From contig NZ_VOOS01000007.1 of assembly GCF_007993035.1 (NCBI RefSeq), forward strand, positions 1-63,009: DNA of 63,009 nt, read 5' to 3'. The DNA is from Vicingus serpentipes. Lineage in GTDB: Bacteria; Bacteroidota; Bacteroidia; Flavobacteriales_E; Vicingaceae. Of the stretch, positions 1-63,009 are shown piece after piece. The first letter of the stretch is position 1. Every line of letters begins with the position of its first letter. Below the pieces are notes generated by a model. That model saw only the letters and a program-made list of their open reading frames with translations. It searched no databases and was not told where the DNA came from. Made by a program: the position numbers and the translations under genes.

Positions 1-2316
1 AACTCTGATAATGACTCTATCGCTGAAAATCTTAATGCTGGTAACTACTCTATTACTGTTACTGATGATAATGGTTGTATAAAAGATACAAATGGAGTAT
101 CTACTGAACCTTCAATACTGACAACTTCAATTGTAAATACAATAAATACATTTTGTGGGCTATCAAATGGGAGTGCTTTATCTACAGCTACTGGCGGTAC
201 TGCTCCATATAGTTTTTTATGGTCAAATGGTGATACAACTGCTTTAATATCAAATGTTTTAGCTGGTAATTACTATGTAACAATCACTGATAATAATGGT
301 TGTAGTAATACTGATTCTATTACATTAATCGATGTTCCAAATCCAAAAGTCACAATAGATGCATCTACTGATGTTCTTTGCTTTGGAGAAAATACAGGTA
401 CTGCAACTGCTTCTGCTTCTTTAGGTATACCTCCGTATGAATATATGTGGGCACCAAGCGGTATTAATACTTCTTCCCCTTCTAATCTTATGGCAGGAAC
501 ACATATTGTAACTTTAATAGACGGAAACGGATGTACATCTAATGATACTATTTTCATTAATGAACCTACCAATTTAGAAGTAAATATCGATTCACTTTTT
601 AATGCTGATTGTAATGGTAATAGCACTGGTGAAATATTTGTATCTGGAATTGGTGGTTCTCCTCAATATGACTATCAATGGTCAAACGGTGAAACAACTC
701 CTTCAATAAATAATTTAATCAGTGGTAACTATACAGTTACTATAACTGACTCAAACAACTGTACAGTTGATAAAACTATAATTATTACTGAACCTGAAAT
801 ATTAAATGCAACAATTAGTTCGACTCTTAATGAGTTATGTATAGGAAGCGATGATGGTCAAGCTACAGTTACTCCAACTGGGGGTTCCGCGCCATATTTT
901 TACTCATGGAATAGTTCTCCGATTCAAACTACTCAAACTGCTGTAGATTTACCAAATGGTACTTATTCAGTAATTGTTACAGATATTAATGGCTGTATTG
1001 ATACAACTTCTGCAATTATTAATTCACCAACACCGGTAATTATTAATGATATTCCAGATGTTACAATATGTAATGGCAACAATATTAATCTATCTCCATC
1101 TGCTTCAGGGGGGAATGGAGGATACTTATATTTCTGGAATAATTCAATAGGATTAGCTAACCCAGCAAATGTTTCTCCATCATCTACGACTCAATATATA
1201 GTTACTGCTATTGATCAAAATGGATGTACAGGAACATCAGATACTGTAATTGTTAATGTTCAATCTTTAGATCAAAGTGATGTAGATGTCATAGTAAATT
1301 CACCTATTTGCCAAGGTACTAATACTTTAATTTATGCTACCGTAAATAATCCTAATACTGGTCCATTAAGCTATAGTTGGAATAATGGCTTAGGTAATAC
1401 TCCAGGAGCTTTTCAAATAGCACCGAATGAACCTACTACTTATATTGTTACTGTATCGAATGCGTGTGGTGTAGTTATTATAGATTCTTCAGCATTAGAA
1501 TTTAAACCACTTCCTAATGTATTATTCTCTGGAAATGGTTTTGATTGCGCTCCAATTGAAGTAATATTTAATGATTTATCAACCACCCCAATTGACAGTA
1601 TTGTCTCTTGGAATTGGGATTTTGGCGATGGCGAAATATCAAATGAACAGAATCCATCACACACTTACCTAACTTCTGGTAATTATGATGTAACACTAAC
1701 TGTATCAACAGATGAAGGATGTGTCAACAACAATACTATTATTAACTCTGTTACTGTTCATCCGAACCCTATAGCTGACTTTACTGCAACACCATTTATT
1801 ACAGACCTTGACAATGCTGAAATTATCTTTATTGATCAATCTGATGTAGCCATTTCATATTTATGGGATTTTGCAGATGGTGAAACATCTCCTGTAATGA
1901 ACCCAATACATACTTACCAAGATACAGGGACATACAACGTAAATCTTACAGTAACTAATTCTTTTGGTTGTGAAGGAAGTATTACATTACCTGTTATCGT
2001 TAAACCTACATTTAACTTTGAGATACCAAATGCATTTACACCTAACCCTAATGGCCAAAATGGAGGACAATACGATATAAATTCATTAACTAATGATATA
2101 TTCTATCCTTTTACAAAATTTGTAAAAGATTATCATTTAATGATTTTTAATAGATGGGGTGAATTAATATTTGAATCATTTGATATTAACAAAGGATGGG
2201 ATGGTTATTTGAATGGTGTTATGCTACAGCAGGATGTATATGTTTGGAAAATAAACCTTACATACATTGATGGAAGTATACTAGAAAAAGCTGGAGATGT
2301 TACTTTAATTAGATAA
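1..2316 (+). CDS. Gliding-motility-type surface protein with SprB repeats, PKD domains and type B T9SS sorting domain (5' end outside the window)
   Basis: The frame is open from base 1, so the gene starts upstream of the window and at least 771 residues are present. The visible part begins with several SprB-type repeats, recognisable by recurring G-[NT]-Y-[ST]-[IV]-T-[VI]-T-D followed by N-x-C, and W-S-N-G segments. Two PKD domains follow, with WDFGDGE near base 1618 and WDFADGE near 1866. The last ~95 residues match the gliding-motility-associated (type B) C-terminal domain: PNAFTPNPNG, then FNRWGELIF, then GWDGYLNG. Family knowledge: such proteins are exported by the type IX secretion system and displayed on the surface as adhesins. 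The stop codon overlaps the next ATG by one base (TAATG), so it is translationally coupled to a PorP/SprF-like protein, the usual partner of type B cargo. The specific ligand or function is unknown. Confidence 0.9.
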   Translation, partial: NSDNDSIAENLNAGNYSITVTDDNGCIKDTNGVSTEPSILTTSIVNTINTFCGLSNGSALSTATGGTAPYSFLWSNGDTTALISNVLAGNYYVTITDNNGCSNTDSITLIDVPNPKVTIDASTDVLCFGENTGTATASASLGIPPYEYMWAPSGINTSSPSNLMAGTHIVTLIDGNGCTSNDTIFINEPTNLEVNIDSLFNADCNGNSTGEIFVSGIGGSPQYDYQWSNGETTPSINNLISGNYTVTITDSNNCTVDKTIIITEPEILNATISSTLNELCIGSDDGQATVTPTGGSAPYFYSWNSSPIQTTQTAVDLPNGTYSVIVTDINGCIDTTSAIINSPTPVIINDIPDVTICNGNNINLSPSASGGNGGYLYFWNNSIGLANPANVSPSSTTQYIVTAIDQNGCTGTSDTVIVNVQSLDQSDVDVIVNSPICQGTNTLIYATVNNPNTGPLSYSWNNGLGNTPGAFQIAPNEPTTYIVTVSNACGVVIIDSSALEFKPLPNVLFSGNGFDCAPIEVIFNDLSTTPIDSIVSWNWDFGDGEISNEQNPSHTYLTSGNYDVTLTVSTDEGCVNNNTIINSVTVHPNPIADFTATPFITDLDNAEIIFIDQSDVAISYLWDFADGETSPVMNPIHTYQDTGTYNVNLTVTNSFGCEGSITLPVIVKPTFNFEIPNAFTPNPNGQNGGQYDINSLTNDIFYPFTKFVKDYHLMIFNRWGELIFESFDINKGWDGYLNGVMLQQDVYVWKINLTYIDGSILEKAGDVTLIR

Positions 2317-3314
2317 TGAATTTTATATATAAACATATCATCATTATATTATTACTTAGCATTAGTATTTTCTCTAATGCCCAAGATCCTCAATTCTCTC
2401 AATATTATGCTGCTTCATTATATTTAAATCCTGCGTTTACTGGAAACACTGATGTGGGAAGGTTCTCTGGAATTTACAGAAAACAATGGGCTTCTATACC
2501 AGGAGCATTTAATTCATATTCATTTTCATACGACCATAATTTATCAAATTATAATAGCGGAATTGGAATAATAGCAACTCAAGATAAATCAGGAAGTGGA
2601 GGATTAAAGTTTACGAATATTGGAGGTTTATATTCCTATGCATTACCTATTAATAGAAAACTATTTGTAAAGGCTGGTATAAAATATTCTTACACATTTA
2701 GAGGAATTGACAAAAATGAATTATTATTTGCTGACCAAATTATTAGAGATGGAGCAAATGAAACAGTAGAAAATTTTTCAGACCAAAGGATTTCTTATTT
2801 TGATGGTTCAACTGGATTCCTACTCTACTCTTCTGAATTTTGGTTTGGCTTTTCTTTCGATCATCTTACTCAGCCTGAACAATCTCTTATATCTGGAAAA
2901 ACTAAACTTCCTTTAAAAACATCCATACATGGGGGGTATAAATTTTTAATTGATGAAGGTTATGGAGATGATGAAGGAAGTAACATCATGGTAACTTTTA
3001 ACTACAAGAAACAACAATATTGGAATCAATTGGACTTAGGAGTATATTATAATAAAAATGTACTGGTCTTAGGAGCATGGTATCGAGGGATTCCTTTTAT
3101 AAAAAATTATAGTATTTCTGACAATGACGCTATAGTTTTACTAGCAGGAATAGATAACAAAGGATTTAAATTCGCATATTCTTATGACATAACATTATCA
3201 AAATTAGAAATTAATAATTCTGGGGGATCACATGAATTATCTCTAATTTATGAATACCCATACAAAAAGAAGAAAAGAAAAAAAAGACACTTTGTTCCAT
3301 GTGCTAAATTTTAA
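2316..3314 (+). CDS. PorP/SprF family type IX secretion system membrane protein
   Basis: 332 residues with a clear N-terminal signal peptide ending in SNAQ, followed by DPQFSQYYAASLYLNPAFTG, the hallmark start of PorP/SprF proteins. The rest has alternating hydrophobic and aromatic segments expected of an outer-membrane beta barrel, and a Lys/Arg-rich run (KKKKRKKRH) close to the C-terminus. In Flavobacterium SprF is needed for SprB to reach the surface, and PorP/SprF paralogs are commonly encoded next to type B sorting-domain proteins. Here the gene directly follows such a protein with a one-base stop/start overlap. I infer that it is the dedicated outer-membrane partner of the upstream protein. 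Confidence 0.9.
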   Translation: MNFIYKHIIIILLLSISIFSNAQDPQFSQYYAASLYLNPAFTGNTDVGRFSGIYRKQWASIPGAFNSYSFSYDHNLSNYNSGIGIIATQDKSGSGGLKFTNIGGLYSYALPINRKLFVKAGIKYSYTFRGIDKNELLFADQIIRDGANETVENFSDQRISYFDGSTGFLLYSSEFWFGFSFDHLTQPEQSLISGKTKLPLKTSIHGGYKFLIDEGYGDDEGSNIMVTFNYKKQQYWNQLDLGVYYNKNVLVLGAWYRGIPFIKNYSISDNDAIVLLAGIDNKGFKFAYSYDITLSKLEINNSGGSHELSLIYEYPYKKKKRKKRHFVPCAKF

Positions 3315-3338
3315 TGTTTTTAGTATATCTTAACTATT

Positions 3339-3375
3339 ATTAAAACAAATCTTTAGTCTTTAAATTTGTTTTAAT
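3339..3375 (+). terminator. AT-rich hairpin terminator after the PorP/SprF-like gene
   Basis: Twelve-base perfect arms, ATTAAAACAAAT (3339-3350) and ATTTGTTTTAAT (3364-3375), with a 13-base loop and a short T-rich stretch after it. It lies 25 bases after the preceding stop. The stem is all but two pairs A-T and the T tract is short, so strength is uncertain. Confidence 0.45.
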
Positions 3376-3449
3376 ATTTTCAAGCGTATTTCGTTTTAAA
3401 TAAATAATATAAAGGAAATAACTTAACATTGTAAAATAAATGTTATTTG

Positions 3450-3597
3450 AAAGATCGCTACCCTATTCGTTACCCTAGCTACTAGGGAATTCGTATAGAA
3501 ATCAATGATATCAAAGAATACAGAGAAATAGGTTCAAAAACCTCTTTCTCCGCTCAAATCGACTAAAGCCCTTCAAATATTGAGGGGCTTTTTTACT
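3450..3597 (+). ncRNA. Structured intergenic segment: candidate small RNA or old integration-site scar
   Basis: The 400-base gap 3315-3714 holds no convincing gene but an unusual cluster of structure. It has direct repeats CGCTACCCTA (3456-3465) and CGTTACCCTA (3468-3477), a CCCTAG/CTAGGG hairpin (3473-3487), and a longer hairpin GAGAAA-t-AGGTT / AACCT-c-TTTCTC (3523-3550). A strong terminator follows at 3565-3595. The segment GGTTCAAAAACC followed by TTTCTCCGC resembles the T-arm and acceptor 3' end of a tRNA-Ser, but its loop is one base too long and no 5' acceptor half is present, so it is not an intact tRNA. A terminator-ended small RNA and a remnant attachment site are both possible. Confidence 0.25.
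3565..3595 (+). terminator. Rho-independent terminator
   Basis: Ten-pair stem AAAGCCCTTC / GAGGGGCTTT (one G-T wobble) with a seven-base loop, followed by a T run. No coding gene ends immediately before it, so it implies a transcript from the structured segment just upstream or long readthrough from the porP-like gene. Confidence 0.75.
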
Positions 3598-3714
3598 TAA
3601 ATTCTATATGTCATCACCAATATTGTTTGTTAATTGTTGTTAAATAAATTAAATTTTACTAAATTATCTCGATTTTTATGGTAACTTAGATTAAATTAAA
3701 ATTAGATTAAGATT

Positions 3715-3912
3715 ATGGGAAGGCCAGCAACAAAACCTACTAAGTTAAAAGACGGATATTATATAGAAGTTAGAAACAAAGGGGAAAGAAGTGGTATTAA
3801 ATTAAGAAGAGATACTGAAGAAGCTATGCTTCAAGCAATAAAAGAATATGAACGTGTAAAAGATGTTACTGTTTTAGGTAAAGCTAAAAATGGCAAATTA
3901 CACGCTATTTAA
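3715..3912 (+). CDS. Small basic conserved protein of unknown function
   Basis: 65 residues, rich in Lys/Arg, starting MGRPATKPTKLKDGYY and ending in a Lys-rich, Gly-containing stretch. No signal peptide or membrane segment is visible. The N-terminal G-R-P and the alternating basic and acidic helix (EEAMLQAIKEYERVKD) resemble small single-domain proteins seen across Bacteroidota. I recognise the pattern but know no assigned function; a nucleic-acid-binding role is only a guess from charge. It stands alone, 11 bases from the 3' end of the convergent carboxypeptidase gene, with its own upstream AT-rich region. Confidence 0.7.
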   Translation: MGRPATKPTKLKDGYYIEVRNKGERSGIKLRRDTEEAMLQAIKEYERVKDVTVLGKAKNGKLHAI

Positions 3913-3923
3913 TTTTTAACTAC

Positions 3924-5381
3924 TCAATCATTAATTATGGAAAGTTTAATCATTAAGCTTTCCATTTTTTTTTTCATTTCATAAGGAGTACAATTGTAAT
4001 TATTTACAATTAAAGCAAAAGCTAGTTCCCTCTTAGATTTTGTAGTAACATATCCTGCATAACTTCTGGCTCTCGTCATATAGCCGCTTTTTGCTCTCAA
4101 ATTATTTTCAGCAAAAGTTTTTTTACCAATAGATTTTATGGTACCACTTCTACCAGCAATTGGCAGAGAATTATAAAATTCATTGTAGTTTTCACTTTTT
4201 TTCATGTATTCTAATATCGAAACCAAATGCATTGCAGAAATTGCATTAAATCTAGATAAACCACTTCCATCATTAAGATATAAACCTTCAACATTTATTC
4301 CTTTTCCTTTCCAAAAATTTGTAATGGCTGTAGTACCAGATTCAGGATCTCCACTTTTATAAACTTTCAACCCAATTTGATTTAGCAAATGCTCAGCATA
4401 TAAATTAATACTGTAAGTATTTGTTTGATTTATTATATCTGTAAGCTTTGGAGAATAAGTTTTTGTTATCAGATGAATTTCTTGATCGCCATCAAACTCC
4501 TGTATTCTCTTCGTGGTATATTTATCTTTCAATTTTACCCCCATCATTCTCATCTCCATATCTAATTCAAAAGCTGCTAACAAAGAAGGATCTGGTATTG
4601 AGCTTTTCACATCAAATCCTTTTTTATTTAAAGGAATTCCTCCTTTAGCTATTCTATTAACCTGAAATGGAGCACCATAAAAATATGATTCATCTTTCTT
4701 TGTATTCGTGCTTTTAACTTCATTCTCGATATTAAACTCTGGAACAAAAGGCATTACACAAGTAATGATCGTTGAATCACCATTTTTTTTCCCAGATTCA
4801 AATTCAACTTTACAAGTATTTTCATAGATTGATAATCCTGAGGGCGAAGCTCCATAATAATTACCTAAATCACCCCAAATCCATGTTGAAGGTGTTGTTT
4901 GACTTGTAAAACAAGAGGCATCACCAATCACTCTCCCATTTATAGAATCAATACCTAAAGCTTTAATTTTAATAGCCCATTGATTAATAAAATCTCCATA
5001 ATGTTTCGAATATCTTTCCGCTCCCAAAGAAGGATCTCCTCCACCTTTAATTATAATATCTCCATTTAATACTCTGCACAAAGTATCTATTGAACCTGTA
5101 TGTAAAATTTGAGTTTTAAAACGAGTATCTCCTCCTAAAATTTCAAGAGCTGATGCTGTTGTAACCAACTTAGTTGTAGAAGCAGGAACTAAACTTTTAT
5201 TAGAGTTTAATCCTGCAACAACTTGATTGTTTGTTAAGTCTATAGCATAAAAACTAATAGAAGCATTTTTTAAATCTAAATCAGCAACTAATTTTGAAAC
5301 TTCATTCTTTAAATCCTGAATGGTTTGAGAATAACCCAAAGTAAGTAAGAATGAAAAAAAGGAGCTAATTATAAGTTTCAT
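3924..5381 (-). CDS. dacB: D-alanyl-D-alanine carboxypeptidase/endopeptidase (PBP4-type, peptidase S13)
   Basis: 485 residues with an N-terminal signal peptide (cleavage near GYSQ). The three penicillin-binding active-site motifs are in the expected order: SxxK as S68-T-T-K71 within PASTTK, SxN as S324-I-N326 in SINLYAEHLL, and KTG-type as K431-S-G433 in AKSGYMTRARSYAG. The spacing between SxxK and SxN fits the large S13 insert domain. Family role: a periplasmic enzyme that trims the terminal D-Ala from peptidoglycan side chains and cuts cross-links. The gene starts two bases after the stop of the upstream small conserved gene, suggesting one leftward two-gene unit. Confidence 0.93.
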   Translation of the reverse strand: MKLIISSFFSFLLTLGYSQTIQDLKNEVSKLVADLDLKNASISFYAIDLTNNQVVAGLNSNKSLVPASTTKLVTTASALEILGGDTRFKTQILHTGSIDTLCRVLNGDIIIKGGGDPSLGAERYSKHYGDFINQWAIKIKALGIDSINGRVIGDASCFTSQTTPSTWIWGDLGNYYGASPSGLSIYENTCKVEFESGKKNGDSTIITCVMPFVPEFNIENEVKSTNTKKDESYFYGAPFQVNRIAKGGIPLNKKGFDVKSSIPDPSLLAAFELDMEMRMMGVKLKDKYTTKRIQEFDGDQEIHLITKTYSPKLTDIINQTNTYSINLYAEHLLNQIGLKVYKSGDPESGTTAITNFWKGKGINVEGLYLNDGSGLSRFNAISAMHLVSILEYMKKSENYNEFYNSLPIAGRSGTIKSIGKKTFAENNLRAKSGYMTRARSYAGYVTTKSKRELAFALIVNNYNCTPYEMKKKMESLMIKLSIIND

Positions 5382-5383
5382 CT

Positions 5384-5860
5384 TTAATTTTTAAGTTTTT
5401 GAGTAGAATAAGTATAAGCTAATTCAAGCTTTTTAAACCTTTCCTCACCTATTATAGAACATCCTGTTTCTAATAATTCAAAAACCTCTTCTTCTCTGCT
5501 TTTAAAATAAGGCTTTACTGTTCTAAATATGTTTAATTCATTCTTAAACTTATCCAATGTATCTTTTGTAAAATCTACCTTTTTATTGCTTGATGTTAAG
5601 CCTATTAAAACAACTTCTTTGTCAGCAAAAAAGAATGCATTAATTCCCTGAGGAGTAATATGCTCTATAAACTTAATATTTTTAAGGGCTTTATCAAGAA
5701 CCACATCACTAAAAAGCTCAACTAAATCTTGAGCTTTTTTTGGACTCTTTTTATTCATTTCAACCCATTCATCATCATATATGCCGTTAGCAATTAAAAA
5801 GTGTTTAAAATCTTCTTCTAATTCTAACAACTCATCCTTTGTTAATACTCTGTACTTCAT
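5384..5860 (-). CDS. Conserved Bacteroidota protein, DUF6495-like
   Basis: 158 residues, soluble, starting MKYRVLTKDELLELEEDFKH. No signal peptide or membrane segment is visible. The opening, the segment ELFSDVVLDKALKNIKFIEH and the later IGLTSSNKKVDF match my memory of a small family restricted to Bacteroidota and annotated as a domain of unknown function (DUF6495). I cannot verify this by search. It lies two bases upstream of the PBP4-like gene on the same strand, so the two are probably cotranscribed. No catalytic motif is evident. Confidence 0.7.
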   Translation of the reverse strand: MKYRVLTKDELLELEEDFKHFLIANGIYDDEWVEMNKKSPKKAQDLVELFSDVVLDKALKNIKFIEHITPQGINAFFFADKEVVLIGLTSSNKKVDFTKDTLDKFKNELNIFRTVKPYFKSREEEVFELLETGCSIIGEERFKKLELAYTYSTQKLKN

Positions 5861-6007
5861 GCTATACTATACTTTTTAAATAAAAGTAGGGAATAAATAA
5901 AAATGGGATATTGATCCCCTAAAAAGTTATCAACCAAAGTATTTTAAGAGTTCTAAAGTTCACAATACAAAATAAGTCCGATAATTATATCGAGCTTATT
6001 TTCAATT

Positions 6008-6397
6008 TTATTTACACTGTGCTATTAAATCCATAACCTCTCGTTCAATAATATCTCGCACTTTTGCAAAATCATTTGGCTCCATATGCTTAGGATCTGG
6101 CAACCCCCAATCTTCTCTATTTACAGCTTTAATCATCGGACATTCATCTCCACACCCCATCGTAATTGCATAATCCCACTCTATTTGTGGAATTTCATTA
6201 AGCCCAAAAGAATTATGCGTACTCAAATCATAACCTACTTCTAACATCGAAGCAATTGCTTTAGGATTAACTACACCTGAAGGGCGAGAACCTGAACTAT
6301 ATACCTCTATGATTCCTTCTCCATGTATTTTACCAAAAGCTTCTGCCATTTGACTTCTACATGAATTTTCAACACAAACAAATAATACTTTTTTCAT
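6008..6397 (-). CDS. arsC: Arsenate reductase, LMW-PTP fold (thioredoxin-coupled type)
   Basis: 129 residues. The P-loop C8-VENSC-R14 sits right after the first strand (MKKVLFVC), and the redox cysteine pair is C82 and C86 in GCGDECPMI. The catalytic Asp is D101 in LPDPK. This combination separates arsenate reductases of the Staphylococcus pI258/Bacillus ArsC class from ordinary tyrosine phosphatases. The enzyme reduces arsenate to arsenite, which the adjacent Acr3 exports. It is the last gene of the leftward ars operon, three bases after acr3. Confidence 0.93.
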   Translation of the reverse strand: MKKVLFVCVENSCRSQMAEAFGKIHGEGIIEVYSSGSRPSGVVNPKAIASMLEVGYDLSTHNSFGLNEIPQIEWDYAITMGCGDECPMIKAVNREDWGLPDPKHMEPNDFAKVRDIIEREVMDLIAQCK

Positions 6398-6400
6398 TTA

Positions 6401-7429
6401 TTAATATTTATATCTATTAGAAAATTTAACTAAAGACAACATTACTGGCACCTCAATCAAAACTCCTACTACAGTTACTAATGCCGCCCCTGAATCTATA
6501 CCAAAAAGTGCAATAGCTACAGCAACAGCTAACTCAAAAAAGTTACTTGCACCAATCATTGCTGCTGGAGAACATGTTGCATGAGGAAGTTTAATAAATT
6601 TACCAATGCCCCAAGCAATAAAAAAGATAAAATAAGTCTGAATTATTAAGGGAATTGCAATTAATAATACTAAAAAGGGATTATCAATTATTGACTGCCC
6701 CTTAAAAGCAAACAACAACACCAAAGTAGTTAACAAAGCAAGAATAGAAACTGGTTTTAAATTTTTTAAGAAAACTTTTGAAAACCATTCCTCTCCTTTC
6801 ATCTTTATTAACCATAACCGAGTAACAACCCCTGCTACCAAAGGAATCACAACGAATGTCACAATAGAGGTTGCTAATGTATTGTATGGCACTTCCACAT
6901 TAGTAACACCAAGTAAAAGACCAACAATTGGAATAAAAGCTACTAGTATAATTAAATCATTTACTGACACTTGAATTAAAGTATAAGCAGGATCACCATC
7001 AGTTAAATAAGACCAAACAAAAACCATAGCTGTACAAGGTGCTGCACCTAATAAAATCGCTCCAGCAATATAATCTTTCGCTTCTTCAGGATTAATATAC
7101 GCTGCATACAATTGATCAAAAAATACCCACGCAAAAAATGCCATTGTAAAAGGTTTAACCAACCAATTAATTATAACTGTTAACACAAGTCCTTTAGGTT
7201 TTGTTCCTGCTTTTTTTACAGAAGTAAAATCTATCTGAACCATCATCGGATAAATCATCAACCAAACTAAAATAGAGACAGGGATGTTCACGTCAAAAAT
7301 ATTCATATCACTCAATACATGAATACTTGTTCCTGCAATTTTACCAACCAAAATCCCCACAACAATACATATCAATACCCAAAGAGTAAGGTACTTTTCA
7401 AAAAATCCAATTTTTTTGTCACTTCCCAT
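6401..7429 (-). CDS. acr3: Arsenite efflux permease, Acr3 family
   Basis: 342 residues with about ten hydrophobic membrane segments. The conserved functional cysteine of the Acr3 family is C132 within LLGAAPCTAMVFVWSYL, and the conserved Glu near the C-terminal part is in GASNFFELAVAVAIALFG. Length and motif order are typical of bacterial Acr3 (bile acid/arsenite permease superfamily). It exports arsenite across the inner membrane. It lies between arsC and the DUF6428-like gene with gaps of 3 and 18 bases. Confidence 0.93.
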   Translation of the reverse strand: MGSDKKIGFFEKYLTLWVLICIVVGILVGKIAGTSIHVLSDMNIFDVNIPVSILVWLMIYPMMVQIDFTSVKKAGTKPKGLVLTVIINWLVKPFTMAFFAWVFFDQLYAAYINPEEAKDYIAGAILLGAAPCTAMVFVWSYLTDGDPAYTLIQVSVNDLIILVAFIPIVGLLLGVTNVEVPYNTLATSIVTFVVIPLVAGVVTRLWLIKMKGEEWFSKVFLKNLKPVSILALLTTLVLLFAFKGQSIIDNPFLVLLIAIPLIIQTYFIFFIAWGIGKFIKLPHATCSPAAMIGASNFFELAVAVAIALFGIDSGAALVTVVGVLIEVPVMLSLVKFSNRYKY

Positions 7430-7447
7430 TTTTATTTGAATTTTTAA

Positions 7448-7915
7448 TTAGCAACATCCTGATTCAGGAGAACAACAACTTTGATTTTGTAAATCTGATA
7501 ATTTCACTTTTAATTTTTCTTCAGGAATGCCACAATTATCTTTTGCAAGGCAATCGGTAAACTTATTTAACAAAAGAAAATTTTCATTCTCAAAACCTAC
7601 ACTATATTTACCTATTGTCTCTGCTTGGTATTCTACTTCAATTTCGTAATCACCAATATTTAATTTTGATTCAGAAAGATTAATAATATTCAACAGCTTT
7701 TCGGCTGATAAACGATGATCATAATCTTTTGCTTGCCACAATTGAAAATTTACTACTTTTTCATTTCTAATTGTTCCTCCACAATCAATATAATTTTTAG
7801 TAACCTCCCCCACTTCTGTTACATGAAAATGTGTTGGTACCATTTCCTTATTGGGTAATTGAAAGTTAACTTCCTTAACTCCATTTAAATATTTTTTAAA
7901 TTCAGATAGCTTCAT
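7448..7915 (-). CDS. Arsenic-operon associated protein, DUF6428-like, with cysteine-pair tail
   Basis: 155 residues, soluble, no signal peptide. The sequence resembles a family I know as DUF6428, regularly found inside Bacteroidota ars operons. Noteworthy residues are H29 and H31 in THFHVTEVG, C45 in DCGG, C122 and C128 in the middle, and a tail with two vicinal pairs, C147-C148 and C154-C155. The tail looks built for thiophilic metalloid binding. Position between arsR and acr3 suggests arsenite handling, perhaps as a chaperone or sink, but that role is inference. Confidence 0.8.
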   Translation of the reverse strand: MKLSEFKKYLNGVKEVNFQLPNKEMVPTHFHVTEVGEVTKNYIDCGGTIRNEKVVNFQLWQAKDYDHRLSAEKLLNIINLSESKLNIGDYEIEVEYQAETIGKYSVGFENENFLLLNKFTDCLAKDNCGIPEEKLKVKLSDLQNQSCCSPESGCC

Positions 7916-7928
7916 AATTTATTAGTTT

Positions 7929-8258
7929 TTAACAGCATTTATTTTTAACATCATAACTATTCATAAACATTCTAGTCATAGAATCTAGTTCACTCCAAAC
8001 ATTCTCATCTATACAATAACAAGTTTTAACACCTGATATCTCCCCTTTTATAATTCCAACTGCTTTTAGCGCTGCTAAATGTTGTGAAATAGTAGATTGA
8101 GACAGAGGTAACTCATCTACAATATCTCCACAAACACAAGAATTTTGATTTATTAAAAATTCAATTATAGCTATACGTGCAGGATGACCAAGCGCCTTAT
8201 ACAACTCAGCCTTTCGGTTTTGAATTTCAGAAAATTTAATGGTTTTGGTAGTCCCCAT
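7929..8258 (-). CDS. arsR: ArsR/SmtB family metalloregulator
   Basis: 109 residues with a winged-helix fold: recognition region SQSTISQHLAALKAVGII (53-70) and wing near 72-85. C41-V-C43 in NSCVCGDIV corresponds to the CxC arsenite sensor motif of ArsR; C80, C82 and the terminal C108-C109 are further potential thiol ligands. Family role: dimeric repressor released by As(III). It is the first gene of the leftward ars operon, and a long perfect inverted repeat starts five bases upstream of its ATG, fitting autoregulation. Confidence 0.93.
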   Translation of the reverse strand: MGTTKTIKFSEIQNRKAELYKALGHPARIAIIEFLINQNSCVCGDIVDELPLSQSTISQHLAALKAVGIIKGEISGVKTCYCIDENVWSELDSMTRMFMNSYDVKNKCC

Positions 8259-8262
8259 ATAT

Positions 8263-8300
8263 GTATTTAATTAATCGTAAAATTACGATTAATTAAATAC
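8263..8300 (-). promoter_or_regulatory. ArsR operator with embedded promoter -7 element
   Basis: Perfect inverted repeat with 18-base arms GTATTTAATTAATCGTAA (8263-8280) and its exact reverse complement (8283-8300), separated by two bases. The core ATCGTAA-N2-TTACGAT is typical for ArsR-family sites. On the minus strand a -7-like TAATTTTA (8278-8285) lies at the centre, and a TTG about 17 bases upstream could be the -33 element, so a bound repressor would cover the promoter. The implied 5' leader of arsR is very short, around a dozen bases. Confidence 0.85.
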
Positions 8301-8311
8301 AACAAAAAGGT

Positions 8312-8716
8312 TTATAAATATTTTTGAATTGCCTCAGCAATTTCATCTGGAGCTGAACAAGGCTTCATAGTCGTTTTACTGATAAAAACCAGCGTAGTTT
8401 GTGCTTCATTTAGCAAATCACCCTTTTCATTAAACGTTTTATAAGTAAAATGAATACGAGCTTTAGGAACTTCTTTTATAGTAGTTTCTATCGTTAATTC
8501 ATCATCATAAAAAGCAGGTTTATAGTATTTTATAGAAAAATCTAATACTGGCAAAGCAATTCCTTCATCTTCCATTTGCTTATAACTAAAACCTAAACTA
8601 CGAATAGCTTCCACTCTTGCAACCTCAAAAAAAGCAGCATAATTACCATAATAACAATACCCCATCATATCCGTCTCTGAATATCTTACTCTTACTTTTG
8701 TTTTCGACACAAACAT
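8312..8716 (-). CDS. Acyl-CoA thioesterase, hot-dog fold (YbgC/4-hydroxybenzoyl-CoA thioesterase type)
   Basis: 134 residues. The N-terminal VRVRYSETDMMGYCYYGNY carries the family signature, with the catalytic Asp replaced in context as D-M-M-G-Y, followed by the long helix ending in VARVEAIRSLGFSY and the strand pattern of a hot-dog fold. Such proteins hydrolyse acyl-CoA thioesters in the cytoplasm. The gene lies upstream of arsR on the same strand; the ars operator sits in the 53-base gap between them, so ars transcription appears independent of it. Confidence 0.88.
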   Translation of the reverse strand: MFVSKTKVRVRYSETDMMGYCYYGNYAAFFEVARVEAIRSLGFSYKQMEDEGIALPVLDFSIKYYKPAFYDDELTIETTIKEVPKARIHFTYKTFNEKGDLLNEAQTTLVFISKTTMKPCSAPDEIAEAIQKYL

Positions 8717-8745
8717 ATCTTTACTTTAATTTTACATTTAATAAG

Positions 8746-8767
8746 ATTCAAATTTCTAAATTTGAAT
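8746..8767. promoter_or_regulatory. Inverted repeat with embedded -7 promoter element between divergent genes
   Basis: Perfect ten-base arms ATTCAAATTT (8746-8755) and AAATTTGAAT (8758-8767) with a CT centre. The plus strand contains TAAATTTG (8757-8764), an exact match to the Bacteroidota -7 consensus TAnnTTTG, about 20 bases before the start of the 5'-nucleotidase-domain lipoprotein. The arrangement fits an operator over a promoter, but no regulator is encoded alongside. Confidence 0.45.
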
Positions 8768-8785
8768 TCAATAAAAAAACTATAA

Positions 8786-9523
8786 TTGAATAAACTCCAT
8801 TTATACCTATCATTTCTTTTATTCAGCATTTTATTTGCTTGCTCTAATAAAATTAAATATGTATCAAATAATTCTTCTATAAGTATTGATACAACTTTAA
8901 GCAACTACAAAAATGCTACAGAACTCATCACTCCTTACAAAACAGCTTTAGATGCTGAAATGAATGAAGTTTTAGTAATTTCAGCAGAAGAATTTCCTAA
9001 AGAAAAAGGCAAACCAGAAACTAAACTAGGAAACTTGGTAGCCGATTTAAGTTTAGAAATAGCAACCGAAATTTATAATGATAGTATCGATTTTTGCTTA
9101 TTAAACTTTGGAGGCTTAAGAACCTCTTTACCAAAAGGAGAAATCACTATAGGAAAAATATTTGAACTAATGCCTTTTGAAAATGAGTTGGTTGTTTTAA
9201 CATTAAATAAGGATAGCTTAAAATCATTAATTCATTACTTAAACAGTGTTGGAGGACAGCCAATTTCTGGAAATATTTCCTTTAAATTTTCAGGTAAAGA
9301 ATTTATCTTAGATGAAAATCTATTCCCAAATAATTACGTAAAAGTTTTAACTTCCGACTATCTAGCAGGTGGTGGCGATAAAATGAATTTTTTCTTAAAC
9401 CCAATAAAAACAGAAAAAGTAAACATCAAACTTCGTGATGCCATTATTAAATATTGCATCCAAGAAAATTCAAAAGGGAATAAATTAACTAGCAACATAG
9501 ATGGGAGGATAACTTTTGAGTAG
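8786..9523 (+). CDS. Lipoprotein with 5'-nucleotidase C-terminal domain (one half of a split UshA-like enzyme)
   Basis: 245 residues from a TTG start; no in-frame ATG would keep the signal sequence. The N-terminus is a lipoprotein signal with lipobox L-F-A-C19. The remainder matches the substrate-binding 5_nucleotid_C domain: LGNLVADLSLEI, the LNFGGLRTSLPKGEIT segment, then VLTSDYLAGGGDKMNFF with the Y-L/GGD motif near the end. In UshA this domain follows the metallophosphoesterase domain in one chain. Here the metal-binding domain is encoded separately just downstream with an eight-base overlap, so the two proteins likely work together at the cell envelope in nucleotide hydrolysis. Confidence 0.88.
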   Translation: MNKLHLYLSFLLFSILFACSNKIKYVSNNSSISIDTTLSNYKNATELITPYKTALDAEMNEVLVISAEEFPKEKGKPETKLGNLVADLSLEIATEIYNDSIDFCLLNFGGLRTSLPKGEITIGKIFELMPFENELVVLTLNKDSLKSLIHYLNSVGGQPISGNISFKFSGKEFILDENLFPNNYVKVLTSDYLAGGGDKMNFFLNPIKTEKVNIKLRDAIIKYCIQENSKGNKLTSNIDGRITFE

Positions 9524-10451
9524 TAGAAGACAATTCATAAAACAAATTTTTATTGCTGGTGGCGGATTAGTTTCGTTGCATGCAATTCCTTTTAGTAGTT
9601 ATGCCTTATCTAAAGATGAAGCTACAAAAATTACCATTTTACACACTAACGATGTACACAGCCACATCGAACCTTTTCCAAGCAACGATCCTAAATACCC
9701 TAATCTTGGTGGAGCAGCCAGAAGAGCTGCTTTAATTGAAAAAATTAGAGCTAGTGAGCAAAATGTATTATTATTAGATGCAGGCGACATTTTTCAAGGC
9801 ACACCCTACTTCAATAAATTTGAAGGTGAAATTGACTTTAAACTCATGAGTTTAATGCAATATGATGCTGCTACAATTGGAAATCATGATTTTGACAATG
9901 GGATTGAAGGATTACAAAAAATGTTACCTCACGCCAACTTTCCTTTTATAAATGCAAACTACAATTTTGACAATACTATCTTAAAAGGAGAAATTATTCC
10001 TCATAAGATATTTATTAAAGACAATATTAAAATTGGTGTTTTTGGAGTTGGTGTTGAATTAGATGGCCTAGTAAGTAAAGAATTGTACAAAGAAACTATC
10101 TACAACAACCCTATAACAATTGCCAATAAAAAAGCAGCTTTCTTAAAAAATGAAGAACATTGCGACTTAGTTATTTGTTTATCTCATTTAGGGTATGAAT
10201 ATAAAAGTAATAAGGTTTCTGATCTTATTCTTGCAAGGGAAACAACTAATATTGATTTAATTATTGGTGGACATACTCACACTTTTTTAACTCAGCCTAC
10301 AGAAATTAAAAATAATGTTAAAAAAAGAGTATTAATTAACCAAGTTGGATGGGCAGGAATTAATTTAGGTCGTATCGATTTTTTCATAACTCCCAATAAA
10401 TCTGCAAACTACTTCCAGTCTAGTGTACAAGCAATTGAAGTTAATTTTTAA
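9516..10451 (+). CDS. Secreted metallophosphoesterase, catalytic half of a split 5'-nucleotidase
   Basis: 311 residues from a TTG start overlapping the preceding gene by eight bases. The N-terminus is a textbook twin-arginine signal, S3-R-R-Q-F-I-K9, followed by a hydrophobic segment and an A-type cleavage region. The metallophosphoesterase motifs are in order: D46-x-H48 in HTNDVHSH, GDIFQGTPYF, GNHDFDNG, and GGHTHTF toward the C-terminus. No 5_nucleotid_C domain follows. Export in folded, metal-loaded form by Tat while its partner travels as a lipoprotein is what the signals suggest. Likely reaction: release of phosphate from nucleotides in the periplasm. Confidence 0.9.
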   Translation: MSSRRQFIKQIFIAGGGLVSLHAIPFSSYALSKDEATKITILHTNDVHSHIEPFPSNDPKYPNLGGAARRAALIEKIRASEQNVLLLDAGDIFQGTPYFNKFEGEIDFKLMSLMQYDAATIGNHDFDNGIEGLQKMLPHANFPFINANYNFDNTILKGEIIPHKIFIKDNIKIGVFGVGVELDGLVSKELYKETIYNNPITIANKKAAFLKNEEHCDLVICLSHLGYEYKSNKVSDLILARETTNIDLIIGGHTHTFLTQPTEIKNNVKKRVLINQVGWAGINLGRIDFFITPNKSANYFQSSVQAIEVNF

Positions 10452-10455
10452 TTGA

Positions 10456-10499
10456 GAAAAAACTTTTAAAAAAACAATACTAAAAAAGTTTTTTTTTTC
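10456..10499 (+). terminator. Weak AT-only hairpin with T run
   Basis: A-rich left arm AAAAAACTTTT and T-rich right part AAAAGTTTTTT close to the stop of the metallophosphoesterase gene, ending in ten T residues. Almost all pairs are A-T, so this is a tentative terminator only. Confidence 0.35.
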
Positions 10500-10682
10500 A
10501 CTTTTTTATTCAAATATTTGTTAGAGTTAAAAACGATGGTAATTTTTTCGACGAACCCATTGATTTTGAAAGAGTTTTAGTAAATTTAAGGTATTAATTA
10601 TTTATTAACACACGATTATTAAAATCTCAAACTAAGAATTTTATAATATTATTAACGAATAAAAAATAAGGAGTTTTTTACA

Positions 10683-12116
10683 ATGAAGAAAGATTTTACA
10701 ACGATATGGGAAAACAGCCTTCAAATCATTAAAGACAATGTTAGCTTACAAAGCTATAAAACATGGTTTGAGCCTATAACCCCTATCAAGTTGAAAGATA
10801 AAGTCTTAACAATTCAGGTACCGAGCCAATTTTTTTATGAGTGGTTAGAGGAACACTACGTTAATATTCTTAAAAAAACCATTAAAAAGGAATTAGGCCC
10901 AGAAGGAAGATTAGAGTATAGCATTGTAATGGAAAACAACCAGAGCAATACTAAACCATACACTGTAAAAATTCCAGCAACTAACAGACAGGCAACTAAG
11001 AATAATCCTGTTACTATGCCAATTGATTTAAATAAAGATAAGTCAATCAGAAACCCATTCATTATACCAGGTTTAAAGAAAATTAATGTTGATTCTCAAT
11101 TAAATCCAAACTACTCATTCAAAAATTTTGTTGAGGGTGATTGTAATCGTTTAGCAAGATCAGCAGGATTTGCGGTAGCAAAAAATCCAGGAGGAACAGC
11201 ATTTAATCCACTTTTAATTTATGGTGGCGTTGGTTTAGGAAAAACACATTTAGCTCATGCAATTGGTATTGATGTTAAAAATAGATTTCCAAACAAAACT
11301 GTATTATACGTTTCTTCAGAAAAATTTACACATCAATTTATTGATGCTGTAAGAAATAACGAACACAATGATTTTATTCATTTCTATCAAATGATAGATG
11401 TATTAATTATTGATGATGTTCAATTCTTTGCAGGAAAAGCGAAAACACAAGATGTTTTCTTTCACATATTCAACCATTTACACCAATCAGGAAAACAAAT
11501 TATTTTAACAGCAGATAAAGCACCTGTTGAAATTATTGGAATGGAACAGCGTTTATTATCCCGTTTCAAATGGGGATTAGCTGCTGATTTACAAGCTCCT
11601 GAATTGGAAACTCGTATTGCAATTTTAGAAATGAAAATGTACAACGAAGGATTAGAATTACCTAAAGATGTTGTAGAATATATTGCATACAGCATTACAA
11701 CAAATGTTAGGGAATTAGAAGGTGCTTTAATTTCTATTTTAGCTCAAGCTTCGCTTAATAAAAAAGCAATTACAATTGATTTGGCTCGCCAAATGGTTGA
11801 CAAATTTGTTAAGAATACAGCTAGAGAAGTTTCTATTGATTATATACAAAAAGTTGTTTGTGACTATTTCGATATGGGCATTGATACACTAAAATCGAAA
11901 ACAAGAAAAAGAGAGGTAGTACAAGCAAGACAAATTGCAATGTATTTCTCTAAGCAAATGACAAAATCTAGTTTAGCAACAATTGGAATGCACTGCGGAG
12001 GAAAAGACCACGCAACTGTATTGCACGCATGCAAAACTGTAAATAACTTAATGGATACCGACAAAAGATTTAGAGGTTACATTGAGGATTTGAAAAAGAA
12101 AATAAGTTTACAATAA
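10683..12116 (+). CDS. dnaA: Chromosomal replication initiator protein DnaA
   Basis: 477 residues with all four DnaA domains. Domain I opens with TTIWENSLQIIKDNVSLQSY, and a variable linker covers about 85-140. The AAA+ domain III has Walker A GGVGLGKT (181-188), Walker B LIIDDVQF (241-248) and the sensor/arginine-finger region around MEQRLLSRF (287-295). Domain IV has the DNA-binding signature GGKDHATVLHA (439-449). It binds DnaA boxes at oriC and melts the origin. I found no clear cluster of TTATCCACA boxes in the 231 bases upstream, and dnaN is not adjacent, so oriC is probably elsewhere. Confidence 0.97.
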   Translation: MKKDFTTIWENSLQIIKDNVSLQSYKTWFEPITPIKLKDKVLTIQVPSQFFYEWLEEHYVNILKKTIKKELGPEGRLEYSIVMENNQSNTKPYTVKIPATNRQATKNNPVTMPIDLNKDKSIRNPFIIPGLKKINVDSQLNPNYSFKNFVEGDCNRLARSAGFAVAKNPGGTAFNPLLIYGGVGLGKTHLAHAIGIDVKNRFPNKTVLYVSSEKFTHQFIDAVRNNEHNDFIHFYQMIDVLIIDDVQFFAGKAKTQDVFFHIFNHLHQSGKQIILTADKAPVEIIGMEQRLLSRFKWGLAADLQAPELETRIAILEMKMYNEGLELPKDVVEYIAYSITTNVRELEGALISILAQASLNKKAITIDLARQMVDKFVKNTAREVSIDYIQKVVCDYFDMGIDTLKSKTRKREVVQARQIAMYFSKQMTKSSLATIGMHCGGKDHATVLHACKTVNNLMDTDKRFRGYIEDLKKKISLQ

Positions 12117-12145
12117 TATATATTGATATTTATTTTGCACTAACT

Positions 12146-12179
12146 AAACAGGAATCAACTCAAGATTCCTGTTTTTTTT
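12146..12179 (+). terminator. Rho-independent terminator of dnaA
   Basis: Eleven-pair stem AAACAGGAATC / GATTCCTGTTT (12146-12156 with 12164-12174), seven-base loop, followed by T residues. It lies 29 bases after the dnaA stop. Confidence 0.88.
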
Positions 12180-12324
12180 AAGCTAAAAATTTGAGCTTTT
12201 TAAAAAAAGAACATAAAACTCCCCAACATTATAAACCCCTTGACAAAAAAAGTCAGTCACGATTATTTTACATATTAATTGCTATAATTGTTGGAACGTT
12301 ACTTTACATTTTATCTTTTTACTT

Positions 12325-12789
12325 ATGACAAAAGTTTTATTTGTTTGTTTAGGAAACATCTGCCGTTCGGCAATGGCACAAGGAATTTTAGAACACAAAA
12401 TAAAAGAACTAAATTTACCAATAACTGTAGATTCGGCAGGAACATCTTCTTACCATATTGGTGATGCACCTGATAAAAGAATGCAAGCAAAAGGACTAGA
12501 ATACAATATCGATATTTCACAACAACAAGCAAGACAATTCACAACTAGAGATTTTGAAGGCTTTGATTATATATTTGCAATGGACAGTTCAAATTATAAC
12601 GATATTGTAGCACTTGCAAAAACTGAAAAAGATAAACTGAAAGTAAGTTTGTTTTTAAATCAATCTTCTCCTAACCAAAACAAAAGTGTACCTGATCCAT
12701 ACTATGGAGGAGAGCAGGGTTTTGAAGACGTTTACCAAATGCTTGATATTGCTTGCGATGCTTTTATAAAAAATTTAAACAATGAATAA
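12325..12789 (+). CDS. Low-molecular-weight protein tyrosine phosphatase
   Basis: 154 residues. The P-loop C8-LGNIC-R14-S follows the first strand, and the general-acid motif is D124-P in SVPDPYYGG, followed by the family-typical G-x-x-G-F-x-x-V-Y segment. Unlike the ArsC at 6008-6397 it lacks the second redox cysteine pair, so it is an ordinary LMW-PTP. In polysaccharide systems this family (Wzb) removes phosphate from BY-kinases such as Wzc. A Wzc-type kinase exists 24 kb away, but a link between them is inference. It overlaps the next gene by eight bases. Confidence 0.92.
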   Translation: MTKVLFVCLGNICRSAMAQGILEHKIKELNLPITVDSAGTSSYHIGDAPDKRMQAKGLEYNIDISQQQARQFTTRDFEGFDYIFAMDSSNYNDIVALAKTEKDKLKVSLFLNQSSPNQNKSVPDPYYGGEQGFEDVYQMLDIACDAFIKNLNNE

Positions 12790-13489
12790 TACAGGAACTT
12801 TATATTTAATACCGGTTACTTTAGGAGAAACACCTATTAATCAAGTTATCCCTGAATTTAACTTTCAGTTAATTAACGAAATTGACACTTACATTGTTGA
12901 AAATATAAAAACTGCACGAAGATTTTTAAAACGTTCAGGTATTACGATCCCTATTGTTGATTTAACTTTTTACGAACTAAATAAACGAACACAATTAGAA
13001 GACTTAGCCAGTTTTATGAAACCTTTATTAGCTGGTAAAAATGTTGGCGTTTTATCGGAAGCTGGCTGTCCAGGTGTTGCTGACCCCGGGGCTGAAATTG
13101 TTGACATGGCTCAACAACGCGATATAAAAGTTGTTCCTTTAGTTGGCCCCTCTTCCATCCTTCTTTCGTTAATGGCGAGTGGATTTAACGGACAAAGTTT
13201 TTGTTTTAATGGCTATTTACCAAAAGAGCAAAAAGAAAGAGTTGCAAAACTTAAAGAATTAGAGCGAAGAGTTTATAACCAAAAACAAACACAACTTTTT
13301 ATTGAAACACCCTTTAGGAATGTAAATCTTTTTGAGGATGTGTTGAAAAATTTGAATGACAATACCAAATTATGTATTGCCATTGACATTACTTTGCCAA
13401 CAGAACAAATTATTACTAAATCAGTTATTGATTGGAAAACTACCAAAATTAACCTACACAAAAGGCCTTGTATATTTTTGATCGGATAA
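12782..13489 (+). CDS. SAM-dependent methyltransferase, RsmI-like tetrapyrrole methylase fold
   Basis: 235 residues. Recognisable blocks are GTLYLIPVTLGE at the start, VGVLSEAGCPGVADPGAEIV (the G-x-P-G-x-x-D-P-G signature) and VVPLVGPSSILLSLMASGF. This is the fold of RsmI, which 2'-O-methylates C1402 of 16S rRNA, but the protein is shorter than typical RsmI and lacks its C-terminal extension. In Bacteroidota a shorter paralog of this kind is common. Target RNA is therefore uncertain. It overlaps the phosphatase gene and probably forms a two-gene operon with it; its 3' end faces a convergent glycosyltransferase 19 bases away. Confidence 0.85.
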   Translation: MNNTGTLYLIPVTLGETPINQVIPEFNFQLINEIDTYIVENIKTARRFLKRSGITIPIVDLTFYELNKRTQLEDLASFMKPLLAGKNVGVLSEAGCPGVADPGAEIVDMAQQRDIKVVPLVGPSSILLSLMASGFNGQSFCFNGYLPKEQKERVAKLKELERRVYNQKQTQLFIETPFRNVNLFEDVLKNLNDNTKLCIAIDITLPTEQIITKSVIDWKTTKINLHKRPCIFLIG

Positions 13490-13508
13490 AACCATAAATA
13501 AAACTTAA

Positions 13509-14738
13509 TCAATTCAATTTTCTATCCATCTCTCGATAAAACACTAACAATTCTTGTTCTTTTTGTTTTTTATAACCCAACAATAACAACAAATCATTTG
13601 CTGCTTCTGTTACCAAAACATCAGGGTAATAATTATCTCGAGCAAAGTGCATATACTTTAATACCTTAAAGGCATTAAACCAATTGAAAAATAGTTTTAT
13701 AAAATGTATTTGGGTTGGACTGTTTTTCTTTATCTTTTCTAAGTTACCTTTAAAATTAATTTCAGCTAAATAGTCTTTTACAGATTGTGGAAATTCTACA
13801 TTATTTGAAATATACAATTCAGGAACCTTTTCACAAAACTGCTTTAAATCAATAAAAGACTTTATGCTATAAGATAAATGCTCTTTTTGCTGGTTATCAA
13901 GGTAATTTTGCATTGCTTTACCAGTTCCAAAAGGCACCCTATCTGACATCCTAGGTGATGGAATCACTTTGGTAGTAGTAATTTCAGTAAAATTTCCTAA
14001 AGGAATAATTTTCTGTAAAAAATAAAAGTCTTCACCTGCTTTGCGTTTGTTCATTCCATTTTGCTTTTGATAAACACTGTTTCTCACTGCCATACTGGAA
14101 CCTATGGTGTGAAAAGCATAAGGCAAGCCACAAAATTTTAATCCATTTTTATAATAGCGCAAATGCAACTCATATTCTTCAATGCCTTTATAAATATAAT
14201 CAGGGTATTTATCTCCTTTTAATGGATGCTCAAAATGTATGGAACAACCGGGAGTTTTGGGGTTGTTTTTAAAATGCTTTTCAATTTCTACCAAATAGTT
14301 TTGCTCACAAGTTGCATCTGCATCAAAACAAATAATAATTCCATCGGGTTTATTTATTTGCTCAAATCTTATAACTGCTTCATCCATCCCTATTTTTCTA
14401 GCCAAACCAACTCCTGCGTCTTTTTGTGGTAAGTTGGGCTCATCAATGAAATAAAAATCAATTCCTTTTTTTGAGTTTTCTTTTTTCCATTTCGATGCCT
14501 CTTCTATCGTTTGTTTGTTTTGTTCACGTACCAATTCATCTGCATTTTCAGCTGAATTAATTACTACAATAACCTCAACCCAACAATTTGGTAAATGGCA
14601 GTCATACAAACTATCTAGCGAAGCAATTAAATTAGGCTCATTATAACAAGGTATAACTACAATAATTCCTAAATTAGAATTAACCTGATTCTTAAGCAAC
14701 TGAGGTTTTACAGAATATTTTTGAAGATAATAATTCAT
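13509..14738 (-). CDS. Family 2 glycosyltransferase
   Basis: 409 residues with no membrane anchor visible. The GT-A fold starts at GIIVVIPCYNEPNLIASLDSL and the metal-binding DxD is in IICFDADATCEQNYL. A further conserved region, RKAGEDFYFLQKII, resembles the ED-x-x-F acceptor motif of processive or single-addition GT2 enzymes. Substrates cannot be told from sequence. The ATG directly abuts the uvrA stop codon, so it is cotranscribed downstream of uvrA, an unusual pairing that may simply reflect operon packing. Confidence 0.82.
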   Translation of the reverse strand: MNYYLQKYSVKPQLLKNQVNSNLGIIVVIPCYNEPNLIASLDSLYDCHLPNCWVEVIVVINSAENADELVREQNKQTIEEASKWKKENSKKGIDFYFIDEPNLPQKDAGVGLARKIGMDEAVIRFEQINKPDGIIICFDADATCEQNYLVEIEKHFKNNPKTPGCSIHFEHPLKGDKYPDYIYKGIEEYELHLRYYKNGLKFCGLPYAFHTIGSSMAVRNSVYQKQNGMNKRKAGEDFYFLQKIIPLGNFTEITTTKVIPSPRMSDRVPFGTGKAMQNYLDNQQKEHLSYSIKSFIDLKQFCEKVPELYISNNVEFPQSVKDYLAEINFKGNLEKIKKNSPTQIHFIKLFFNWFNAFKVLKYMHFARDNYYPDVLVTEAANDLLLLLGYKKQKEQELLVFYREMDRKLN

Positions 14739-17549
14739 CTATAACTTTTCCTTCAAATATTTCCCTGTAAAAGAGCCTTTACATTTTGTTAATTCCTCAG
14801 GAATTCCTTCAAAAAGAAGATATCCTCCATTCTCTCCACCATCTGGTCCTAAATCAATTACCCAATCGGCACACTTTACAACATCTAAGTTATGTTCAAT
14901 AACGATAATAGAGTGTCCAATTGCAATTAGAGCATTAAAGGCTTTTAATAGTTTTTTGATATCATGAAAATGAAGACCTGTAGTAGGTTCATCAAAAATA
15001 AATAACAAATTATTATTATCTCTCTTCCCTAAAAAAGAGGCTAATTTAACCCGCTGAGCTTCTCCTCCACTTAGCGTACTTGAAGATTGCCCCAAATGCA
15101 CATAACCTAAACCAACCTCTTGTAATGGTAGTAACTTTTGCACTATTTTATCTGCAATTTTATCACCGCTTTCTTCAAAAAATAAAATAGCTTCATCGAT
15201 TGTTAAATCTAAAATGTTTGAAATATGCTTTCCATGAAATTTAATTTCTAAAATTTCATTTTTAAAACGAGCTCCTTTACAATCTTCACACTTTAAATGA
15301 ATATCAGACATAAATTGCATTTCAACAGTAATCTCACCTTCTCCTTTACAAGCATCACATCTACCTCCATCAACATTAAATGAAAAATGAGATGGTTTTA
15401 AACCTCTTGCTTTAGCAAGCTTTTGGGATGAAAACAAACTTCGTATTTCATCGTAAGCTTTTACATAAGTAACAGGATTTGAACGAGAGGATTTACCAAT
15501 TGGATTTTGATTAATAAACTCTACTCCCGTTATACTTTTTATATCTCCACTTATTTTATCGATACTTCCTGATTGCTCGTTATAGCCATCAAACATCTTT
15601 TTTAATGACGGTAACAAACAGTTTTTTACTAATGAAGATTTTCCTGATCCACTTACACCAGTAATTACACTAAGCGTATGCAGTGGAAACTTAACATCAA
15701 CTCCTTTCAGGTTATTTTCTCTTGCACCTAAAATTTCAATGTACTTATTCCATTTTCTTCTTGTTTGTGGAACTTCTATTTTTTCTTTTCCACTAAAATA
15801 GTTTGCAGTTAAACTTGCATCACTTTTCACCAATTCTTGATAAGAACCTTGAAATACAAGCTCTCCACCAAGATGTCCTGCTTCTGGTCCTAAATCAATA
15901 ATTTCATCTGCAGCCTTAATTATATCTTCATCATGCTCTACAATCAATACTGTATTCCCAATATCTCTTAAGGTTTTTAATACTCCAATTAATTGCTCTG
16001 TATCCTTAGAATGCAAACCAATACTTGGTTCATCCAAAACATACATTGAACCTACTAAACTGCTTCCTAAAGAAGTGGCTAAATTTATTCTTTGCGATTC
16101 TCCTCCAGATAAAGTTGATGATAACCTATTTAAGGTTAAATAACCTAACCCTACATTATTTAAAAACCCTACCCTACTAGACAATTCTATCAATAAGCGA
16201 TTTGCAATTTCTGTATCCTCCTTATTTAACGCTTTTTTTAAAGAGTTAAAGTAATTATTCAGTTTTGAAATAGGCATTAATACTAAATCGGTAATTGTAT
16301 GATTATCAATTTTAACATAATTAGCATCTTTTCTTAATCTAGTTCCTTTACAGTCTGAACAAGTTGTTTTACCTCTATACCTCGAAAGCATTACTCGATA
16401 TTGAATCTTATAACTCTCACCTTCAACCATTTTAAAGAATTCGTTTAACCCTTTAAAATATTTATTTCCTTCCCATAACAATCGGTATTGCTTAGGTGTT
16501 AAATCATAAATTGGTTTATGTATTGGAAAATCAAACTTTGTAGATTGCATGATAAAATCATCTTTCCATGCTTGCATTTTTTCTCCTTTCCAACAAACTA
16601 TTGCATCTTCGTAAACTGATAAACTTTTGTTAGGCATTACTAGATCTTCATCTATTCCTATTACACTACCATATCCATCACAAGTTTTACAAGCGCCTAT
16701 AGGATTATTAAAACTAAAAAAATGTACGTTAGGCTCATGAAACTCTATTCCATCTAACTCAAATTTGTTGCTAAAGTTTTTAGTAATCAATTTATCATTA
16801 CTATCTGCTATAACAGTACAAATTCCTTTTCCTTCAAAAAAAGCGGTTTCAACACTATCGTAAATACGACTTAAATTATCAGTATCGCTCTTATCAATAG
16901 CAAAACGATCTATTAAAACATCAAGTTTTTCTTTATCTAAATCTTTTAAATCTATCTTATCTATTCGTTCTACTTTATTATTTAACCATAATCGAGTAAA
17001 ACCTTGTTGCTTTAATAATTCTAATTGTTTTGCTGGTTTTCTATCCTCAAAATAAATAGTAGTAATTAAAAAGGTTTTTGTTCCATTTTCATTTTTATTC
17101 AACCAATTCACCACATCATTTAACGTATCTCTTTTAACAATTTCACCAGAAACTGGAGAATAGGTTTTACCAATACGTGCAAATAATAATTTTAAATAAT
17201 CATAAATTTCGGTTGATGTTCCAACTGTAGAACGTTTATTAACTGTATTTACTTTTTGCTCAATTGCTATTGCTGGTGAAATCCCATAAATATGGTCTAC
17301 ATCTGGTTTTTCTAGTTTCCCTAAAAACTGTCTGGCATAAGATGATAAGCTCTCTACATATCTTCGCTGGCCTTCGGCAAACAAAGTATCAAATGCTAAA
17401 GAAGATTTACCAGAACCTGACAATCCAGTTATAACCGTTAATTTTTTTTGAGGAATAGCTACATCAATATTTTTTAAATTATGAACCCGAGCACCCTTAA
17501 CAATAATGTGCGTTTTTGTAGTTACTTCAGGCTTTTTGGTAGCTGCCAT
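14739..17549 (-). CDS. uvrA: Excinuclease ABC subunit A
   Basis: 936 residues. The first Walker A GLSGSGKSS is at 42-50, followed by the UvrA-specific FAEGQRRYVESLSSYARQF. Two ABC signatures, STLSGGESQRINLA and STLSGGEAQRVKLA, and the second Walker A GVSGSGKSS in the C-terminal half are present. The C-terminal zinc module has C-x2-C, 19 residues, C-x2-C (CDAC ... CEDC). This is the damage-recognition ATPase of nucleotide excision repair, loading UvrB onto DNA. Length and domain order are normal. Confidence 0.97.
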   Translation of the reverse strand: MAATKKPEVTTKTHIIVKGARVHNLKNIDVAIPQKKLTVITGLSGSGKSSLAFDTLFAEGQRRYVESLSSYARQFLGKLEKPDVDHIYGISPAIAIEQKVNTVNKRSTVGTSTEIYDYLKLLFARIGKTYSPVSGEIVKRDTLNDVVNWLNKNENGTKTFLITTIYFEDRKPAKQLELLKQQGFTRLWLNNKVERIDKIDLKDLDKEKLDVLIDRFAIDKSDTDNLSRIYDSVETAFFEGKGICTVIADSNDKLITKNFSNKFELDGIEFHEPNVHFFSFNNPIGACKTCDGYGSVIGIDEDLVMPNKSLSVYEDAIVCWKGEKMQAWKDDFIMQSTKFDFPIHKPIYDLTPKQYRLLWEGNKYFKGLNEFFKMVEGESYKIQYRVMLSRYRGKTTCSDCKGTRLRKDANYVKIDNHTITDLVLMPISKLNNYFNSLKKALNKEDTEIANRLLIELSSRVGFLNNVGLGYLTLNRLSSTLSGGESQRINLATSLGSSLVGSMYVLDEPSIGLHSKDTEQLIGVLKTLRDIGNTVLIVEHDEDIIKAADEIIDLGPEAGHLGGELVFQGSYQELVKSDASLTANYFSGKEKIEVPQTRRKWNKYIEILGARENNLKGVDVKFPLHTLSVITGVSGSGKSSLVKNCLLPSLKKMFDGYNEQSGSIDKISGDIKSITGVEFINQNPIGKSSRSNPVTYVKAYDEIRSLFSSQKLAKARGLKPSHFSFNVDGGRCDACKGEGEITVEMQFMSDIHLKCEDCKGARFKNEILEIKFHGKHISNILDLTIDEAILFFEESGDKIADKIVQKLLPLQEVGLGYVHLGQSSSTLSGGEAQRVKLASFLGKRDNNNLLFIFDEPTTGLHFHDIKKLLKAFNALIAIGHSIIVIEHNLDVVKCADWVIDLGPDGGENGGYLLFEGIPEELTKCKGSFTGKYLKEKL

Positions 17550-17776
17550 ATTGAATTTAGCTGTTAATTAGTGTTAAAAAATACGAAGTTACTCTTCTTT
17601 TTAGTAGATTTGAACCGAACAAAAAATAAAAAATAACGTAAGAGTACAATATCACAATTAAAATTACGTTACTAGATTATTACTAAAATTATACGCCTAT
17701 AAAATAATATTTACTTTTTTTTAAAAAATATAAGCCAAAGTGCTTTACATATTTATAACTAAATAAAGTAGATATT

Positions 17777-18364
17777 ATGATACTTTCAAACCTTTCGGAA
17801 AAAGAACTAATTAATGCCTATATAAAAGGTAACGAATTAGCTATTGAACAACTTATTTTAACCCATAAAAATAAAGTTTACTCTTACATCTATTATAAAA
17901 TAAAAGATGAAGATTTAGCTGAAGATATTTTTCAAGATACTTTTATAAAAGCTATTAATACCATAAAAAAAGGGAAATATAATGATGAAGGTAAATTTTT
18001 ACCTTGGGTAATGCGAATTGCACATAATTTAATTATTGACCACTATAGAAAAAATAGTAGAATGCCAATGGTTAAAGGAAATAGTGAATTTGACATTTTT
18101 GATATTATCCCTTCAAATGATAAAAACAAGCATGAACAAATTGAAGCCGAACAAATTCATGATAGGTTAAAAAAATTGGTAAAACACTTACCACACGACC
18201 AAAAAGAAGTTTTAATGATGCGAATTTATTTTGATATGAGTTTTAAAGAAATTTCGGAAATGACCAATGTCAGTATCAATACTGCTTTAGGTAGAATGCG
18301 TTATGCTTTAATAAATCTTAGAAAAATGGCTGAAGAAAAAAACATAACTTATTCTATTAGTTGA
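17777..18364 (+). CDS. ECF-type RNA polymerase sigma factor
   Basis: 195 residues. Region 2 spans roughly 10-85, with the DLAEDIFQDTFIKA core and the DNA-melting segment FLPWVMRIAHNLIIDHYRK. Region 4 spans about 130-185, with HDQKEVLMMRIYFDMSFKEI and the helix-turn-helix NVSINTALGRMRYALINLR. No anti-sigma gene is adjacent; instead a 64-residue protein follows after a terminator-like hairpin. Target promoters are unknown. Confidence 0.93.
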   Translation: MILSNLSEKELINAYIKGNELAIEQLILTHKNKVYSYIYYKIKDEDLAEDIFQDTFIKAINTIKKGKYNDEGKFLPWVMRIAHNLIIDHYRKNSRMPMVKGNSEFDIFDIIPSNDKNKHEQIEAEQIHDRLKKLVKHLPHDQKEVLMMRIYFDMSFKEISEMTNVSINTALGRMRYALINLRKMAEEKNITYSIS

Positions 18365-18389
18365 TAAATATTAAAACTTAAACCTCATC

Positions 18390-18417
18390 AATCCCAAATA
18401 TTTTATTTGGGATTTTT
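18390..18417 (+). terminator. Rho-independent terminator after the sigma factor gene
   Basis: Eleven-pair stem AATCCCAAATA / TATTTGGGATT (18390-18400 with 18404-18414), three-base loop, and a T run. It separates the sigma factor from the small downstream gene and may act as an attenuator between the two. Confidence 0.85.
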
Positions 18418-18480
18418 TGTTTGATACAATAAGTAAATAAATCTATCGTTAATTGTTTAAACTTATTTAAAATATAGCCT

Positions 18481-18675
18481 ATGCAAACTTTTACTCATTT
18501 AGATTTTTTACAATTAACATCGAAAGAAAAAAAGTTAAAATCAGAAATAACTGAAAATGTGAAAAACGTAAAATCACCAAAACAACAAACTATCAACAAT
18601 ATTTTAAATTACTCTAAAGCATTAAGCATAAGAGAATCTAAACATATTGAACACATTGAAATAGTTTTAAATTAA
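18481..18675 (+). CDS. Small sigma-factor-linked conserved protein
   Basis: 64 residues, soluble and Lys-rich. The C-terminal half, INNILNYSKALSIRESKHIE then IEIVLN, matches a pattern I recall in short proteins encoded immediately after ECF sigma factors across Bacteroidota, where the last residues are typically a hydrophobic V-L-N. No signal peptide or membrane segment. The conserved location argues for a role with the sigma factor, but no function is known to me and it is not a classical anti-sigma factor. Confidence 0.75.
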   Translation: MQTFTHLDFLQLTSKEKKLKSEITENVKNVKSPKQQTINNILNYSKALSIRESKHIEHIEIVLN

Positions 18676-18680
18676 AACAC

Positions 18681-18707
18681 AAAATCCCGCTGAGTGCGGG
18701 ATTTTTT
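18681..18707 (+). terminator. Rho-independent terminator
   Basis: Ten-pair stem AAAATCCCGC / GCGGGATTTT (18681-18690 with 18696-18705), five-base loop, ending in T residues, six bases after the small sigma-linked gene. Confidence 0.88.
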
Positions 18708-18746
18708 AATTTACCTCAGTTCATTTTATTAATATTGCTGAGTATA

Positions 18747-19487
18747 ATGAATTTTAAATTTTCAATAGCACTATTTCTTAGTCTTACTCTTTTAACCCTA
18801 TCGTTAAAAGCACAACAAGACAGCGCAAAAACTGAGACAACTAAACCTAAAAATGTATTCATAAAAAAAGCTGCAATTCCTTCAGTTTTAATTATAAGTG
18901 GATTGTCATTAAACAGAAGTGTTTTTGAAAAAAACTTAAACAGAGATTTAAGAAATAAAGTAGGAAATGATTATGAATTTAGGATTGACGACTATATACA
19001 ATATGCTCCTATTGCTGAAATGTACATTGCAGATGCTTTAGGAATTAAAGCCAAAAACCATTGGTTTGACCAAACTAAAAATTTAGCTTTTAGCAACCTT
19101 TTCACTGCTATTGTTATCCATTCCATTAAACGTGGCATGAACAAAACCCGCCCTAATGGTTCTGGGCATTCTTTCCCTTCTGGACATACAGCAACAGCTT
19201 TTACAGGTGCAACTGTTTTATTTCAAGAATTTAAAGAAACTAATTCGGTGCTTGCCTATAGTGGATTTGCTTTTGCTACTACAACCGGAACTTTTAGAAT
19301 GATTAACAACGCACATTGGTTTTCTGATGTGTTAGCTGGTGCTGGAATTAGTATATTAATGACCAACATCGTTTACCAAATTGAGCCACTTAAAAACTGG
19401 AATCCCTTTAAAAAGAATAATAATGTCTCTCTAATTCCTTATTTCAATGAAAATGAAACAGGAATCTATTTAACCAAACGGTTTTAG
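18747..19487 (+). CDS. PAP2-superfamily phosphatase (secreted)
   Basis: 246 residues when started at the ATG at 18747, which gives a clean signal peptide ending in LKAQ; an upstream in-frame TTG at 18735 is less likely. The three phosphatase motifs are KRGMNKTRP (KX6RP), then GHSFPSGHTATAF (PSGH) and NNAHWFSDVLAGAG (SRxxxxxHxxxD-like). Family role: dephosphorylation of lipid pyrophosphates or phosphatidates, for instance undecaprenyl pyrophosphate or LPS lipid A. Its 3' end overlaps by four bases with a second PAP2 gene on the other strand. Confidence 0.88.
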   Translation: MNFKFSIALFLSLTLLTLSLKAQQDSAKTETTKPKNVFIKKAAIPSVLIISGLSLNRSVFEKNLNRDLRNKVGNDYEFRIDDYIQYAPIAEMYIADALGIKAKNHWFDQTKNLAFSNLFTAIVIHSIKRGMNKTRPNGSGHSFPSGHTATAFTGATVLFQEFKETNSVLAYSGFAFATTTGTFRMINNAHWFSDVLAGAGISILMTNIVYQIEPLKNWNPFKKNNNVSLIPYFNENETGIYLTKRF

Positions 19488-20434
19488 AAAACTACTCTAG
19501 CACCTAACATTGGCTGGCCTAAAAAACTTGTAACAGTGAGCTCTGGAGTATATTTAGTTTTATTATAAGAAAACTTTTTATTTTCAACTTTTGTAATTCT
19601 TCTGTTTGAAGAAACTGTACCAACTGCATAACCAATTAAAATTCCCAACGGATAATCTCCAGCCCAATGAACTCCACTATTCATCATTTCAACTCCAAGC
19701 AATCCCATCATAGTATAACCAACTGGTTTAATCCATTTTACTTCCGGATAATTTCTTGCTATAACAGTAAATGTTGCCGTTAAAGTTGCCATATGACCAG
19801 ATGGGAACGCATCATAATTAGGTGTGTTTACCATATACTCTTTTAAATTTGGAAAAAACTGCCATTTACCACCATCAACAACAGCTCTATTTGGTGTTTG
19901 CCTCCCAAATACTCTTTTCAAACCTTGAGTCATTACGCCTAGCGTTAAAATGCTTTCGCCTATTTCTACAGAAGTATGAATAGCTCGATAATCTTTTTTA
20001 ATAAGACCTGTTACTAAAAGACCTGTTGCATAAACCATAGAAGTATTCCCATGACCTAAGTGATAATAAAAGGAAGAAATGTTAGTCGGAAAATCCATCC
20101 CTCCTATTAGCTTTTTATAGCGATGACTTCTCGAAAGGCCAACGTTTGCAGAAATATTTTGAGTATGATTTACTAAATCTTGATCTAAAGGTATAAGTAC
20201 CGCTGTTAAAGCAGCTGTAATTCCTAATAACTTTGCCCCATCTTTTGTTGCAATTCCTTTTCCTAAATCGACATAGTTTTTAGGGATGTTTACAAATAAA
20301 TCAAAAAATCTTGGTTTGCTATAACCGTATTGAAGCTCTTCAGTAATTTGATGAAACTGTAAATTAGAAGTATCTGTTTGAGCAAAGCAACTCAAACAAC
20401 TAAAAAAAACGTATAAACTAAATACTATCTTCAT
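19484..20434 (-). CDS. PAP2-superfamily phosphatase (second copy, convergent)
   Basis: 316 residues from the ATG at 20434; a TTG 15 bases upstream is a weaker alternative. A signal peptide ends near CFAQ. The motifs are LKRVFGRQTPNR (KX6RP-type with the expected spacing), FPSGHMATLTATF and NSGVHWAGDYPLGILIG. It is longer than its neighbour at the N-terminus (about 100 extra residues), so the pair are paralogs rather than a recent tandem duplication. It probably acts on lipid phosphates at the envelope; substrate is unknown. Confidence 0.86.
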   Translation of the reverse strand: MKIVFSLYVFFSCLSCFAQTDTSNLQFHQITEELQYGYSKPRFFDLFVNIPKNYVDLGKGIATKDGAKLLGITAALTAVLIPLDQDLVNHTQNISANVGLSRSHRYKKLIGGMDFPTNISSFYYHLGHGNTSMVYATGLLVTGLIKKDYRAIHTSVEIGESILTLGVMTQGLKRVFGRQTPNRAVVDGGKWQFFPNLKEYMVNTPNYDAFPSGHMATLTATFTVIARNYPEVKWIKPVGYTMMGLLGVEMMNSGVHWAGDYPLGILIGYAVGTVSSNRRITKVENKKFSYNKTKYTPELTVTSFLGQPMLGARVVF

Positions 20435-20522
20435 AAAATTACAATACAATATTAATAGGTTTTTTTAACTTCTAAAATAAAACATTCACATTTGTTCTCT
20501 TCTACTACTTTCTTTTTATTGT

Positions 20523-20530
20523 TAGCTTTG
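20523..20530 (+). promoter_or_regulatory. Promoter -7 element (TAGCTTTG)
   Basis: Exact match to Bacteroidota TAnnTTTG, 27 bases before the ATG of the LtaS-like gene. No well-spaced -33 TTG is evident. Confidence 0.45.
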
Positions 20531-20557
20531 TAATCTTAAAATTTATTAAGACTATAA

Positions 20558-22543
20558 ATGAATTTACTTTTTAACTTATTCAATCATAAAAGGTACTCTT
20601 TATTGTATTTTTATGCCTTATTCTTTTTGATTCTTTCTGGAGCAATTCGTATCATTTTTTATTTTTGGTCTATACAAGATATTGATTTTTCAATCATTAA
20701 TTTAATTCGAATTATTTTCACTGGTTTATTTTTTGATGTAGGAACAATCTCTTATTTCTTAATTCCTTACACCCTATACCTTTTTGTATTACCCAATAAA
20801 CTAATAGGTGGAAAAATAGATAAAAGCATAACTTATTTTTCTTATGCTTTAGGACTAATCATTTTTACTTTTTCATTTTTAGCGGAATTTACCTTTTGGG
20901 AAGAGTTTAAGACTCGATTTAATTTTATTGCTGTTGATTACTTAGTCTACACTTACGAAGTTGTTGAAAATATCAATCAATCTTATCCTATGCCAATATT
21001 AATAAGTGGCATTCTATTAATTGTTGGAATATTCATTTTTATTACTGCAAAGCTTAAAGTTTTTAATGCCGCATTTTCAAATACAACACCACTTAAACAA
21101 CGTATACCAATAACAGTTTTAGTAATTTCTACTTCTATTTTATTTACTTCTTTCATTAGCAATAAAAATGCTGAATGGTCAATTAACAGATATGAAAATG
21201 AATTAAGTAAAGCTGGTATTTATTCTTTTTTTGCAGCTTTTAGAAATAACGAATTAAGTTACCCTGATTTTTATATTACTCAAGATATTGATAAGTCATT
21301 TAAAACCATAAAAAATATTACGTTAGCTAAAAACGAATCTTATATACCAAACAATAATTTAGGTTTAAAAAGGCAAGTAAAAAATGTTGGAGAAGAACTA
21401 AAACCAAATGTAGTTTTTATTTGTATTGAAAGTTTTAGCGCTTCCTATATGAAACGTTTTGGAAACCAAGAAGGAATAACCCCTTACTTAGATTCATTAG
21501 CACAACACAGCATCTTTTTTACCAACTTATTTGCAACAGGAACAAGAACTGTAAGAGGGATGGAGGCGATAACACTTTCTGTTCCTCCTTCACCTGGAAG
21601 AAGCATTGTAAAAAGAACTGAAAACACAGATTTATTCAACATTGGAAGCATATTCAAACAAAAAGATTATAAGAATGTTTTCTTTTATGGAGGAGATGGT
21701 TATTTCGACAATATGAATCAGTTTTTTGGAGGTAACGGTTTTGATATTGTTGATAGAGGCCGAGGTTATTTAATGGGTGATGAATTTACATCTAAGCGAA
21801 CTAATATAGAAGACAACGAGGTTCAATTTGAAAATGCTTGGGGTGTTTGTGACGAAGACATCTATAATAAAGTATTAAAAGAAGCAGATTTAAACTACCA
21901 ACAAAATCAACCTTTCTTTAATTTCATCATGACTACTTCAAATCATAGACCTTTTACTTACCCTGAAGGAAGAATAGATATACCCTCTAAAACTGGGAGA
22001 GGTGGTGCTGTAAAATATACTGATTATGCTATTAATGATTTTATAAAAAAAGCGCAACAAAAACCATGGTTTAAGAATACTGTTTTTGTAATTATGTCTG
22101 ACCATTGTGCTTCAAGTGCAGGAAGACAAGAATTAGATGCATCAAAATATCATATTCCTGCTTTAATTTATAATCTACCAATTGATAGTGCTTATGAAGT
22201 AAATAAAATGTGTTCTCAAATAGATTTATTCCCTACTGTTTTTGGTTATTTAAATTGGTCTTATTATACTCAGTTATTTGGTAGAGATGTTAATTTAATG
22301 GAAGCTAAAGATGAAAGAGCTTTTGTAGGGAATTATAGAAAAATGGGCTACTTAAAAGGGGACAACCTTACCGTCTTAGGAGACCAAAAAGTAGCAAACT
22401 TCTACATTTGGAATAGAGCAACTAATGATTTAAACCTAACCGATAAAAATAAAACCTTAATAGAAGAAGCTATCTCCTTCTACCAAGGACAAGATTATTT
22501 ATACCAAAATGGTTTGTTAAAAATAGATAAGTTGCTTCCTTAA
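20558..22543 (+). CDS. LtaS-like phosphoglycerol transferase (sulfatase fold, membrane)
   Basis: 661 residues. The N-terminal ~200 residues hold five hydrophobic membrane segments, followed by a large extracytoplasmic alkaline-phosphatase/sulfatase-type domain: PNVVFICIESFSASYMKRFG (metal Glu), GTRTVRGMEA with the candidate nucleophile Thr at about 329-331, and FVIMSDHCASSAG (Asp/His metal ligands). This architecture is that of lipoteichoic acid synthase, which transfers phosphoglycerol from phosphatidylglycerol. In a diderm the acceptor is more likely an envelope glycan or glycolipid. Its 3' end overlaps the convergent ridA by four bases. Confidence 0.87.
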   Translation: MNLLFNLFNHKRYSLLYFYALFFLILSGAIRIIFYFWSIQDIDFSIINLIRIIFTGLFFDVGTISYFLIPYTLYLFVLPNKLIGGKIDKSITYFSYALGLIIFTFSFLAEFTFWEEFKTRFNFIAVDYLVYTYEVVENINQSYPMPILISGILLIVGIFIFITAKLKVFNAAFSNTTPLKQRIPITVLVISTSILFTSFISNKNAEWSINRYENELSKAGIYSFFAAFRNNELSYPDFYITQDIDKSFKTIKNITLAKNESYIPNNNLGLKRQVKNVGEELKPNVVFICIESFSASYMKRFGNQEGITPYLDSLAQHSIFFTNLFATGTRTVRGMEAITLSVPPSPGRSIVKRTENTDLFNIGSIFKQKDYKNVFFYGGDGYFDNMNQFFGGNGFDIVDRGRGYLMGDEFTSKRTNIEDNEVQFENAWGVCDEDIYNKVLKEADLNYQQNQPFFNFIMTTSNHRPFTYPEGRIDIPSKTGRGGAVKYTDYAINDFIKKAQQKPWFKNTVFVIMSDHCASSAGRQELDASKYHIPALIYNLPIDSAYEVNKMCSQIDLFPTVFGYLNWSYYTQLFGRDVNLMEAKDERAFVGNYRKMGYLKGDNLTVLGDQKVANFYIWNRATNDLNLTDKNKTLIEEAISFYQGQDYLYQNGLLKIDKLLP

Positions 22544-22917
22544 TCTATTGCTATTGCAGAAATTTCTACATTTACATTTTTAGGAAGACATGCAACTTCT
22601 ACAGTTTCTCTAGCTGGAAAATCACTTGAGAAATAACTTCCATAAACTTCATTTATTTTTCCAAAATTATTCATATCCGAAATGAATATGGAACATTTTA
22701 TCACATTAGAAAAATCCATATCAGCTGCATTTAGAACAGCTTTTAAGTTTTCCATTACCATTTTAGTTTCATTCTCTATTGTATCCATCACTAATTCATT
22801 GCTTGATGGATTTATCGCTATTTGTCCGGAAGTATATAAAGTATTACCAACTTTTATTGCTTGATTATATGGTCCAATTGGAGCTGGTGCATTTGATGTA
22901 TTGATTATTTTTTTCAT
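22540..22917 (-). CDS. ridA: RidA family enamine/imine deaminase
   Basis: 125 residues, the family's normal length. Signatures include NAPAPIGPYNQAIKVGNTLY near the start, SGQIAI in the middle and FPARETVEVACLPKNVNVEI with the catalytic Arg toward the end. It hydrolyses reactive 2-aminoacrylate and similar enamine intermediates in the cytoplasm. It stands as a single gene, with a bidirectional hairpin terminator upstream separating it from the M4 peptidase gene. Confidence 0.94.
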   Translation of the reverse strand: MKKIINTSNAPAPIGPYNQAIKVGNTLYTSGQIAINPSSNELVMDTIENETKMVMENLKAVLNAADMDFSNVIKCSIFISDMNNFGKINEVYGSYFSSDFPARETVEVACLPKNVNVEISAIAID

Positions 22918-22947
22918 AGTCTGTTTTTTTTATAAAAGTATAAAACA

Positions 22948-22979
22948 AAAAAAGAGCTTTATTAAATAAAGCTCTTTTT
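22948..22979 (-). terminator. Bidirectional hairpin terminator downstream of the M4 peptidase gene
   Basis: AAAGAGCTTTATT / AATAAAGCTCTTT stem (22951-22963 with 22965-22977; the innermost pairs must open to form the loop) flanked by A on one side and T on the other. It terminates the leftward peptidase transcript, whose stop codon is at 23000. Confidence 0.8.
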
Positions 22980-22999
22980 CTTAAAAAATTATGTTGCTT

Positions 23000-25900
23000 T
23001 TATTTTACAATTTTATTTGAATAAGATGTTTCCTCATTTCTTAATGAGATAAAATATATCCCATTAGCTTGAGAAGCTAGGCTAATGAATTTTCTAACAT
23101 TAGATTCTTCAACATTTAGTTGTTCTTGATAAACAACCTGACCAACAGTATTATATACAGATAGATCATAAATCCCTTTCTCTAAATCTTTTAAATTCAT
23201 TTCTAAATTATTTGAAAACGAATTAAAGTAAGATTTAATACCTGATGAATTAGATGATAAATCATCGATTCCTGTACATAAATTAACATCGGCTAAAACA
23301 GGCGTCCTAGGGCTTGTACAATCAGGTCCTTTTACTTGCCAATCATAGAAATAATAATAGTATGATAATCCAGCACTACTGTTTTTTATTGATCCTAATC
23401 CATTAATTGAATATGGATAATTAACACCTGCATTATTCCGATATAAATCTTTTGTAGTTGATCCACCAGACAACACTAATTGGTAATCAGTTCCTGGAGG
23501 AACAGTAAATAACAAATAAAAAGTTTTTAAGCCTGCAGAAACACTTTGAGTCTTACTTCCTATTACTGTTCCAAACTTATCTTTTAACTGAACCGTCCTA
23601 GGTCCAGATGACTGAGCATAAACTTGAACTGTTTGAATAAACATTTCTTGATAAACATCAAAAACTAAATATTGTTCGTTATCTAGATAGTTACCTCCTC
23701 CTGAGTTATCTAATTTTCCTAAACTTTCTAATTGTGCCTCAATTACATCTTCAACATAATAAGTTGTAGGTGCATTTAATATAGGTGTATTGTAAGAATT
23801 TCCAGTAGTTAAAACCGTTGTACTTGATGGAGAATCATACCAATTTAACAAACCTGTTCCAGTTGCTGTTAAATTTGCTGGGTTACCCTCACAAATACTA
23901 TCTCCTTGTACAACTGGAGCATCAGGCATATTTATGTAGATATAATTAGATTTTGTTTCTATTCCTGAACCAATCAAATTAGTTGCTGTTAACTGAACAG
24001 TATATAACCCTGGAGAAGTATATATGTGAGTAGGGTTTTGAGAAGTGGAATTAGTTCCATCACCAAAATCCCATTGCCAATCAGTAGGTCCATTTGATGA
24101 TAAATCTGTAAAATTAACCTCTCCTGTACAAGTAGTATCTGCATCAACAATAAAATCAACAGTTGGAGCTGCTGTAGCAACATCACATGACCATTCTATT
24201 TCAAAACCAGATTCTTCTAATCCTCCATCAGATAAAAATGCAATTGTAATAGCACTACCTGAAGATGAAATTGTAGCTGCTGGTAAATTATTATTACAAA
24301 AAGTACCAATTAATGGAGATGAAGTTGTTGGCCCATCGTAAATTTTAAGATTATCATAATTACATATCGTTCCTCCTTGATCTCCCGCTTCAACGTCAAA
24401 CAAATTAATAGTTAAATTAACCTGCCCTGCTCCTGTTGGAGCTATTGTAACTTGAGATGTTTGATTAGCACCATATAATGAACATGGCCCGCCACTATCA
24501 AAAAGAGTTCCTGAACACTCAGTAATTGTTGAACTTCCTGAAGCTGCCATTACTGTTGTACATGCCAAATTTGAGTCAATATTTATGTAAGCAGTTTTTA
24601 TTTCTATATCATTTCCACAAGTAGCACCGCCATCAACAAATAATTCAACAGTATAAGAACCATAAGCATTATAAGTATGAGATGGAGATAAAGCAACACT
24701 GGTTCCTCCATCACCAAAATCCCAATCAAAAGTATTTCCGTTTACACTATTATTTGTAAAATCTACTGTAAATGGAACAGTACAAGATTCAACTAAACAA
24801 GCTTCAAAATCGCTAGCTGTAAAAGGTTGGTATTGTGCTCCCACTCCAACTGCATACCATGCATTTGTAACAGATTCTACTTGCGAAGTACAACCACCAA
24901 ATAAATCAATTGTTGATTGAATAGAAAAAAACCTTGCATCAGCATAATTTGAATTTGTTGTTAAATAAACTGTTAAATTTCTATATGCAATATCTCCTGC
25001 CACATCTAAACCTAAGGCATTTACGGTATATGTATCACCATTATCATTTGTTCCTGAACCTCCATCAACTAATAATACATACCAAAAATTTTGAACACCG
25101 CTATTTGTATGGACACCACCATTATCTCCTCCTGCTAAATCAGCCCAAAAACTACCAAAATAAGTATCAGGGTCTCCTTTAGAGTTAGGATTAGCCATAT
25201 TTCTAATTCCAGTGCCTCCTAAATCTTCACCCATAACCCAATTTGCTTGAGCTGGACGAGCTATATATTCTACTGATACACCAAAAATATCACTAAACGA
25301 TTCATTTAAAGCACCTGATTCTCCTTGATAAACCAAATTAGCTGTAAATGTTGTTAAGCCATGAGTAACCTCATGACCCGCTATATCTAAAGCTGTGAAA
25401 GGAGCATTTCCACTACTTCCATCACCATAAGTCATTCGTTGGCCATCCCAAAAAGCATTGCCATAATTTTGATCATAATGAACATAACTATCTAATCTAA
25501 ACCCATTGTTGTCTATACTGTTTCTTCCATGCTCATTTAAGTAATAGTCATAAGTCATTTCTGCTCCCCAATGTGCATCTGTAGCAAACTTATTTACTCC
25601 TCCAAGATTCCACGTTGCGCTATTGTTTGTAAAATCTGTAGCTGCTCCATAACTCGTCCCTTCATTACAATTAAAAGTTCGCACACCATTACCTCTTCCT
25701 GTTTCTTGCAATCTATAAACTCCTCCGCCAGTGTTATCACTAGTCATTGTTTGAGTACCACTATAACCTGTTACTGCTGTTCCAACTTCATCAACATGGT
25801 GAATTTTATTCTCAGACCAAAGAACTTCTCCGTTTATTGCATCGATATAAACTTCTTGACGAGACATTGGCTGATGAGCATATATGTTAAACTTATAGGC

Positions 25901-26500
25901 AAGTTTTAATTCACTTGATATTTCTCCACCTTTTGAAATCAACACTAAATCAGCTTTTGGGTAATAAGTAGCTTCATTGTTATCAGAAGCCCACTTTAAA
26001 TGTTTCTCCTCTCCCTCTAACTCCCACTTGTAAGTTTCTGCACCAACAAAAACTAACGCACTAGATAATGCAGATTCTTCATTAATAGAGTTTGTTAAAG
26101 TATTTATCTCCTTATCAAACAATTCTCCATTCATAGACTTTATCAATCCATTTTGAGTATGAACAATAAACATACTCAAACCAACAGGTATATTATTAAT
26201 AGTTTGACGATATCTATAATGAGTAAAACCTAAATTATCAGTTTCTACATTAATTAAATCTAATCCATAGTTATAATCCAATGGATAAAAATTATTTAAC
26301 CAAGAATTTAATTTATCAAAAGGCAATTCCTTTCCTTTTCTAAATTTTACATAATTAGGTATCGTTGAAAAATCTTTAAATCGAACAACTTCAGCTCCAC
26401 TAACCTTATCGTTAGCTCTTTTACCATATAGTTCGATTGATTTTGCTTGAATAGCTCCATAAGAATAGAATGCTATTAAAACAGCAATTAATTTACGCAT
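23000..26500 (-). CDS. T9SS-secreted M4 (thermolysin-like) metallopeptidase with PKD and CUB-like domains
   Basis: 1166 residues. After the signal peptide comes an FTP-type propeptide (about 30-230) and the catalytic domain: zinc site H376-E-V-T-H380, third zinc ligand E400 in GALNESFSD, and the transition-state His H464 in GGVHTNSG. Downstream are a first PKD domain (FDWDFGDGG), a CUB-like domain (YDNLKIYDGP), a second PKD domain (WDFGDGTNS), an Ig-like region and a C-terminal type A T9SS sorting domain ending in NKIVK. It is expected to be secreted across the outer membrane, matured by propeptide removal, and either released or anchored. It likely degrades extracellular protein; the CUB and PKD units probably bind substrate or surface. 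Confidence 0.92.
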   Translation of the reverse strand: MRKLIAVLIAFYSYGAIQAKSIELYGKRANDKVSGAEVVRFKDFSTIPNYVKFRKGKELPFDKLNSWLNNFYPLDYNYGLDLINVETDNLGFTHYRYRQTINNIPVGLSMFIVHTQNGLIKSMNGELFDKEINTLTNSINEESALSSALVFVGAETYKWELEGEEKHLKWASDNNEATYYPKADLVLISKGGEISSELKLAYKFNIYAHQPMSRQEVYIDAINGEVLWSENKIHHVDEVGTAVTGYSGTQTMTSDNTGGGVYRLQETGRGNGVRTFNCNEGTSYGAATDFTNNSATWNLGGVNKFATDAHWGAEMTYDYYLNEHGRNSIDNNGFRLDSYVHYDQNYGNAFWDGQRMTYGDGSSGNAPFTALDIAGHEVTHGLTTFTANLVYQGESGALNESFSDIFGVSVEYIARPAQANWVMGEDLGGTGIRNMANPNSKGDPDTYFGSFWADLAGGDNGGVHTNSGVQNFWYVLLVDGGSGTNDNGDTYTVNALGLDVAGDIAYRNLTVYLTTNSNYADARFFSIQSTIDLFGGCTSQVESVTNAWYAVGVGAQYQPFTASDFEACLVESCTVPFTVDFTNNSVNGNTFDWDFGDGGTSVALSPSHTYNAYGSYTVELFVDGGATCGNDIEIKTAYINIDSNLACTTVMAASGSSTITECSGTLFDSGGPCSLYGANQTSQVTIAPTGAGQVNLTINLFDVEAGDQGGTICNYDNLKIYDGPTTSSPLIGTFCNNNLPAATISSSGSAITIAFLSDGGLEESGFEIEWSCDVATAAPTVDFIVDADTTCTGEVNFTDLSSNGPTDWQWDFGDGTNSTSQNPTHIYTSPGLYTVQLTATNLIGSGIETKSNYIYINMPDAPVVQGDSICEGNPANLTATGTGLLNWYDSPSSTTVLTTGNSYNTPILNAPTTYYVEDVIEAQLESLGKLDNSGGGNYLDNEQYLVFDVYQEMFIQTVQVYAQSSGPRTVQLKDKFGTVIGSKTQSVSAGLKTFYLLFTVPPGTDYQLVLSGGSTTKDLYRNNAGVNYPYSINGLGSIKNSSAGLSYYYYFYDWQVKGPDCTSPRTPVLADVNLCTGIDDLSSNSSGIKSYFNSFSNNLEMNLKDLEKGIYDLSVYNTVGQVVYQEQLNVEESNVRKFISLASQANGIYFISLRNEETSYSNKIVK

Positions 26501-26660
26501 ATTAAAATTTGTGTTTAGTTAGTTGAAGCTAAAATTAACATTTTAACATATGACTAATAAATACAAGTTGCTTTATTATTGGAAAGTTGACTTTCGAATC
26601 AGAGTCTTTATTTTTAAAAAAAATAATCGTTTTTTGTTTAATATTTAACTATAAAAAGAG

Positions 26661-26668
26661 TACTTTTG
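26661..26668 (+). promoter_or_regulatory. Promoter -7 element (TACTTTTG)
   Basis: Exact TAnnTTTG match 37 bases before the ATG of the anchor-J-like gene, with a TTTG about 24 bases further upstream that is slightly too distant for an ideal -33 box. Confidence 0.55.
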
Positions 26669-26704
26669 TAGCATAAATTTAAATTAATCTTTAAACTAAT
26701 AATT

Positions 26705-28411
26705 ATGAAAAAAAATTACTTTTTTGCTAAAGCATTTGCTGTTGCTGCCTTAGTTGGTATTGCAGGAAGTGCTAACGCACAAGTTTTCTTTACTGAAGAC
26801 TACGAAGGAACACTAGGTGCTAACGGATTACCAGATGCTCCTAATGCTTTTACAGAAACAGGACTTAGTACTGATGGTATTTGGGCTGTTGGAAATGAAA
26901 CTGCAGCTTCATCTACTTATTACACTGTTACTGCTGGTACAGGTAACTTTGCATTCACTAATGATGATGCTTGTAACTGTGATAAATCTGACGATAAAAT
27001 GATTTTACCTGCTCAAGATTTTGCTACTGCATCTGGAGGAGTAGGTTCTATTGCTTTATCATTTGATAAATTTTTCAATGCTGAATATGGTGGTATTGGT
27101 ACTATCGAAGTTAGTATTGATGGTGGTACTTTATGGACTACAGCTGGTACTTTAACTGCTGATGCAGGTTGGGTAAATCAAGTTGTTGATTTAGGTGCTT
27201 ACCTTAATGAATCAAATGTATTAGTTGCATTTAAATATAATGATGATGCAGGTTGGGCTGCAGGAATGAATATTGACAATGTTCAATTAGAAGCTACTAC
27301 TTGTGTTACTAATACAGCTGTGCTAGCATTACAATCTGAATATTCTCAATATCCTCTTACTCAAGTTGAGAATATAGTTGCAGGTGCTACTGTTAATAAC
27401 TTAGGTGCTGATACAGTAACAAATGTTAATGTTACTGTTAATGTTTACAATGCAATTACTGCTGCTTTAGAGTACACTGAAAATTCAACTGCTGTTGCTT
27501 CAATGATACCTGGAGCTAATGGTACTTTCTCATTTACTACTGGATTTACTCCTTCTGCTGTAGGAACTTATGCTGTTGAGTACATTTCTACTAAAGATCA
27601 AGCTGATTGTGTTGAATCAAATGATACAGCATACTACTTTGTACAAGTAAGTGATTCTGTATACGCTAGAGATAATGCTGATTTAGGTGCAACTCTAGGT
27701 ACTGCTGGAATTGGTAACGGTACTGGTGGTGAATTAGGTCAAGCATATGAAATTATTAATGATGACACATTAACAAGTATCCATGTTTTCATTAGTAACA
27801 ATGATGGTGCTTTAAACGGTCAACAATTAACTATTAATGTTTATGATATCGTTGGTGGACAACCAACTAACATTTTAGCTACAACTATGACTCCAGTACT
27901 AGACAGTGCTACTAACAAGAACTCTATCTTAGATTGTCCTTTAACTCAATCTTTACCTTTAGGTCCTGGAAATTTCTTTGTAAGTGTTGTTGAAACTGCA
28001 AACAGTATTCAAATGGGTACTACTCAAAACAATTACACAAATGGTCCTATAATGGTAAACGCAGCTGGTATAACAACTGGTTTTGTTGAACAATCAACTG
28101 TTTATTCTGGTGCATTTGTATTCGTATTGAGACCAGTATTTGGAACAGTAACTAACTCTTTAGTTGGTATTGCTGAATCTAAAGAAGCTACTTTCGAAGT
28201 TATGCCTAATCCAGCTGTTGATAACGTTATGGTTAGAAACATAGATGCTGGTAATACTGTTGAAGTATACAATAACTTAGGTCAAGTTGTATTCTCAACA
28301 ATTGCTAATGCTAAAAATGTAAATGTAAATGTATCTAATTTTGATAATGGTATTTATACTGTTAAAGTTATTGGAGCAACTACTTCTACATCAAAATTTG
28401 TTAAGCAATAA
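26705..28411 (+). CDS. T9SS type A cargo protein with choice-of-anchor-J-like N-terminal domain
   Basis: 568 residues. The signal peptide ends at GSANAQ. The first ~190 residues (FFTEDYEGT, then FDKFFNAEYGGIGTIEVSID, then GMNIDNVQLEA) resemble the choice-of-anchor J jelly-roll domain common in secreted Bacteroidota proteins. The middle resembles CARDB or Ig-like strands, and the last ~75 residues (FEVMPNPAVDNVMVRNID to SKFVKQ) form a type A T9SS sorting domain. The protein is very Ala/Thr/Asn/Gly-rich and acidic. Strong promoter and terminator signals suggest substantial expression. Ligand or function is unknown; no catalytic motif seen. Confidence 0.85.
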   Translation: MKKNYFFAKAFAVAALVGIAGSANAQVFFTEDYEGTLGANGLPDAPNAFTETGLSTDGIWAVGNETAASSTYYTVTAGTGNFAFTNDDACNCDKSDDKMILPAQDFATASGGVGSIALSFDKFFNAEYGGIGTIEVSIDGGTLWTTAGTLTADAGWVNQVVDLGAYLNESNVLVAFKYNDDAGWAAGMNIDNVQLEATTCVTNTAVLALQSEYSQYPLTQVENIVAGATVNNLGADTVTNVNVTVNVYNAITAALEYTENSTAVASMIPGANGTFSFTTGFTPSAVGTYAVEYISTKDQADCVESNDTAYYFVQVSDSVYARDNADLGATLGTAGIGNGTGGELGQAYEIINDDTLTSIHVFISNNDGALNGQQLTINVYDIVGGQPTNILATTMTPVLDSATNKNSILDCPLTQSLPLGPGNFFVSVVETANSIQMGTTQNNYTNGPIMVNAAGITTGFVEQSTVYSGAFVFVLRPVFGTVTNSLVGIAESKEATFEVMPNPAVDNVMVRNIDAGNTVEVYNNLGQVVFSTIANAKNVNVNVSNFDNGIYTVKVIGATTSTSKFVKQ

Positions 28412-28429
28412 TTAGCTTAAAAAAAATAG

Positions 28430-28466
28430 AAAAGGCTCTACATATATGTAGAGCCTTTTTTTTTTA
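28430..28466 (+). terminator. Strong rho-independent terminator
   Basis: Palindrome with 15-base arms, AAAAGGCTCTACATA and TATGTAGAGCCTTTT (28430-28459), followed by a T run, 19 bases after the preceding stop. The innermost bases will be unpaired in the loop. Confidence 0.92.
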
Positions 28467-28500
28467 CATTAAAAATTACTAAGCTATTTATAGCTTTCTT

Positions 28501-28508
28501 TACTTTTG
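28501..28508 (+). promoter_or_regulatory. Promoter -7 element (TACTTTTG)
   Basis: Exact TAnnTTTG match 22 bases upstream of the small lipoprotein-like gene and after the preceding terminator. No convincing -33 box. Confidence 0.5.
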
Positions 28509-28530
28509 TTTTTATTAATTATTATTTACT

Positions 28531-28920
28531 ATGAGATTACTTTTTATTTCAATCCTATTAATTTCTTTCTGTGCATGTAAAACTAACGAGAATGGGACAA
28601 AGATTAGTGTATTAAAAGAATATCAAAAAAGAGGAACAGTATTGAGTCTTCCAAAAAAAACAACTAAGGGAACTGTATCTGATAAAGAGTATTATTTTAG
28701 AACAGATAATATAAACTACTTCATTAAGTTTAGTGAAAGCTATATAACAGCTTTAGATTTAAATAAATATGTAAATCAAACGATAGTAATAAAAGGATCT
28801 ATTAAAAATGGTTTATGGGAACCAAAGCAACCGCAAGCTATAACTTCTGCAAAACAGCCAGAAAAAGCCCGCTCAGGACCTTATATTACAATAGAAAGAA
28901 TATATAAAAATAAAAAATAA
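28531..28920 (+). CDS. Small secreted or lipoprotein-like protein of unknown function
   Basis: 129 residues. The N-terminus is hydrophobic and ends with SFCACK, so Cys16 could be a lipidation site although the -1/-3 residues (A15, F13) fit the lipobox only loosely. The middle, EYYFRTDNINYFIKFSES then NQTIVIKGSIKNGLWEP, has the look of a small OB- or beta-sandwich domain, followed by a Lys-rich tail. I do not recognise the family with confidence. It is monocistronic between two terminators. Confidence 0.7.
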   Translation: MRLLFISILLISFCACKTNENGTKISVLKEYQKRGTVLSLPKKTTKGTVSDKEYYFRTDNINYFIKFSESYITALDLNKYVNQTIVIKGSIKNGLWEPKQPQAITSAKQPEKARSGPYITIERIYKNKK

Positions 28921-28924
28921 GGAT

Positions 28925-28962
28925 AAAAAAAGCTCCAATTCGTTTATTGGAGCTTTTTTTTT
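28925..28962. terminator. Bidirectional terminator between convergent genes
   Basis: Stem AAGCTCCAAT / ATTGGAGCTT within longer A and T runs (28925-28939 with 28946-28960), loop of six bases. It serves both the rightward small gene ending at 28920 and the leftward arylsulfotransferase-like gene ending at 28981. Confidence 0.9.
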
Positions 28963-28980
28963 TACAATTAGTTCTCTAAA

Positions 28981-30612
28981 CTACCTTTTTATTATTTTTC
29001 TAGTATTTTGACCTATAGAAACGAAATATAAGCCTGATTTTAAATTAGAAATATCAATTTGAGCAACAAAACTACTTTCATACACCAATTGACCCGAGAT
29101 ATCATAAATACGAACAAAATCAACGTCCAATTGATTAATTTCAATTCTTAAAACGTCATTTACTGGATTTGGACTTAAATTAAAAGAATCAAACTCTTTA
29201 AAATCTTTTACCCCTGTAGTTAAACAATCTGTTAAATCCGGATTTAATTCGATTGGTAAGCCCGGAGTAAGATCCTTACCCGAAAAGGCTAAATAACTTG
29301 GCTCATACCTTAAAGCCCTAAATACATTTCTATTTCCAATAGGAATATCACCTTGTGACAAAATACCACCATTGGTTACAGGGCTCCAATACTCCCAAAC
29401 AATATCCTCATTAGTATCGATCTCGAACAATCTCGCATCTCTCCCTTGACAAATCAATGTATTACCATTTGGCAAACGCTGAGCTCCAGAAATATTAGGT
29501 GAATAAAAGTCTGTTGGATTTGGTGCTACATAACTCCATTCTGGAAAATCAGGTCCAAAAGTAGTATCAGCTTCCAATATATAATTACCAAAAGCATCAG
29601 TTAAAGGATCTATAATATCAATAGATGAATAGTTGCCTGCTGGACGACCATTTCCGTTATTGTAAATCATTATTTTACCTCCATCAACTAAAGAATCTGC
29701 AATCCATTGTACATTATGGTTACTATAATTAATGCGGTCTAAAGAGTCTCCATGATTATATGATTCTGGATTTCCATATCGGTATAAAATATCACCTCCC
29801 TTACCCATTAAACCTCCAGAACTCGAAGCAGCTTCGAGCGTACTTGTAGAATGATCTATAATAATGAATTCATTAAAAAAGTTTAAACTTAAAATTATTT
29901 GATCTAAATCAGCATTATAATCAATTGCATTAGCATGAGCCCAATCTGCTTTATTTTTAGGCGCATAATTCAAATTAAAGAGCTCAGGATGCTCTTCTAC
30001 AACACCAAAATTTGGTTTTGTATTGTCATAATCCTGAATTAAATGATCCCACATGTGCCATTCCCATACAATTTCTGCACTATCAAATCCAATAGGCTTA
30101 ATCTCAATTATTTTTTCAGGCCAAAGCGCATTTTCAGCTAACAAAGAAGTGTCTCTTCCTGCATCAATAGATTCCTGCTTTGTTTTTAATTCAAATGCAA
30201 TGGCTAAAATATTTCCGTTAGGTAATAATGCTACATCGTGATGTAAAGATTGCAATGTATCTGAATAAAAAAATTGCCAATTTAAATTTCCTTGCCAATC
30301 AAAAATTTCAAGTAAACCACCTCTTCCTCCGGCATTAAAAAAAGTTACTGGAGTTTTTCCACAACGAATCAACCCTCCATCATCTAATAAATAAACTGAA
30401 TTTCCAGCTCCATACTCACTGTTCCACTGATTTACGACTTGACCACAATTATCAATTAAATAGGTTATCGTGTCTCCAGTATATGCAAATAATGTATAAC
30501 CATCCTGAGCATCTAAGCTGTTGAAAATGGTACCGACTGTATTTTGAGATTTTAGCGATAAAACAGAACCAACTAAAAATGTTAACACAAAAAATATTTT
30601 CTTAATCTTCAT
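28981..30612 (-). CDS. Arylsulfotransferase-like beta-propeller protein with T9SS type A sorting domain
   Basis: 543 residues, signal peptide ending near LKSQ. The body follows the pattern of the arylsulfate sulfotransferase (ASST) family: repeated strands such as GGLLEIFDWQGNLNWQF, HHDVALLPNGNILAIAFE, DWAHANAIDYNADLDQIILS and GAQRLPNGNTLICQGRDARL. The last ~75 residues are a type A T9SS domain (FNLSPNPVNDVLRIEIN to KIIKR). Members of this fold in enterobacteria move sulfate between phenolic donors and acceptors in the periplasm; many Bacteroidota members carry the name without biochemical proof. Activity is therefore uncertain, export by T9SS is well supported. Confidence 0.8.
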   Translation of the reverse strand: MKIKKIFFVLTFLVGSVLSLKSQNTVGTIFNSLDAQDGYTLFAYTGDTITYLIDNCGQVVNQWNSEYGAGNSVYLLDDGGLIRCGKTPVTFFNAGGRGGLLEIFDWQGNLNWQFFYSDTLQSLHHDVALLPNGNILAIAFELKTKQESIDAGRDTSLLAENALWPEKIIEIKPIGFDSAEIVWEWHMWDHLIQDYDNTKPNFGVVEEHPELFNLNYAPKNKADWAHANAIDYNADLDQIILSLNFFNEFIIIDHSTSTLEAASSSGGLMGKGGDILYRYGNPESYNHGDSLDRINYSNHNVQWIADSLVDGGKIMIYNNGNGRPAGNYSSIDIIDPLTDAFGNYILEADTTFGPDFPEWSYVAPNPTDFYSPNISGAQRLPNGNTLICQGRDARLFEIDTNEDIVWEYWSPVTNGGILSQGDIPIGNRNVFRALRYEPSYLAFSGKDLTPGLPIELNPDLTDCLTTGVKDFKEFDSFNLSPNPVNDVLRIEINQLDVDFVRIYDISGQLVYESSFVAQIDISNLKSGLYFVSIGQNTRKIIKR

Positions 30613-30678
30613 AATAAATTATTTTACTCAAAATTAATGCTTTACCTACAAATATCCTAAATTGATATTTTAATAACT

Positions 30679-30714
30679 AAAAAAAAGCAGCTAAATGATT
30701 AGCTGCTTTTTTTT
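30679..30714 (-). terminator. Terminator downstream of the fumarylacetoacetase gene
   Basis: Fourteen-base arms AAAAAAGCAGCTAA / TTAGCTGCTTTTTT (30681-30694 with 30699-30712) and a four-base loop. The A-rich left flank gives the T run on the minus strand. Confidence 0.9.
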
Positions 30715-30740
30715 AGGTTTTTAAATTTATTTCACCAAAA

Positions 30741-31997
30741 TTATTTAACTGGTAATACTTTTGCTTTAACTTCACCAAAACCTATTCTAATACCATCTTT
30801 TTCAGCATAACCTCTCATAATAACTGTATCATTATCATTAATAAATTTACGTTCTGTACCATCAGTCATTTTAACAGCTTTTGTTCCTTTCCAGCTTATT
30901 TCCAACATAGAACCAAATTCACTCTCCTTTGGGCCACTAATAGTTCCTGAGCCCATACAATCACCAACTTTAATATTACAGCCATTTATAGAATGATGTG
31001 CCAACTGTTGATTCATATTCCAATACATGTATCTGTAATTTGATTTTGAAACAATAGTTTCTTCTGTATTTTCAGGCTTTATAGCAACTTCAAGGTTTAT
31101 ATCTACATGCTTATCTCCTTTATACTCTAGATAAGGTAACACTTTAGGTTCTTGAACTGGACCTGATACTCTAAATGGCTCTAAAGCATCTAAAGTTACA
31201 ATCCAACAAGATAAATGAGATGCAAAATTTTTCCCTAAAAAGGGACCTAATGGCACATATTCCCAACCTTGAATATCTCTAGCACTCCAATCGTTTAATA
31301 ATGCCATTCCAAAGATATATTCATCTGCCTCATCTGTTGATATAGAATCTCCTATAGGCTTACCTTCATATGTAAAAAAAGCAGTTTCTAATTCAAAGTC
31401 TAACAAATTAGACTGACCAAATGTTGGCATTTCATCTGTTGGAGCTTTTCGCTGCCCTTTTGGTCGATGAAAATCAACACCTGAAGGTAAAATAGAACTC
31501 GAACGACCATGATAACCAACCGGAATATGTTTCCAGTTTGGTAATAATGCATTGTTTGGGTCTCTAAACAAACAACCTACATTAAAAGCATGTTGCTCAC
31601 TAGAATAAAAATCTGTGTAATCCCCTATTGATATAGGCATTAACATTTCAACTTCTTTATTATTAATTAAAGCTTTTTGTAATTCAGCGTTATTAGAAGC
31701 CTCAGTATTAGTCGATACAAAAATGTCTGAAATTTCATTTCTAACATCTCTTGTAACTTGCTTTCCTAAAAGCATAAAATCATTCAATCTACATGAGATA
31801 AAAACTTCTGCATCTATATTAAAATAACCTAATTTTGCTACTTTATATAAATTGATAACAGTATCTCCAATTCGAGTAGCAACAAAAACTTCATTATTAT
31901 GTTTTGCTACGCCAAAAGGTATATTTTGGATCGGAAAATCTGAATTTTCAGGTACTTCTATCCAACTTTTTAAAGTTGAATTGTTTGCTTTAATCAT
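30741..31997 (-). CDS. fahA: Fumarylacetoacetase
   Basis: 418 residues, the usual length. Characteristic blocks are DFYSSEQHAFNVGCLFRDPN, PVGYHGRSSSILPSG, FELETAFFTYEGKPIGD with the metal-binding Glu residues, LNDWSARDIQGWEYVPLGPF and the C-terminal GDCMGSGTISGPKESEFGSM. It splits fumarylacetoacetate into fumarate and acetoacetate, the last step of tyrosine/homogentisate breakdown, in the cytoplasm. It lies 45 bases downstream of glyA on the same strand, so cotranscription is possible; the other tyrosine-degradation genes are not in the window. Confidence 0.95.
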   Translation of the reverse strand: MIKANNSTLKSWIEVPENSDFPIQNIPFGVAKHNNEVFVATRIGDTVINLYKVAKLGYFNIDAEVFISCRLNDFMLLGKQVTRDVRNEISDIFVSTNTEASNNAELQKALINNKEVEMLMPISIGDYTDFYSSEQHAFNVGCLFRDPNNALLPNWKHIPVGYHGRSSSILPSGVDFHRPKGQRKAPTDEMPTFGQSNLLDFELETAFFTYEGKPIGDSISTDEADEYIFGMALLNDWSARDIQGWEYVPLGPFLGKNFASHLSCWIVTLDALEPFRVSGPVQEPKVLPYLEYKGDKHVDINLEVAIKPENTEETIVSKSNYRYMYWNMNQQLAHHSINGCNIKVGDCMGSGTISGPKESEFGSMLEISWKGTKAVKMTDGTERKFINDNDTVIMRGYAEKDGIRIGFGEVKAKVLPVK

Positions 31998-32042
31998 AAT
32001 TTACAATTTTTCGCCTTCCATACGGAAGAAATAATTTTTATT

Positions 32043-33335
32043 TTAATTTATTACTGATTCTTCCATTTTAAATAATGGAAGATTGCTCATTAATTCATTT
32101 ACTTCATTTCTAACTTCTTCAATAATTTCTTCATTGTCCTTATTAGTAATTACTTTATCTATTAGTTCTACTATTTTAACTATTTCTGCTTCCTTTACTC
32201 CTCTAGTTGTAATAGCAGCTGTTCCTACTCTAATTCCAGATGTTACAAATGGCGATTTGTCATCAAATGGAACCATATTTTTATTCACTGTAATATCAGC
32301 TTCAACTAAAACATTTTCAGCTTCCTTTCCAGTAATATTTTTACTTCTTAAATCAATTAACATGCAATGGTTATCAGTTCCTCCTGAAACAACACCATAA
32401 CCTCTTTTCATCAATTCTTCCGCCATTACTTTTGCATTCTTCATCAATTGAATACAATATTCCATATAACCATCAGATAATGATTCTTTAAATGCAACTG
32501 CCTTTGCAGCAATTACATGTTCTAAAGGGCCGCCTTGTGTTCCAGGGAAAACAGCGGCATCTAATAACTGGCTCATCATTTTAGTTTCACCCTTTGGTGT
32601 TTTTAATCCCCATGGATTTTCAAAGTCTTTCCCCATCATTATCATACCACCTCTTGGTCCTCTTAATGTTTTGTGTGTTGTTGTTGTTACAACATGACAA
32701 TGAGGCATTGGATCATTTAACAACCCCCTAGCTATTAAACCTGCTGGATGAGAAATATCTGCCATCAAAAGTGCTCCAACTTCATCAGCTATAGCTCTCA
32801 TTTTTTCATAATTCCAATCTCTAGAGTATGCAGAAGCTCCCGCAATAATTAATTGTGGTTTTTCTTTTTTTGCTGTTTCTTCTATAATAGAATAATCAAT
32901 TTGTCCTGTTTCTTTATTTACACCATAAAAACTTGTTTGATATAATTTTCCAGAAAAGTTAACAGGTGAGCCATGAGTTAAGTGCCCTCCGTGAGAAAGA
33001 TCAAACCCTAAAATTTTATCTCCAGGTTTTAATACTGCCAGCATTACGGCAGCATTTGCTTGCGAACCTGAGTGAGGCTGAACATTTACCCATTCAGCAT
33101 TAAATAATTCTTTAGCTCTTTCACGAGCTATATCTTCAATTTCATCAACTACTTCACAGCCTCCATAATACCTTTTAAAAGGTAATCCTTCTGCATATTT
33201 ATTGGTTAAAATGCTTCCTTGCGCTTTTAACACATTTTCACTTACATAGTTTTCTGATGCGATTAATTCTACACCTTCTTTTTGTCTGTGATGTTCATCT
33301 TGAATTAAATCAAAAATTTCGTTATCTAAATTCAT
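32043..33335 (-). CDS. glyA: Serine hydroxymethyltransferase
   Basis: 430 residues. Active-site features are the PLP lysine K222 in [16 protein letters not shown], the SENYVS segment near residue 27-32, YYGGCEVVD around 56-64 and [11 protein letters not shown] around 88-98. It interconverts serine and glycine with tetrahydrofolate, feeding one-carbon metabolism. The C-terminus carries a short acidic extension beyond the last conserved helix, unremarkable for the phylum. Confidence 0.97.
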
Positions 33336-33362
33336 TTAATGGAATAAATAGTTATAAAAAAA

Positions 33363-33370
33363 CAAAGGTA
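33363..33370 (-). promoter_or_regulatory. Promoter -7 element of glyA (TACCTTTG)
   Basis: On the minus strand an exact TAnnTTTG lies 27 bases upstream of the glyA ATG and after the upstream terminator. No clear -33 TTG. Confidence 0.5.
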
Positions 33371-33392
33371 GGACAAATCCATTTTAATCCAT

Positions 33393-33425
33393 AAAAAAAA
33401 GGCTGAGATATTCAGCCTTTTTTTT
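33393..33425 (-). terminator. Terminator downstream of the T9SS cargo gene
   Basis: Stem with core GGCTGA / TCAGCC (33401-33406 with 33412-33417), extended by flanking A and T runs, five-base loop. It lies 27 bases or more after the stop codon of the minus-strand gene at 33452. Confidence 0.88.
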
Positions 33426-33451
33426 ATTATATATAATAAGTAATATACTAA

Positions 33452-35146
33452 TTATTGTACAACAATTTTACCGTTAGAAATTATTTCATTTTCTGAAACA
33501 ATTTGATAGTTGTATATACCTTGAGATAAATCACTAATATTTAAATTAAGATTATTAGTACCTTGATTAACAATAAGATTTTTCACAATAGCTCCTAATT
33601 GATTAGTAATTAGAATTGTTGAATTTTGCTTAGTATTTTCCTTAAAAGTAAATGTTAAATTATCTTTAGCTGGATTTGGATAAACCTTTACATTTGAATT
33701 ACCTATAAATTCGTTTACTGATGTTGGTAAATCAGATTTAGTAATATGTAATATCAAAAATGGTTCTTCAATTGTATTATCAATATATAGTGTTTTAGAA
33801 ACTGTATTATTTATTACAGGAGTAATCTCACCTGTAGATAAATCTTCTAATTCAAATTCATGATTTGGAAGAATATTTTCAAATCCATTTATTAACAACT
33901 CATAATCTCCACTAATTCCTACTTTAACTCTTACAGGTATAGAGATTGATTCTCCAACTCCTAATTGACTAATAGAATTAGAATATAAATCTTTACCATC
34001 ATTAGTAACTAATGAAAGACTTGGAACCTCCCATGGGTTAGGCGTAAACAACTTTATATTATCATAATCCTCATCATAAAACTCAGATGAATTTTCATCT
34101 TCATATAAATAAGCTTTATCGTAAAATGAATTTATATTTGAAAAGATATTTAACATAATAGCCTCATCAAAGGTTTTAAAATGACCTGTAGTAGCTGTAG
34201 TTTTTGCAGTTTGAGGAATTGTAACAGAAGCACCTCCCGATGAAGCTTTAACCCAAAATCCTTGACCAGATGCAATTTGTGAAGCAGTAACATAATTACC
34301 TCCAATAGATAAAACATATGGAGCACCTTTGGTAATATTTGATCTACTGCAAGACGCCCAATTAATTGTTGAAGGATATGGATTACCAAGTAAAACCCAT
34401 CCATCATCAGCACCACAAGAATAAGAACAATTTACATTCAATGTTACAGAATTAGCATTATTAGGTGCTCCAGTTACCGCTAGTGTTTGCGAAACACCAA
34501 GCTGATCAACATAAGTTAAATAACCTTTACCATTAGTAAGAGAACTAGCTGCATTATAACCATTATCTAAGGAACCAATTTCAGCTTCATTATAATCATA
34601 AACAGAAACAAAAACTCCACCTTGTGCAGCATCATCAAAACCAATTCCACTTGTATAAATGTCATCATCCCAGTCTGCAAGAGTTGAACCCACAACAGGA
34701 GGCGCTAATGTTCGCCATGTTGCAGGTGCTGTTAAATCAGTTTCTACAGTAAAATTACTTCCTGTAATTGTTCCTGTAGATGAATTTCCAAGAGAAGCTC
34801 CTGCAGGTAGGGTAACACCTCCCCCAGCTGTAGATACGTCAAGTGTAGCGCCACTTGTAACTATAAGAGTACCATTCACGGTTAAAAGACCTGAAGAAAT
34901 ACAACTTAGTTGAGCAGAAGCTCCGGTTACCGTCACATCATTTACTGTCTCAGTTGAATTAAGAAAAGCAGAAAATCCGGCTGGTATAATTACATTGTCT
35001 AAAGGCCCAGGAATTCCATCCGGATTCCAATTACCTGGTTGATTCCAAGCAGGAAAAAAACCACCATCATCCCAAATATAAGTTGTTTGTGAAAAACCAA
35101 TAGTAGTTAAAAACGCTAATGGTAAAAAAAGTAAATATTTTTTCAT
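33452..35146 (-). CDS. T9SS type A cargo protein, adhesin-like
   Basis: 564 residues, signal peptide ending at GFSQ. The N-terminal portion (WNPDGIPGPLDNVIIPAG, then short repeats with VTSGATLDVS) is typical of beta-helical or passenger-like surface proteins in Bacteroidota. The central part, GWVLLGNPYPSTINWAS followed by GQGFWVKASSG, matches a recurrent module of T9SS proteins. The last ~80 residues form a type A sorting domain (KVYPNPAKDNLTFTFKEN to NGKIVVQ). Surface exposure is well supported; binding partner is unknown. It is the gene directly downstream of the exosortase cassette, about 70 bases on, same strand. Confidence 0.82.
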   Translation of the reverse strand: MKKYLLFLPLAFLTTIGFSQTTYIWDDGGFFPAWNQPGNWNPDGIPGPLDNVIIPAGFSAFLNSTETVNDVTVTGASAQLSCISSGLLTVNGTLIVTSGATLDVSTAGGGVTLPAGASLGNSSTGTITGSNFTVETDLTAPATWRTLAPPVVGSTLADWDDDIYTSGIGFDDAAQGGVFVSVYDYNEAEIGSLDNGYNAASSLTNGKGYLTYVDQLGVSQTLAVTGAPNNANSVTLNVNCSYSCGADDGWVLLGNPYPSTINWASCSRSNITKGAPYVLSIGGNYVTASQIASGQGFWVKASSGGASVTIPQTAKTTATTGHFKTFDEAIMLNIFSNINSFYDKAYLYEDENSSEFYDEDYDNIKLFTPNPWEVPSLSLVTNDGKDLYSNSISQLGVGESISIPVRVKVGISGDYELLINGFENILPNHEFELEDLSTGEITPVINNTVSKTLYIDNTIEEPFLILHITKSDLPTSVNEFIGNSNVKVYPNPAKDNLTFTFKENTKQNSTILITNQLGAIVKNLIVNQGTNNLNLNISDLSQGIYNYQIVSENEIISNGKIVVQ

Positions 35147-35216
35147 AATAATTAATTAATAAAGTATGTAGCTAATTTACGTAAAAAAAAACAAATGGTT
35201 GCAAATAAAAAAAAAG

Positions 35217-35480
35217 CTATAAATCAGCCTTTTTATCTTTAGATATATCGTAAGTTTTTTTACCCCCATAAGCTACACCAGCTAAAAGAAGTAAACTTAA
35301 ACCTCCATCAATTGGCACGCATGGAGGAGGCCAACAACCTGGTCCACCACCACCTCCTGGAGGGCCTGGAGGACCTGCAGCTTGAATATCAAGACTAAAA
35401 AAAGATACTAACAATAGTAATAGTATCGTGTAGGCATTCTTTTTTATAAATTCTTTTATTTTCATAATGATTGCAAACAT
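35217..35480 (-). CDS. Mini-substrate of an exosortase: PIDGG-type C-terminal sorting signal protein
   Basis: 87 residues (82 if the Met at residue 6 is the start). A signal peptide occupies about 11-34. A Gly/Pro-rich stretch (GPPGPPGGGGGPG), then C49-W-PPP-C54, leads into PIDGG (56-60), a hydrophobic segment LSLLLLAGVAYGG and a basic tail starting KKTY. Motif, membrane segment and basic residues at the C-terminus are the tripartite plan of exosortase substrates; PID is the variant I know from Bacteroidota as PID-CTERM. Only about 20 residues lie between signal-peptide cleavage and the sorting signal, so the processed product would be a tiny Cys-containing peptide. The gene follows the exosortase and its partner by 64 bases on the same strand. 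Confidence 0.82.
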   Translation of the reverse strand: MFAIIMKIKEFIKKNAYTILLLLLVSFFSLDIQAAGPPGPPGGGGGPGCWPPPCVPIDGGLSLLLLAGVAYGGKKTYDISKDKKADL

Positions 35481-35544
35481 AAATAATTTTTTTCTATTTA
35501 TTAATCTAAATACGATTAAAAAACTAAAAGGGTTGGTTAAAAAA

Positions 35545-36015
35545 TTATTCTATTACTTTTTCTTTAAAATAAACTACAATAAAAACTAAAAAACAAAGCA
35601 AAGGAGATTGTGGTAAACCTATTAAATAACGTGTTATTGGATAGGTACTTTCTATAATGTTGAATAATAATCCGACAGCATAAAACACTATTGCGACTAT
35701 GCATATTAACCCGTAAATAGAAACAACTAACTTAAAATATTTTTGGGTACTAAAATAGATTTGAACAACTAATATGGTTAATAGCATTAAAACCGCAGAA
35801 AATAAAAATGTCAACCCCCATTTTAGGGTTATTAAAAAAGAGTGGGATAATTGGTTTAAAAAATCTGGTGCTTGAATGTAAAAAACATTATAGGGATATG
35901 GTTCTCCATTAATTACACTATTGATAACCAAAAAAAAGATTTCTCTATAATAGCCAACAAAAAAAATCAACAACAACAAAGCTGTTAGCAGTATTGGTTT
36001 TTTAACTTTTTTCAT
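35545..36015 (-). CDS. Exosortase-associated small membrane protein
   Basis: 156 residues with four to five hydrophobic membrane segments, starting MKKVKKPILLTALLLLIFFV and ending in a short basic tail. It overlaps the exosortase gene by 14 bases and reads in the same direction. In Flavobacteriia, exosortases are often followed by a small multi-pass protein of this kind (annotated as exosortase F system-associated protein), and the length and a periplasmic loop with PYPYNVFYIQAP fit that description. I cannot confirm membership without a profile search. Likely role: partner or regulator of the exosortase in the inner membrane. Confidence 0.75.
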   Translation of the reverse strand: MKKVKKPILLTALLLLIFFVGYYREIFFLVINSVINGEPYPYNVFYIQAPDFLNQLSHSFLITLKWGLTFLFSAVLMLLTILVVQIYFSTQKYFKLVVSIYGLICIVAIVFYAVGLLFNIIESTYPITRYLIGLPQSPLLCFLVFIVVYFKEKVIE

Positions 36016-36553
36016 TTTTAGTTGAATTGCTTTTTGTTGCGAACTTTTTAACCCACAAAACCCACATCAAAAAAATACATGCGTAAACAATAATGGTAAA
36101 AGTATATTTATGGTTAAACGCTAAACTATCACTATCATAAACTACAATTAGAGCTAAACCAACTAACCTTAATATATTAAGTACATGTACAACTAAAATT
36201 CCTAATGGAATATAAATTAGCTTATGTAAAATTTTGCCAGGGAAAACAATTATAAACCCTGCAAACAATGCAAATAAACTTAAGCCATTACAAGGTACAC
36301 CAATTAATACTCCATGAGTTCCATCTACCCCAACTGCATCGGCATAAGTAAAAGTAGTATATCCTAAAAACATTAAAACACTGTCAGTAGCTGCAACCAA
36401 TTGATCTATTAATAAATGATCTACATAACCACTGGTAACCAACCAATTATCATAAACTAAATACCATAAAAGATATAAACCAACTGCTTTCAATACAAAT
36501 AGAGCGATAAATTTGTCTGATGGAGAAATGTTATTTATTATTTTTTTAATCAA
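36002..36553 (-). CDS. Exosortase family transpeptidase
   Basis: 183 residues with about five to six membrane segments. The catalytic triad is complete: Cys88 in GVPCNGLSLFALFAGF, Arg129 in LNILRLVGL and His148 in LAFNHKYTF. The order C, R, H and the spacing within three successive helices are diagnostic for the exosortase/archaeosortase fold, and the length matches the short Bacteroidota type (XrtF or XrtX class) rather than the longer proteobacterial EpsH. It would recognise the C-terminal PIDGG signal, cut it, and join the protein to an unknown acceptor. It is the first gene of the leftward cassette and divergent from the polysaccharide operon. Confidence 0.88.
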   Translation of the reverse strand: MIKKIINNISPSDKFIALFVLKAVGLYLLWYLVYDNWLVTSGYVDHLLIDQLVAATDSVLMFLGYTTFTYADAVGVDGTHGVLIGVPCNGLSLFALFAGFIIVFPGKILHKLIYIPLGILVVHVLNILRLVGLALIVVYDSDSLAFNHKYTFTIIVYACIFLMWVLWVKKFATKSNSTKNEKS

Positions 36554-36591
36554 TTACCTATCTATTTAGTTTGCTTTAAATTTAAGTTACA

Positions 36592-36599
36592 CAAAGCTA
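36592..36599 (-). promoter_or_regulatory. Promoter -7 element of the exosortase cassette (TAGCTTTG)
   Basis: On the minus strand TAGCTTTG matches TAnnTTTG exactly, 38 bases upstream of the exosortase ATG. No clear -33 element. It gives the cassette its own promoter in the 218-base divergent region. Confidence 0.5.
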
Positions 36600-36723
36600 T
36601 TTATTTTTAATTTAATAATAATGATTGTTATCATTCCAACCAATTATGTTGTAAAATCGTTAGAAGTGTCAAAGCACAAATTAAATTACAGAATGTAATA
36701 CCTATCTTTTTTAGTTATGATTC

Positions 36724-36753
36724 TTGATTTTATGATATAAAAATAGATATTTG
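36724..36753 (+). promoter_or_regulatory. Promoter of the polysaccharide operon
   Basis: A TTG (36724-36726) followed by 19 bases and GATATTTG (36746-36753), one mismatch from TAnnTTTG. Spacing is ideal for Bacteroidota -33/-7 boxes, and the start codon of the kinase gene is 18 bases on, leaving a short leader. Confidence 0.5.
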
Positions 36754-36771
36754 CGGATTACAAATTAAAGT

Positions 36772-39105
36772 ATGAGTACTACCGAAAATTTTGGATTGAA
36801 TATAGAGCAAATTAAAGTTTACTTCTTTAAAGGATTAAGGTATTGGTACGTTTTACTTATAGCTCTTATAATTGGCATTTCTATAGGGTTTTATAAAGCA
36901 CGATATAATATTTCAACCTATGAGGTTTCTGGTAGGGTTTTATTAAAGGATGAATGGAAAGGAGCTGGTGCTGATGCTTTTTTACCAGGGATGGAAATTG
37001 TGAATGAACGTAACCGATTAGCCAATGAAATTGGGATTATTAAATCCTTCCCATTGATGACGGATATGGTGAAATCTTTACCTGAATTAAAAGTCAACTA
37101 TTTTGAGATTGGTAATGTGAGGGAAACTAACATCTATAAAAGTGCTCCATTTAAATGTAGTATAGATAGTATTACCGATAAATCAATATACGACCGTCTT
37201 TTTTGGATTAAATACCTTAGTAAAGATCGCTTCCTCATTTCGATGGATGATTTTAACACTGACGAAGGTATTGAACATACATTTGGAACCCCCATTAAAT
37301 TAATTAATAATAATGTACTTATTGAACAAAAAACTTTTTATGATGACATCATTGAAAAGAAATTCAAATTCTCTTTTAACGATACAGAAGCTCTTGCAAA
37401 ATATTACCAAGAAGCAACTAATATAACAGTTGATATTGATAATGCTTCTTCTATACTTGTAGTGTCACTTAATGGCTCTCCATACCATCAACAAATAGAT
37501 GTCGTAAATGCAATAATGAAAAGTTTTATTACTTATGGCATTAACGAGGGTAATGAAACTGCTATAAACACTCTAAATTTTGTAGATGAGCAATTAAAGA
37601 TTGTTGCTAATTCATTGACTCTAGTAGAACAAAACCTTAAAAACTTTAAAGAAAGTGCAAACGACAAAAGAGTAAACATTAACGGCGAAAATATTATCCA
37701 ACAAATTACTAAACTGGAACAAGAAAAGTTAGAATATCAATTTACGATTGATTTTTCTAAAAAAACCATCGATTATATCAAAAACAATGATGATGCTAAA
37801 GGTATTGTAATACCCTACTTTATTAATAGGTCCAATGTGCTTTATGATCTGATGGTAACCCTAATTGATAAATACAACAAACGAGAATCCTTAAAATTTT
37901 CAGTACATGATAATAGTACTCAAATGATTCAACTTTTGAATGAAATTAAAATATCAAAATCTATACTTATAGAAAATTTAATCTCATTAAAAAATAAAAC
38001 TGAGAATGATTATTCGATTGTAAATCAACAACTAAACTTTTTAATTACTAAGATTAAAGATATTCCTTCAGTGGAAAAAGATTATACTATTGCTTATCGA
38101 AATTATCTTATACAAGATAAATTGTATACTTATTTATTAGAAAAGAAACAAGAAGCAGAAATTGCTAAAGCATCAAACATTGCTAAAGCTAGTATTCTTG
38201 ATTATGCTAACCTATATAGGGTTTCTAAAACAAGTCCAAGTAACGCAAGTATCTACCAAAAATATATTATTCTATTTTTTATTTTGGGAATTATAGTTAT
38301 TGTAATTCTCGAATTAATTAATAATAAAATTATTGATAAATCTGATATCGAAAGAATCACAAACCTTCCTATTTTAGGCTACATTGGGCACAACAAAGAA
38401 AATGATAATTTATTGTTATTTAACAGCCCTAAATCGTTAATTGCGGAAGCATTTAGATCTATACGAACAAATTTGCAATATATGGTTAATCAAAACCAAA
38501 GTAAAGTTATTATGCTTACCTCTTCAGTTAGTGGTGAAGGAAAAACGTTTTGCTCAATGAACATTTCATCATCATACGCTTTGTTGGATAAAAAAACAAT
38601 TTTAATTGGAGCTGATTTACGTAAACCACGTATTTATGATGATTTTGGATTAAGTAATGCAATTGGATTAAGTACTTTATTAATTGGAAACACACCACTA
38701 ATTGACGCCATTCAAAAAACGAATAATCCTTTTTTAGACATCATTACTTCTGGTCCTATCCCCCCTAACCCCTCTGAATTATTAGCTTCCGAGGCTTTTT
38801 CAATTTTAATAAATGATTTAAAAAATAAATACGATACCATTGTGATTGATACTTCCCCAATTGGTTTGGTTACTGATGCTCGAATTTTAATTGATATAGC
38901 AGATGTGGTATTGTTGATTATTAGACAAAAAGTCACCACTTTCCCCAATCTTTCAAAAGTAACCAAAGAACTAGGGGGACACAAGCAAAAATGTGGAATT
39001 GTAATTAACGATATTCTGCAAAAAAGAATTGGGTATGGTAGTTATGGTTATGGTTATGGTTATGGTTATGGTTATGGAGAATATCATGACGAAAGTGAAA
39101 ATTAA
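36772..39105 (+). CDS. wzc: Wzc-type polysaccharide co-polymerase/tyrosine autokinase with Tyr-Gly tail
   Basis: 777 residues. The Wzz domain starts with a cytoplasmic N-terminus and a first membrane segment around 28-47, followed by a periplasmic coiled-coil region and the second membrane segment (FFILGIIVIVILELI) near 500-520. The BY-kinase domain has Walker A TSSVSGEGKT (583-592), Walker A' ILIGADLRKPR, and Walker B TIVIDTSPIGL. The C-terminus is a Tyr-rich cluster, GYGSYGYGYGYGYGYGEY, with eight tyrosines for autophosphorylation. Family role: control of chain length and export of Wzy-dependent polysaccharides. The tail is encoded by six hexanucleotide copies. The gene overlaps the downstream aminotransferase start by 20 bases. 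Confidence 0.92.
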   Translation: MSTTENFGLNIEQIKVYFFKGLRYWYVLLIALIIGISIGFYKARYNISTYEVSGRVLLKDEWKGAGADAFLPGMEIVNERNRLANEIGIIKSFPLMTDMVKSLPELKVNYFEIGNVRETNIYKSAPFKCSIDSITDKSIYDRLFWIKYLSKDRFLISMDDFNTDEGIEHTFGTPIKLINNNVLIEQKTFYDDIIEKKFKFSFNDTEALAKYYQEATNITVDIDNASSILVVSLNGSPYHQQIDVVNAIMKSFITYGINEGNETAINTLNFVDEQLKIVANSLTLVEQNLKNFKESANDKRVNINGENIIQQITKLEQEKLEYQFTIDFSKKTIDYIKNNDDAKGIVIPYFINRSNVLYDLMVTLIDKYNKRESLKFSVHDNSTQMIQLLNEIKISKSILIENLISLKNKTENDYSIVNQQLNFLITKIKDIPSVEKDYTIAYRNYLIQDKLYTYLLEKKQEAEIAKASNIAKASILDYANLYRVSKTSPSNASIYQKYIILFFILGIIVIVILELINNKIIDKSDIERITNLPILGYIGHNKENDNLLLFNSPKSLIAEAFRSIRTNLQYMVNQNQSKVIMLTSSVSGEGKTFCSMNISSSYALLDKKTILIGADLRKPRIYDDFGLSNAIGLSTLLIGNTPLIDAIQKTNNPFLDIITSGPIPPNPSELLASEAFSILINDLKNKYDTIVIDTSPIGLVTDARILIDIADVVLLIIRQKVTTFPNLSKVTKELGGHKQKCGIVINDILQKRIGYGSYGYGYGYGYGYGEYHDESEN
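39042..39077 (+). repeat. Hexanucleotide tandem repeat (TTATGG x6) encoding the kinase tyrosine tail
   Basis: Six uninterrupted copies of TTATGG, read in frame as Tyr-Gly repeats at the end of the Wzc-type kinase. Because the unit is six bases, gain or loss of copies would change the number of tyrosines without shifting frame. The repeat also lies just before the start of the next gene. Confidence 0.9.
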
Positions 39106-40222
39106 AAAAAATGATTTGAAAAAACCTAAAAATCCTATATTAGTTACACAGCCTACCTTACCCAATTTGGATGAATTTCATGCTTCTTTAAAAGAAATTT
39201 GGGCAAGTAAATGGATCACTAACAAAGGTGCTTTCCATCAACAATTTGAGTTGGAGTTAGCGAAGCATTTAGGTGTAAAATATGTTTCTATTTTTAACAA
39301 TGCAACTATTGCACTACTAACAGCACTACAAGCTCTTGAAATTAAAGGAGAGGTAATAACAACACCTTACAGTTTTGTTGCAACTGCTAATTCATTAATG
39401 TGGAATAATTTAACTCCCGTTTTTTGTGATGTAGATCCAATTTATGGGAACTTAGATGCTGCAAAAATTGAAAACCTAATAACTCCAAATACTACTGCAA
39501 TAATGCCAGTACATGTATATGGAACACCTTGTGATGTAATAGCGATAGAACAAGTGGCTAAAAAACACAAGTTAAAAGTCATTTATGATGCTGCCCATGC
39601 TTTTGGTGTAGAAGTAAACAATAATTCTATTCTAAACTATGGCGATTTATCCGTTTTAAGCTTTCATGCTACTAAGGCCTTTAATACGGTTGAAGGCGGA
39701 GCTATTATTTGCCATGATGATGCTACCAAAGAAAAAATCGACAATTTAAAAAACTTTGGAATTACTGATGAAATTACCGTTGTTGCACCTGGTATTAATG
39801 GAAAAGTAAATGAATTAATAGCTGCTTATGGTTTATTGCAATTAAAAACAATTGATAGCGATATTGAAAAATGCAAAACCATTACAACTTACTACAAAGA
39901 ACATTTAGCTAACATTGAAGGACTTAAATGTATGCCAGATATTAAAAACACCAAACTTAATTACTCCTACTTTCCTATTTTCATTGATGAAGAAAAATTT
40001 GGAATGAGCAGGGACGAACTTTACTTTAAACTAAAAGAAAACAACATTTTTGGTAGACGTTATTTCTACCCCTTAATTACTGATTTTAATACCTATAAGA
40101 ATTTTGACTCTTCCAACTTACCTATCGCAAAAAAAATAGCTAGCCAAGTTATTTGTTTGCCCATTTATGCTGGATTAACAACAGCTGAAGTTAATTATAT
40201 TACAGCTATTATAAACTCTTAA
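39086..40222 (+). CDS. DegT/DnrJ/EryC1 family PLP aminotransferase
   Basis: 378 residues when started at the ATG at 39086, which gives MTKVKIKKNDLKK. Upstream in-frame ATGs lie inside the TTATGG repeat and would give an implausible Met-Val repeat. The PLP-binding Lys is K197 in FHATKAFNTVEGGAII, preceded by PYSFVATANSLMWNN and PVHVYGTPCDV. Family role: formation of amino sugars from nucleotide-linked keto sugars. The product here is unknown, but a 3- or 4-amino sugar is likely, and the WbqC-like gene further on often accompanies such enzymes. Confidence 0.9.
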   Translation: MTKVKIKKNDLKKPKNPILVTQPTLPNLDEFHASLKEIWASKWITNKGAFHQQFELELAKHLGVKYVSIFNNATIALLTALQALEIKGEVITTPYSFVATANSLMWNNLTPVFCDVDPIYGNLDAAKIENLITPNTTAIMPVHVYGTPCDVIAIEQVAKKHKLKVIYDAAHAFGVEVNNNSILNYGDLSVLSFHATKAFNTVEGGAIICHDDATKEKIDNLKNFGITDEITVVAPGINGKVNELIAAYGLLQLKTIDSDIEKCKTITTYYKEHLANIEGLKCMPDIKNTKLNYSYFPIFIDEEKFGMSRDELYFKLKENNIFGRRYFYPLITDFNTYKNFDSSNLPIAKKIASQVICLPIYAGLTTAEVNYITAIINS

Positions 40223-40226
40223 TTTT

Positions 40227-41660
40227 GTGCTAAAAAAAGGAATCTTATGGGATTTTATTGGTAAATTCTTTAAACAAGGGATAGGTTTTATTATTTCTAT
40301 TTTTTTAGCACGGTTACTTACTCCTGAAGATTTTGGTTTAGTTGGAATGGTGATGGCTTTTGTTGCTATAGCTCAAATTTTTGTTGATATGGGCTTTGGT
40401 ACAGCTTTAGTTCAAAGAGAAAAAGTTGAAGAAATTCACTTTAGCTCAGTTTTTTGGTTAAACATTTCCATTGCTCTAATCATTACCCTAACATTTTTTT
40501 GGGGAGCCGAACTAATTGCTGATTTTTATCATAGAGAGGAATTAATTCCTATTGTTAAAGTAATGTCTTTACTTTTTATCATCTATTCTTTAGGAATCGT
40601 TAACCGCAGCCAATTACTAAGAAACATGGACTTTAAAAGTCTATCCATAATTAACGTATTTGCAACGCTAATTTCAGGTATTGTTGGTGTCGGAATGGCA
40701 TTAACAGGTTATGGTGTGTGGGCTATCATTATTCAGAGTTTATTGAGTGGTGTAGTTACCTTAAGCTTGCTTTGGCTTAGAACAAAATGGATTCCTTCAT
40801 TTATTTGGAGTTTAGATGCACTAAAGCCATTATGGAACTTTGGATACAAATTATTTATTAGTGGAGTTATACAGCGCATCTTTGATAGATTAGATGTTTT
40901 TATTATTGGAAAAATGTTTACTCCATCAGATTTAGGTTTCTTTACACGTTCAAAATCACTCAACCAATTAGTGGTTGATTATTCTTCTGGTAGCATTTCT
41001 TCTGTTTTGTTTCCTGCATTAAGTAAAAAACAAAATGATCCGGATCAAATAAAAACGATTGTTGTAAAAGCACTTCAAGTAGTTGGTGGAGCAGCATTTC
41101 TAATCAGTGGTTTATTGTTTATCTCTGCCGAAGAAATTATTGTGTTTTTGTTTACCGATAAATGGTTACCAGCAGTTCCTTATTTTAAAATATTACTATT
41201 AAGTACTTATGCTTACCCTTTAAATGCGATAATCATGAGCCCCATACAAAGCTTAGGCAGAACAGATGTCGTCCTGAAACTTCAATTAATGAAAAAATCC
41301 GTTTTATTATCTGGATTTATTATTGGCTTTATCTGGGGGATTAACGGTTACCTATATAGTTTAACAATAGTTTACATTATCAATTTATTATTAAATTCAT
41401 ATTTTTTAAACAAGCTTATTATTTTACCCAAAAGTAAACTAACTATAGAATTAATTAAACAAGCCATTTCAACTATTATTTCGGCTTATATTATACTGCA
41501 TTTTCATTCATATTTTTCGGAAATTCTATTTTTAAGAATAATAATTAACTCTACTTTTTTTAGTGTGCTTTTTTTGCTAATTAATTACATATTCAAAACT
41601 CATTTTATTAAGTTTGTTTTGAATACAATTGTTCAACTTTACTCGAAATATAAACAATGA
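40227..41660 (+). CDS. Wzx-type polysaccharide flippase
   Basis: 477 residues from a GTG start. Around twelve to fourteen hydrophobic membrane helices span the protein, with the N-terminal region IGKFFKQGIGFIISIFLARL, LLTPEDFGLVGMVMAF and IFVDMGFGTALVQRE typical of the polysaccharide transporter (PST) branch of the MOP superfamily. It flips undecaprenyl-linked repeat units across the inner membrane. The gene is four bases downstream of the aminotransferase stop and overlaps the next gene by four bases, firmly placing it in the operon. Confidence 0.9.
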   Translation: MLKKGILWDFIGKFFKQGIGFIISIFLARLLTPEDFGLVGMVMAFVAIAQIFVDMGFGTALVQREKVEEIHFSSVFWLNISIALIITLTFFWGAELIADFYHREELIPIVKVMSLLFIIYSLGIVNRSQLLRNMDFKSLSIINVFATLISGIVGVGMALTGYGVWAIIIQSLLSGVVTLSLLWLRTKWIPSFIWSLDALKPLWNFGYKLFISGVIQRIFDRLDVFIIGKMFTPSDLGFFTRSKSLNQLVVDYSSGSISSVLFPALSKKQNDPDQIKTIVVKALQVVGGAAFLISGLLFISAEEIIVFLFTDKWLPAVPYFKILLLSTYAYPLNAIIMSPIQSLGRTDVVLKLQLMKKSVLLSGFIIGFIWGINGYLYSLTIVYIINLLLNSYFLNKLIILPKSKLTIELIKQAISTIISAYIILHFHSYFSEILFLRIIINSTFFSVLFLLINYIFKTHFIKFVLNTIVQLYSKYKQ

Positions 41661-42313
41661 CGTTGCCTTTTTTTAAAAATAAAATATTTTGTATCTCCTA
41701 TCAACGGACTGGGACAACATCTACAGGACAATTTTTTAAAGACCACGGATATAAAGTTGCCACATGGGGAATTTCCAACAGTAACAAGTGGTCTTTAAGT
41801 TGGTTAAAAGGCGATTATGAGAAAATTTTCAAATCTTTCCATTTCAAAAAGCATCAAGTTTTTGAAGATGGACCTTGGTGGTGTAATGATTTTTATAAAG
41901 TGTTGTTTCATCGTTTTCCAAAATCAAAATTTATTTTGTTAGAAAGAAACCCTGATAAATGGTTTGATTCGATGCTTTCTCACTCCAATGGAAAGACGCT
42001 AGGTAACACTCACTTGCATTCCATTTTATACAATAGAGAATTAGATTTCCACAACTTAGGAAAAAAACTTGCCTATTACTCGGGTGAGATTGATAATTTA
42101 TTACCACTTCAAGAAAAACATAGAGAACATTATAAAAATATTTATATTACTAGAATAAATGAAATAAAAATGTTTTTTGAAATTCATAATCCTGATCGAT
42201 TATTTTTTGGAAGCCTAGAAGACAAGCAAGTGTGGAATAAAATAGGTGTTTTTTTTAACATTCCTGTTAAGGAAAATTACAATTCACATGCAAACAAAAC
42301 TAAAAGTAAATAA
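41657..42313 (+). CDS. Sulfotransferase (first of three)
   Basis: 218 residues. The PAPS 5'-phosphosulfate-binding loop is SYQRTGTTSTGQFF (14-27), and the 3'-phosphate-binding region is FILLERNPDKWFDSM with Arg and Ser. The protein is shorter than most carbohydrate sulfotransferases but has the expected central strand order. It transfers sulfate from PAPS to a hydroxyl, most likely on the sugar chain. Shares four bases with the upstream flippase gene. Confidence 0.85.
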   Translation: MTLPFFKNKIFCISYQRTGTTSTGQFFKDHGYKVATWGISNSNKWSLSWLKGDYEKIFKSFHFKKHQVFEDGPWWCNDFYKVLFHRFPKSKFILLERNPDKWFDSMLSHSNGKTLGNTHLHSILYNRELDFHNLGKKLAYYSGEIDNLLPLQEKHREHYKNIYITRINEIKMFFEIHNPDRLFFGSLEDKQVWNKIGVFFNIPVKENYNSHANKTKSK

Positions 42314-42325
42314 AATCGCCTTCAA

Positions 42326-43027
42326 ATGAAATTAGCCATTATGCAACCTTATATTTTCCCCTATATTGGTTATTTTCAATTAATTAACGCTGTAGACACC
42401 TTTGTATTTTATGATGATGTTAACTTCATTAAAAGAGGTTGGATTAATCGAAATCAAATCTTGATTAACAATAAAGCACATTTATTTTCTATTCCTTTAG
42501 TTAATGCTTCACAAAATAAGTTAGTCAATGAAGTTGAACTTGCAGCTGACATAAAATGGTTAAAACAATTTTATACTACACTAGAACAAAACTATAAAAA
42601 AGCACCTTTTTATGATGAAACTTTCCAACTAATAAAAAGTGTTTTTGAAGAACCCCTAAAAACAATTGATGAATTGGCTGAAAAAAGCATTATAACTGTT
42701 TGCAACCATCTCGAAATATCAACCGTATTAAAAAAAAGTTCGTTAGCTCATGCCTCTTCAAAGGGAATGGAAAAAGCTGATCGACTAATAGACATTACAA
42801 TAAAAAATAAAGCGAATACTTATATCAACCCAATTGGAGGTAAGGAGTTGTACCACAAATCATACTTTAAAAAAAAAAATATTGATTTGTTTTTTATAAA
42901 AAACGAAATTAATTCATACCAACAATTTAATAATGACTTTATAGGTAGTTTATCTATTATTGATGTAATGATGTTTAATAGTAAAGAAAAAGTACAACAA
43001 TTATTGACAGAATTTACTCTAATATAA
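42326..43027 (+). CDS. WbqC-like protein
   Basis: 233 residues. The opening KLAIMQPYIFPYIGYFQLIN, then FYDDVNFIKRGWINRNQIL and NPIGGKELYHKSYF, match the WbqC family. Members occur in O-antigen and capsule clusters, frequently with DegT aminotransferases, and are thought to act in N-acylation or modification of amino sugars; biochemical evidence is limited. No membrane segment. It sits between two sulfotransferase genes, directly abutting the second (stop at 43027, start at 43028). Confidence 0.85.
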   Translation: MKLAIMQPYIFPYIGYFQLINAVDTFVFYDDVNFIKRGWINRNQILINNKAHLFSIPLVNASQNKLVNEVELAADIKWLKQFYTTLEQNYKKAPFYDETFQLIKSVFEEPLKTIDELAEKSIITVCNHLEISTVLKKSSLAHASSKGMEKADRLIDITIKNKANTYINPIGGKELYHKSYFKKKNIDLFFIKNEINSYQQFNNDFIGSLSIIDVMMFNSKEKVQQLLTEFTLI

Positions 43028-43840
43028 ATGAAACGAATAGCTATTCATAGTGTTCCTCGTTCTGGTTCTACATGGTTGGGTGAGATTTTTAATAGTCATC
43101 CTAAGGTGTCATACAAATATCAACCATTATTTTCTTATGCTTTTAAAAATAGACTGACTCCTAATTCAAGCCTACAAGATATTTCTCTTTTTTATAATGA
43201 AATAAATCTATCTAAAGATTCTTTTATAAATCAAGATGAAGCAAGAGAAATTAAAAGAGTAGCTAAATTTCATAAATCAAATGTAGCTGAATACACCGTT
43301 TACAAAGAAGTAAGGTATCACTATATATTAGAGAATTTATTAAACAAAGATAAAGACATTAGAATTATAGGCTTAATAAGGAATCCTTTAGCAGTAATTA
43401 ATTCATGGTTAAATGCTCCAAAAGAATTTAGGAAAGAATTAGGCTGGGATGAAATGGAAGAATGGCGTTTCGCTTCAAAAAAAAATAACAATCAACCAGA
43501 GGAATTTAATGGATTTGAAAAATGGAAAGAAGTCGCGAATTTATTTCAAAAATTAGAAAAAGACTACCCCTCACAATTTAGAATAATATCATATTCCCAA
43601 TTAATTAAAGAGACCGAAATAACAATTGATGAAATCTTTACTTTTTGTGATATAAAACTTTCAGAAACTACTAAACAATTTATTTTTCAAAGCAAAAACA
43701 ATAATAACAATGATCCTTATAGTGTGTTTAAAATAAAAAAAGATGATGATCAATGGAAAAAGACACTGAATAATATAATTGTTAAAGAAATAATTTCTGA
43801 TTTAAAGAATACACCTTTAGAGAAATACCTAACAGAATGA
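43028..43840 (+). CDS. Sulfotransferase (second of three)
   Basis: 270 residues. The phosphosulfate loop is HSVPRSGSTWLGEIF (7-21) and the 3'-phosphate motif is IIGLIRNPLAVINSWL, with Arg and Ser in the positions typical of sulfotransferase_1/3 proteins. Downstream, ISYSQLIKE is a usual conserved block. Its 3' end overlaps the third sulfotransferase by four bases. Likely an O-sulfation enzyme acting on the polysaccharide precursor in the cytoplasm. Confidence 0.85.
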   Translation: MKRIAIHSVPRSGSTWLGEIFNSHPKVSYKYQPLFSYAFKNRLTPNSSLQDISLFYNEINLSKDSFINQDEAREIKRVAKFHKSNVAEYTVYKEVRYHYILENLLNKDKDIRIIGLIRNPLAVINSWLNAPKEFRKELGWDEMEEWRFASKKNNNQPEEFNGFEKWKEVANLFQKLEKDYPSQFRIISYSQLIKETEITIDEIFTFCDIKLSETTKQFIFQSKNNNNNDPYSVFKIKKDDDQWKKTLNNIIVKEIISDLKNTPLEKYLTE

Positions 43841-44823
43841 GATTAGATTTTTTAATAAGTTCAGAAAGATCGGGCAGTAATCTAATTACAAAATTAATAG
43901 ATACACATTCATTATACATAGGCCCTTCACCAGTACATTTAATTAGATCATTTGCTTTAAGCATGCCTAAATATGGTAGCTTATCCAACAATAAAAATTG
44001 GGACACATTTATTGTTGATATTTATGATTTCTTTAATTTTAAAATTGGTATTTGGAATTCTTCTTTTTCCTTTGATGAACTTTTAGACATAAATGATAGA
44101 AGCCTTGAAGGGGTTATAAATTATCTTTATGCTAAAGAAGCAAAATCTTTTAATAAAAATTATGTATTCGTTAAAGAAGTTAAAACTTATTTATTTTATG
44201 ATTTCATAAAAAAAAAATTTAACAACGCTAAATTTATCTGGTTAATTAGAGATCCGAGAGATGTTGCTTCATCATGGAGTAAATCACCAGTCCACAGAGG
44301 AGATATTGTTAGAGGATCAAATGTTTGGAAAGAAGACCAATTAAAAACAATGTCTCTTTACAAAGAATTAATACATTCAAATCAAATATTGCTTGTAAAA
44401 TATGAAGATTTAATAACTAATCAAGCTGAAGTTACAAAAAGTATCTGTTCATTTTTAGAAGTAGAATATGAACCTACTATGATAAATTTTCATCAAAATA
44501 AATTAGCTTCTAAAAATGCTATACAGACTGATAATTGGAAAAATTTAAATCGTAAAATTATCACCACTAATCATAAAAAGTATCTAAAAAGCTTATCTAA
44601 AAAACAAATACAGTACATTGAGTATTTATGTAGAGAAGAGATGAAATATTTTGATTACAAAAATGAGTATCCAATAATAACAGAAATTGAATTTAATAAA
44701 TTAAGTGATGCTTTAAATAAAGAAGAACGTTTTGAAAAGAAAGAATATCAATTAATTGATGCTAAAGAAAAACAAAAACGAGAAATTTGGCAACGAAAGT
44801 TTTTCGAGATAACAAGTAAATAA
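43837..44823 (+). CDS. Sulfotransferase (third of three)
   Basis: 328 residues. Phosphosulfate loop ISSERSGSNLITKLID (7-22); 3'-phosphate motif FIWLIRDPRDVASSWS, a near-perfect R-D-P-R-D-x-x-x-S pattern; later LLVKYEDLITNQ, the family's third conserved block. A Lys-rich C-terminal tail of ~60 residues extends beyond the core. It differs enough from its neighbour to suggest a separate acceptor position rather than a recent duplication. Overlapping start with the preceding gene. Confidence 0.88.
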   Translation: MRLDFLISSERSGSNLITKLIDTHSLYIGPSPVHLIRSFALSMPKYGSLSNNKNWDTFIVDIYDFFNFKIGIWNSSFSFDELLDINDRSLEGVINYLYAKEAKSFNKNYVFVKEVKTYLFYDFIKKKFNNAKFIWLIRDPRDVASSWSKSPVHRGDIVRGSNVWKEDQLKTMSLYKELIHSNQILLVKYEDLITNQAEVTKSICSFLEVEYEPTMINFHQNKLASKNAIQTDNWKNLNRKIITTNHKKYLKSLSKKQIQYIEYLCREEMKYFDYKNEYPIITEIEFNKLSDALNKEERFEKKEYQLIDAKEKQKREIWQRKFFEITSK

Positions 44824-44833
44824 TCCTACAAAA

Positions 44834-45829
44834 GTGAAACTCCAGAACAATAATAATCTTTTAGTAAGTATTTGCTGTATTACTTATAATCATGAAAAGT
44901 ACATTAAACAGGCTTTAGATAGTTTTTTGATGCAAAAAACTGACTTTGCTTTCGAAATTGTTATTCACGATGATGCCTCAACCGACAGTACACAAGCCAT
45001 TATAAAAGAATATGCAAAAAAGCACCCCTCAGTTTTCAACCCTTTATATCAAAAAGAAAATCAAAAATCTATATATAAATCAGGAATGAACCCGAGATTT
45101 AATTATCCAAGAGCAAAAGGAAAATACATTGCCTTATGTGATGGAGATGATTATTGGACTGACCCCTTAAAATTGCAAAAACAAGTTGATTTAATGGAGC
45201 TTGATGACACCATCTCTCTAGTTTATACTAACTGTAAAGAAAAATATGAAAACACCAATCTACCCTTAAAAACAAAATACAACAAATCAATGCCAGAAGG
45301 CTATTGTTTTGATGAAGTCATAAAAGGTAGTTTTCCTCAAACAGTTTCTATTATGTATAGAAAAAGTTTTATTCCTGGGAAAATTGCTGATGTAGTTAAA
45401 CCCAATTACAAAATGGGTGATTATCAATTAGCCCTATTTCTAGCACTAAAAGGTAAATTAAAATACCTTCCTGATGTTACCTGTGTGTACCGAAAAAATG
45501 ATACTTCAATCTCAGGCGTAGTAGCAAAAAACTACCTCACAAACATCAATTTCATAAATTCTTGCAGAGAAGTATTAACAGATTTCACTATAGAAAATAG
45601 TATTTCTGATCCTACTCTACTCCAAAAAATAGATGCTCAATTGCAGCATTGGCTACTCACCTCTTTTAGTATGAGTTTACAAAATCATAATTTAACTTTG
45701 GCTAAACAATTGTGGTTAACAATAAAGCACAACCCTACCCCAATACCCATTAAGTACAAAATCCTAAACCTATCAGCCGCTCTCGGAATTTTTGGTAAAG
45801 GGTTAATCAACTTTTATTATAAAAAGTAA
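44834..45829 (+). CDS. Family 2 glycosyltransferase
   Basis: 331 residues from a GTG start. GT-A fold: VSICCITYNHEKYIKQALDS at the N-terminus, HDDASTDSTQ, and the DxD metal site in YIALCDGDDYWTDPLKLQ. The middle has SIMYRKSFIPGK and GDYQLALFLALKGK, typical of GT2 enzymes that add one sugar to a lipid-linked oligosaccharide. Donor and acceptor sugars cannot be inferred. It lies ten bases after the third sulfotransferase gene. Confidence 0.87.
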   Translation: MKLQNNNNLLVSICCITYNHEKYIKQALDSFLMQKTDFAFEIVIHDDASTDSTQAIIKEYAKKHPSVFNPLYQKENQKSIYKSGMNPRFNYPRAKGKYIALCDGDDYWTDPLKLQKQVDLMELDDTISLVYTNCKEKYENTNLPLKTKYNKSMPEGYCFDEVIKGSFPQTVSIMYRKSFIPGKIADVVKPNYKMGDYQLALFLALKGKLKYLPDVTCVYRKNDTSISGVVAKNYLTNINFINSCREVLTDFTIENSISDPTLLQKIDAQLQHWLLTSFSMSLQNHNLTLAKQLWLTIKHNPTPIPIKYKILNLSAALGIFGKGLINFYYKK

Positions 45830-45831
45830 GT

Positions 45832-47280
45832 ATGCTATTTAACTCAATAGATTTTGCTATCTTTTTACCAATAGTTTTTATACTCTATTGGTTCGTTTTT
45901 TCTAAAAACCTAAAACTACAAAATCTATTAATTGTATTTGCAAGCTACTTGTTTTATGGTTGGTGGGATTGGCGTTTTTTATCACTCATTCTCTTTAGTA
46001 CACTTATTGATTATACTGTAGGTCACCAACTCAAAAAAGAAGAAAACAAGACAAAGAGAAAACTATTGTTATGGAGTAGCATACTCATTAACTTAGGTTT
46101 TTTAGGCTTCTTTAAATATTATAATTTCTTTCTTGAAAATTTCATTACAGCATTTTCATTTTTTGGTTCAGAGATAAATGCTAGGACACTAAATATCATT
46201 TTACCGGTTGGAATTAGTTTTTATACTTTTCAGACATTAAGTTATACCATAGATGTCTATAAAAGAAAATTAGACCCAACTAAAGATTTAATTGCCTTTA
46301 CAGCTTTTGTTAGTTTTTTTCCTCAATTAGTTGCTGGGCCTATTGAACGTGCATCAAATCTTCTACCACAATTTTATCAAAAACGTACTTTTGACTACTC
46401 AAAAGCAATTATAGGTTTAAGACAAATACTTTGGGGATTATTCAAAAAAATTGTAATTGCAGATAATTGCGCAGAATATGCAAACCTCTTTTTCAACAAT
46501 ACCGAAGCCTATGGTGGTAGCTCTTTATTATTAGGTGCTATATTTTTCACATTCCAAATCTATGGCGATTTTTCTGGTTACTCAGATATCGCAATTGGTA
46601 CATCTCGATTATTTGGGTTCAATTTAATGCAAAATTTTGCTTTTCCTTATTTCTCAAGAGATATTGCAGAATTCTGGAGGCGTTGGCACATTTCCTTATC
46701 AACATGGTTTAGAGATTATCTATACATCCCTTTGGGTGGGAGTAAAGGCGGTACTTGGATGAAAGTACGTAATACATTTATAATTTTCTTAGTTAGTGGC
46801 TTTTGGCATGGTGCAAATTGGACTTTCATTATTTGGGGTGCCTTAAATGCAATTTACTTTTTACCGCTTTTGCTATTAAATAAAAATAGAAATAATCTTG
46901 ATGCTATTCCAACGAAAAAACGATTCCCTTCATTTAAGGAATTTATAAATATTAGCCTCACCTTCCTATTAACAGTATTTGCATGGATATTCTTTCGTTC
47001 AGAAAATGTTAATCATGCATTTTTGTACATATCAAAAATATTTTCAAAATCATTTTTTACAAACCCTAATATTATAGAAACTAAAGGTATGCTTACAACA
47101 ATAAGTTTGATCATTATTTTTGTAATTATAGAGTGGGCTGGTAAAAGTGAACAATTTGCATTAGAGAAATTTGGCTCAAAATGGCATAAGTCATTACAAT
47201 GGTCATTTTACTATCTTTTGGTATTCATTATTTTATATTTTGGCGGTAAAGAACAAGAGTTTATCTATTTTCAATTTTAA
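45832..47280 (+). CDS. MBOAT family membrane-bound O-acyltransferase
   Basis: 482 residues with around ten to twelve membrane segments. The catalytic His is H326 in VSGFWHGANWTFIIWG, and the upstream conserved regions are GPIERASNLLPQF and AEFWRRWHISLSTWFRDYLY. This is the AlgI/DltB-like branch that carries acyl groups across the membrane. It stands two bases after the glycosyltransferase gene and three bases before an SGNH-like partner, the arrangement known for AlgI with AlgJ/X. It likely acetylates or otherwise acylates the polysaccharide in the periplasm. Confidence 0.92.
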   Translation: MLFNSIDFAIFLPIVFILYWFVFSKNLKLQNLLIVFASYLFYGWWDWRFLSLILFSTLIDYTVGHQLKKEENKTKRKLLLWSSILINLGFLGFFKYYNFFLENFITAFSFFGSEINARTLNIILPVGISFYTFQTLSYTIDVYKRKLDPTKDLIAFTAFVSFFPQLVAGPIERASNLLPQFYQKRTFDYSKAIIGLRQILWGLFKKIVIADNCAEYANLFFNNTEAYGGSSLLLGAIFFTFQIYGDFSGYSDIAIGTSRLFGFNLMQNFAFPYFSRDIAEFWRRWHISLSTWFRDYLYIPLGGSKGGTWMKVRNTFIIFLVSGFWHGANWTFIIWGALNAIYFLPLLLLNKNRNNLDAIPTKKRFPSFKEFINISLTFLLTVFAWIFFRSENVNHAFLYISKIFSKSFFTNPNIIETKGMLTTISLIIIFVIIEWAGKSEQFALEKFGSKWHKSLQWSFYYLLVFIILYFGGKEQEFIYFQF

Positions 47281-47283
47281 ATA

Positions 47284-48189
47284 ATGAAAAAATTTATTTT
47301 TAAATCTATATTATTTGTTACTCCAATTATTGTTTGTTTCATCATCTTTGAAACATTAATCAGAAAAATACCGAATGATTATAATTATAAAAATGAGTAT
47401 TTGACAATCAATTCTAATAAAATAAATAACCTTTTCTTGGGCAGCTCACACACCTATTATGGTGTTAATCCAGATTTCATTAAATCAAACAGCTTTAATG
47501 CTAGCCATATTTCTCAAAGTTTAGATACTGATTTTAAAATCATCAATAAATTTCAATTTTGGGATAGCTTAAAAACTATTATTATACCAATTGATTATTT
47601 CAGTTTATTTATTAGTATTGAAACAAGTAAAGAAGCTTGGAGAATAAAAAATTACATACTTTATTATGATTTTTATAAATCAAATCAAATATCAAATCAT
47701 TCAGAAGTTTTAAGTGTTAATTTAAAAAGTAACATTAATAGGATTTACTCCTATTACCTTAAAAATAATTCAAGTATTACTTGTAATAAAAAAGGTTTTG
47801 GAAATGTTAAAAAACCACAACTCAACCTTAAAGAAACTGGAAAAACTGCAGCAAATAGGCATACTAAAAAAGATTTGACATTATACTTTAAAAACATTAA
47901 AATAATTCAAGACATTATTAATCTAGCAAATAAAAAAAATATAAAAATTCTTTTTTACACTAGTCCTTCATATAAAACATATGTTTCTAATTTGAATGAA
48001 GATCAACTTAATCTTACAATAAAAACAGCCGAAAATTTAGCTCTTAAGAACAAAAACTGTAGTTATCACAACTTGCTATCAGATAAAAACTTTATAGCCT
48101 CTGACTATAGAGATGCGGACCATTTAAATGAAAGTGGTGCCAAAAAATTATCTCTAAAATTAGATAGCATAATACAAGAATTGCAATAA
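47284..48189 (+). CDS. SGNH-like partner protein of the MBOAT acyltransferase
   Basis: 301 residues with one N-terminal membrane anchor (about 5-25). The block I-like motif is FLGSSHTYYG, with S55 the probable nucleophile, and the block V motif is D-A-D279-H280-L-N in RDADHLNESGAKKLS, so both a Ser and an Asp/His pair are present. This is the layout of periplasmic DltD/AlgX-type acyl transferases that receive the acyl group from an MBOAT. The middle is poorly conserved and rich in Lys/Asn. I infer a two-component acyl transfer system with the preceding gene. Confidence 0.75.
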   Translation: MKKFIFKSILFVTPIIVCFIIFETLIRKIPNDYNYKNEYLTINSNKINNLFLGSSHTYYGVNPDFIKSNSFNASHISQSLDTDFKIINKFQFWDSLKTIIIPIDYFSLFISIETSKEAWRIKNYILYYDFYKSNQISNHSEVLSVNLKSNINRIYSYYLKNNSSITCNKKGFGNVKKPQLNLKETGKTAANRHTKKDLTLYFKNIKIIQDIINLANKKNIKILFYTSPSYKTYVSNLNEDQLNLTIKTAENLALKNKNCSYHNLLSDKNFIASDYRDADHLNESGAKKLSLKLDSIIQELQ

Positions 48190-48209
48190 AAATATCAATT
48201 TTTAATGTA

Positions 48210-48217
48210 TATTTTTG
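48210..48217 (+). promoter_or_regulatory. Candidate internal promoter -7 element (TATTTTTG)
   Basis: Exact TAnnTTTG match in the 59-base gap between the SGNH-like gene and the next glycosyltransferase, 31 bases before its ATG. It could let the second half of the operon be transcribed separately. No well-spaced -33 box. Confidence 0.4.
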
Positions 48218-48248
48218 AAAACTAGTTAATCAAAATTTATTATAAAAA

Positions 48249-49292
48249 ATGAACATCGCTGTAATAGGTAAATTTAACATCGAGGGTTCTGGCTTGCACA
48301 TTAAAGAGGCTTTAGAAAATATGGGGCATACTGTTATTTGTATAGACCCAGAAGTGAAATTTATGCAGTTTGGCTTTATAGGTTATAGAGGACGAAGTAT
48401 GGCGCGTACTTTTTACCAACAGTTTTTAGGTAAAATTCCTTTTTTTAGAAAACTCAAAGCAAACTCTATTTACAACTATTATCACCACAACAAAATTGAT
48501 TTAAGCATCGTTTTACATGATTATTTTTCTACCCAAGAAATTACAGCAATAAAAAAAATCAACCCCGCTCCTATTGCACTTTGGTTTCCAGACGCAATTA
48601 GTAACTTCAAGAAATCTATGTTTTTTGTTGCTGGCTACGATTATCTCTTTTTTGTAGACCATTACATTGTAAAAAAATTAAAAGAAGAGTTCTTACTCAA
48701 CACTCATTTCCTACCTCAATGTTATAATCCTGCTTACCATAAAATTGAACCCCTAACAAAAAATGACCAAGAATTTTACGGTTGTGAAATAACGAATGTC
48801 GGAAATTTATATCCGAGTAGAATTGCACTTTATAAACACCTAACAAAATATAACTTTAAAATGTGGGGTGCAAAACCTGCATTTTGGTTAACTGTTCCTG
48901 AAATAAAAAAAATAATAACTGGAACTGTTGTTTTTCAAAAAGAAAAAGCCAAAGCTTTTGGTGCTGCTAAAATTGTACTTAACAATTTACATCCTGCAGT
49001 TATTAATGGCATCAATAAAAGAGCTTTTGAAATTGCTGGTTGTGGTGGATTTCAAATCATTACACACAGTGACGCTGTGAGCCAACTCTTTACTGTTGGG
49101 AAAGAAATAGTAACCTATAGCAATTATTCTGATCTAATTAAAAAATTAGATTATTATTTAGATCCTAAAAACGAAGGCGAAAGAAAACAAATTGCTGAAG
49201 CAGGGCACCAAAGAGCAATGAAAGAACATACCTATGAACATCGCTTAAAAACCATTCTTCATATCTGTAAATCTCAGTTAAATGAAAGTTAA
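48249..49292 (+). CDS. CgeB-like glycosyltransferase
   Basis: 347 residues. The N-terminal nucleotide-sugar domain begins NIAVIGKFNIEGSGLHIKEA; the C-terminal part, NNLHPAVINGINKRAFEIAG then CGGFQIITH and AGHQRAMKEHTYEHRL, matches the CgeB/glyco_trans_1_2 type of GT-B enzymes. No membrane helices. Donor sugar is unknown. Its 3' end overlaps the next gene by eleven bases. Confidence 0.83.
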   Translation: MNIAVIGKFNIEGSGLHIKEALENMGHTVICIDPEVKFMQFGFIGYRGRSMARTFYQQFLGKIPFFRKLKANSIYNYYHHNKIDLSIVLHDYFSTQEITAIKKINPAPIALWFPDAISNFKKSMFFVAGYDYLFFVDHYIVKKLKEEFLLNTHFLPQCYNPAYHKIEPLTKNDQEFYGCEITNVGNLYPSRIALYKHLTKYNFKMWGAKPAFWLTVPEIKKIITGTVVFQKEKAKAFGAAKIVLNNLHPAVINGINKRAFEIAGCGGFQIITHSDAVSQLFTVGKEIVTYSNYSDLIKKLDYYLDPKNEGERKQIAEAGHQRAMKEHTYEHRLKTILHICKSQLNES

Positions 49293-50448
49293 CATCATTT
49301 CTATTAACCCAATAACCGTAATACCTGTTTTACGTTATATCGTTCATCATTTTATTGATAAAATGAATGCAGATGTGACTTTAACAGAAACACATGTAAA
49401 AAGCTTTAATAGTTATTATAATAAAATTGCTCATTTTAAATTCGACAATATAGCCGAATACGAAACTTATCAAGAGTTTAGAAAACAGTCTGCTGGATTT
49501 AAGTTGAGCAAATACCTCTTTATAGTAAAAAAGATATGGCATATTCTAAACAGCAATGAACAACAAATTATTTACACGAGTGATTACCAAGTTTTATTTT
49601 TTATTTTAAAATTACAAGCATTTTTTAAAACCAAAAAGCAGTTAATTATTTACCACCAATATGAATTAATAGAATTAACTAAACTGAATAAAATCAACCA
49701 TTTTTTATATACTACCGTATTAAAAAAAGCAAAAGAGATTGATTTGATGGTATTTTCAGAAAATAACAGATTGAACTACTTTTTAAAGAATTCTTCTTTA
49801 AAAAAAGAAAATGCATTTGTTCTACCCAATTCTTGCGAAAGCATCTCTTCAAATGAGAAGCACATAAAGCATCCTTTATTTAATCAATTCCCATCAAACA
49901 GTTTTATTGTGACTCATCTGGGAAATGTTGGTGGAGAACAACACTATTTTTCTAATTTTATTAATGCTGTAGAAAAATTACAAGAAAACAAAGAAATCGT
50001 TTTTTTATTTATTGGCAGAAAAAACGAATTGATAAAGAAGATTGAAAAAGAAAAACAATTTGCTAATCTTTATTTTGTTGATGCTGTTCCACATGAAGAA
50101 TTAAATCAAATATATCCTTTTATTAATTTAGGTGTTATTTTATATAAAGGTAATGGCTTAAATTATGAGTTTTGTGCGCCTAATAAACTTTATGAATTAT
50201 GGGCAAATGGAGTACCTGTAATAGCTCATCAGCTTAAAGGTTTAATCCCACTTTTTAAAAGCAAGAACAGAGGTGTATTGAGTAATTTTAATCAAGTAGA
50301 TCAAATATGTGAAACCCTATTAAATTACGCAAAAAATAACTCCACAATCAACAAACAAATTTTAATTGATGAATTTAATAACGAATTAGCTATTTCTACT
50401 TATTTAGAGCAATTTGAGCAAAAAATAACATTACTTTTAAAGCAATAA
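49282..50448 (+). CDS. GT-B fold glycosyltransferase (family 4-like)
   Basis: 388 residues. The C-terminal donor-binding half is clear: FIVTHLGNVGGEQHYFSNFI, VFLFIGRKNELIKK, FVDAVPHEELNQIY and CAPNKLYELWANGVPVIAH, the region that normally carries the E-x7-E motif. The N-terminal half is divergent. It probably transfers a hexose or amino sugar in repeat-unit assembly, but neither sugar can be named. Start overlaps the upstream gene by eleven bases. Confidence 0.8.
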   Translation: MKVNIISINPITVIPVLRYIVHHFIDKMNADVTLTETHVKSFNSYYNKIAHFKFDNIAEYETYQEFRKQSAGFKLSKYLFIVKKIWHILNSNEQQIIYTSDYQVLFFILKLQAFFKTKKQLIIYHQYELIELTKLNKINHFLYTTVLKKAKEIDLMVFSENNRLNYFLKNSSLKKENAFVLPNSCESISSNEKHIKHPLFNQFPSNSFIVTHLGNVGGEQHYFSNFINAVEKLQENKEIVFLFIGRKNELIKKIEKEKQFANLYFVDAVPHEELNQIYPFINLGVILYKGNGLNYEFCAPNKLYELWANGVPVIAHQLKGLIPLFKSKNRGVLSNFNQVDQICETLLNYAKNNSTINKQILIDEFNNELAISTYLEQFEQKITLLLKQ

Positions 50449-50461
50449 TTAAAAACAGTCG

Positions 50462-51580
50462 ATGAGCAAAAACTTATTATTTATTATCGGAACTCGACCA
50501 GAATTAATTAAGGTATTTCCAATTATCCAACAATTAAAAAAAATTGGATATCCTAATTATAAAATTATAGCTACCGGACAGCATAAGGATTTATTAACTA
50601 CCTATTGGAAAGTATTTGACATTACTCCTGACTATGAGTTGGAAATTATTAAAGCTGGACAGAATTTAACCCAATTAACCTCCAAAGCCATTGTTGCTAT
50701 AGATGATTTATTGGCTAAAATAAAAAATGAATTTTCTCCAGATATTATTATTGCTCAAGGAGATACAACAACTGTAATGGCTGCCGCAATGGTTGCTTTT
50801 TACAATCAAATAAAATTTGCTCACATAGAAGCTGGACTAAGGAGTTTTAATTTGAACCATCCCTTTCCTGAGGAGTTTAATAGAAAAGTAGCCTCTATTG
50901 TTACTGATTTTCATTTTGCTCCTACTGATGTTTCTAAAAAGAATTTAATCGCAGAAAACACAACACTTTCTAAAATTCATGTAGTTGGAAATACGGTAAT
51001 TGACACCCTGCATTATTTTATCCATTCAAATAAGCTAGCTCAAACTGAATTTAGTAACATAGATCTTAAAAAGAACTTAGCTAATATAGATGATAAATTA
51101 GTATTGATTACCTGCCACAGAAGAGAAAACCATCATGATTTAGATGAATTGATTAACGCAATAGAGGAGTTAAGTAAAAAAAATGCTGATACTATCTTTA
51201 TTTGGCCCGTTCATCCCAACCCTAATGTAAAACAAAGAGTAGAAACATCAAATCTATCACAACTTAAAAATATCATCATTACTGCTCCTCTAGAATATTT
51301 AGATTTATTAAAGGTATTACAAAATTGTAAAATAGTAATTAGTGATTCTGGAGGAATACAAGAAGAAGCTCCTACTTTTAAAGTTCCTGTATTAATTTTA
51401 AGAGAAACTACCGAAAGACCTGAAGCTGTTACTTTAGGTATTTCTAAATTGGTAGGGATGAATAAAAATAAAATTATCAATTCATTTAACACCTTCAATC
51501 CGATCTTTTCTCAAGATTTTGTTAATCCTTATGGTGATGGGAATGCTGCTAAAAAAATTGTTAAAATTCTACAAGGTTAA
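50462..51580 (+). CDS. wecB: UDP-N-acetylglucosamine 2-epimerase (non-hydrolysing)
   Basis: 372 residues. Family signatures are LLFIIGTRPELIKVFPII at the start, AQGDTTTVMAAAMVAFYNQI, KFAHIEAGLRSFN, and the C-terminal SDSGGIQEEAPTFKVPVLIL followed by RETTERPEAV. It converts UDP-GlcNAc to UDP-ManNAc in the cytoplasm, so the polysaccharide probably contains ManNAc or its uronic acid or another derivative. No UDP-ManNAc dehydrogenase is in the window. A 143-base gap with a short ORF follows. Confidence 0.93.
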   Translation: MSKNLLFIIGTRPELIKVFPIIQQLKKIGYPNYKIIATGQHKDLLTTYWKVFDITPDYELEIIKAGQNLTQLTSKAIVAIDDLLAKIKNEFSPDIIIAQGDTTTVMAAAMVAFYNQIKFAHIEAGLRSFNLNHPFPEEFNRKVASIVTDFHFAPTDVSKKNLIAENTTLSKIHVVGNTVIDTLHYFIHSNKLAQTEFSNIDLKKNLANIDDKLVLITCHRRENHHDLDELINAIEELSKKNADTIFIWPVHPNPNVKQRVETSNLSQLKNIIITAPLEYLDLLKVLQNCKIVISDSGGIQEEAPTFKVPVLILRETTERPEAVTLGISKLVGMNKNKIINSFNTFNPIFSQDFVNPYGDGNAAKKIVKILQG

Positions 51581-51687
51581 TGCGAGTAAATATGAAACAA
51601 AATATATCCATCAGCTTAGTATCTTATGTTGTATTAAACTTTATTAGTTATTCTCTTTTACCAACAGAATTTATTCATCACTACTAG
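51580..51687 (+). pseudogene. 35-codon ORF after wecB, possible glycosyltransferase start remnant
   Basis: An ATG overlapping the wecB stop (TAATG) opens a 35-codon frame that ends with TAG at 51685-51687. Its beginning, MKQNISISLVSY from the second Met, resembles the N-terminal strand of family 2 glycosyltransferases, but no further GT motif follows. Either it is a coincidental ORF, a tiny coupled peptide, or the relic of a lost gene. The remaining gap to 51723 shows nothing else. Confidence 0.25.
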
Positions 51688-51723
51688 TTTTAAGTCGATG
51701 AATCAAAAATAAAAATTAACAAT

Positions 51724-52719
51724 ATGTCTCCAATAAAAAAAGAAATAAACTGGATTAACAACATTAGAGTAATTGCTTGTTTTTTAGTTATTATTGCTCA
51801 TATTGGTATAAACAACAATATATTCGATAAGTTTCTATTTTTAATTTCTAAAGTAGGTGTCCCTTTTTTCTTAATAATTTCAGGATATTTAACGCTAACA
51901 ATAAAAAATGACACTCAAAATATTATTAATCGGTTAAAAAGGCTAGTCATCCCTTTTATTTTTTGGTCTATTTTTTACGCCTTATTTTCATTTTATAACA
52001 ATCAATTAGATTTAAAACAAACTTTATATGCTATAGCTTTAATACCTTTTCAATCAACGGCTTCTCATATGTGGTACATGTACACAATCATAGGTTTAAC
52101 TTTATTTAATCCCATTATATCTGCATGGCTAGTTAAAGTTGAAATAAAACCTATTTTCTTTTACCTATTATTATGGGTATTAACTCTTTGCTATCCTTAC
52201 ATTAGCTATCTAATAAATTCAATAAACATGTCTTCGAACGAAGGCCTTTTAAGTTTATTTTATTTTTCTGGTTATCTAGGATATTATGTATTAGGTTACG
52301 CTATTAAAAGGTCTCAAGATATAATATCCAACAAATTGATATTATTTTTACTCTTATTAATTCCAATAATAGCCACTTATTTATTAAACACTTATACTTC
52401 TGTAGGCTTATTAAGTACTAGATACTTAACCATAAATATTTTTTGCCTATCATTATTTGCTTTTTTATTAATAAAAAATATTGATTTAAAATCAGAGGCT
52501 TTTAATAAAATAATCTCAAAAGTTTCGAAGAATAGTTTTGGTATATATCTAATACATAAATTTATATTATATTATACTGAGCAAGATTTTTTTATTTATA
52601 AATATTTAAATGATTTTTTCTTAACTAAGATTTTTATTGCAATTATAACTATGACCGTTTCATATCTCATAATAGAGCTTATAAGCAAATTACCGTTTAA
52701 AAAATATATTATTGGATGA
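51724..52719 (+). CDS. Acyltransferase-3 family membrane protein (first copy)
   Basis: 331 residues with about ten membrane helices. The N-terminal INWINNIRVIACFLVIIAHI carries the conserved R near helix 1 and the catalytic-type His at the end (H-I-G-I-N). Further on, FFLIISGYLT is the typical F-F-x-x-S-G-x motif. The family transfers acetyl or succinyl groups to sugar hydroxyls on the cell envelope. It overlaps the polymerase gene by four bases. Confidence 0.88.
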   Translation: MSPIKKEINWINNIRVIACFLVIIAHIGINNNIFDKFLFLISKVGVPFFLIISGYLTLTIKNDTQNIINRLKRLVIPFIFWSIFYALFSFYNNQLDLKQTLYAIALIPFQSTASHMWYMYTIIGLTLFNPIISAWLVKVEIKPIFFYLLLWVLTLCYPYISYLINSINMSSNEGLLSLFYFSGYLGYYVLGYAIKRSQDIISNKLILFLLLLIPIIATYLLNTYTSVGLLSTRYLTINIFCLSLFAFLLIKNIDLKSEAFNKIISKVSKNSFGIYLIHKFILYYTEQDFFIYKYLNDFFLTKIFIAIITMTVSYLIIELISKLPFKKYIIG

Positions 52720-54080
52720 TACAAAAAAAAGAAATTAATCACCAAAAATTATTTTCTTTAATAGTTGCAATCTTTATTGGTCTATTAATTTTTGATTTTT
52801 ATTTGTTCACTGCTATTGGAATTAGCTGTTGGATTTATTCAATTTTACTATTTATAAAAAAGATTAATAACAAAATACCTGTTATTGAACTCATGCTAAT
52901 CTTATGTGGTTATCAATGGATTTTTGCAAGTTATATGTCTTATCAATTGAACGACATGGCTTATAAAATGAGTGTTGATGAACAAACATATATGTTTAAT
53001 ACCGTTTCAATGTATCTTGCATTATTTATCGGGTCATTATTTTTTCAAAAAGATATCAATTTAAATAAAGAGGAGCTACTTAAAGGCATTAATTCATTAC
53101 CAGGTACAAATTATCTTTTAATAATATTAAGTGTTGGTGTTTTGAATCTATTTACAAAAAATTTGCTTCCTTCCAGCCTTTATTTTCTTAATCATATAGG
53201 TTATTCCTTTATGTATATTGCTGGTATAATGGCGCTATATTCAAAAAAATATTTCATTGTATTTTATGTGGTTTTTGGTTTTTTATTATTTAAAGTTATA
53301 AGAAGTAGTGTTTTTAATGAATTTATCACATGGAGTTTCTTCATTTTAATGTTTATTTCAAATAGGTACAGTTTCTCTAAAAAAAAAATAATTCTAATAC
53401 TATTACTAGCTATATTTTCTCTATCAGTTCTCCAAGCAATTAAACCAGTTTATAGAGATATTATAAGTAATAAAAAAGTCGATAATAAGGTTTCCTTATT
53501 TGTCGAATTATTAAGTACTAAAATGCTTAGTAACATATTAATGAATGAGGAGGTTAAGGAGAACGACGATTTAGAAGAATTAAACTCTAGAGCTAACCAA
53601 GGCTGGGTATATGCCTTAATATATAAGCATGTACCTAAAAAAGAACCTTATGCTAGAGGAGAAACAATTCTTGAAGCTATTGGTGATAGCTTTTTACCTA
53701 GATTCTTTTTCCCCAACAAAAAAAACACATTTAATTCTGAAATTTTCACAAGGTTTACTGGGAGGCCGCTACTAGACACCACAGCTATGGGGCTTGGTAT
53801 TCCTGGTGAAGCATACGCTAATTTTGGACTAGGTGGTGCAATTCTTTTCATGTTTATCTATGGCTTTCTCATTGCTAAATTAACTTCATATTTTAATAAA
53901 CAAATAAATGTAAATTGGTTTTACCTCTTCTTTGCTCCAATCTTTTTTGAAATGATTATTAGAGGTATTTCTAACTTCTCACAAGTTGTTAATTGGCAAT
54001 TAAAAATAATTGTTGTATTTCTTGTTTTTAGTAGATTAACGTTAAAATGGAGTCAGAGTGTAGTAAAATTAGAAAACTAG
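52716..54080 (+). CDS. Wzy-like O-antigen/exopolysaccharide polymerase
   Basis: 454 residues with about eleven or twelve hydrophobic segments and a long periplasmic loop of about 110 residues (KPVYRDIISNKKVDN to SEIFTRFTGRPLLDTT) near the C-terminal third, followed by GIPGEAYANFGLGGAILFMF, a pattern common in Wzy-type polymerases of Bacteroidota and other phyla. Wzy proteins are too variable for a motif-level proof. Location in a Wzx-containing cluster supports the assignment. It polymerises lipid-linked repeats in the periplasm. Confidence 0.78.
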   Translation: MIQKKEINHQKLFSLIVAIFIGLLIFDFYLFTAIGISCWIYSILLFIKKINNKIPVIELMLILCGYQWIFASYMSYQLNDMAYKMSVDEQTYMFNTVSMYLALFIGSLFFQKDINLNKEELLKGINSLPGTNYLLIILSVGVLNLFTKNLLPSSLYFLNHIGYSFMYIAGIMALYSKKYFIVFYVVFGFLLFKVIRSSVFNEFITWSFFILMFISNRYSFSKKKIILILLLAIFSLSVLQAIKPVYRDIISNKKVDNKVSLFVELLSTKMLSNILMNEEVKENDDLEELNSRANQGWVYALIYKHVPKKEPYARGETILEAIGDSFLPRFFFPNKKNTFNSEIFTRFTGRPLLDTTAMGLGIPGEAYANFGLGGAILFMFIYGFLIAKLTSYFNKQINVNWFYLFFAPIFFEMIIRGISNFSQVVNWQLKIIVVFLVFSRLTLKWSQSVVKLEN

Positions 54081-54091
54081 TAAATAACCAT

Positions 54092-54985
54092 ATGATCAAA
54101 AAATTAAGTATACCATTAAAATATATTGCTAATCATCCATTAACTAAAAGCAATAAATGGAGTGGCTATTTTCGCTTTTTTAAATGGCAATTAAACGCAA
54201 AAGCACATGTTCAAACCATTAATTGGTTTGGAGATTTAAAATTAAACATCAACAAAAGCATGCATGGTGCTACTGGCTGTATTTATGTCGGATTGCCTGA
54301 ATTTAATGACATGTCTTTTTTATTGCACTTTTTAAAACGGGATAGTTTTTTTATTGACATTGGTGCAAATGTTGGTGTTTATACCTTATTGGCAAGTGGG
54401 CATAACAAATGTCAATCCATAAGTATTGAACCTATCCCTCAAACCTATCAATATCTTAATAAAAATATTGAACTGAATCAATTAAAGGATAAAGTAAACT
54501 GCTTAAATATTGGGTTATCGAAACAGGAAGAAGAACTTTATTTTACTAATGATGGAGATACTGTTAATCATGTTGTACCAAATAAAGCAAATAATACTAC
54601 AACCGTAAAAGTAGATACGCTTGATCAAATTTTCCCACAACAAATCACTAATGATATACTTCTTAAAATTGATGTAGAAGGGTTTGAATATAATGTGCTG
54701 AAAGGTGGAAATAAAGTTTTGAAAAACAAGAATGTAAAAGCAATTATTATCGAATTAAATGGCTGTAGTGATCGATATGGATTAAACGATGGAATGGTTG
54801 ATGAGTTACTGATTCAAAATGGTTTTAAAAAATATGACTATAATCCATTTGAACGTTCTTTAACAGTTTTGGAAAAATTTCATACTGAAGAAAATACTTT
54901 GTATTTAAGGGAATCAGCCTTAGAAGAAATTAGTAGTCAATTAAAAAGTGCTACTCCTTTTATCATTTATGGAAAAAACATATAA
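54092..54985 (+). CDS. FkbM family methyltransferase
   Basis: 297 residues from the ATG at 54092; an upstream in-frame ATG at 54047 would overlap the polymerase gene by 34 bases and is less likely. The SAM-binding motif FIDIGANVGVYTLLA is followed by SIEPIPQTYQYLNKNIELN and LLKIDVEGFEYNVLKGG, the defining set of FkbM proteins. These O-methylate sugar or polyketide hydroxyls; in polysaccharide clusters they add methyl groups to monosaccharides. Confidence 0.9.
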   Translation: MIKKLSIPLKYIANHPLTKSNKWSGYFRFFKWQLNAKAHVQTINWFGDLKLNINKSMHGATGCIYVGLPEFNDMSFLLHFLKRDSFFIDIGANVGVYTLLASGHNKCQSISIEPIPQTYQYLNKNIELNQLKDKVNCLNIGLSKQEEELYFTNDGDTVNHVVPNKANNTTTVKVDTLDQIFPQQITNDILLKIDVEGFEYNVLKGGNKVLKNKNVKAIIIELNGCSDRYGLNDGMVDELLIQNGFKKYDYNPFERSLTVLEKFHTEENTLYLRESALEEISSQLKSATPFIIYGKNI

Positions 54986-54987
54986 TT

Positions 54988-56139
54988 ATGAAAATTCTCA
55001 TTTTTGCTACTCATCCAATACAGTATCAAGTTCCTATTTATCGAGAATTGAGTAAAAATTATGATTTAAAAGTAATTTATCTCTTAGAACAAACTAAAAA
55101 AGGACATGCTGATGCTGGTTTTGGTGTAGAATTTGAATGGGATATTCCTCTTACTGATGGGTATCAACATCAATACTTAAAAAACAAAGCAGAAACTGCT
55201 TCTAGCTCTTCTTACAAAGGGGTTATACTAGATGGTGAAGAGTTAAAAGATCTAACGCAGATGGAAAAACCTGACCTTGTGTTTATTAATGGATGGTTTC
55301 CTAAAGCATTAAAACAAATTATTAACTACTGCTATAAAAACAACATCAAAACAATTTGCAGGGGAGATTCTACTTTATTAATGACTAGTCATCCTTTAAA
55401 AAGGATAATAAAAGAAATATACATCAGAAGTATTGTAAGAAAAATTACTGCTTTTTTATATGTAGGAGAAGAAAATAAAAAATACTATCTCCATTATGGT
55501 GTAAAAGAAAATCAACTATACCCTGGTTTACATTGCATCAACACCCCTTTTTTTGAAAAAAAATTTAACGAAATTAAAAAGAGAGAATGGAATCAGGAGC
55601 ATATTAATATTGGTTTTGCAGGTAAATTTATTGATATTAAACGTCCTTTGCTTATCGTATCCGCCATTGCAAATAGTAAGTACCAAAAACAACTTACGCT
55701 ACAATTGATTGGTGATGGTCCTTTAAAAGTTGAAATAGAAAACGCTGCAAAAAAATTAAATGTAAACATCAATTTCCTTGGTTTTTTAAATCAATCTGAA
55801 ATAGTAGAGAAAGGCTATCAACATATTGATTTTTTAGTTTTATCTTCTCGTAGCGAAACTTGGGGCTTAGTTATCAATGAAGTAATGACTGGAGGTATTC
55901 CTGCAATTGTTTCTGATACAGTAGGTTGTAATACCGATTTAATTGAAGAAGAAAAAACCGGTTTTGTATTTAGAAGTGGTGATGCCACTGATTTAAGTCA
56001 AAAAATTGATAAAATGGTGGAGATTTTATCTTCTAAAAATGATATGAATAAAAATGTATTAAATCACATCAAAAAATATTCGCTTGAAGAAACAATAAAA
56101 GGGTATAAAAAAGCAATTGAATATATTTGCTTTAAATGA
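54988..56139 (+). CDS. Family 4 glycosyltransferase
   Basis: 383 residues. The N-terminus MKILIFATHPIQYQVPIYREL is typical of GT4 enzymes that open with a Q-x-P-x-Y motif, and the C-terminal half contains NIGFAGKFIDIKRP, LQLIGDGPLKVEIEN, and SSRSETWGLVINEVMTGG with the E-x7-E motif. Two bases separate it from the FkbM gene, and it overlaps the next by four. Sugar specificity unknown. Confidence 0.9.
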   Translation: MKILIFATHPIQYQVPIYRELSKNYDLKVIYLLEQTKKGHADAGFGVEFEWDIPLTDGYQHQYLKNKAETASSSSYKGVILDGEELKDLTQMEKPDLVFINGWFPKALKQIINYCYKNNIKTICRGDSTLLMTSHPLKRIIKEIYIRSIVRKITAFLYVGEENKKYYLHYGVKENQLYPGLHCINTPFFEKKFNEIKKREWNQEHINIGFAGKFIDIKRPLLIVSAIANSKYQKQLTLQLIGDGPLKVEIENAAKKLNVNINFLGFLNQSEIVEKGYQHIDFLVLSSRSETWGLVINEVMTGGIPAIVSDTVGCNTDLIEEEKTGFVFRSGDATDLSQKIDKMVEILSSKNDMNKNVLNHIKKYSLEETIKGYKKAIEYICFK

Positions 56140-57116
56140 ATAGAAAAGAATATATCGATATTATGAAGGGAATAGGGATTATCTCTGTTGTTGCAGGTCA
56201 TACATATATCGGTATTACCAAGCAAATCATATTTCTATTTCATATGCCGCTCTTTTTCTTTTTAGGTGGTTACCTATTTAAAACAAGGACTAATCAACTT
56301 CAATATATCAAAGACAAGTCAATTCATTTACTACTCCCTTATATTTCCTTTTTACTTCTTCTTTATTTCCCTTTCTATTATCCCTCTGCCTCTAACAGCT
56401 TTCATGCTTCTAGTTGGTTCAATTACTTTGCAATACCTATTGTTGGCGGTCAAGCCCTTTCAACTATAGTTGGTGTTTTTTGGTTTGTAACTTGCTTTTT
56501 TGTAACACAACAGTTATTTAATGTCTTAACCTTAAAATTTAGTAACTTAAAACTACAAATCGTTCTTATATTGTTTTTAATTATCAGTTACATAAATTCT
56601 ACCTTTTACATAGATTTTTGGTTGCCTTGGAACATCAATGTTGTCTTTGCTGCTATTCCTTTTTTTTATATAGGGTTCCTTTTTAAAAATAGCCAATTAA
56701 AAATAAAATCATGGTTATTAATTACACTAAGTACCCTTGTTTTTATTAGTTCTTTCTTTATTACAACCAATACTTATGATATGAAATATGCGAAATATGG
56801 CATTCCTTTCGTTACTTTCTTTTCAAGTGTTATCATTATACTTTTTATTAAACTTATTTCTTCTAAAATCGAAAAGTACAAGTACATCTCAACGCCTTTT
56901 ACTGCAATAGGAAAAGCATCTATGACTATTATGTACTTGCATATCCCAATAAAATTATTAATTAACTACTACCTTACTACTGATAAAACTTTCACTTTTA
57001 TTTCGGCAATACTTATCTCTTTTTCCTTTCACCTCTTATTTTTAAAGTTTAGAATCTCTAGTGCTTTATTATTAGGGTCTAAAAAAGATTATATAAATAT
57101 CATTAGAACTAAATAA
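56136..57116 (+). CDS. Acyltransferase-3 family membrane protein (second copy)
   Basis: 326 residues with about ten membrane helices. It begins NRKEYIDIMKGIGIISVVAG, with the H-x-Y of GHTYIG after the first helix, and then FHMPLFFFLGGYLF, both typical of the acyltransferase-3 family. It is divergent from the copy at 51724, so it likely modifies a different sugar position. It overlaps the upstream gene by four bases and the downstream one by one base. Confidence 0.88.
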   Translation: MNRKEYIDIMKGIGIISVVAGHTYIGITKQIIFLFHMPLFFFLGGYLFKTRTNQLQYIKDKSIHLLLPYISFLLLLYFPFYYPSASNSFHASSWFNYFAIPIVGGQALSTIVGVFWFVTCFFVTQQLFNVLTLKFSNLKLQIVLILFLIISYINSTFYIDFWLPWNINVVFAAIPFFYIGFLFKNSQLKIKSWLLITLSTLVFISSFFITTNTYDMKYAKYGIPFVTFFSSVIIILFIKLISSKIEKYKYISTPFTAIGKASMTIMYLHIPIKLLINYYLTTDKTFTFISAILISFSFHLLFLKFRISSALLLGSKKDYINIIRTK

Positions 57117-58087
57117 TGTCTAAGAAATTACTCATATATCGTAAAAAAAGACCTGAATTTAACAGCATTGAAAACGTTTTTAATGCACTTACTCCTTTTC
57201 TTAATATTGATAAAATTGAATTACCTTTTTTTAGTATTGGTATTATTAATCGTCTTAAAAACACTTTTTTTATAAAAAAGAAAAAAGCGAAGTTGAATCA
57301 CATCACAGGTAATGACCATTATTTAGCATTAGGGTTGTCTAAAAAAACTGTAATTCTCACGATACATGATATTGAAATATTAAAAAGAACTACAGGTTTA
57401 AAAAAATATATTTTAAAAAAAATATGGTTCGATTGGCCTATCAAAAAATCTTCAATAATTACTACTATTTCTGAATTTACAAAGTCAGAATTGCTTCAAA
57501 TCAATAATTACAAAACTCCGATTGTTGTAATTCCAGACCCTTTAACCCTTTCAATAAAATATTCTCCAAAAACATTTCATTCCGAATGTCCGGTTATTCT
57601 ACATTTAGGTATAAAAGCGAACAAAAATTTACCTCAATTAATTGAAGCGTTAAATGGAATAAATTGCAAGTTAGTTATTATAGGAAAATCAAACAACATC
57701 ATACTTCAACAGTTAAAAGAAAATGACATTGATTTTACATTTAAAACAAATGTAAGTAATGATGAAATAATACAGGAATTTCAAGCTTGTGACCTCCTAT
57801 CTTTTGCCTCCATTTATGAAGGTTTTGGCTTACCCATTATTGAAGCTCAAGCAATGGGTAGAGTGGTCATTACATCTAACGTAGCTTCCATGCCAGAAGT
57901 GGCTGGAGATGGAGCTTATTTTGTGGATCCTTTTGATGCTAGTAGCATAAAAGAGGGTATTTTAGAATTAATCAATAATACTAACCTAAGAAAAGAACTA
58001 ATTTTAAAAGGATTAGAAAATGTAAAACGTTTTGAACCTCAAAAAATAGCTAATCAATACCAAGAGTTATATAACAGTATTAAATGA
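57116..58087 (+). CDS. Family 4-type glycosyltransferase
   Basis: 323 residues. The donor-binding half reads VILHLGIKANKNLPQLIEAL, LVIIGKSNNIILQQL and SFASIYEGFGLPIIEAQAMG, which contains the E-x7-E motif, then VITSNVASMPEVAGDGAYFV. The N-terminal acceptor domain includes HDIEILKRTTG. Sugar donor is unknown. One-base overlap with the upstream acyltransferase and four-base overlap with the next gene. Confidence 0.91.
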   Translation: MSKKLLIYRKKRPEFNSIENVFNALTPFLNIDKIELPFFSIGIINRLKNTFFIKKKKAKLNHITGNDHYLALGLSKKTVILTIHDIEILKRTTGLKKYILKKIWFDWPIKKSSIITTISEFTKSELLQINNYKTPIVVIPDPLTLSIKYSPKTFHSECPVILHLGIKANKNLPQLIEALNGINCKLVIIGKSNNIILQQLKENDIDFTFKTNVSNDEIIQEFQACDLLSFASIYEGFGLPIIEAQAMGRVVITSNVASMPEVAGDGAYFVDPFDASSIKEGILELINNTNLRKELILKGLENVKRFEPQKIANQYQELYNSIK

Positions 58088-59220
58088 AGCCTAAAATTCT
58101 CATATTCATTGACTGGTTCAAACCCGGATTTAAAGCTGGAGGACCGATACGCTCTATCAGTAATTTGGTTTCCCAACTAAATACTGAATGTGATTTTCAC
58201 ATCGTCACCCGAGATACTGATTATTTAGAAACTACTCCCTACGCTAATATAAAATCTAATGAATGGAATAGTGTTGATGATGCTCAAGTCTTTTACCTTT
58301 CTAAAGAAAATCAAAATAAAAAAAACATTCTAAAATTAATTCAAGAAATAAACCCAAATATAATCTATTGTAATAGTTTATATTCCCCTAAATTCACCCT
58401 TATCCCTATTATAATAGCTAAAAAGCTAAATATTAAAACTATTCTGGCAATAAGAGGAATGCTTTCTTCTGGTTCTTTAGCAGTTAAATCTAAAAAGAAA
58501 AAAGTGTTTATAAGACTAGTTAAATTAACTGGTTTATTTAATAAAACTCTTTTTCACGCTACAACAATAGATGAAAAAAAAGACATACTAAATACTTTTG
58601 GAGATAGAACGAAAATAAAAATTGCTGAGAATTTATCAGAAAATAAAGAAATTAAATTCCTTTATAAAACAAAAAAAGAAAATGAATTAAATATTGTATT
58701 TATTGGGAGAATTGCACCCGAAAAAAACACCTTATATGCAATTCAGGTTCTTTCTAACTGCACCCAAAAAATTAAATTAGATATTTTTGGTCCAATCTAC
58801 AATGAAGCATATTTTAAGCAATGTAAAAATGCTATCAACCAATTACCATCAAATATCGTTATTGATTACAAAGGCGTTCTAAACCATGATATGTTAGACG
58901 AAACACTAATTAATTACCATGTTATTTATTTACCTTCAACTGGCGAAAATTTTGGACATAGTATAATTGAGGGAATGACTAATTCTTGCATACCTGTCAT
59001 TTCAAACAAAACGCCTTGGCAAAATTTAGAAGAACAAAATATAGGGTTTGATATTGATTTAGCATGCGTAAATAAGTTTTCTGAAGCAATAGATAGTTTG
59101 GCTAAGATGAATGAAATTGAGTTAAACAAAATGAGGAAAAATAGTTTTTGTTTTGCTTCTAATGTTATCAATAATAAGGAAACCCTAAAAAAGTACTTAT
59201 CTTTATTTGATCTAAACTAA
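58084..59220 (+). CDS. Family 4-type glycosyltransferase
   Basis: 378 residues. The start FIDWFKPGFKAGGPIRSISN contains the G-G-P-x-R-S motif of a GT4 subgroup, and the donor half has NIVFIGRIAPEKNTLYAIQV, LDIFGPIYNEAYFKQC and LPSTGENFGHSIIEGMTNSC, with the E-x7-E-type motif modified (E-N-F-G-H-S-I-I-E). It is a retaining enzyme in all likelihood; sugar unknown. It follows and overlaps the previous glycosyltransferase by four bases, and ends three bases before the acetyltransferase gene. Confidence 0.89.
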   Translation: MKPKILIFIDWFKPGFKAGGPIRSISNLVSQLNTECDFHIVTRDTDYLETTPYANIKSNEWNSVDDAQVFYLSKENQNKKNILKLIQEINPNIIYCNSLYSPKFTLIPIIIAKKLNIKTILAIRGMLSSGSLAVKSKKKKVFIRLVKLTGLFNKTLFHATTIDEKKDILNTFGDRTKIKIAENLSENKEIKFLYKTKKENELNIVFIGRIAPEKNTLYAIQVLSNCTQKIKLDIFGPIYNEAYFKQCKNAINQLPSNIVIDYKGVLNHDMLDETLINYHVIYLPSTGENFGHSIIEGMTNSCIPVISNKTPWQNLEEQNIGFDIDLACVNKFSEAIDSLAKMNEIELNKMRKNSFCFASNVINNKETLKKYLSLFDLN

Positions 59221-59223
59221 TTG

Positions 59224-59775
59224 ATGAATCAAAAACTAAATACATACAATAACGATTGGTACAGTCCAGGAAAAAGTAAATTGACTTTACTAACTTGGTA
59301 TTGTTTTAATGCAATATTTTTGAATTCTTATCTAATTCCTTTTTCTGCCTTTAAAATATTTATTTTAAAACTATTTGGTGCCCAAATTGGTAAAGGAGTA
59401 GTTATAAAACCTAAAGTAAATATTAAATATCCATGGAAACTTATAATAGGAAATTATAGCTGGATTGGTGAAGAAGTATGGATTGATAATCTAGATATGG
59501 TATCGATTGGAAAAAATTGTTGTTTATCACAAGGTTCATTTCTTTTATGTGGCAATCATAACTATAAAAAGTCAACTTTTGATTTAATGGTTGGTCCTAT
59601 CAAACTAAAGGATGGTTCATGGATTGGTGCAAAAGCTACAGTATGCCCTGGTATAACACTTGAAGAAAACTCCATTTTAACTGTTGGTTCAATAGCTACA
59701 AAAAATTTAGAACCTAACGGAATTTATTCTGGGAATCCAGCTATTAAAATTAAAAACAGGATAATAAATGAGTAA
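59224..59775 (+). CDS. WcaF-like hexapeptide-repeat acetyltransferase
   Basis: 183 residues from the ATG at 59224; the preceding TTG at 59221 is ignored. The left-handed beta-helix begins around residue 60 (QIGKGVVIKPKVNIKYPWKL) and includes VSIGKNCCLSQGSFLLCGNH, with the catalytic-type His, followed by WIGAKATVCPGITL and IYSGNPAIKIK. The N-terminal hydrophobic segment WYCFNAIFLNSYLIPFSAFK is characteristic of colanic-acid WcaF/WcaB relatives. It likely O-acetylates a sugar, perhaps fucose. Confidence 0.9.
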   Translation: MNQKLNTYNNDWYSPGKSKLTLLTWYCFNAIFLNSYLIPFSAFKIFILKLFGAQIGKGVVIKPKVNIKYPWKLIIGNYSWIGEEVWIDNLDMVSIGKNCCLSQGSFLLCGNHNYKKSTFDLMVGPIKLKDGSWIGAKATVCPGITLEENSILTVGSIATKNLEPNGIYSGNPAIKIKNRIINE

Positions 59776-60529
59776 CCCCAAAGTTACCATAATTACTGTT
59801 TGTTATAATAGTGCTAAAACTATTGAAGATACCATACAATCTGTTATTAATCAGACGTACGATAATATCGAATATATTATTGTTGATGGACTTTCTACTG
59901 ATAATACATTAGAAATTATTAACAAATACCAAGACAAAATTGCCACAATTGTTTCAGAGAAAGACAACGGTTTGTATGATGCTATTAACAAAGGTATTGG
60001 ACTAGCTACTGGCGATATTATTGCCAACCTCAACTCTGATGATTTTTATGTTGATAACAATGTGATTGCTGATATTGTTGCCAAAATGGAAGATGAAAAA
60101 AGCGATACATTATATTCCGATTTGTATTATGTGGATGCTATTGACACGAGTAAAGTAACACGAAATTGGGTTTCTGGTCAATATGATAGCGGTATGTTTT
60201 TTAAAGGTTGGATGCCTCCCCACCCTACTTTTTTTGTACGAAAAAGAGTTTATGATAATTATGGGAAATTTAATTTAGAATTAAAATCAGCTGCTGATTA
60301 CGAGATAATGCTCCGGTTTATACATAAACACGAATGTAGTATTAGTTATTTACCAAGAGTAACTGTAAGAATGCGAGTTGGAGGAGTAAGCAACGTAAGT
60401 TTGATAAACCGACTAAAAGCAAATCGAGAAGATAAACGTGCATGGGAGTTAAACGGATTAAAGCCAAAGCCTTACACTCTAATTTTTAAACCTTTATCTA
60501 AGGTATTACAATTTGTAAAGAAAAGTTAA
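59768..60529 (+). CDS. Family 2 glycosyltransferase (WcaA-like)
   Basis: 253 residues. GT-A fold: [51 protein letters not shown] and the metal site [10 protein letters not shown]. Then [20 protein letters not shown] and [12 protein letters not shown], which is the ED-like acceptor motif. This fits single-addition GT2 enzymes next to colanic-acid-type genes. It overlaps the acetyltransferase by eight bases and its last four bases overlap the convergent fcl gene. Confidence 0.92.
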
Positions 60530-61455
60530 AACTCCATTTCTTTAACATCATCAAACACCATTTTAACCCCTTCTTTTAAAGATATTTTGGCTTTCCAGCC
60601 CAGAGCTTCTAATTTTGACACATCCATTAATTTACGAGGTGTACCGTTTGGTTTAGAAGCATCAAATTTAAATGTACCTTGAAAACCACTAACTTCTTTC
60701 ATAGTTTCAGCTAATTCTAAAACGGTAACATCTGTTCCTGTACCAATGTTAAAGATTTCTTCTCCATCGTAATTCTCCATCAAGAAAATACAAGCATCTG
60801 CCATGTCATCAACATGTAAAAACTCACGCATAGGTGTTCCATCTCCCCAAATTTCTATCTCTTGTAAATTGTTTCTTTTTGCTAAAGAGAATTTTCTAAT
60901 AAATGAGGCAAACAAATGTGAATTTTCTGGATCATAATTATCGTTTGGGCCATACAGATTAGTTGGCATTACCGAAATAAAATTATCTCCATATTGTCTT
61001 CTATAAGATTCACATAACTTAATTCCTGCTATTTTAGCTATAGCATAAGGCTCATTAGTTGGTTCTAATTCACCAGTCAATAAATATTCTTCTTTAAGTG
61101 GTTGTCGAGCCATTTTAGGGTAAATACAAGATGAACCTAAAAACAACATCTTTTTTACTTTCGTATTATGACAAGCATGAACTACATTAAGTTCAATCAT
61201 TAAATTATCATAAATAAATTCTGCCCGATAAATATTGTTTGCTAAGATACCTCCTACTTTCGCAGCACTCATAAATACATAATCAGGCTGTTCAGTAGCA
61301 AAAAAATCATTTACCTGCTGTTGATTGCGTAAATCTAATTCCTTTGATGTACGCGTAATAATATTATTAAATCCGTCTTTACGTAATTTACGCTCAATAG
61401 CAGAACCTACCATTCCTCGATGGCCTGCAATATAAATCTTATCTGTTTTATTCAT
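60526..61455 (-). CDS. fcl: GDP-L-fucose synthase
   Basis: 309 residues. Rossmann motif [14 protein letters not shown] at the start, then [20 protein letters not shown] with the catalytic Ser, and [20 protein letters not shown] with the Y-x3-K dyad. It converts GDP-4-keto-6-deoxymannose to GDP-L-fucose, completing the pathway begun by gmd, which lies upstream with an eight-base overlap. Its 3' end converges with the last polysaccharide glycosyltransferase gene. Confidence 0.96.
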
Positions 61456-62536
61456 TCTGATTTAAAATATCGTGACCACCTAGCTTTAAATATTCATCTC
61501 TTTTAAAAAGCTTCATATCTGCTTGAACCATGTCTTTACATAAGCTAGCTAAATCGTGCTTATGCTTCCATCCTAATTCTTTTTGTGCTTTACTAGGATC
61601 ACCAATCAACAAGTCTACTTCAGTTGGCCTAAAATATTTAGGGTCAATTTCAACCAATACATTTCCAGTTGCTTTATCAAAACCTTTTTCATTTACACCT
61701 TCTCCAGTCCATTCTATTTCAATATCTACTTCTTTAAAAGACATCGTGACAAAATCACGAACAGTTGTTGTTGTTCCAGTAGCCAAAACATAATCATCTG
61801 CTACTTCTTGTTGTAACATCAACCACATCCCTTCTACATAGTCTTTTGCGTGTCCCCAATCTCTTTTTGCAGATATATTTCCTAAATAAATTTTCTCTTG
61901 TAAACCTAGCTTAATTTTAGCAACTCCTCTTGTAATTTTACGAGTCACAAAAGTTTCTCCTCTTAATGGACTTTCATGATTAAATAAAATACCGTTACAA
62001 GCATACATTCCATAAGCTTCACGATAATTTTTTACAATCCAAAAAGCATATAATTTAGCAACAGCATAAGGGCTACGTGGATAAAATGGTGTAGTCTCAG
62101 ATTGAGGTACTTCCATTACTTTACCATATAATTCTGAAGTTGATGCTTGGTAAAATCTAGTTTTCTTTTCTAAGCCTAAAATACGAATAGCTTCTAATAA
62201 ACGTAAAGCACCAGTCGCATCAGCATTTGCTGTATATTCAGGAACTTCGAAAGATACTTGGACATGTGACATCGCTGCCAAGTTATAAATTTCATCAGGC
62301 TGAACTTCTTGAACAATTCTTATCAAATTTGTAGAATCAGTCATATCCCCATAATGTAATTTAAACCTTACATTATCTTCATGCTGATCTTGATAAAGAT
62401 GATCAATTCTATCTGTATTAAACAAAGAACTTCTTCTTTTAATACCATGTACTTCATAACCTTTCTCCAATAACAATTCTGCTAAATAAGCTCCATCTTG
62501 TCCGGTTACCCCTGTTATTAATGCTACTTTATTCAT
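61448..62536 (-). CDS. gmd: GDP-mannose 4,6-dehydratase
   Basis: 362 residues. Rossmann motif [15 protein letters not shown] (8-22), the Thr/Glu region [18 protein letters not shown], and [15 protein letters not shown] with the catalytic Y-x3-K. It converts GDP-D-mannose to GDP-4-keto-6-deoxy-D-mannose, the precursor of GDP-fucose and other 6-deoxyhexoses. It is the first gene of a two-gene leftward unit with fcl and is expected to supply the 6-deoxy sugar for the facing polysaccharide operon. Confidence 0.97.
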
Positions 62537-62587
62537 TTATTTATTTTATATGCAAGTATAAGCAATAAATATATTTTTTAACACAAA

Positions 62588-62616
62588 AAAAGGCGGTGAT
62601 AAAATCACCGCCTTTT
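62588..62616 (-). terminator. Strong hairpin terminator of the right-edge T9SS cargo gene
   Basis: Thirteen-base arms AAAAGGCGGTGAT / ATCACCGCCTTTT with a three-base loop. It lies downstream of the minus-strand gene ending at 62636 and insulates the gmd-fcl unit from it. Confidence 0.92.
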
Positions 62617-62635
62617 AAATATAAATTAAAAGAAC

Positions 62636-63009
62636 TTATCTAATACTTACCTTTTCAGTTCGTATTACTTGCCCTTTAGTATCAACTAATTGAACAAAAT
62701 AAACTCCCATTGAGAATTCACTCACATTCATCTTAATGATTGAATTATTTACTCTATCTGAAACTAGAGTCTCACCTAAGATATTAATTAATCTAACTTG
62801 ATCAACTTCTAAATTAGCTGTTTCAATAATTAAAGTTTCAGAAGCTGGGTTAGGGTAAATTCTAATATCATAAAGAACAACTTCTTCTATACCTGTACAT
62901 AAATCAACCGTAATTGTACCTGTAGCATTTATTGCTGCTCCACAGCCTCCTGTTAATGGTATACTATAAGTAAACGTTCCACTTGCTGTTGGTGTTCCAC
63001 TTATCGTAA
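62636..63009 (-). CDS. T9SS type A cargo protein, C-terminal part (5' end outside the window)
   Basis: The minus-strand frame is open from the right edge to a TAA at 62638-62636, so about 123 C-terminal residues are visible and the start is beyond the window. The visible part ends a repeat-type extracellular region ([13 protein letters not shown] then [13 protein letters not shown]) and then gives a complete type A T9SS sorting domain: [29 protein letters not shown] and [12 protein letters not shown], with the final KVSIR. Export through the outer membrane by T9SS is well supported; function of the remainder is unknown. Confidence 0.85.

Follow-up and report, generated by a model that had tools for sequence, protein, structure and literature searches.

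The exosortase locus of Vicingus serpentipes raises the question of what a sorting enzyme of Bacteroidota does with a neighbouring substrate of only 87 residues, and which other surface components this substrate serves. The window, i.e., the whole stretch of 63,009 nucleotides that was analysed, had been described in a sequence-only reading as containing an exosortase, an overlapping multi-pass protein and an 87-aa protein, and all three open reading frames are present on the minus strand. The first product (36002..36553, minus strand, 183 aa, TTG start) scores 202.8 bits in an NCBIfam profile search with NF046081 (exosort_XrtX, cut-off 170) and 74.5 bits with the XrtF model TIGR04128, below its cut-off of 90, so that the enzyme is exosortase X (XrtX), related to XrtF but not a member of that family. 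The intact triad Cys88/Arg129/His148 claimed for it was verified residue by residue, and a check for its loss in relatives found it invariant in 42/42 aligned sequences, window included. The AlphaFold model (mean pLDDT 93.4) contains five longer helices, at residues 11-41, 43-62, 91-103, 108-139, and 141-172, and predicts a multi-pass membrane fold; PDB relatives of XrtX were sought by sequence and by fold with no significant match. XrtX is the sole exosortase match found in its own genome and is 63-68% identical to its nearest named relatives, which are Flavobacteriales such as Vicingus.

The second gene (35545..36015, minus strand, 156 aa) overlaps xrtX by 14 bases, and its product matches NF046082 (assoc_w_XrtX) over nearly the full length with E 5.5e-13 and 48.9 bits, under the cut-off of 75; by this comparison it is a homologue of the family and not a certified member. 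The AlphaFold model of this putative multi-pass membrane protein (mean pLDDT 91.6) is all helical, and the best match in a PDB fold search (E 6.5) was not significant. An alignment of XrtX retrieved 179 relatives from the genomes collected, and the 80 best loci were retained; together with the window they form the set of 81 in which the BLAST cluster of the partner gene was seen 54 times, and in 45 of the best 80 the partner lies directly downstream of xrtX. The third product (35217..35480, minus strand, 87 aa) is a PID-CTERM mini-protein, hereafter mini, with a signal peptide, a Gly/Pro-rich segment containing CWPPPC, a PIDGG motif, a hydrophobic helix, and a basic tail; it scores 41.9 bits with NF046080 (PID_CTERM, cut-off 26) over residues 55-77, and the motif, helix and basic tail of that family are all there. 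The profile comparison proposed by the sequence-only reading thus holds over cut-off for XrtX and the mini, the two main members of the exosortase X/PID-CTERM system, and below the curated cut-off for the partner. Judged by these profiles the trio is of a known kind, all three families being already in NCBIfam. Viral contigs, phages, plasmids and Rfam were searched for the cassette and gave nothing informative; promoter-like sites in the window region were fewer than in shuffled sequence, and a terminator scan listed one weak site, inside the partner gene.

The cassette had also been presented as self-contained and its substrate as dedicated, and neither description can be kept. A count of other PIDGG-tailed proteins in the same genome, suggested with that claim, was carried out and found one more mini, a Gly-rich protein of 80 aa without Cys that scores 38.9 bits (G000:C5:56130-56198; L002 1360-1602; L331 around 10130). 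This second mini is the last gene behind a suf-type iron-sulfur operon, without an adjoining gene of the Type IX secretion system (T9SS), which counts against a role of the minis in the service of T9SS. At the window cassette such a gene does adjoin: 70 bases behind the mini, on the same strand, lies the gene of a 564-aa T9SS cargo (33452..35146, minus strand), which the sequence-only reading missed. In the phylum survey no other neighbour of dispersed PID mini-genes recurs as regularly as a T9SS cargo. Its C-terminal sorting domain (CTD) scores 39.5 bits with TIGR04183 (cut-off 23) and 50.8 bits with PF18962, which makes it a type A cargo of the kind handled in T9SS type A sorting and PorU attachment, and the CTD is preceded by a RemZ-type domain of about 340 aa (33737..34786, minus strand, profile A6). 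A stem-loop followed by a T run was seen by eye in the gap behind the cargo gene, before glyA; the terminator scan did not list it.

The regularity of this neighbour was measured in a survey of 296 genomes of the phylum, with a threshold of E 1e-10 for an XrtX-profile match. Such a match is present in 90/296 genomes, 37 of them over the cut-off; the matches below it are probably in part XrtF or XrtY. PID minis occur in 49/296 genomes (48 over cut-off), and all 49 are among the 90, compared with 0/206 genomes without an XrtX-profile match (Fisher p 2e-31, a value to be read with the relatedness of genomes in mind, since related genomes are not independent); the complete co-occurrence, 49/49, bears out the assignment of these proteins to PID-CTERM. 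From 140 PID matches, 134 in the 48 other genomes were examined, the two of the own genome and four at contig starts being left out, and their neighbours were searched with a T9SS CTD profile made from 27 of 30 sequences picked with TIGR04183 (excluding L315 and L321, which lie beside minis, and the misplaced L309). A T9SS CTD is present in the first upstream same-strand neighbour in 103/117 cases, equal to 103/134 minis, in 38 of the 48 genomes, with a median gap from cargo to mini of 74 bases. Control positions on the same strand are much poorer in CTDs (first downstream 15/82, second upstream 15/73, second downstream 2/62), and genes on the opposite strand have none (0/138). In eight genomes, 32-130 T9SS type A matches were counted per genome, which would lead one to expect a CTD on a few per cent of genes by chance. 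In a Pfam check of ten paired cargos, Por_Secre_tail matched all ten, nine over its cut-off, and the front parts of sampled cargos differ, including, where named, ice-binding-like, FG-GAP, lamin-tail and autotransporter-type repeats. The arrangement is also found close to home: 9 of 10 minis fetched from the own family (9 genomes) stand behind a domain-bearing cargo, and some of these pairs are separated from xrtX by kilobases or lie on a different contig.

The pairing is not universal and not evenly spread. Among the 31 minis without an upstream T9SS gene, 7 show the order of the window, with such a gene next downstream on the same strand (at 3.4 kb in one case), and for 24/134 minis no T9SS gene is the first same-strand neighbour on either side, which counts against a T9SS role. 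By family the paired counts are 70/78 (f24), 8/9 (f51), 8/14 (f22), 7/9 (f10), 4/6 (f43), 3/6 (f3), 1/6 (f5), 1/3 (f44), 1/1 (f2), 0/1 (f8) and 0/1 (f9); most pairs come from one family, because f24 supplies 70/103, and this was counted on the same side.

The paired cargos share more than the sorting signal. Profile A6 was made from 12 pre-CTD regions of XrtX loci and of the own family, i.e., from loci other than the paired cargos tested, and it finds the domain just before the CTD in 98/103 mini-paired cargos, compared with 35/419 other genes neighbouring minis, a figure that includes the cargos of tandem pairs. T9SS proteins without a mini within 6 kb carry it in 3/27 cases; this control began as 30 sequences picked by score, 6 with the domain, from which L308, L315 and L321, all with the domain, were dropped for lying less than 6 kb from a mini, and the remaining 27 include the misplaced 39-aa piece L309 and some other short sequences. 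Counted by genome, a domain cargo lies no more than 2.6 kb from 6/6, 4/4, 9/9, 3/4, and 6/6 of the minis examined. The possibility that the region is a generic T9SS part was rejected on the 3/27 controls and on the own genome, where the pre-CTD region of the window cargo was found once among 79 TIGR04183 matches. There is no Pfam family for the domain, and NCBIfam gave one marginal match among the 12 members; its one clear PDB relative by sequence is RemZ of Flavobacterium johnsoniae, residues 658-1024 (E 1.3e-21), in whose structure only the CTD is described as well resolved in the parts of PMC10994853 consulted. Because RemZ of F. johnsoniae carries it, the domain is confined neither to XrtX systems nor to PID pairs. 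Cargos that have the domain but no mini are common, and one genome (G115) has 14 domain genes for 6 minis, a further point against a T9SS role.

The adjacency of a tiny-peptide gene and a secreted-protein gene suggests that two surface-attachment pathways work together. The reading favoured here, by a modest balance of probability, is that the XrtX/PID-CTERM system works with T9SS: XrtX would cut the mini, and the peptide, attached to an acceptor, would serve the co-encoded cargo, a service that the gene pairing points to. According to the standing exosortase model, substrates are exported, cut at a C-terminal signal and transferred, and cleavage and transfer by XrtX are proposed by analogy with this model and that of T9SS. 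The mini would be exported by Sec and lose its signal peptide, with the C-terminal helix keeping it in the inner membrane; Cys88 of XrtX would cut at or near PIDGG, and the new C-terminus would be passed to an amine-bearing acceptor, probably a lipid or a sugar of the neighbouring polysaccharide pathway. The product would be a peptide rich in Pro and Gly, some 12-25 residues long and held at its C-terminus; at the surface it may be the short tether, or the docking peptide, of the T9SS cargo encoded with it. After removal of the CTD the RemZ-type domain would be the C-terminal part of the mature cargo and might be the part contacted.

The genes around xrtX itself lend themselves to another explanation. 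Minis in the XrtX loci were found by a purpose-made motif rule and not by the NCBIfam model; among the best 80 of 179 relatives, 67/80 loci have one, and 62 of the 69 minis lie directly upstream of the exosortase gene, so that the adjacency on which the sequence-only reading depended proved to be conserved. In the same 80 loci the order T9SS cargo, mini, exosortase is found for 24/69 minis, 6/69 follow a T9SS gene without preceding the exosortase, 1/69 is in neither position, and 38/69 are directly before xrtX without a T9SS gene in front, which counts against a T9SS role. A frequent frame is a divergent Wzc-like gene followed by (cargo,) mini, exosortase, partner and glyA, from which the window deviates in having mini and cargo after the partner. 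In the window the Wzc-like chain-length/tyrosine autokinase (36772..39105, plus strand; TIGR01007 172.7 bits, cut-off 108) is the first gene of a divergent polysaccharide operon; its BLAST cluster occurs in 49/81 loci (window and best 80 of 179), it is divergent within 6 kb in 39/60 loci having at least 6 kb upstream (from the best 80 of 179), and in a second set of 19 loci polysaccharide-type genes were recognised beside xrtX in at least 7/19 (cluster labels and by eye). These neighbours, together with the 38 minis that precede xrtX with no T9SS gene in front, speak for the classical exosortase role, in which the mini-peptide would be attached to the neighbouring exopolysaccharide or help to assemble or export it, the T9SS neighbour being a second surface factor of the same programme. 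The dispersed minis, mostly behind T9SS cargo genes, fit this explanation poorly and the domain match in 98/103 paired cargos is left unexplained by it, so that it is considered rather unlikely. As minor features of these loci, glyA is found in 43/81 (window and best 80 of 179), and the neighbouring polysaccharide genes switch between a Wzx-type flippase, as in the window, and ABC-transporter-type clusters in 28 loci of the series L067-L146 (BLAST cluster labels and by eye).

The polysaccharide operon carries three sulfotransferase genes (41657-42313, 43028-43840, and 43837-44823), and the sequence-only reading had connected the cassette with a sulfated glycan. The exopolysaccharide neighbourhood stands, with the Wzc-like gene divergent as counted above; the link to sulfate does not. 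In the survey of co-occurrence that had been proposed, at least one of the three sulfotransferases of the window has a homologue within 10 kb in 9/81 loci, window included (best 80 of 179), a count that covers these three families up to 10 kb; no regular co-occurrence was seen, and a system specific to sulfated glycan was rejected. Two further genes or gene pairs were recorded in this part of the window: an arylsulfotransferase-like protein with a T9SS tail of its own (28981-30612), near the cassette and the sulfotransferase-bearing operon, and an O-acetylation-type pair (45832-48189) formed by an MBOAT acyltransferase and, after it, a protein with a weak DUF1574 match, below the Pfam cut-off.

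The minis themselves bear on the remaining explanations. Nearly all are tiny (133/134 frames of at most 160 aa, the exception being one frame of 965 aa), and each PID-bearing genome has 1-9 of them. With mature lengths estimated by a simple purpose-made cleavage rule, hence approximate, the median segment before PID measures 12 residues for minis paired with T9SS genes and 20 for those of the XrtX loci (best 80 of 179). Tiny size and co-encoding directly behind the cargo, at the median gap already given, would suit a cargo-specific assistant, that is, a periplasmic factor, bound to the membrane and cleared by XrtX, that chaperones the T9SS protein or sets its timing; yet the short peptide segments are very alike between minis behind different cargos, e.g., QPGLPSAPSQAPIDGG, although the parts before the cargo domain differ widely, and the assistant is therefore judged improbable. 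A secreted capped peptide signal, pheromone-like and released by XrtX, would agree with the short estimated mature length and with the Gln context present at the likely cleavage site in 102/134 minis. Exosortase models provide for attachment and not release of the substrate, and up to nine minis per genome, mostly beside surface-protein genes, are hard to bring together with such a signal, which leaves it with a very small probability.

The favoured T9SS reading has to accommodate the same features. The CxPPxC pattern is present in 36/69 minis of the XrtX loci and a CGGPFPPC-type pattern in 18/69 (best 80 of 179), whereas the mature part lacks Cys in 97/100 parsed minis paired with T9SS genes; the peptide is for this reason not one conserved ligand, which counts against a T9SS role, and a disulfide of the Cys pair was rejected as a general mechanism. 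A reactive-Asp role of the PID aspartate, similar to an isopeptide tag, was likewise rejected, since several minis read PIGSG or PLGGL. According to the Q-rule of Bacteroidetes, as set out in the parts of PMC5837995 and PMC10653852 consulted, a Gln at the likely cleavage site would become pyroglutamate, making a link through the N-terminal amine unlikely for the minis concerned, another consideration against the favoured reading. The peptides QPGLPSAPSQAPID and CWPPPC may be regarded as candidate ligands of the RemZ-type domain. As a side observation, L185, L188 and L190 hold longer PID frames (131-137 aa) with a Cys-bearing stretch first and then a second likely signal peptide.

A related exosortase with a genetic phenotype is XrtF of F. 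johnsoniae, the model of which the window enzyme approaches without joining it; its partner gene adjoins xrtF by locus number in the parts of the source consulted. The colonization screen reported there (PMC10936215) yielded xrtF and its partner gene alongside porV, porU, porZ and sprA, and in every entry of the colonization table the xrtF and partner deletions equal the porU and porZ deletions; the passages on the screen draw no connection between exosortase and T9SS. The phenotype shared with T9SS genes is not specific, because the table gives the Fjoh_0334 and Fjoh_0651 mutants entries identical to those of the xrtF deletion. In its consulted parts the same paper leaves the XrtF substrates to future work and describes Fjoh_0651 as a small hypothetical gene complemented by a 434-bp fragment with promoter; if exosortases of this group make peptide tethers, Fjoh_0651 could be a candidate XrtF substrate.

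Further candidates came from a profile of four minis, which has matches in 21/23 exosortase-bearing genomes of one family, 4 of the 21 having supplied the profile, and in 0/11 genomes without an XrtX-profile match, five of these 11 being from other families. Most matches in the XrtF-like genomes (L352-L380) combine a stretch rich in Pro with a PID-like motif, a helix, Lys residues and a basic tail, and these tiny PID-like proteins are candidate XrtF substrates. False, cytochrome-like matches were found in G225 (L371) and G209 (L376), both of which keep other mini-like matches, that of G225 at E 0.002, and the only match in G173 is partial, though mini-like, at E 0.003; support in G173 and G225 is weak. 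In the 29 candidate loci of 3 kb, a RemZ-domain frame was present in 3 and a recognised T9SS CTD in 0.

Extended in this way, Bacteroidota exosortases would be a branch of Type IX surface display. Capped micro-tethers, conjugated at the C-terminus and made by XrtX and by extension by XrtF, would hold T9SS adhesins that have a RemZ-type domain at the surface of the polysaccharide or of the outer membrane, and this anchor of two pathways would have about one peptide gene for each paired cargo; this wider proposal is put forward tentatively, its probability being placed short of even. The system resembles PEP-CTERM/exosortase A (EpsH) in the tripartite C-terminal signal, the exosortase and the polysaccharide neighbourhood. 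PEP-CTERM cargos are usually large and many per genome, in contrast to the one to nine minis of PID-bearing genomes. A shared chemistry through VimA and the FemAB family of PEP-CTERM systems is a speculation of PMC7468200, as far as the consulted parts go. Among the matches listed in searches of the published literature on PID-CTERM, exosortases, XrtX and T9SS with exosortase, seen in part, neither the T9SS pairing nor the cargo domain was found, and the consulted parts of the T9SS literature on sorting and PorU attachment described no T9SS cargo gene coupled with the gene of an exosortase substrate. Taken alone, the cassette adds a new member to families already known; exosortase microproteins paired with T9SS cargos that carry a RemZ domain were not encountered in the literature searched. 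The role and the substrates of Bacteroidota exosortases are the matter to which the pairing contributes, as it ties exosortase substrates to Type IX secretion, offers a concrete cargo domain and yields candidate XrtF substrates; the question can be reduced to deletions and mass spectrometry. One locus of the collection, L178 (G303:C22), contains a second exosortase-like gene with one in-frame TAA, behind a T9SS cargo and a PID mini of its own.
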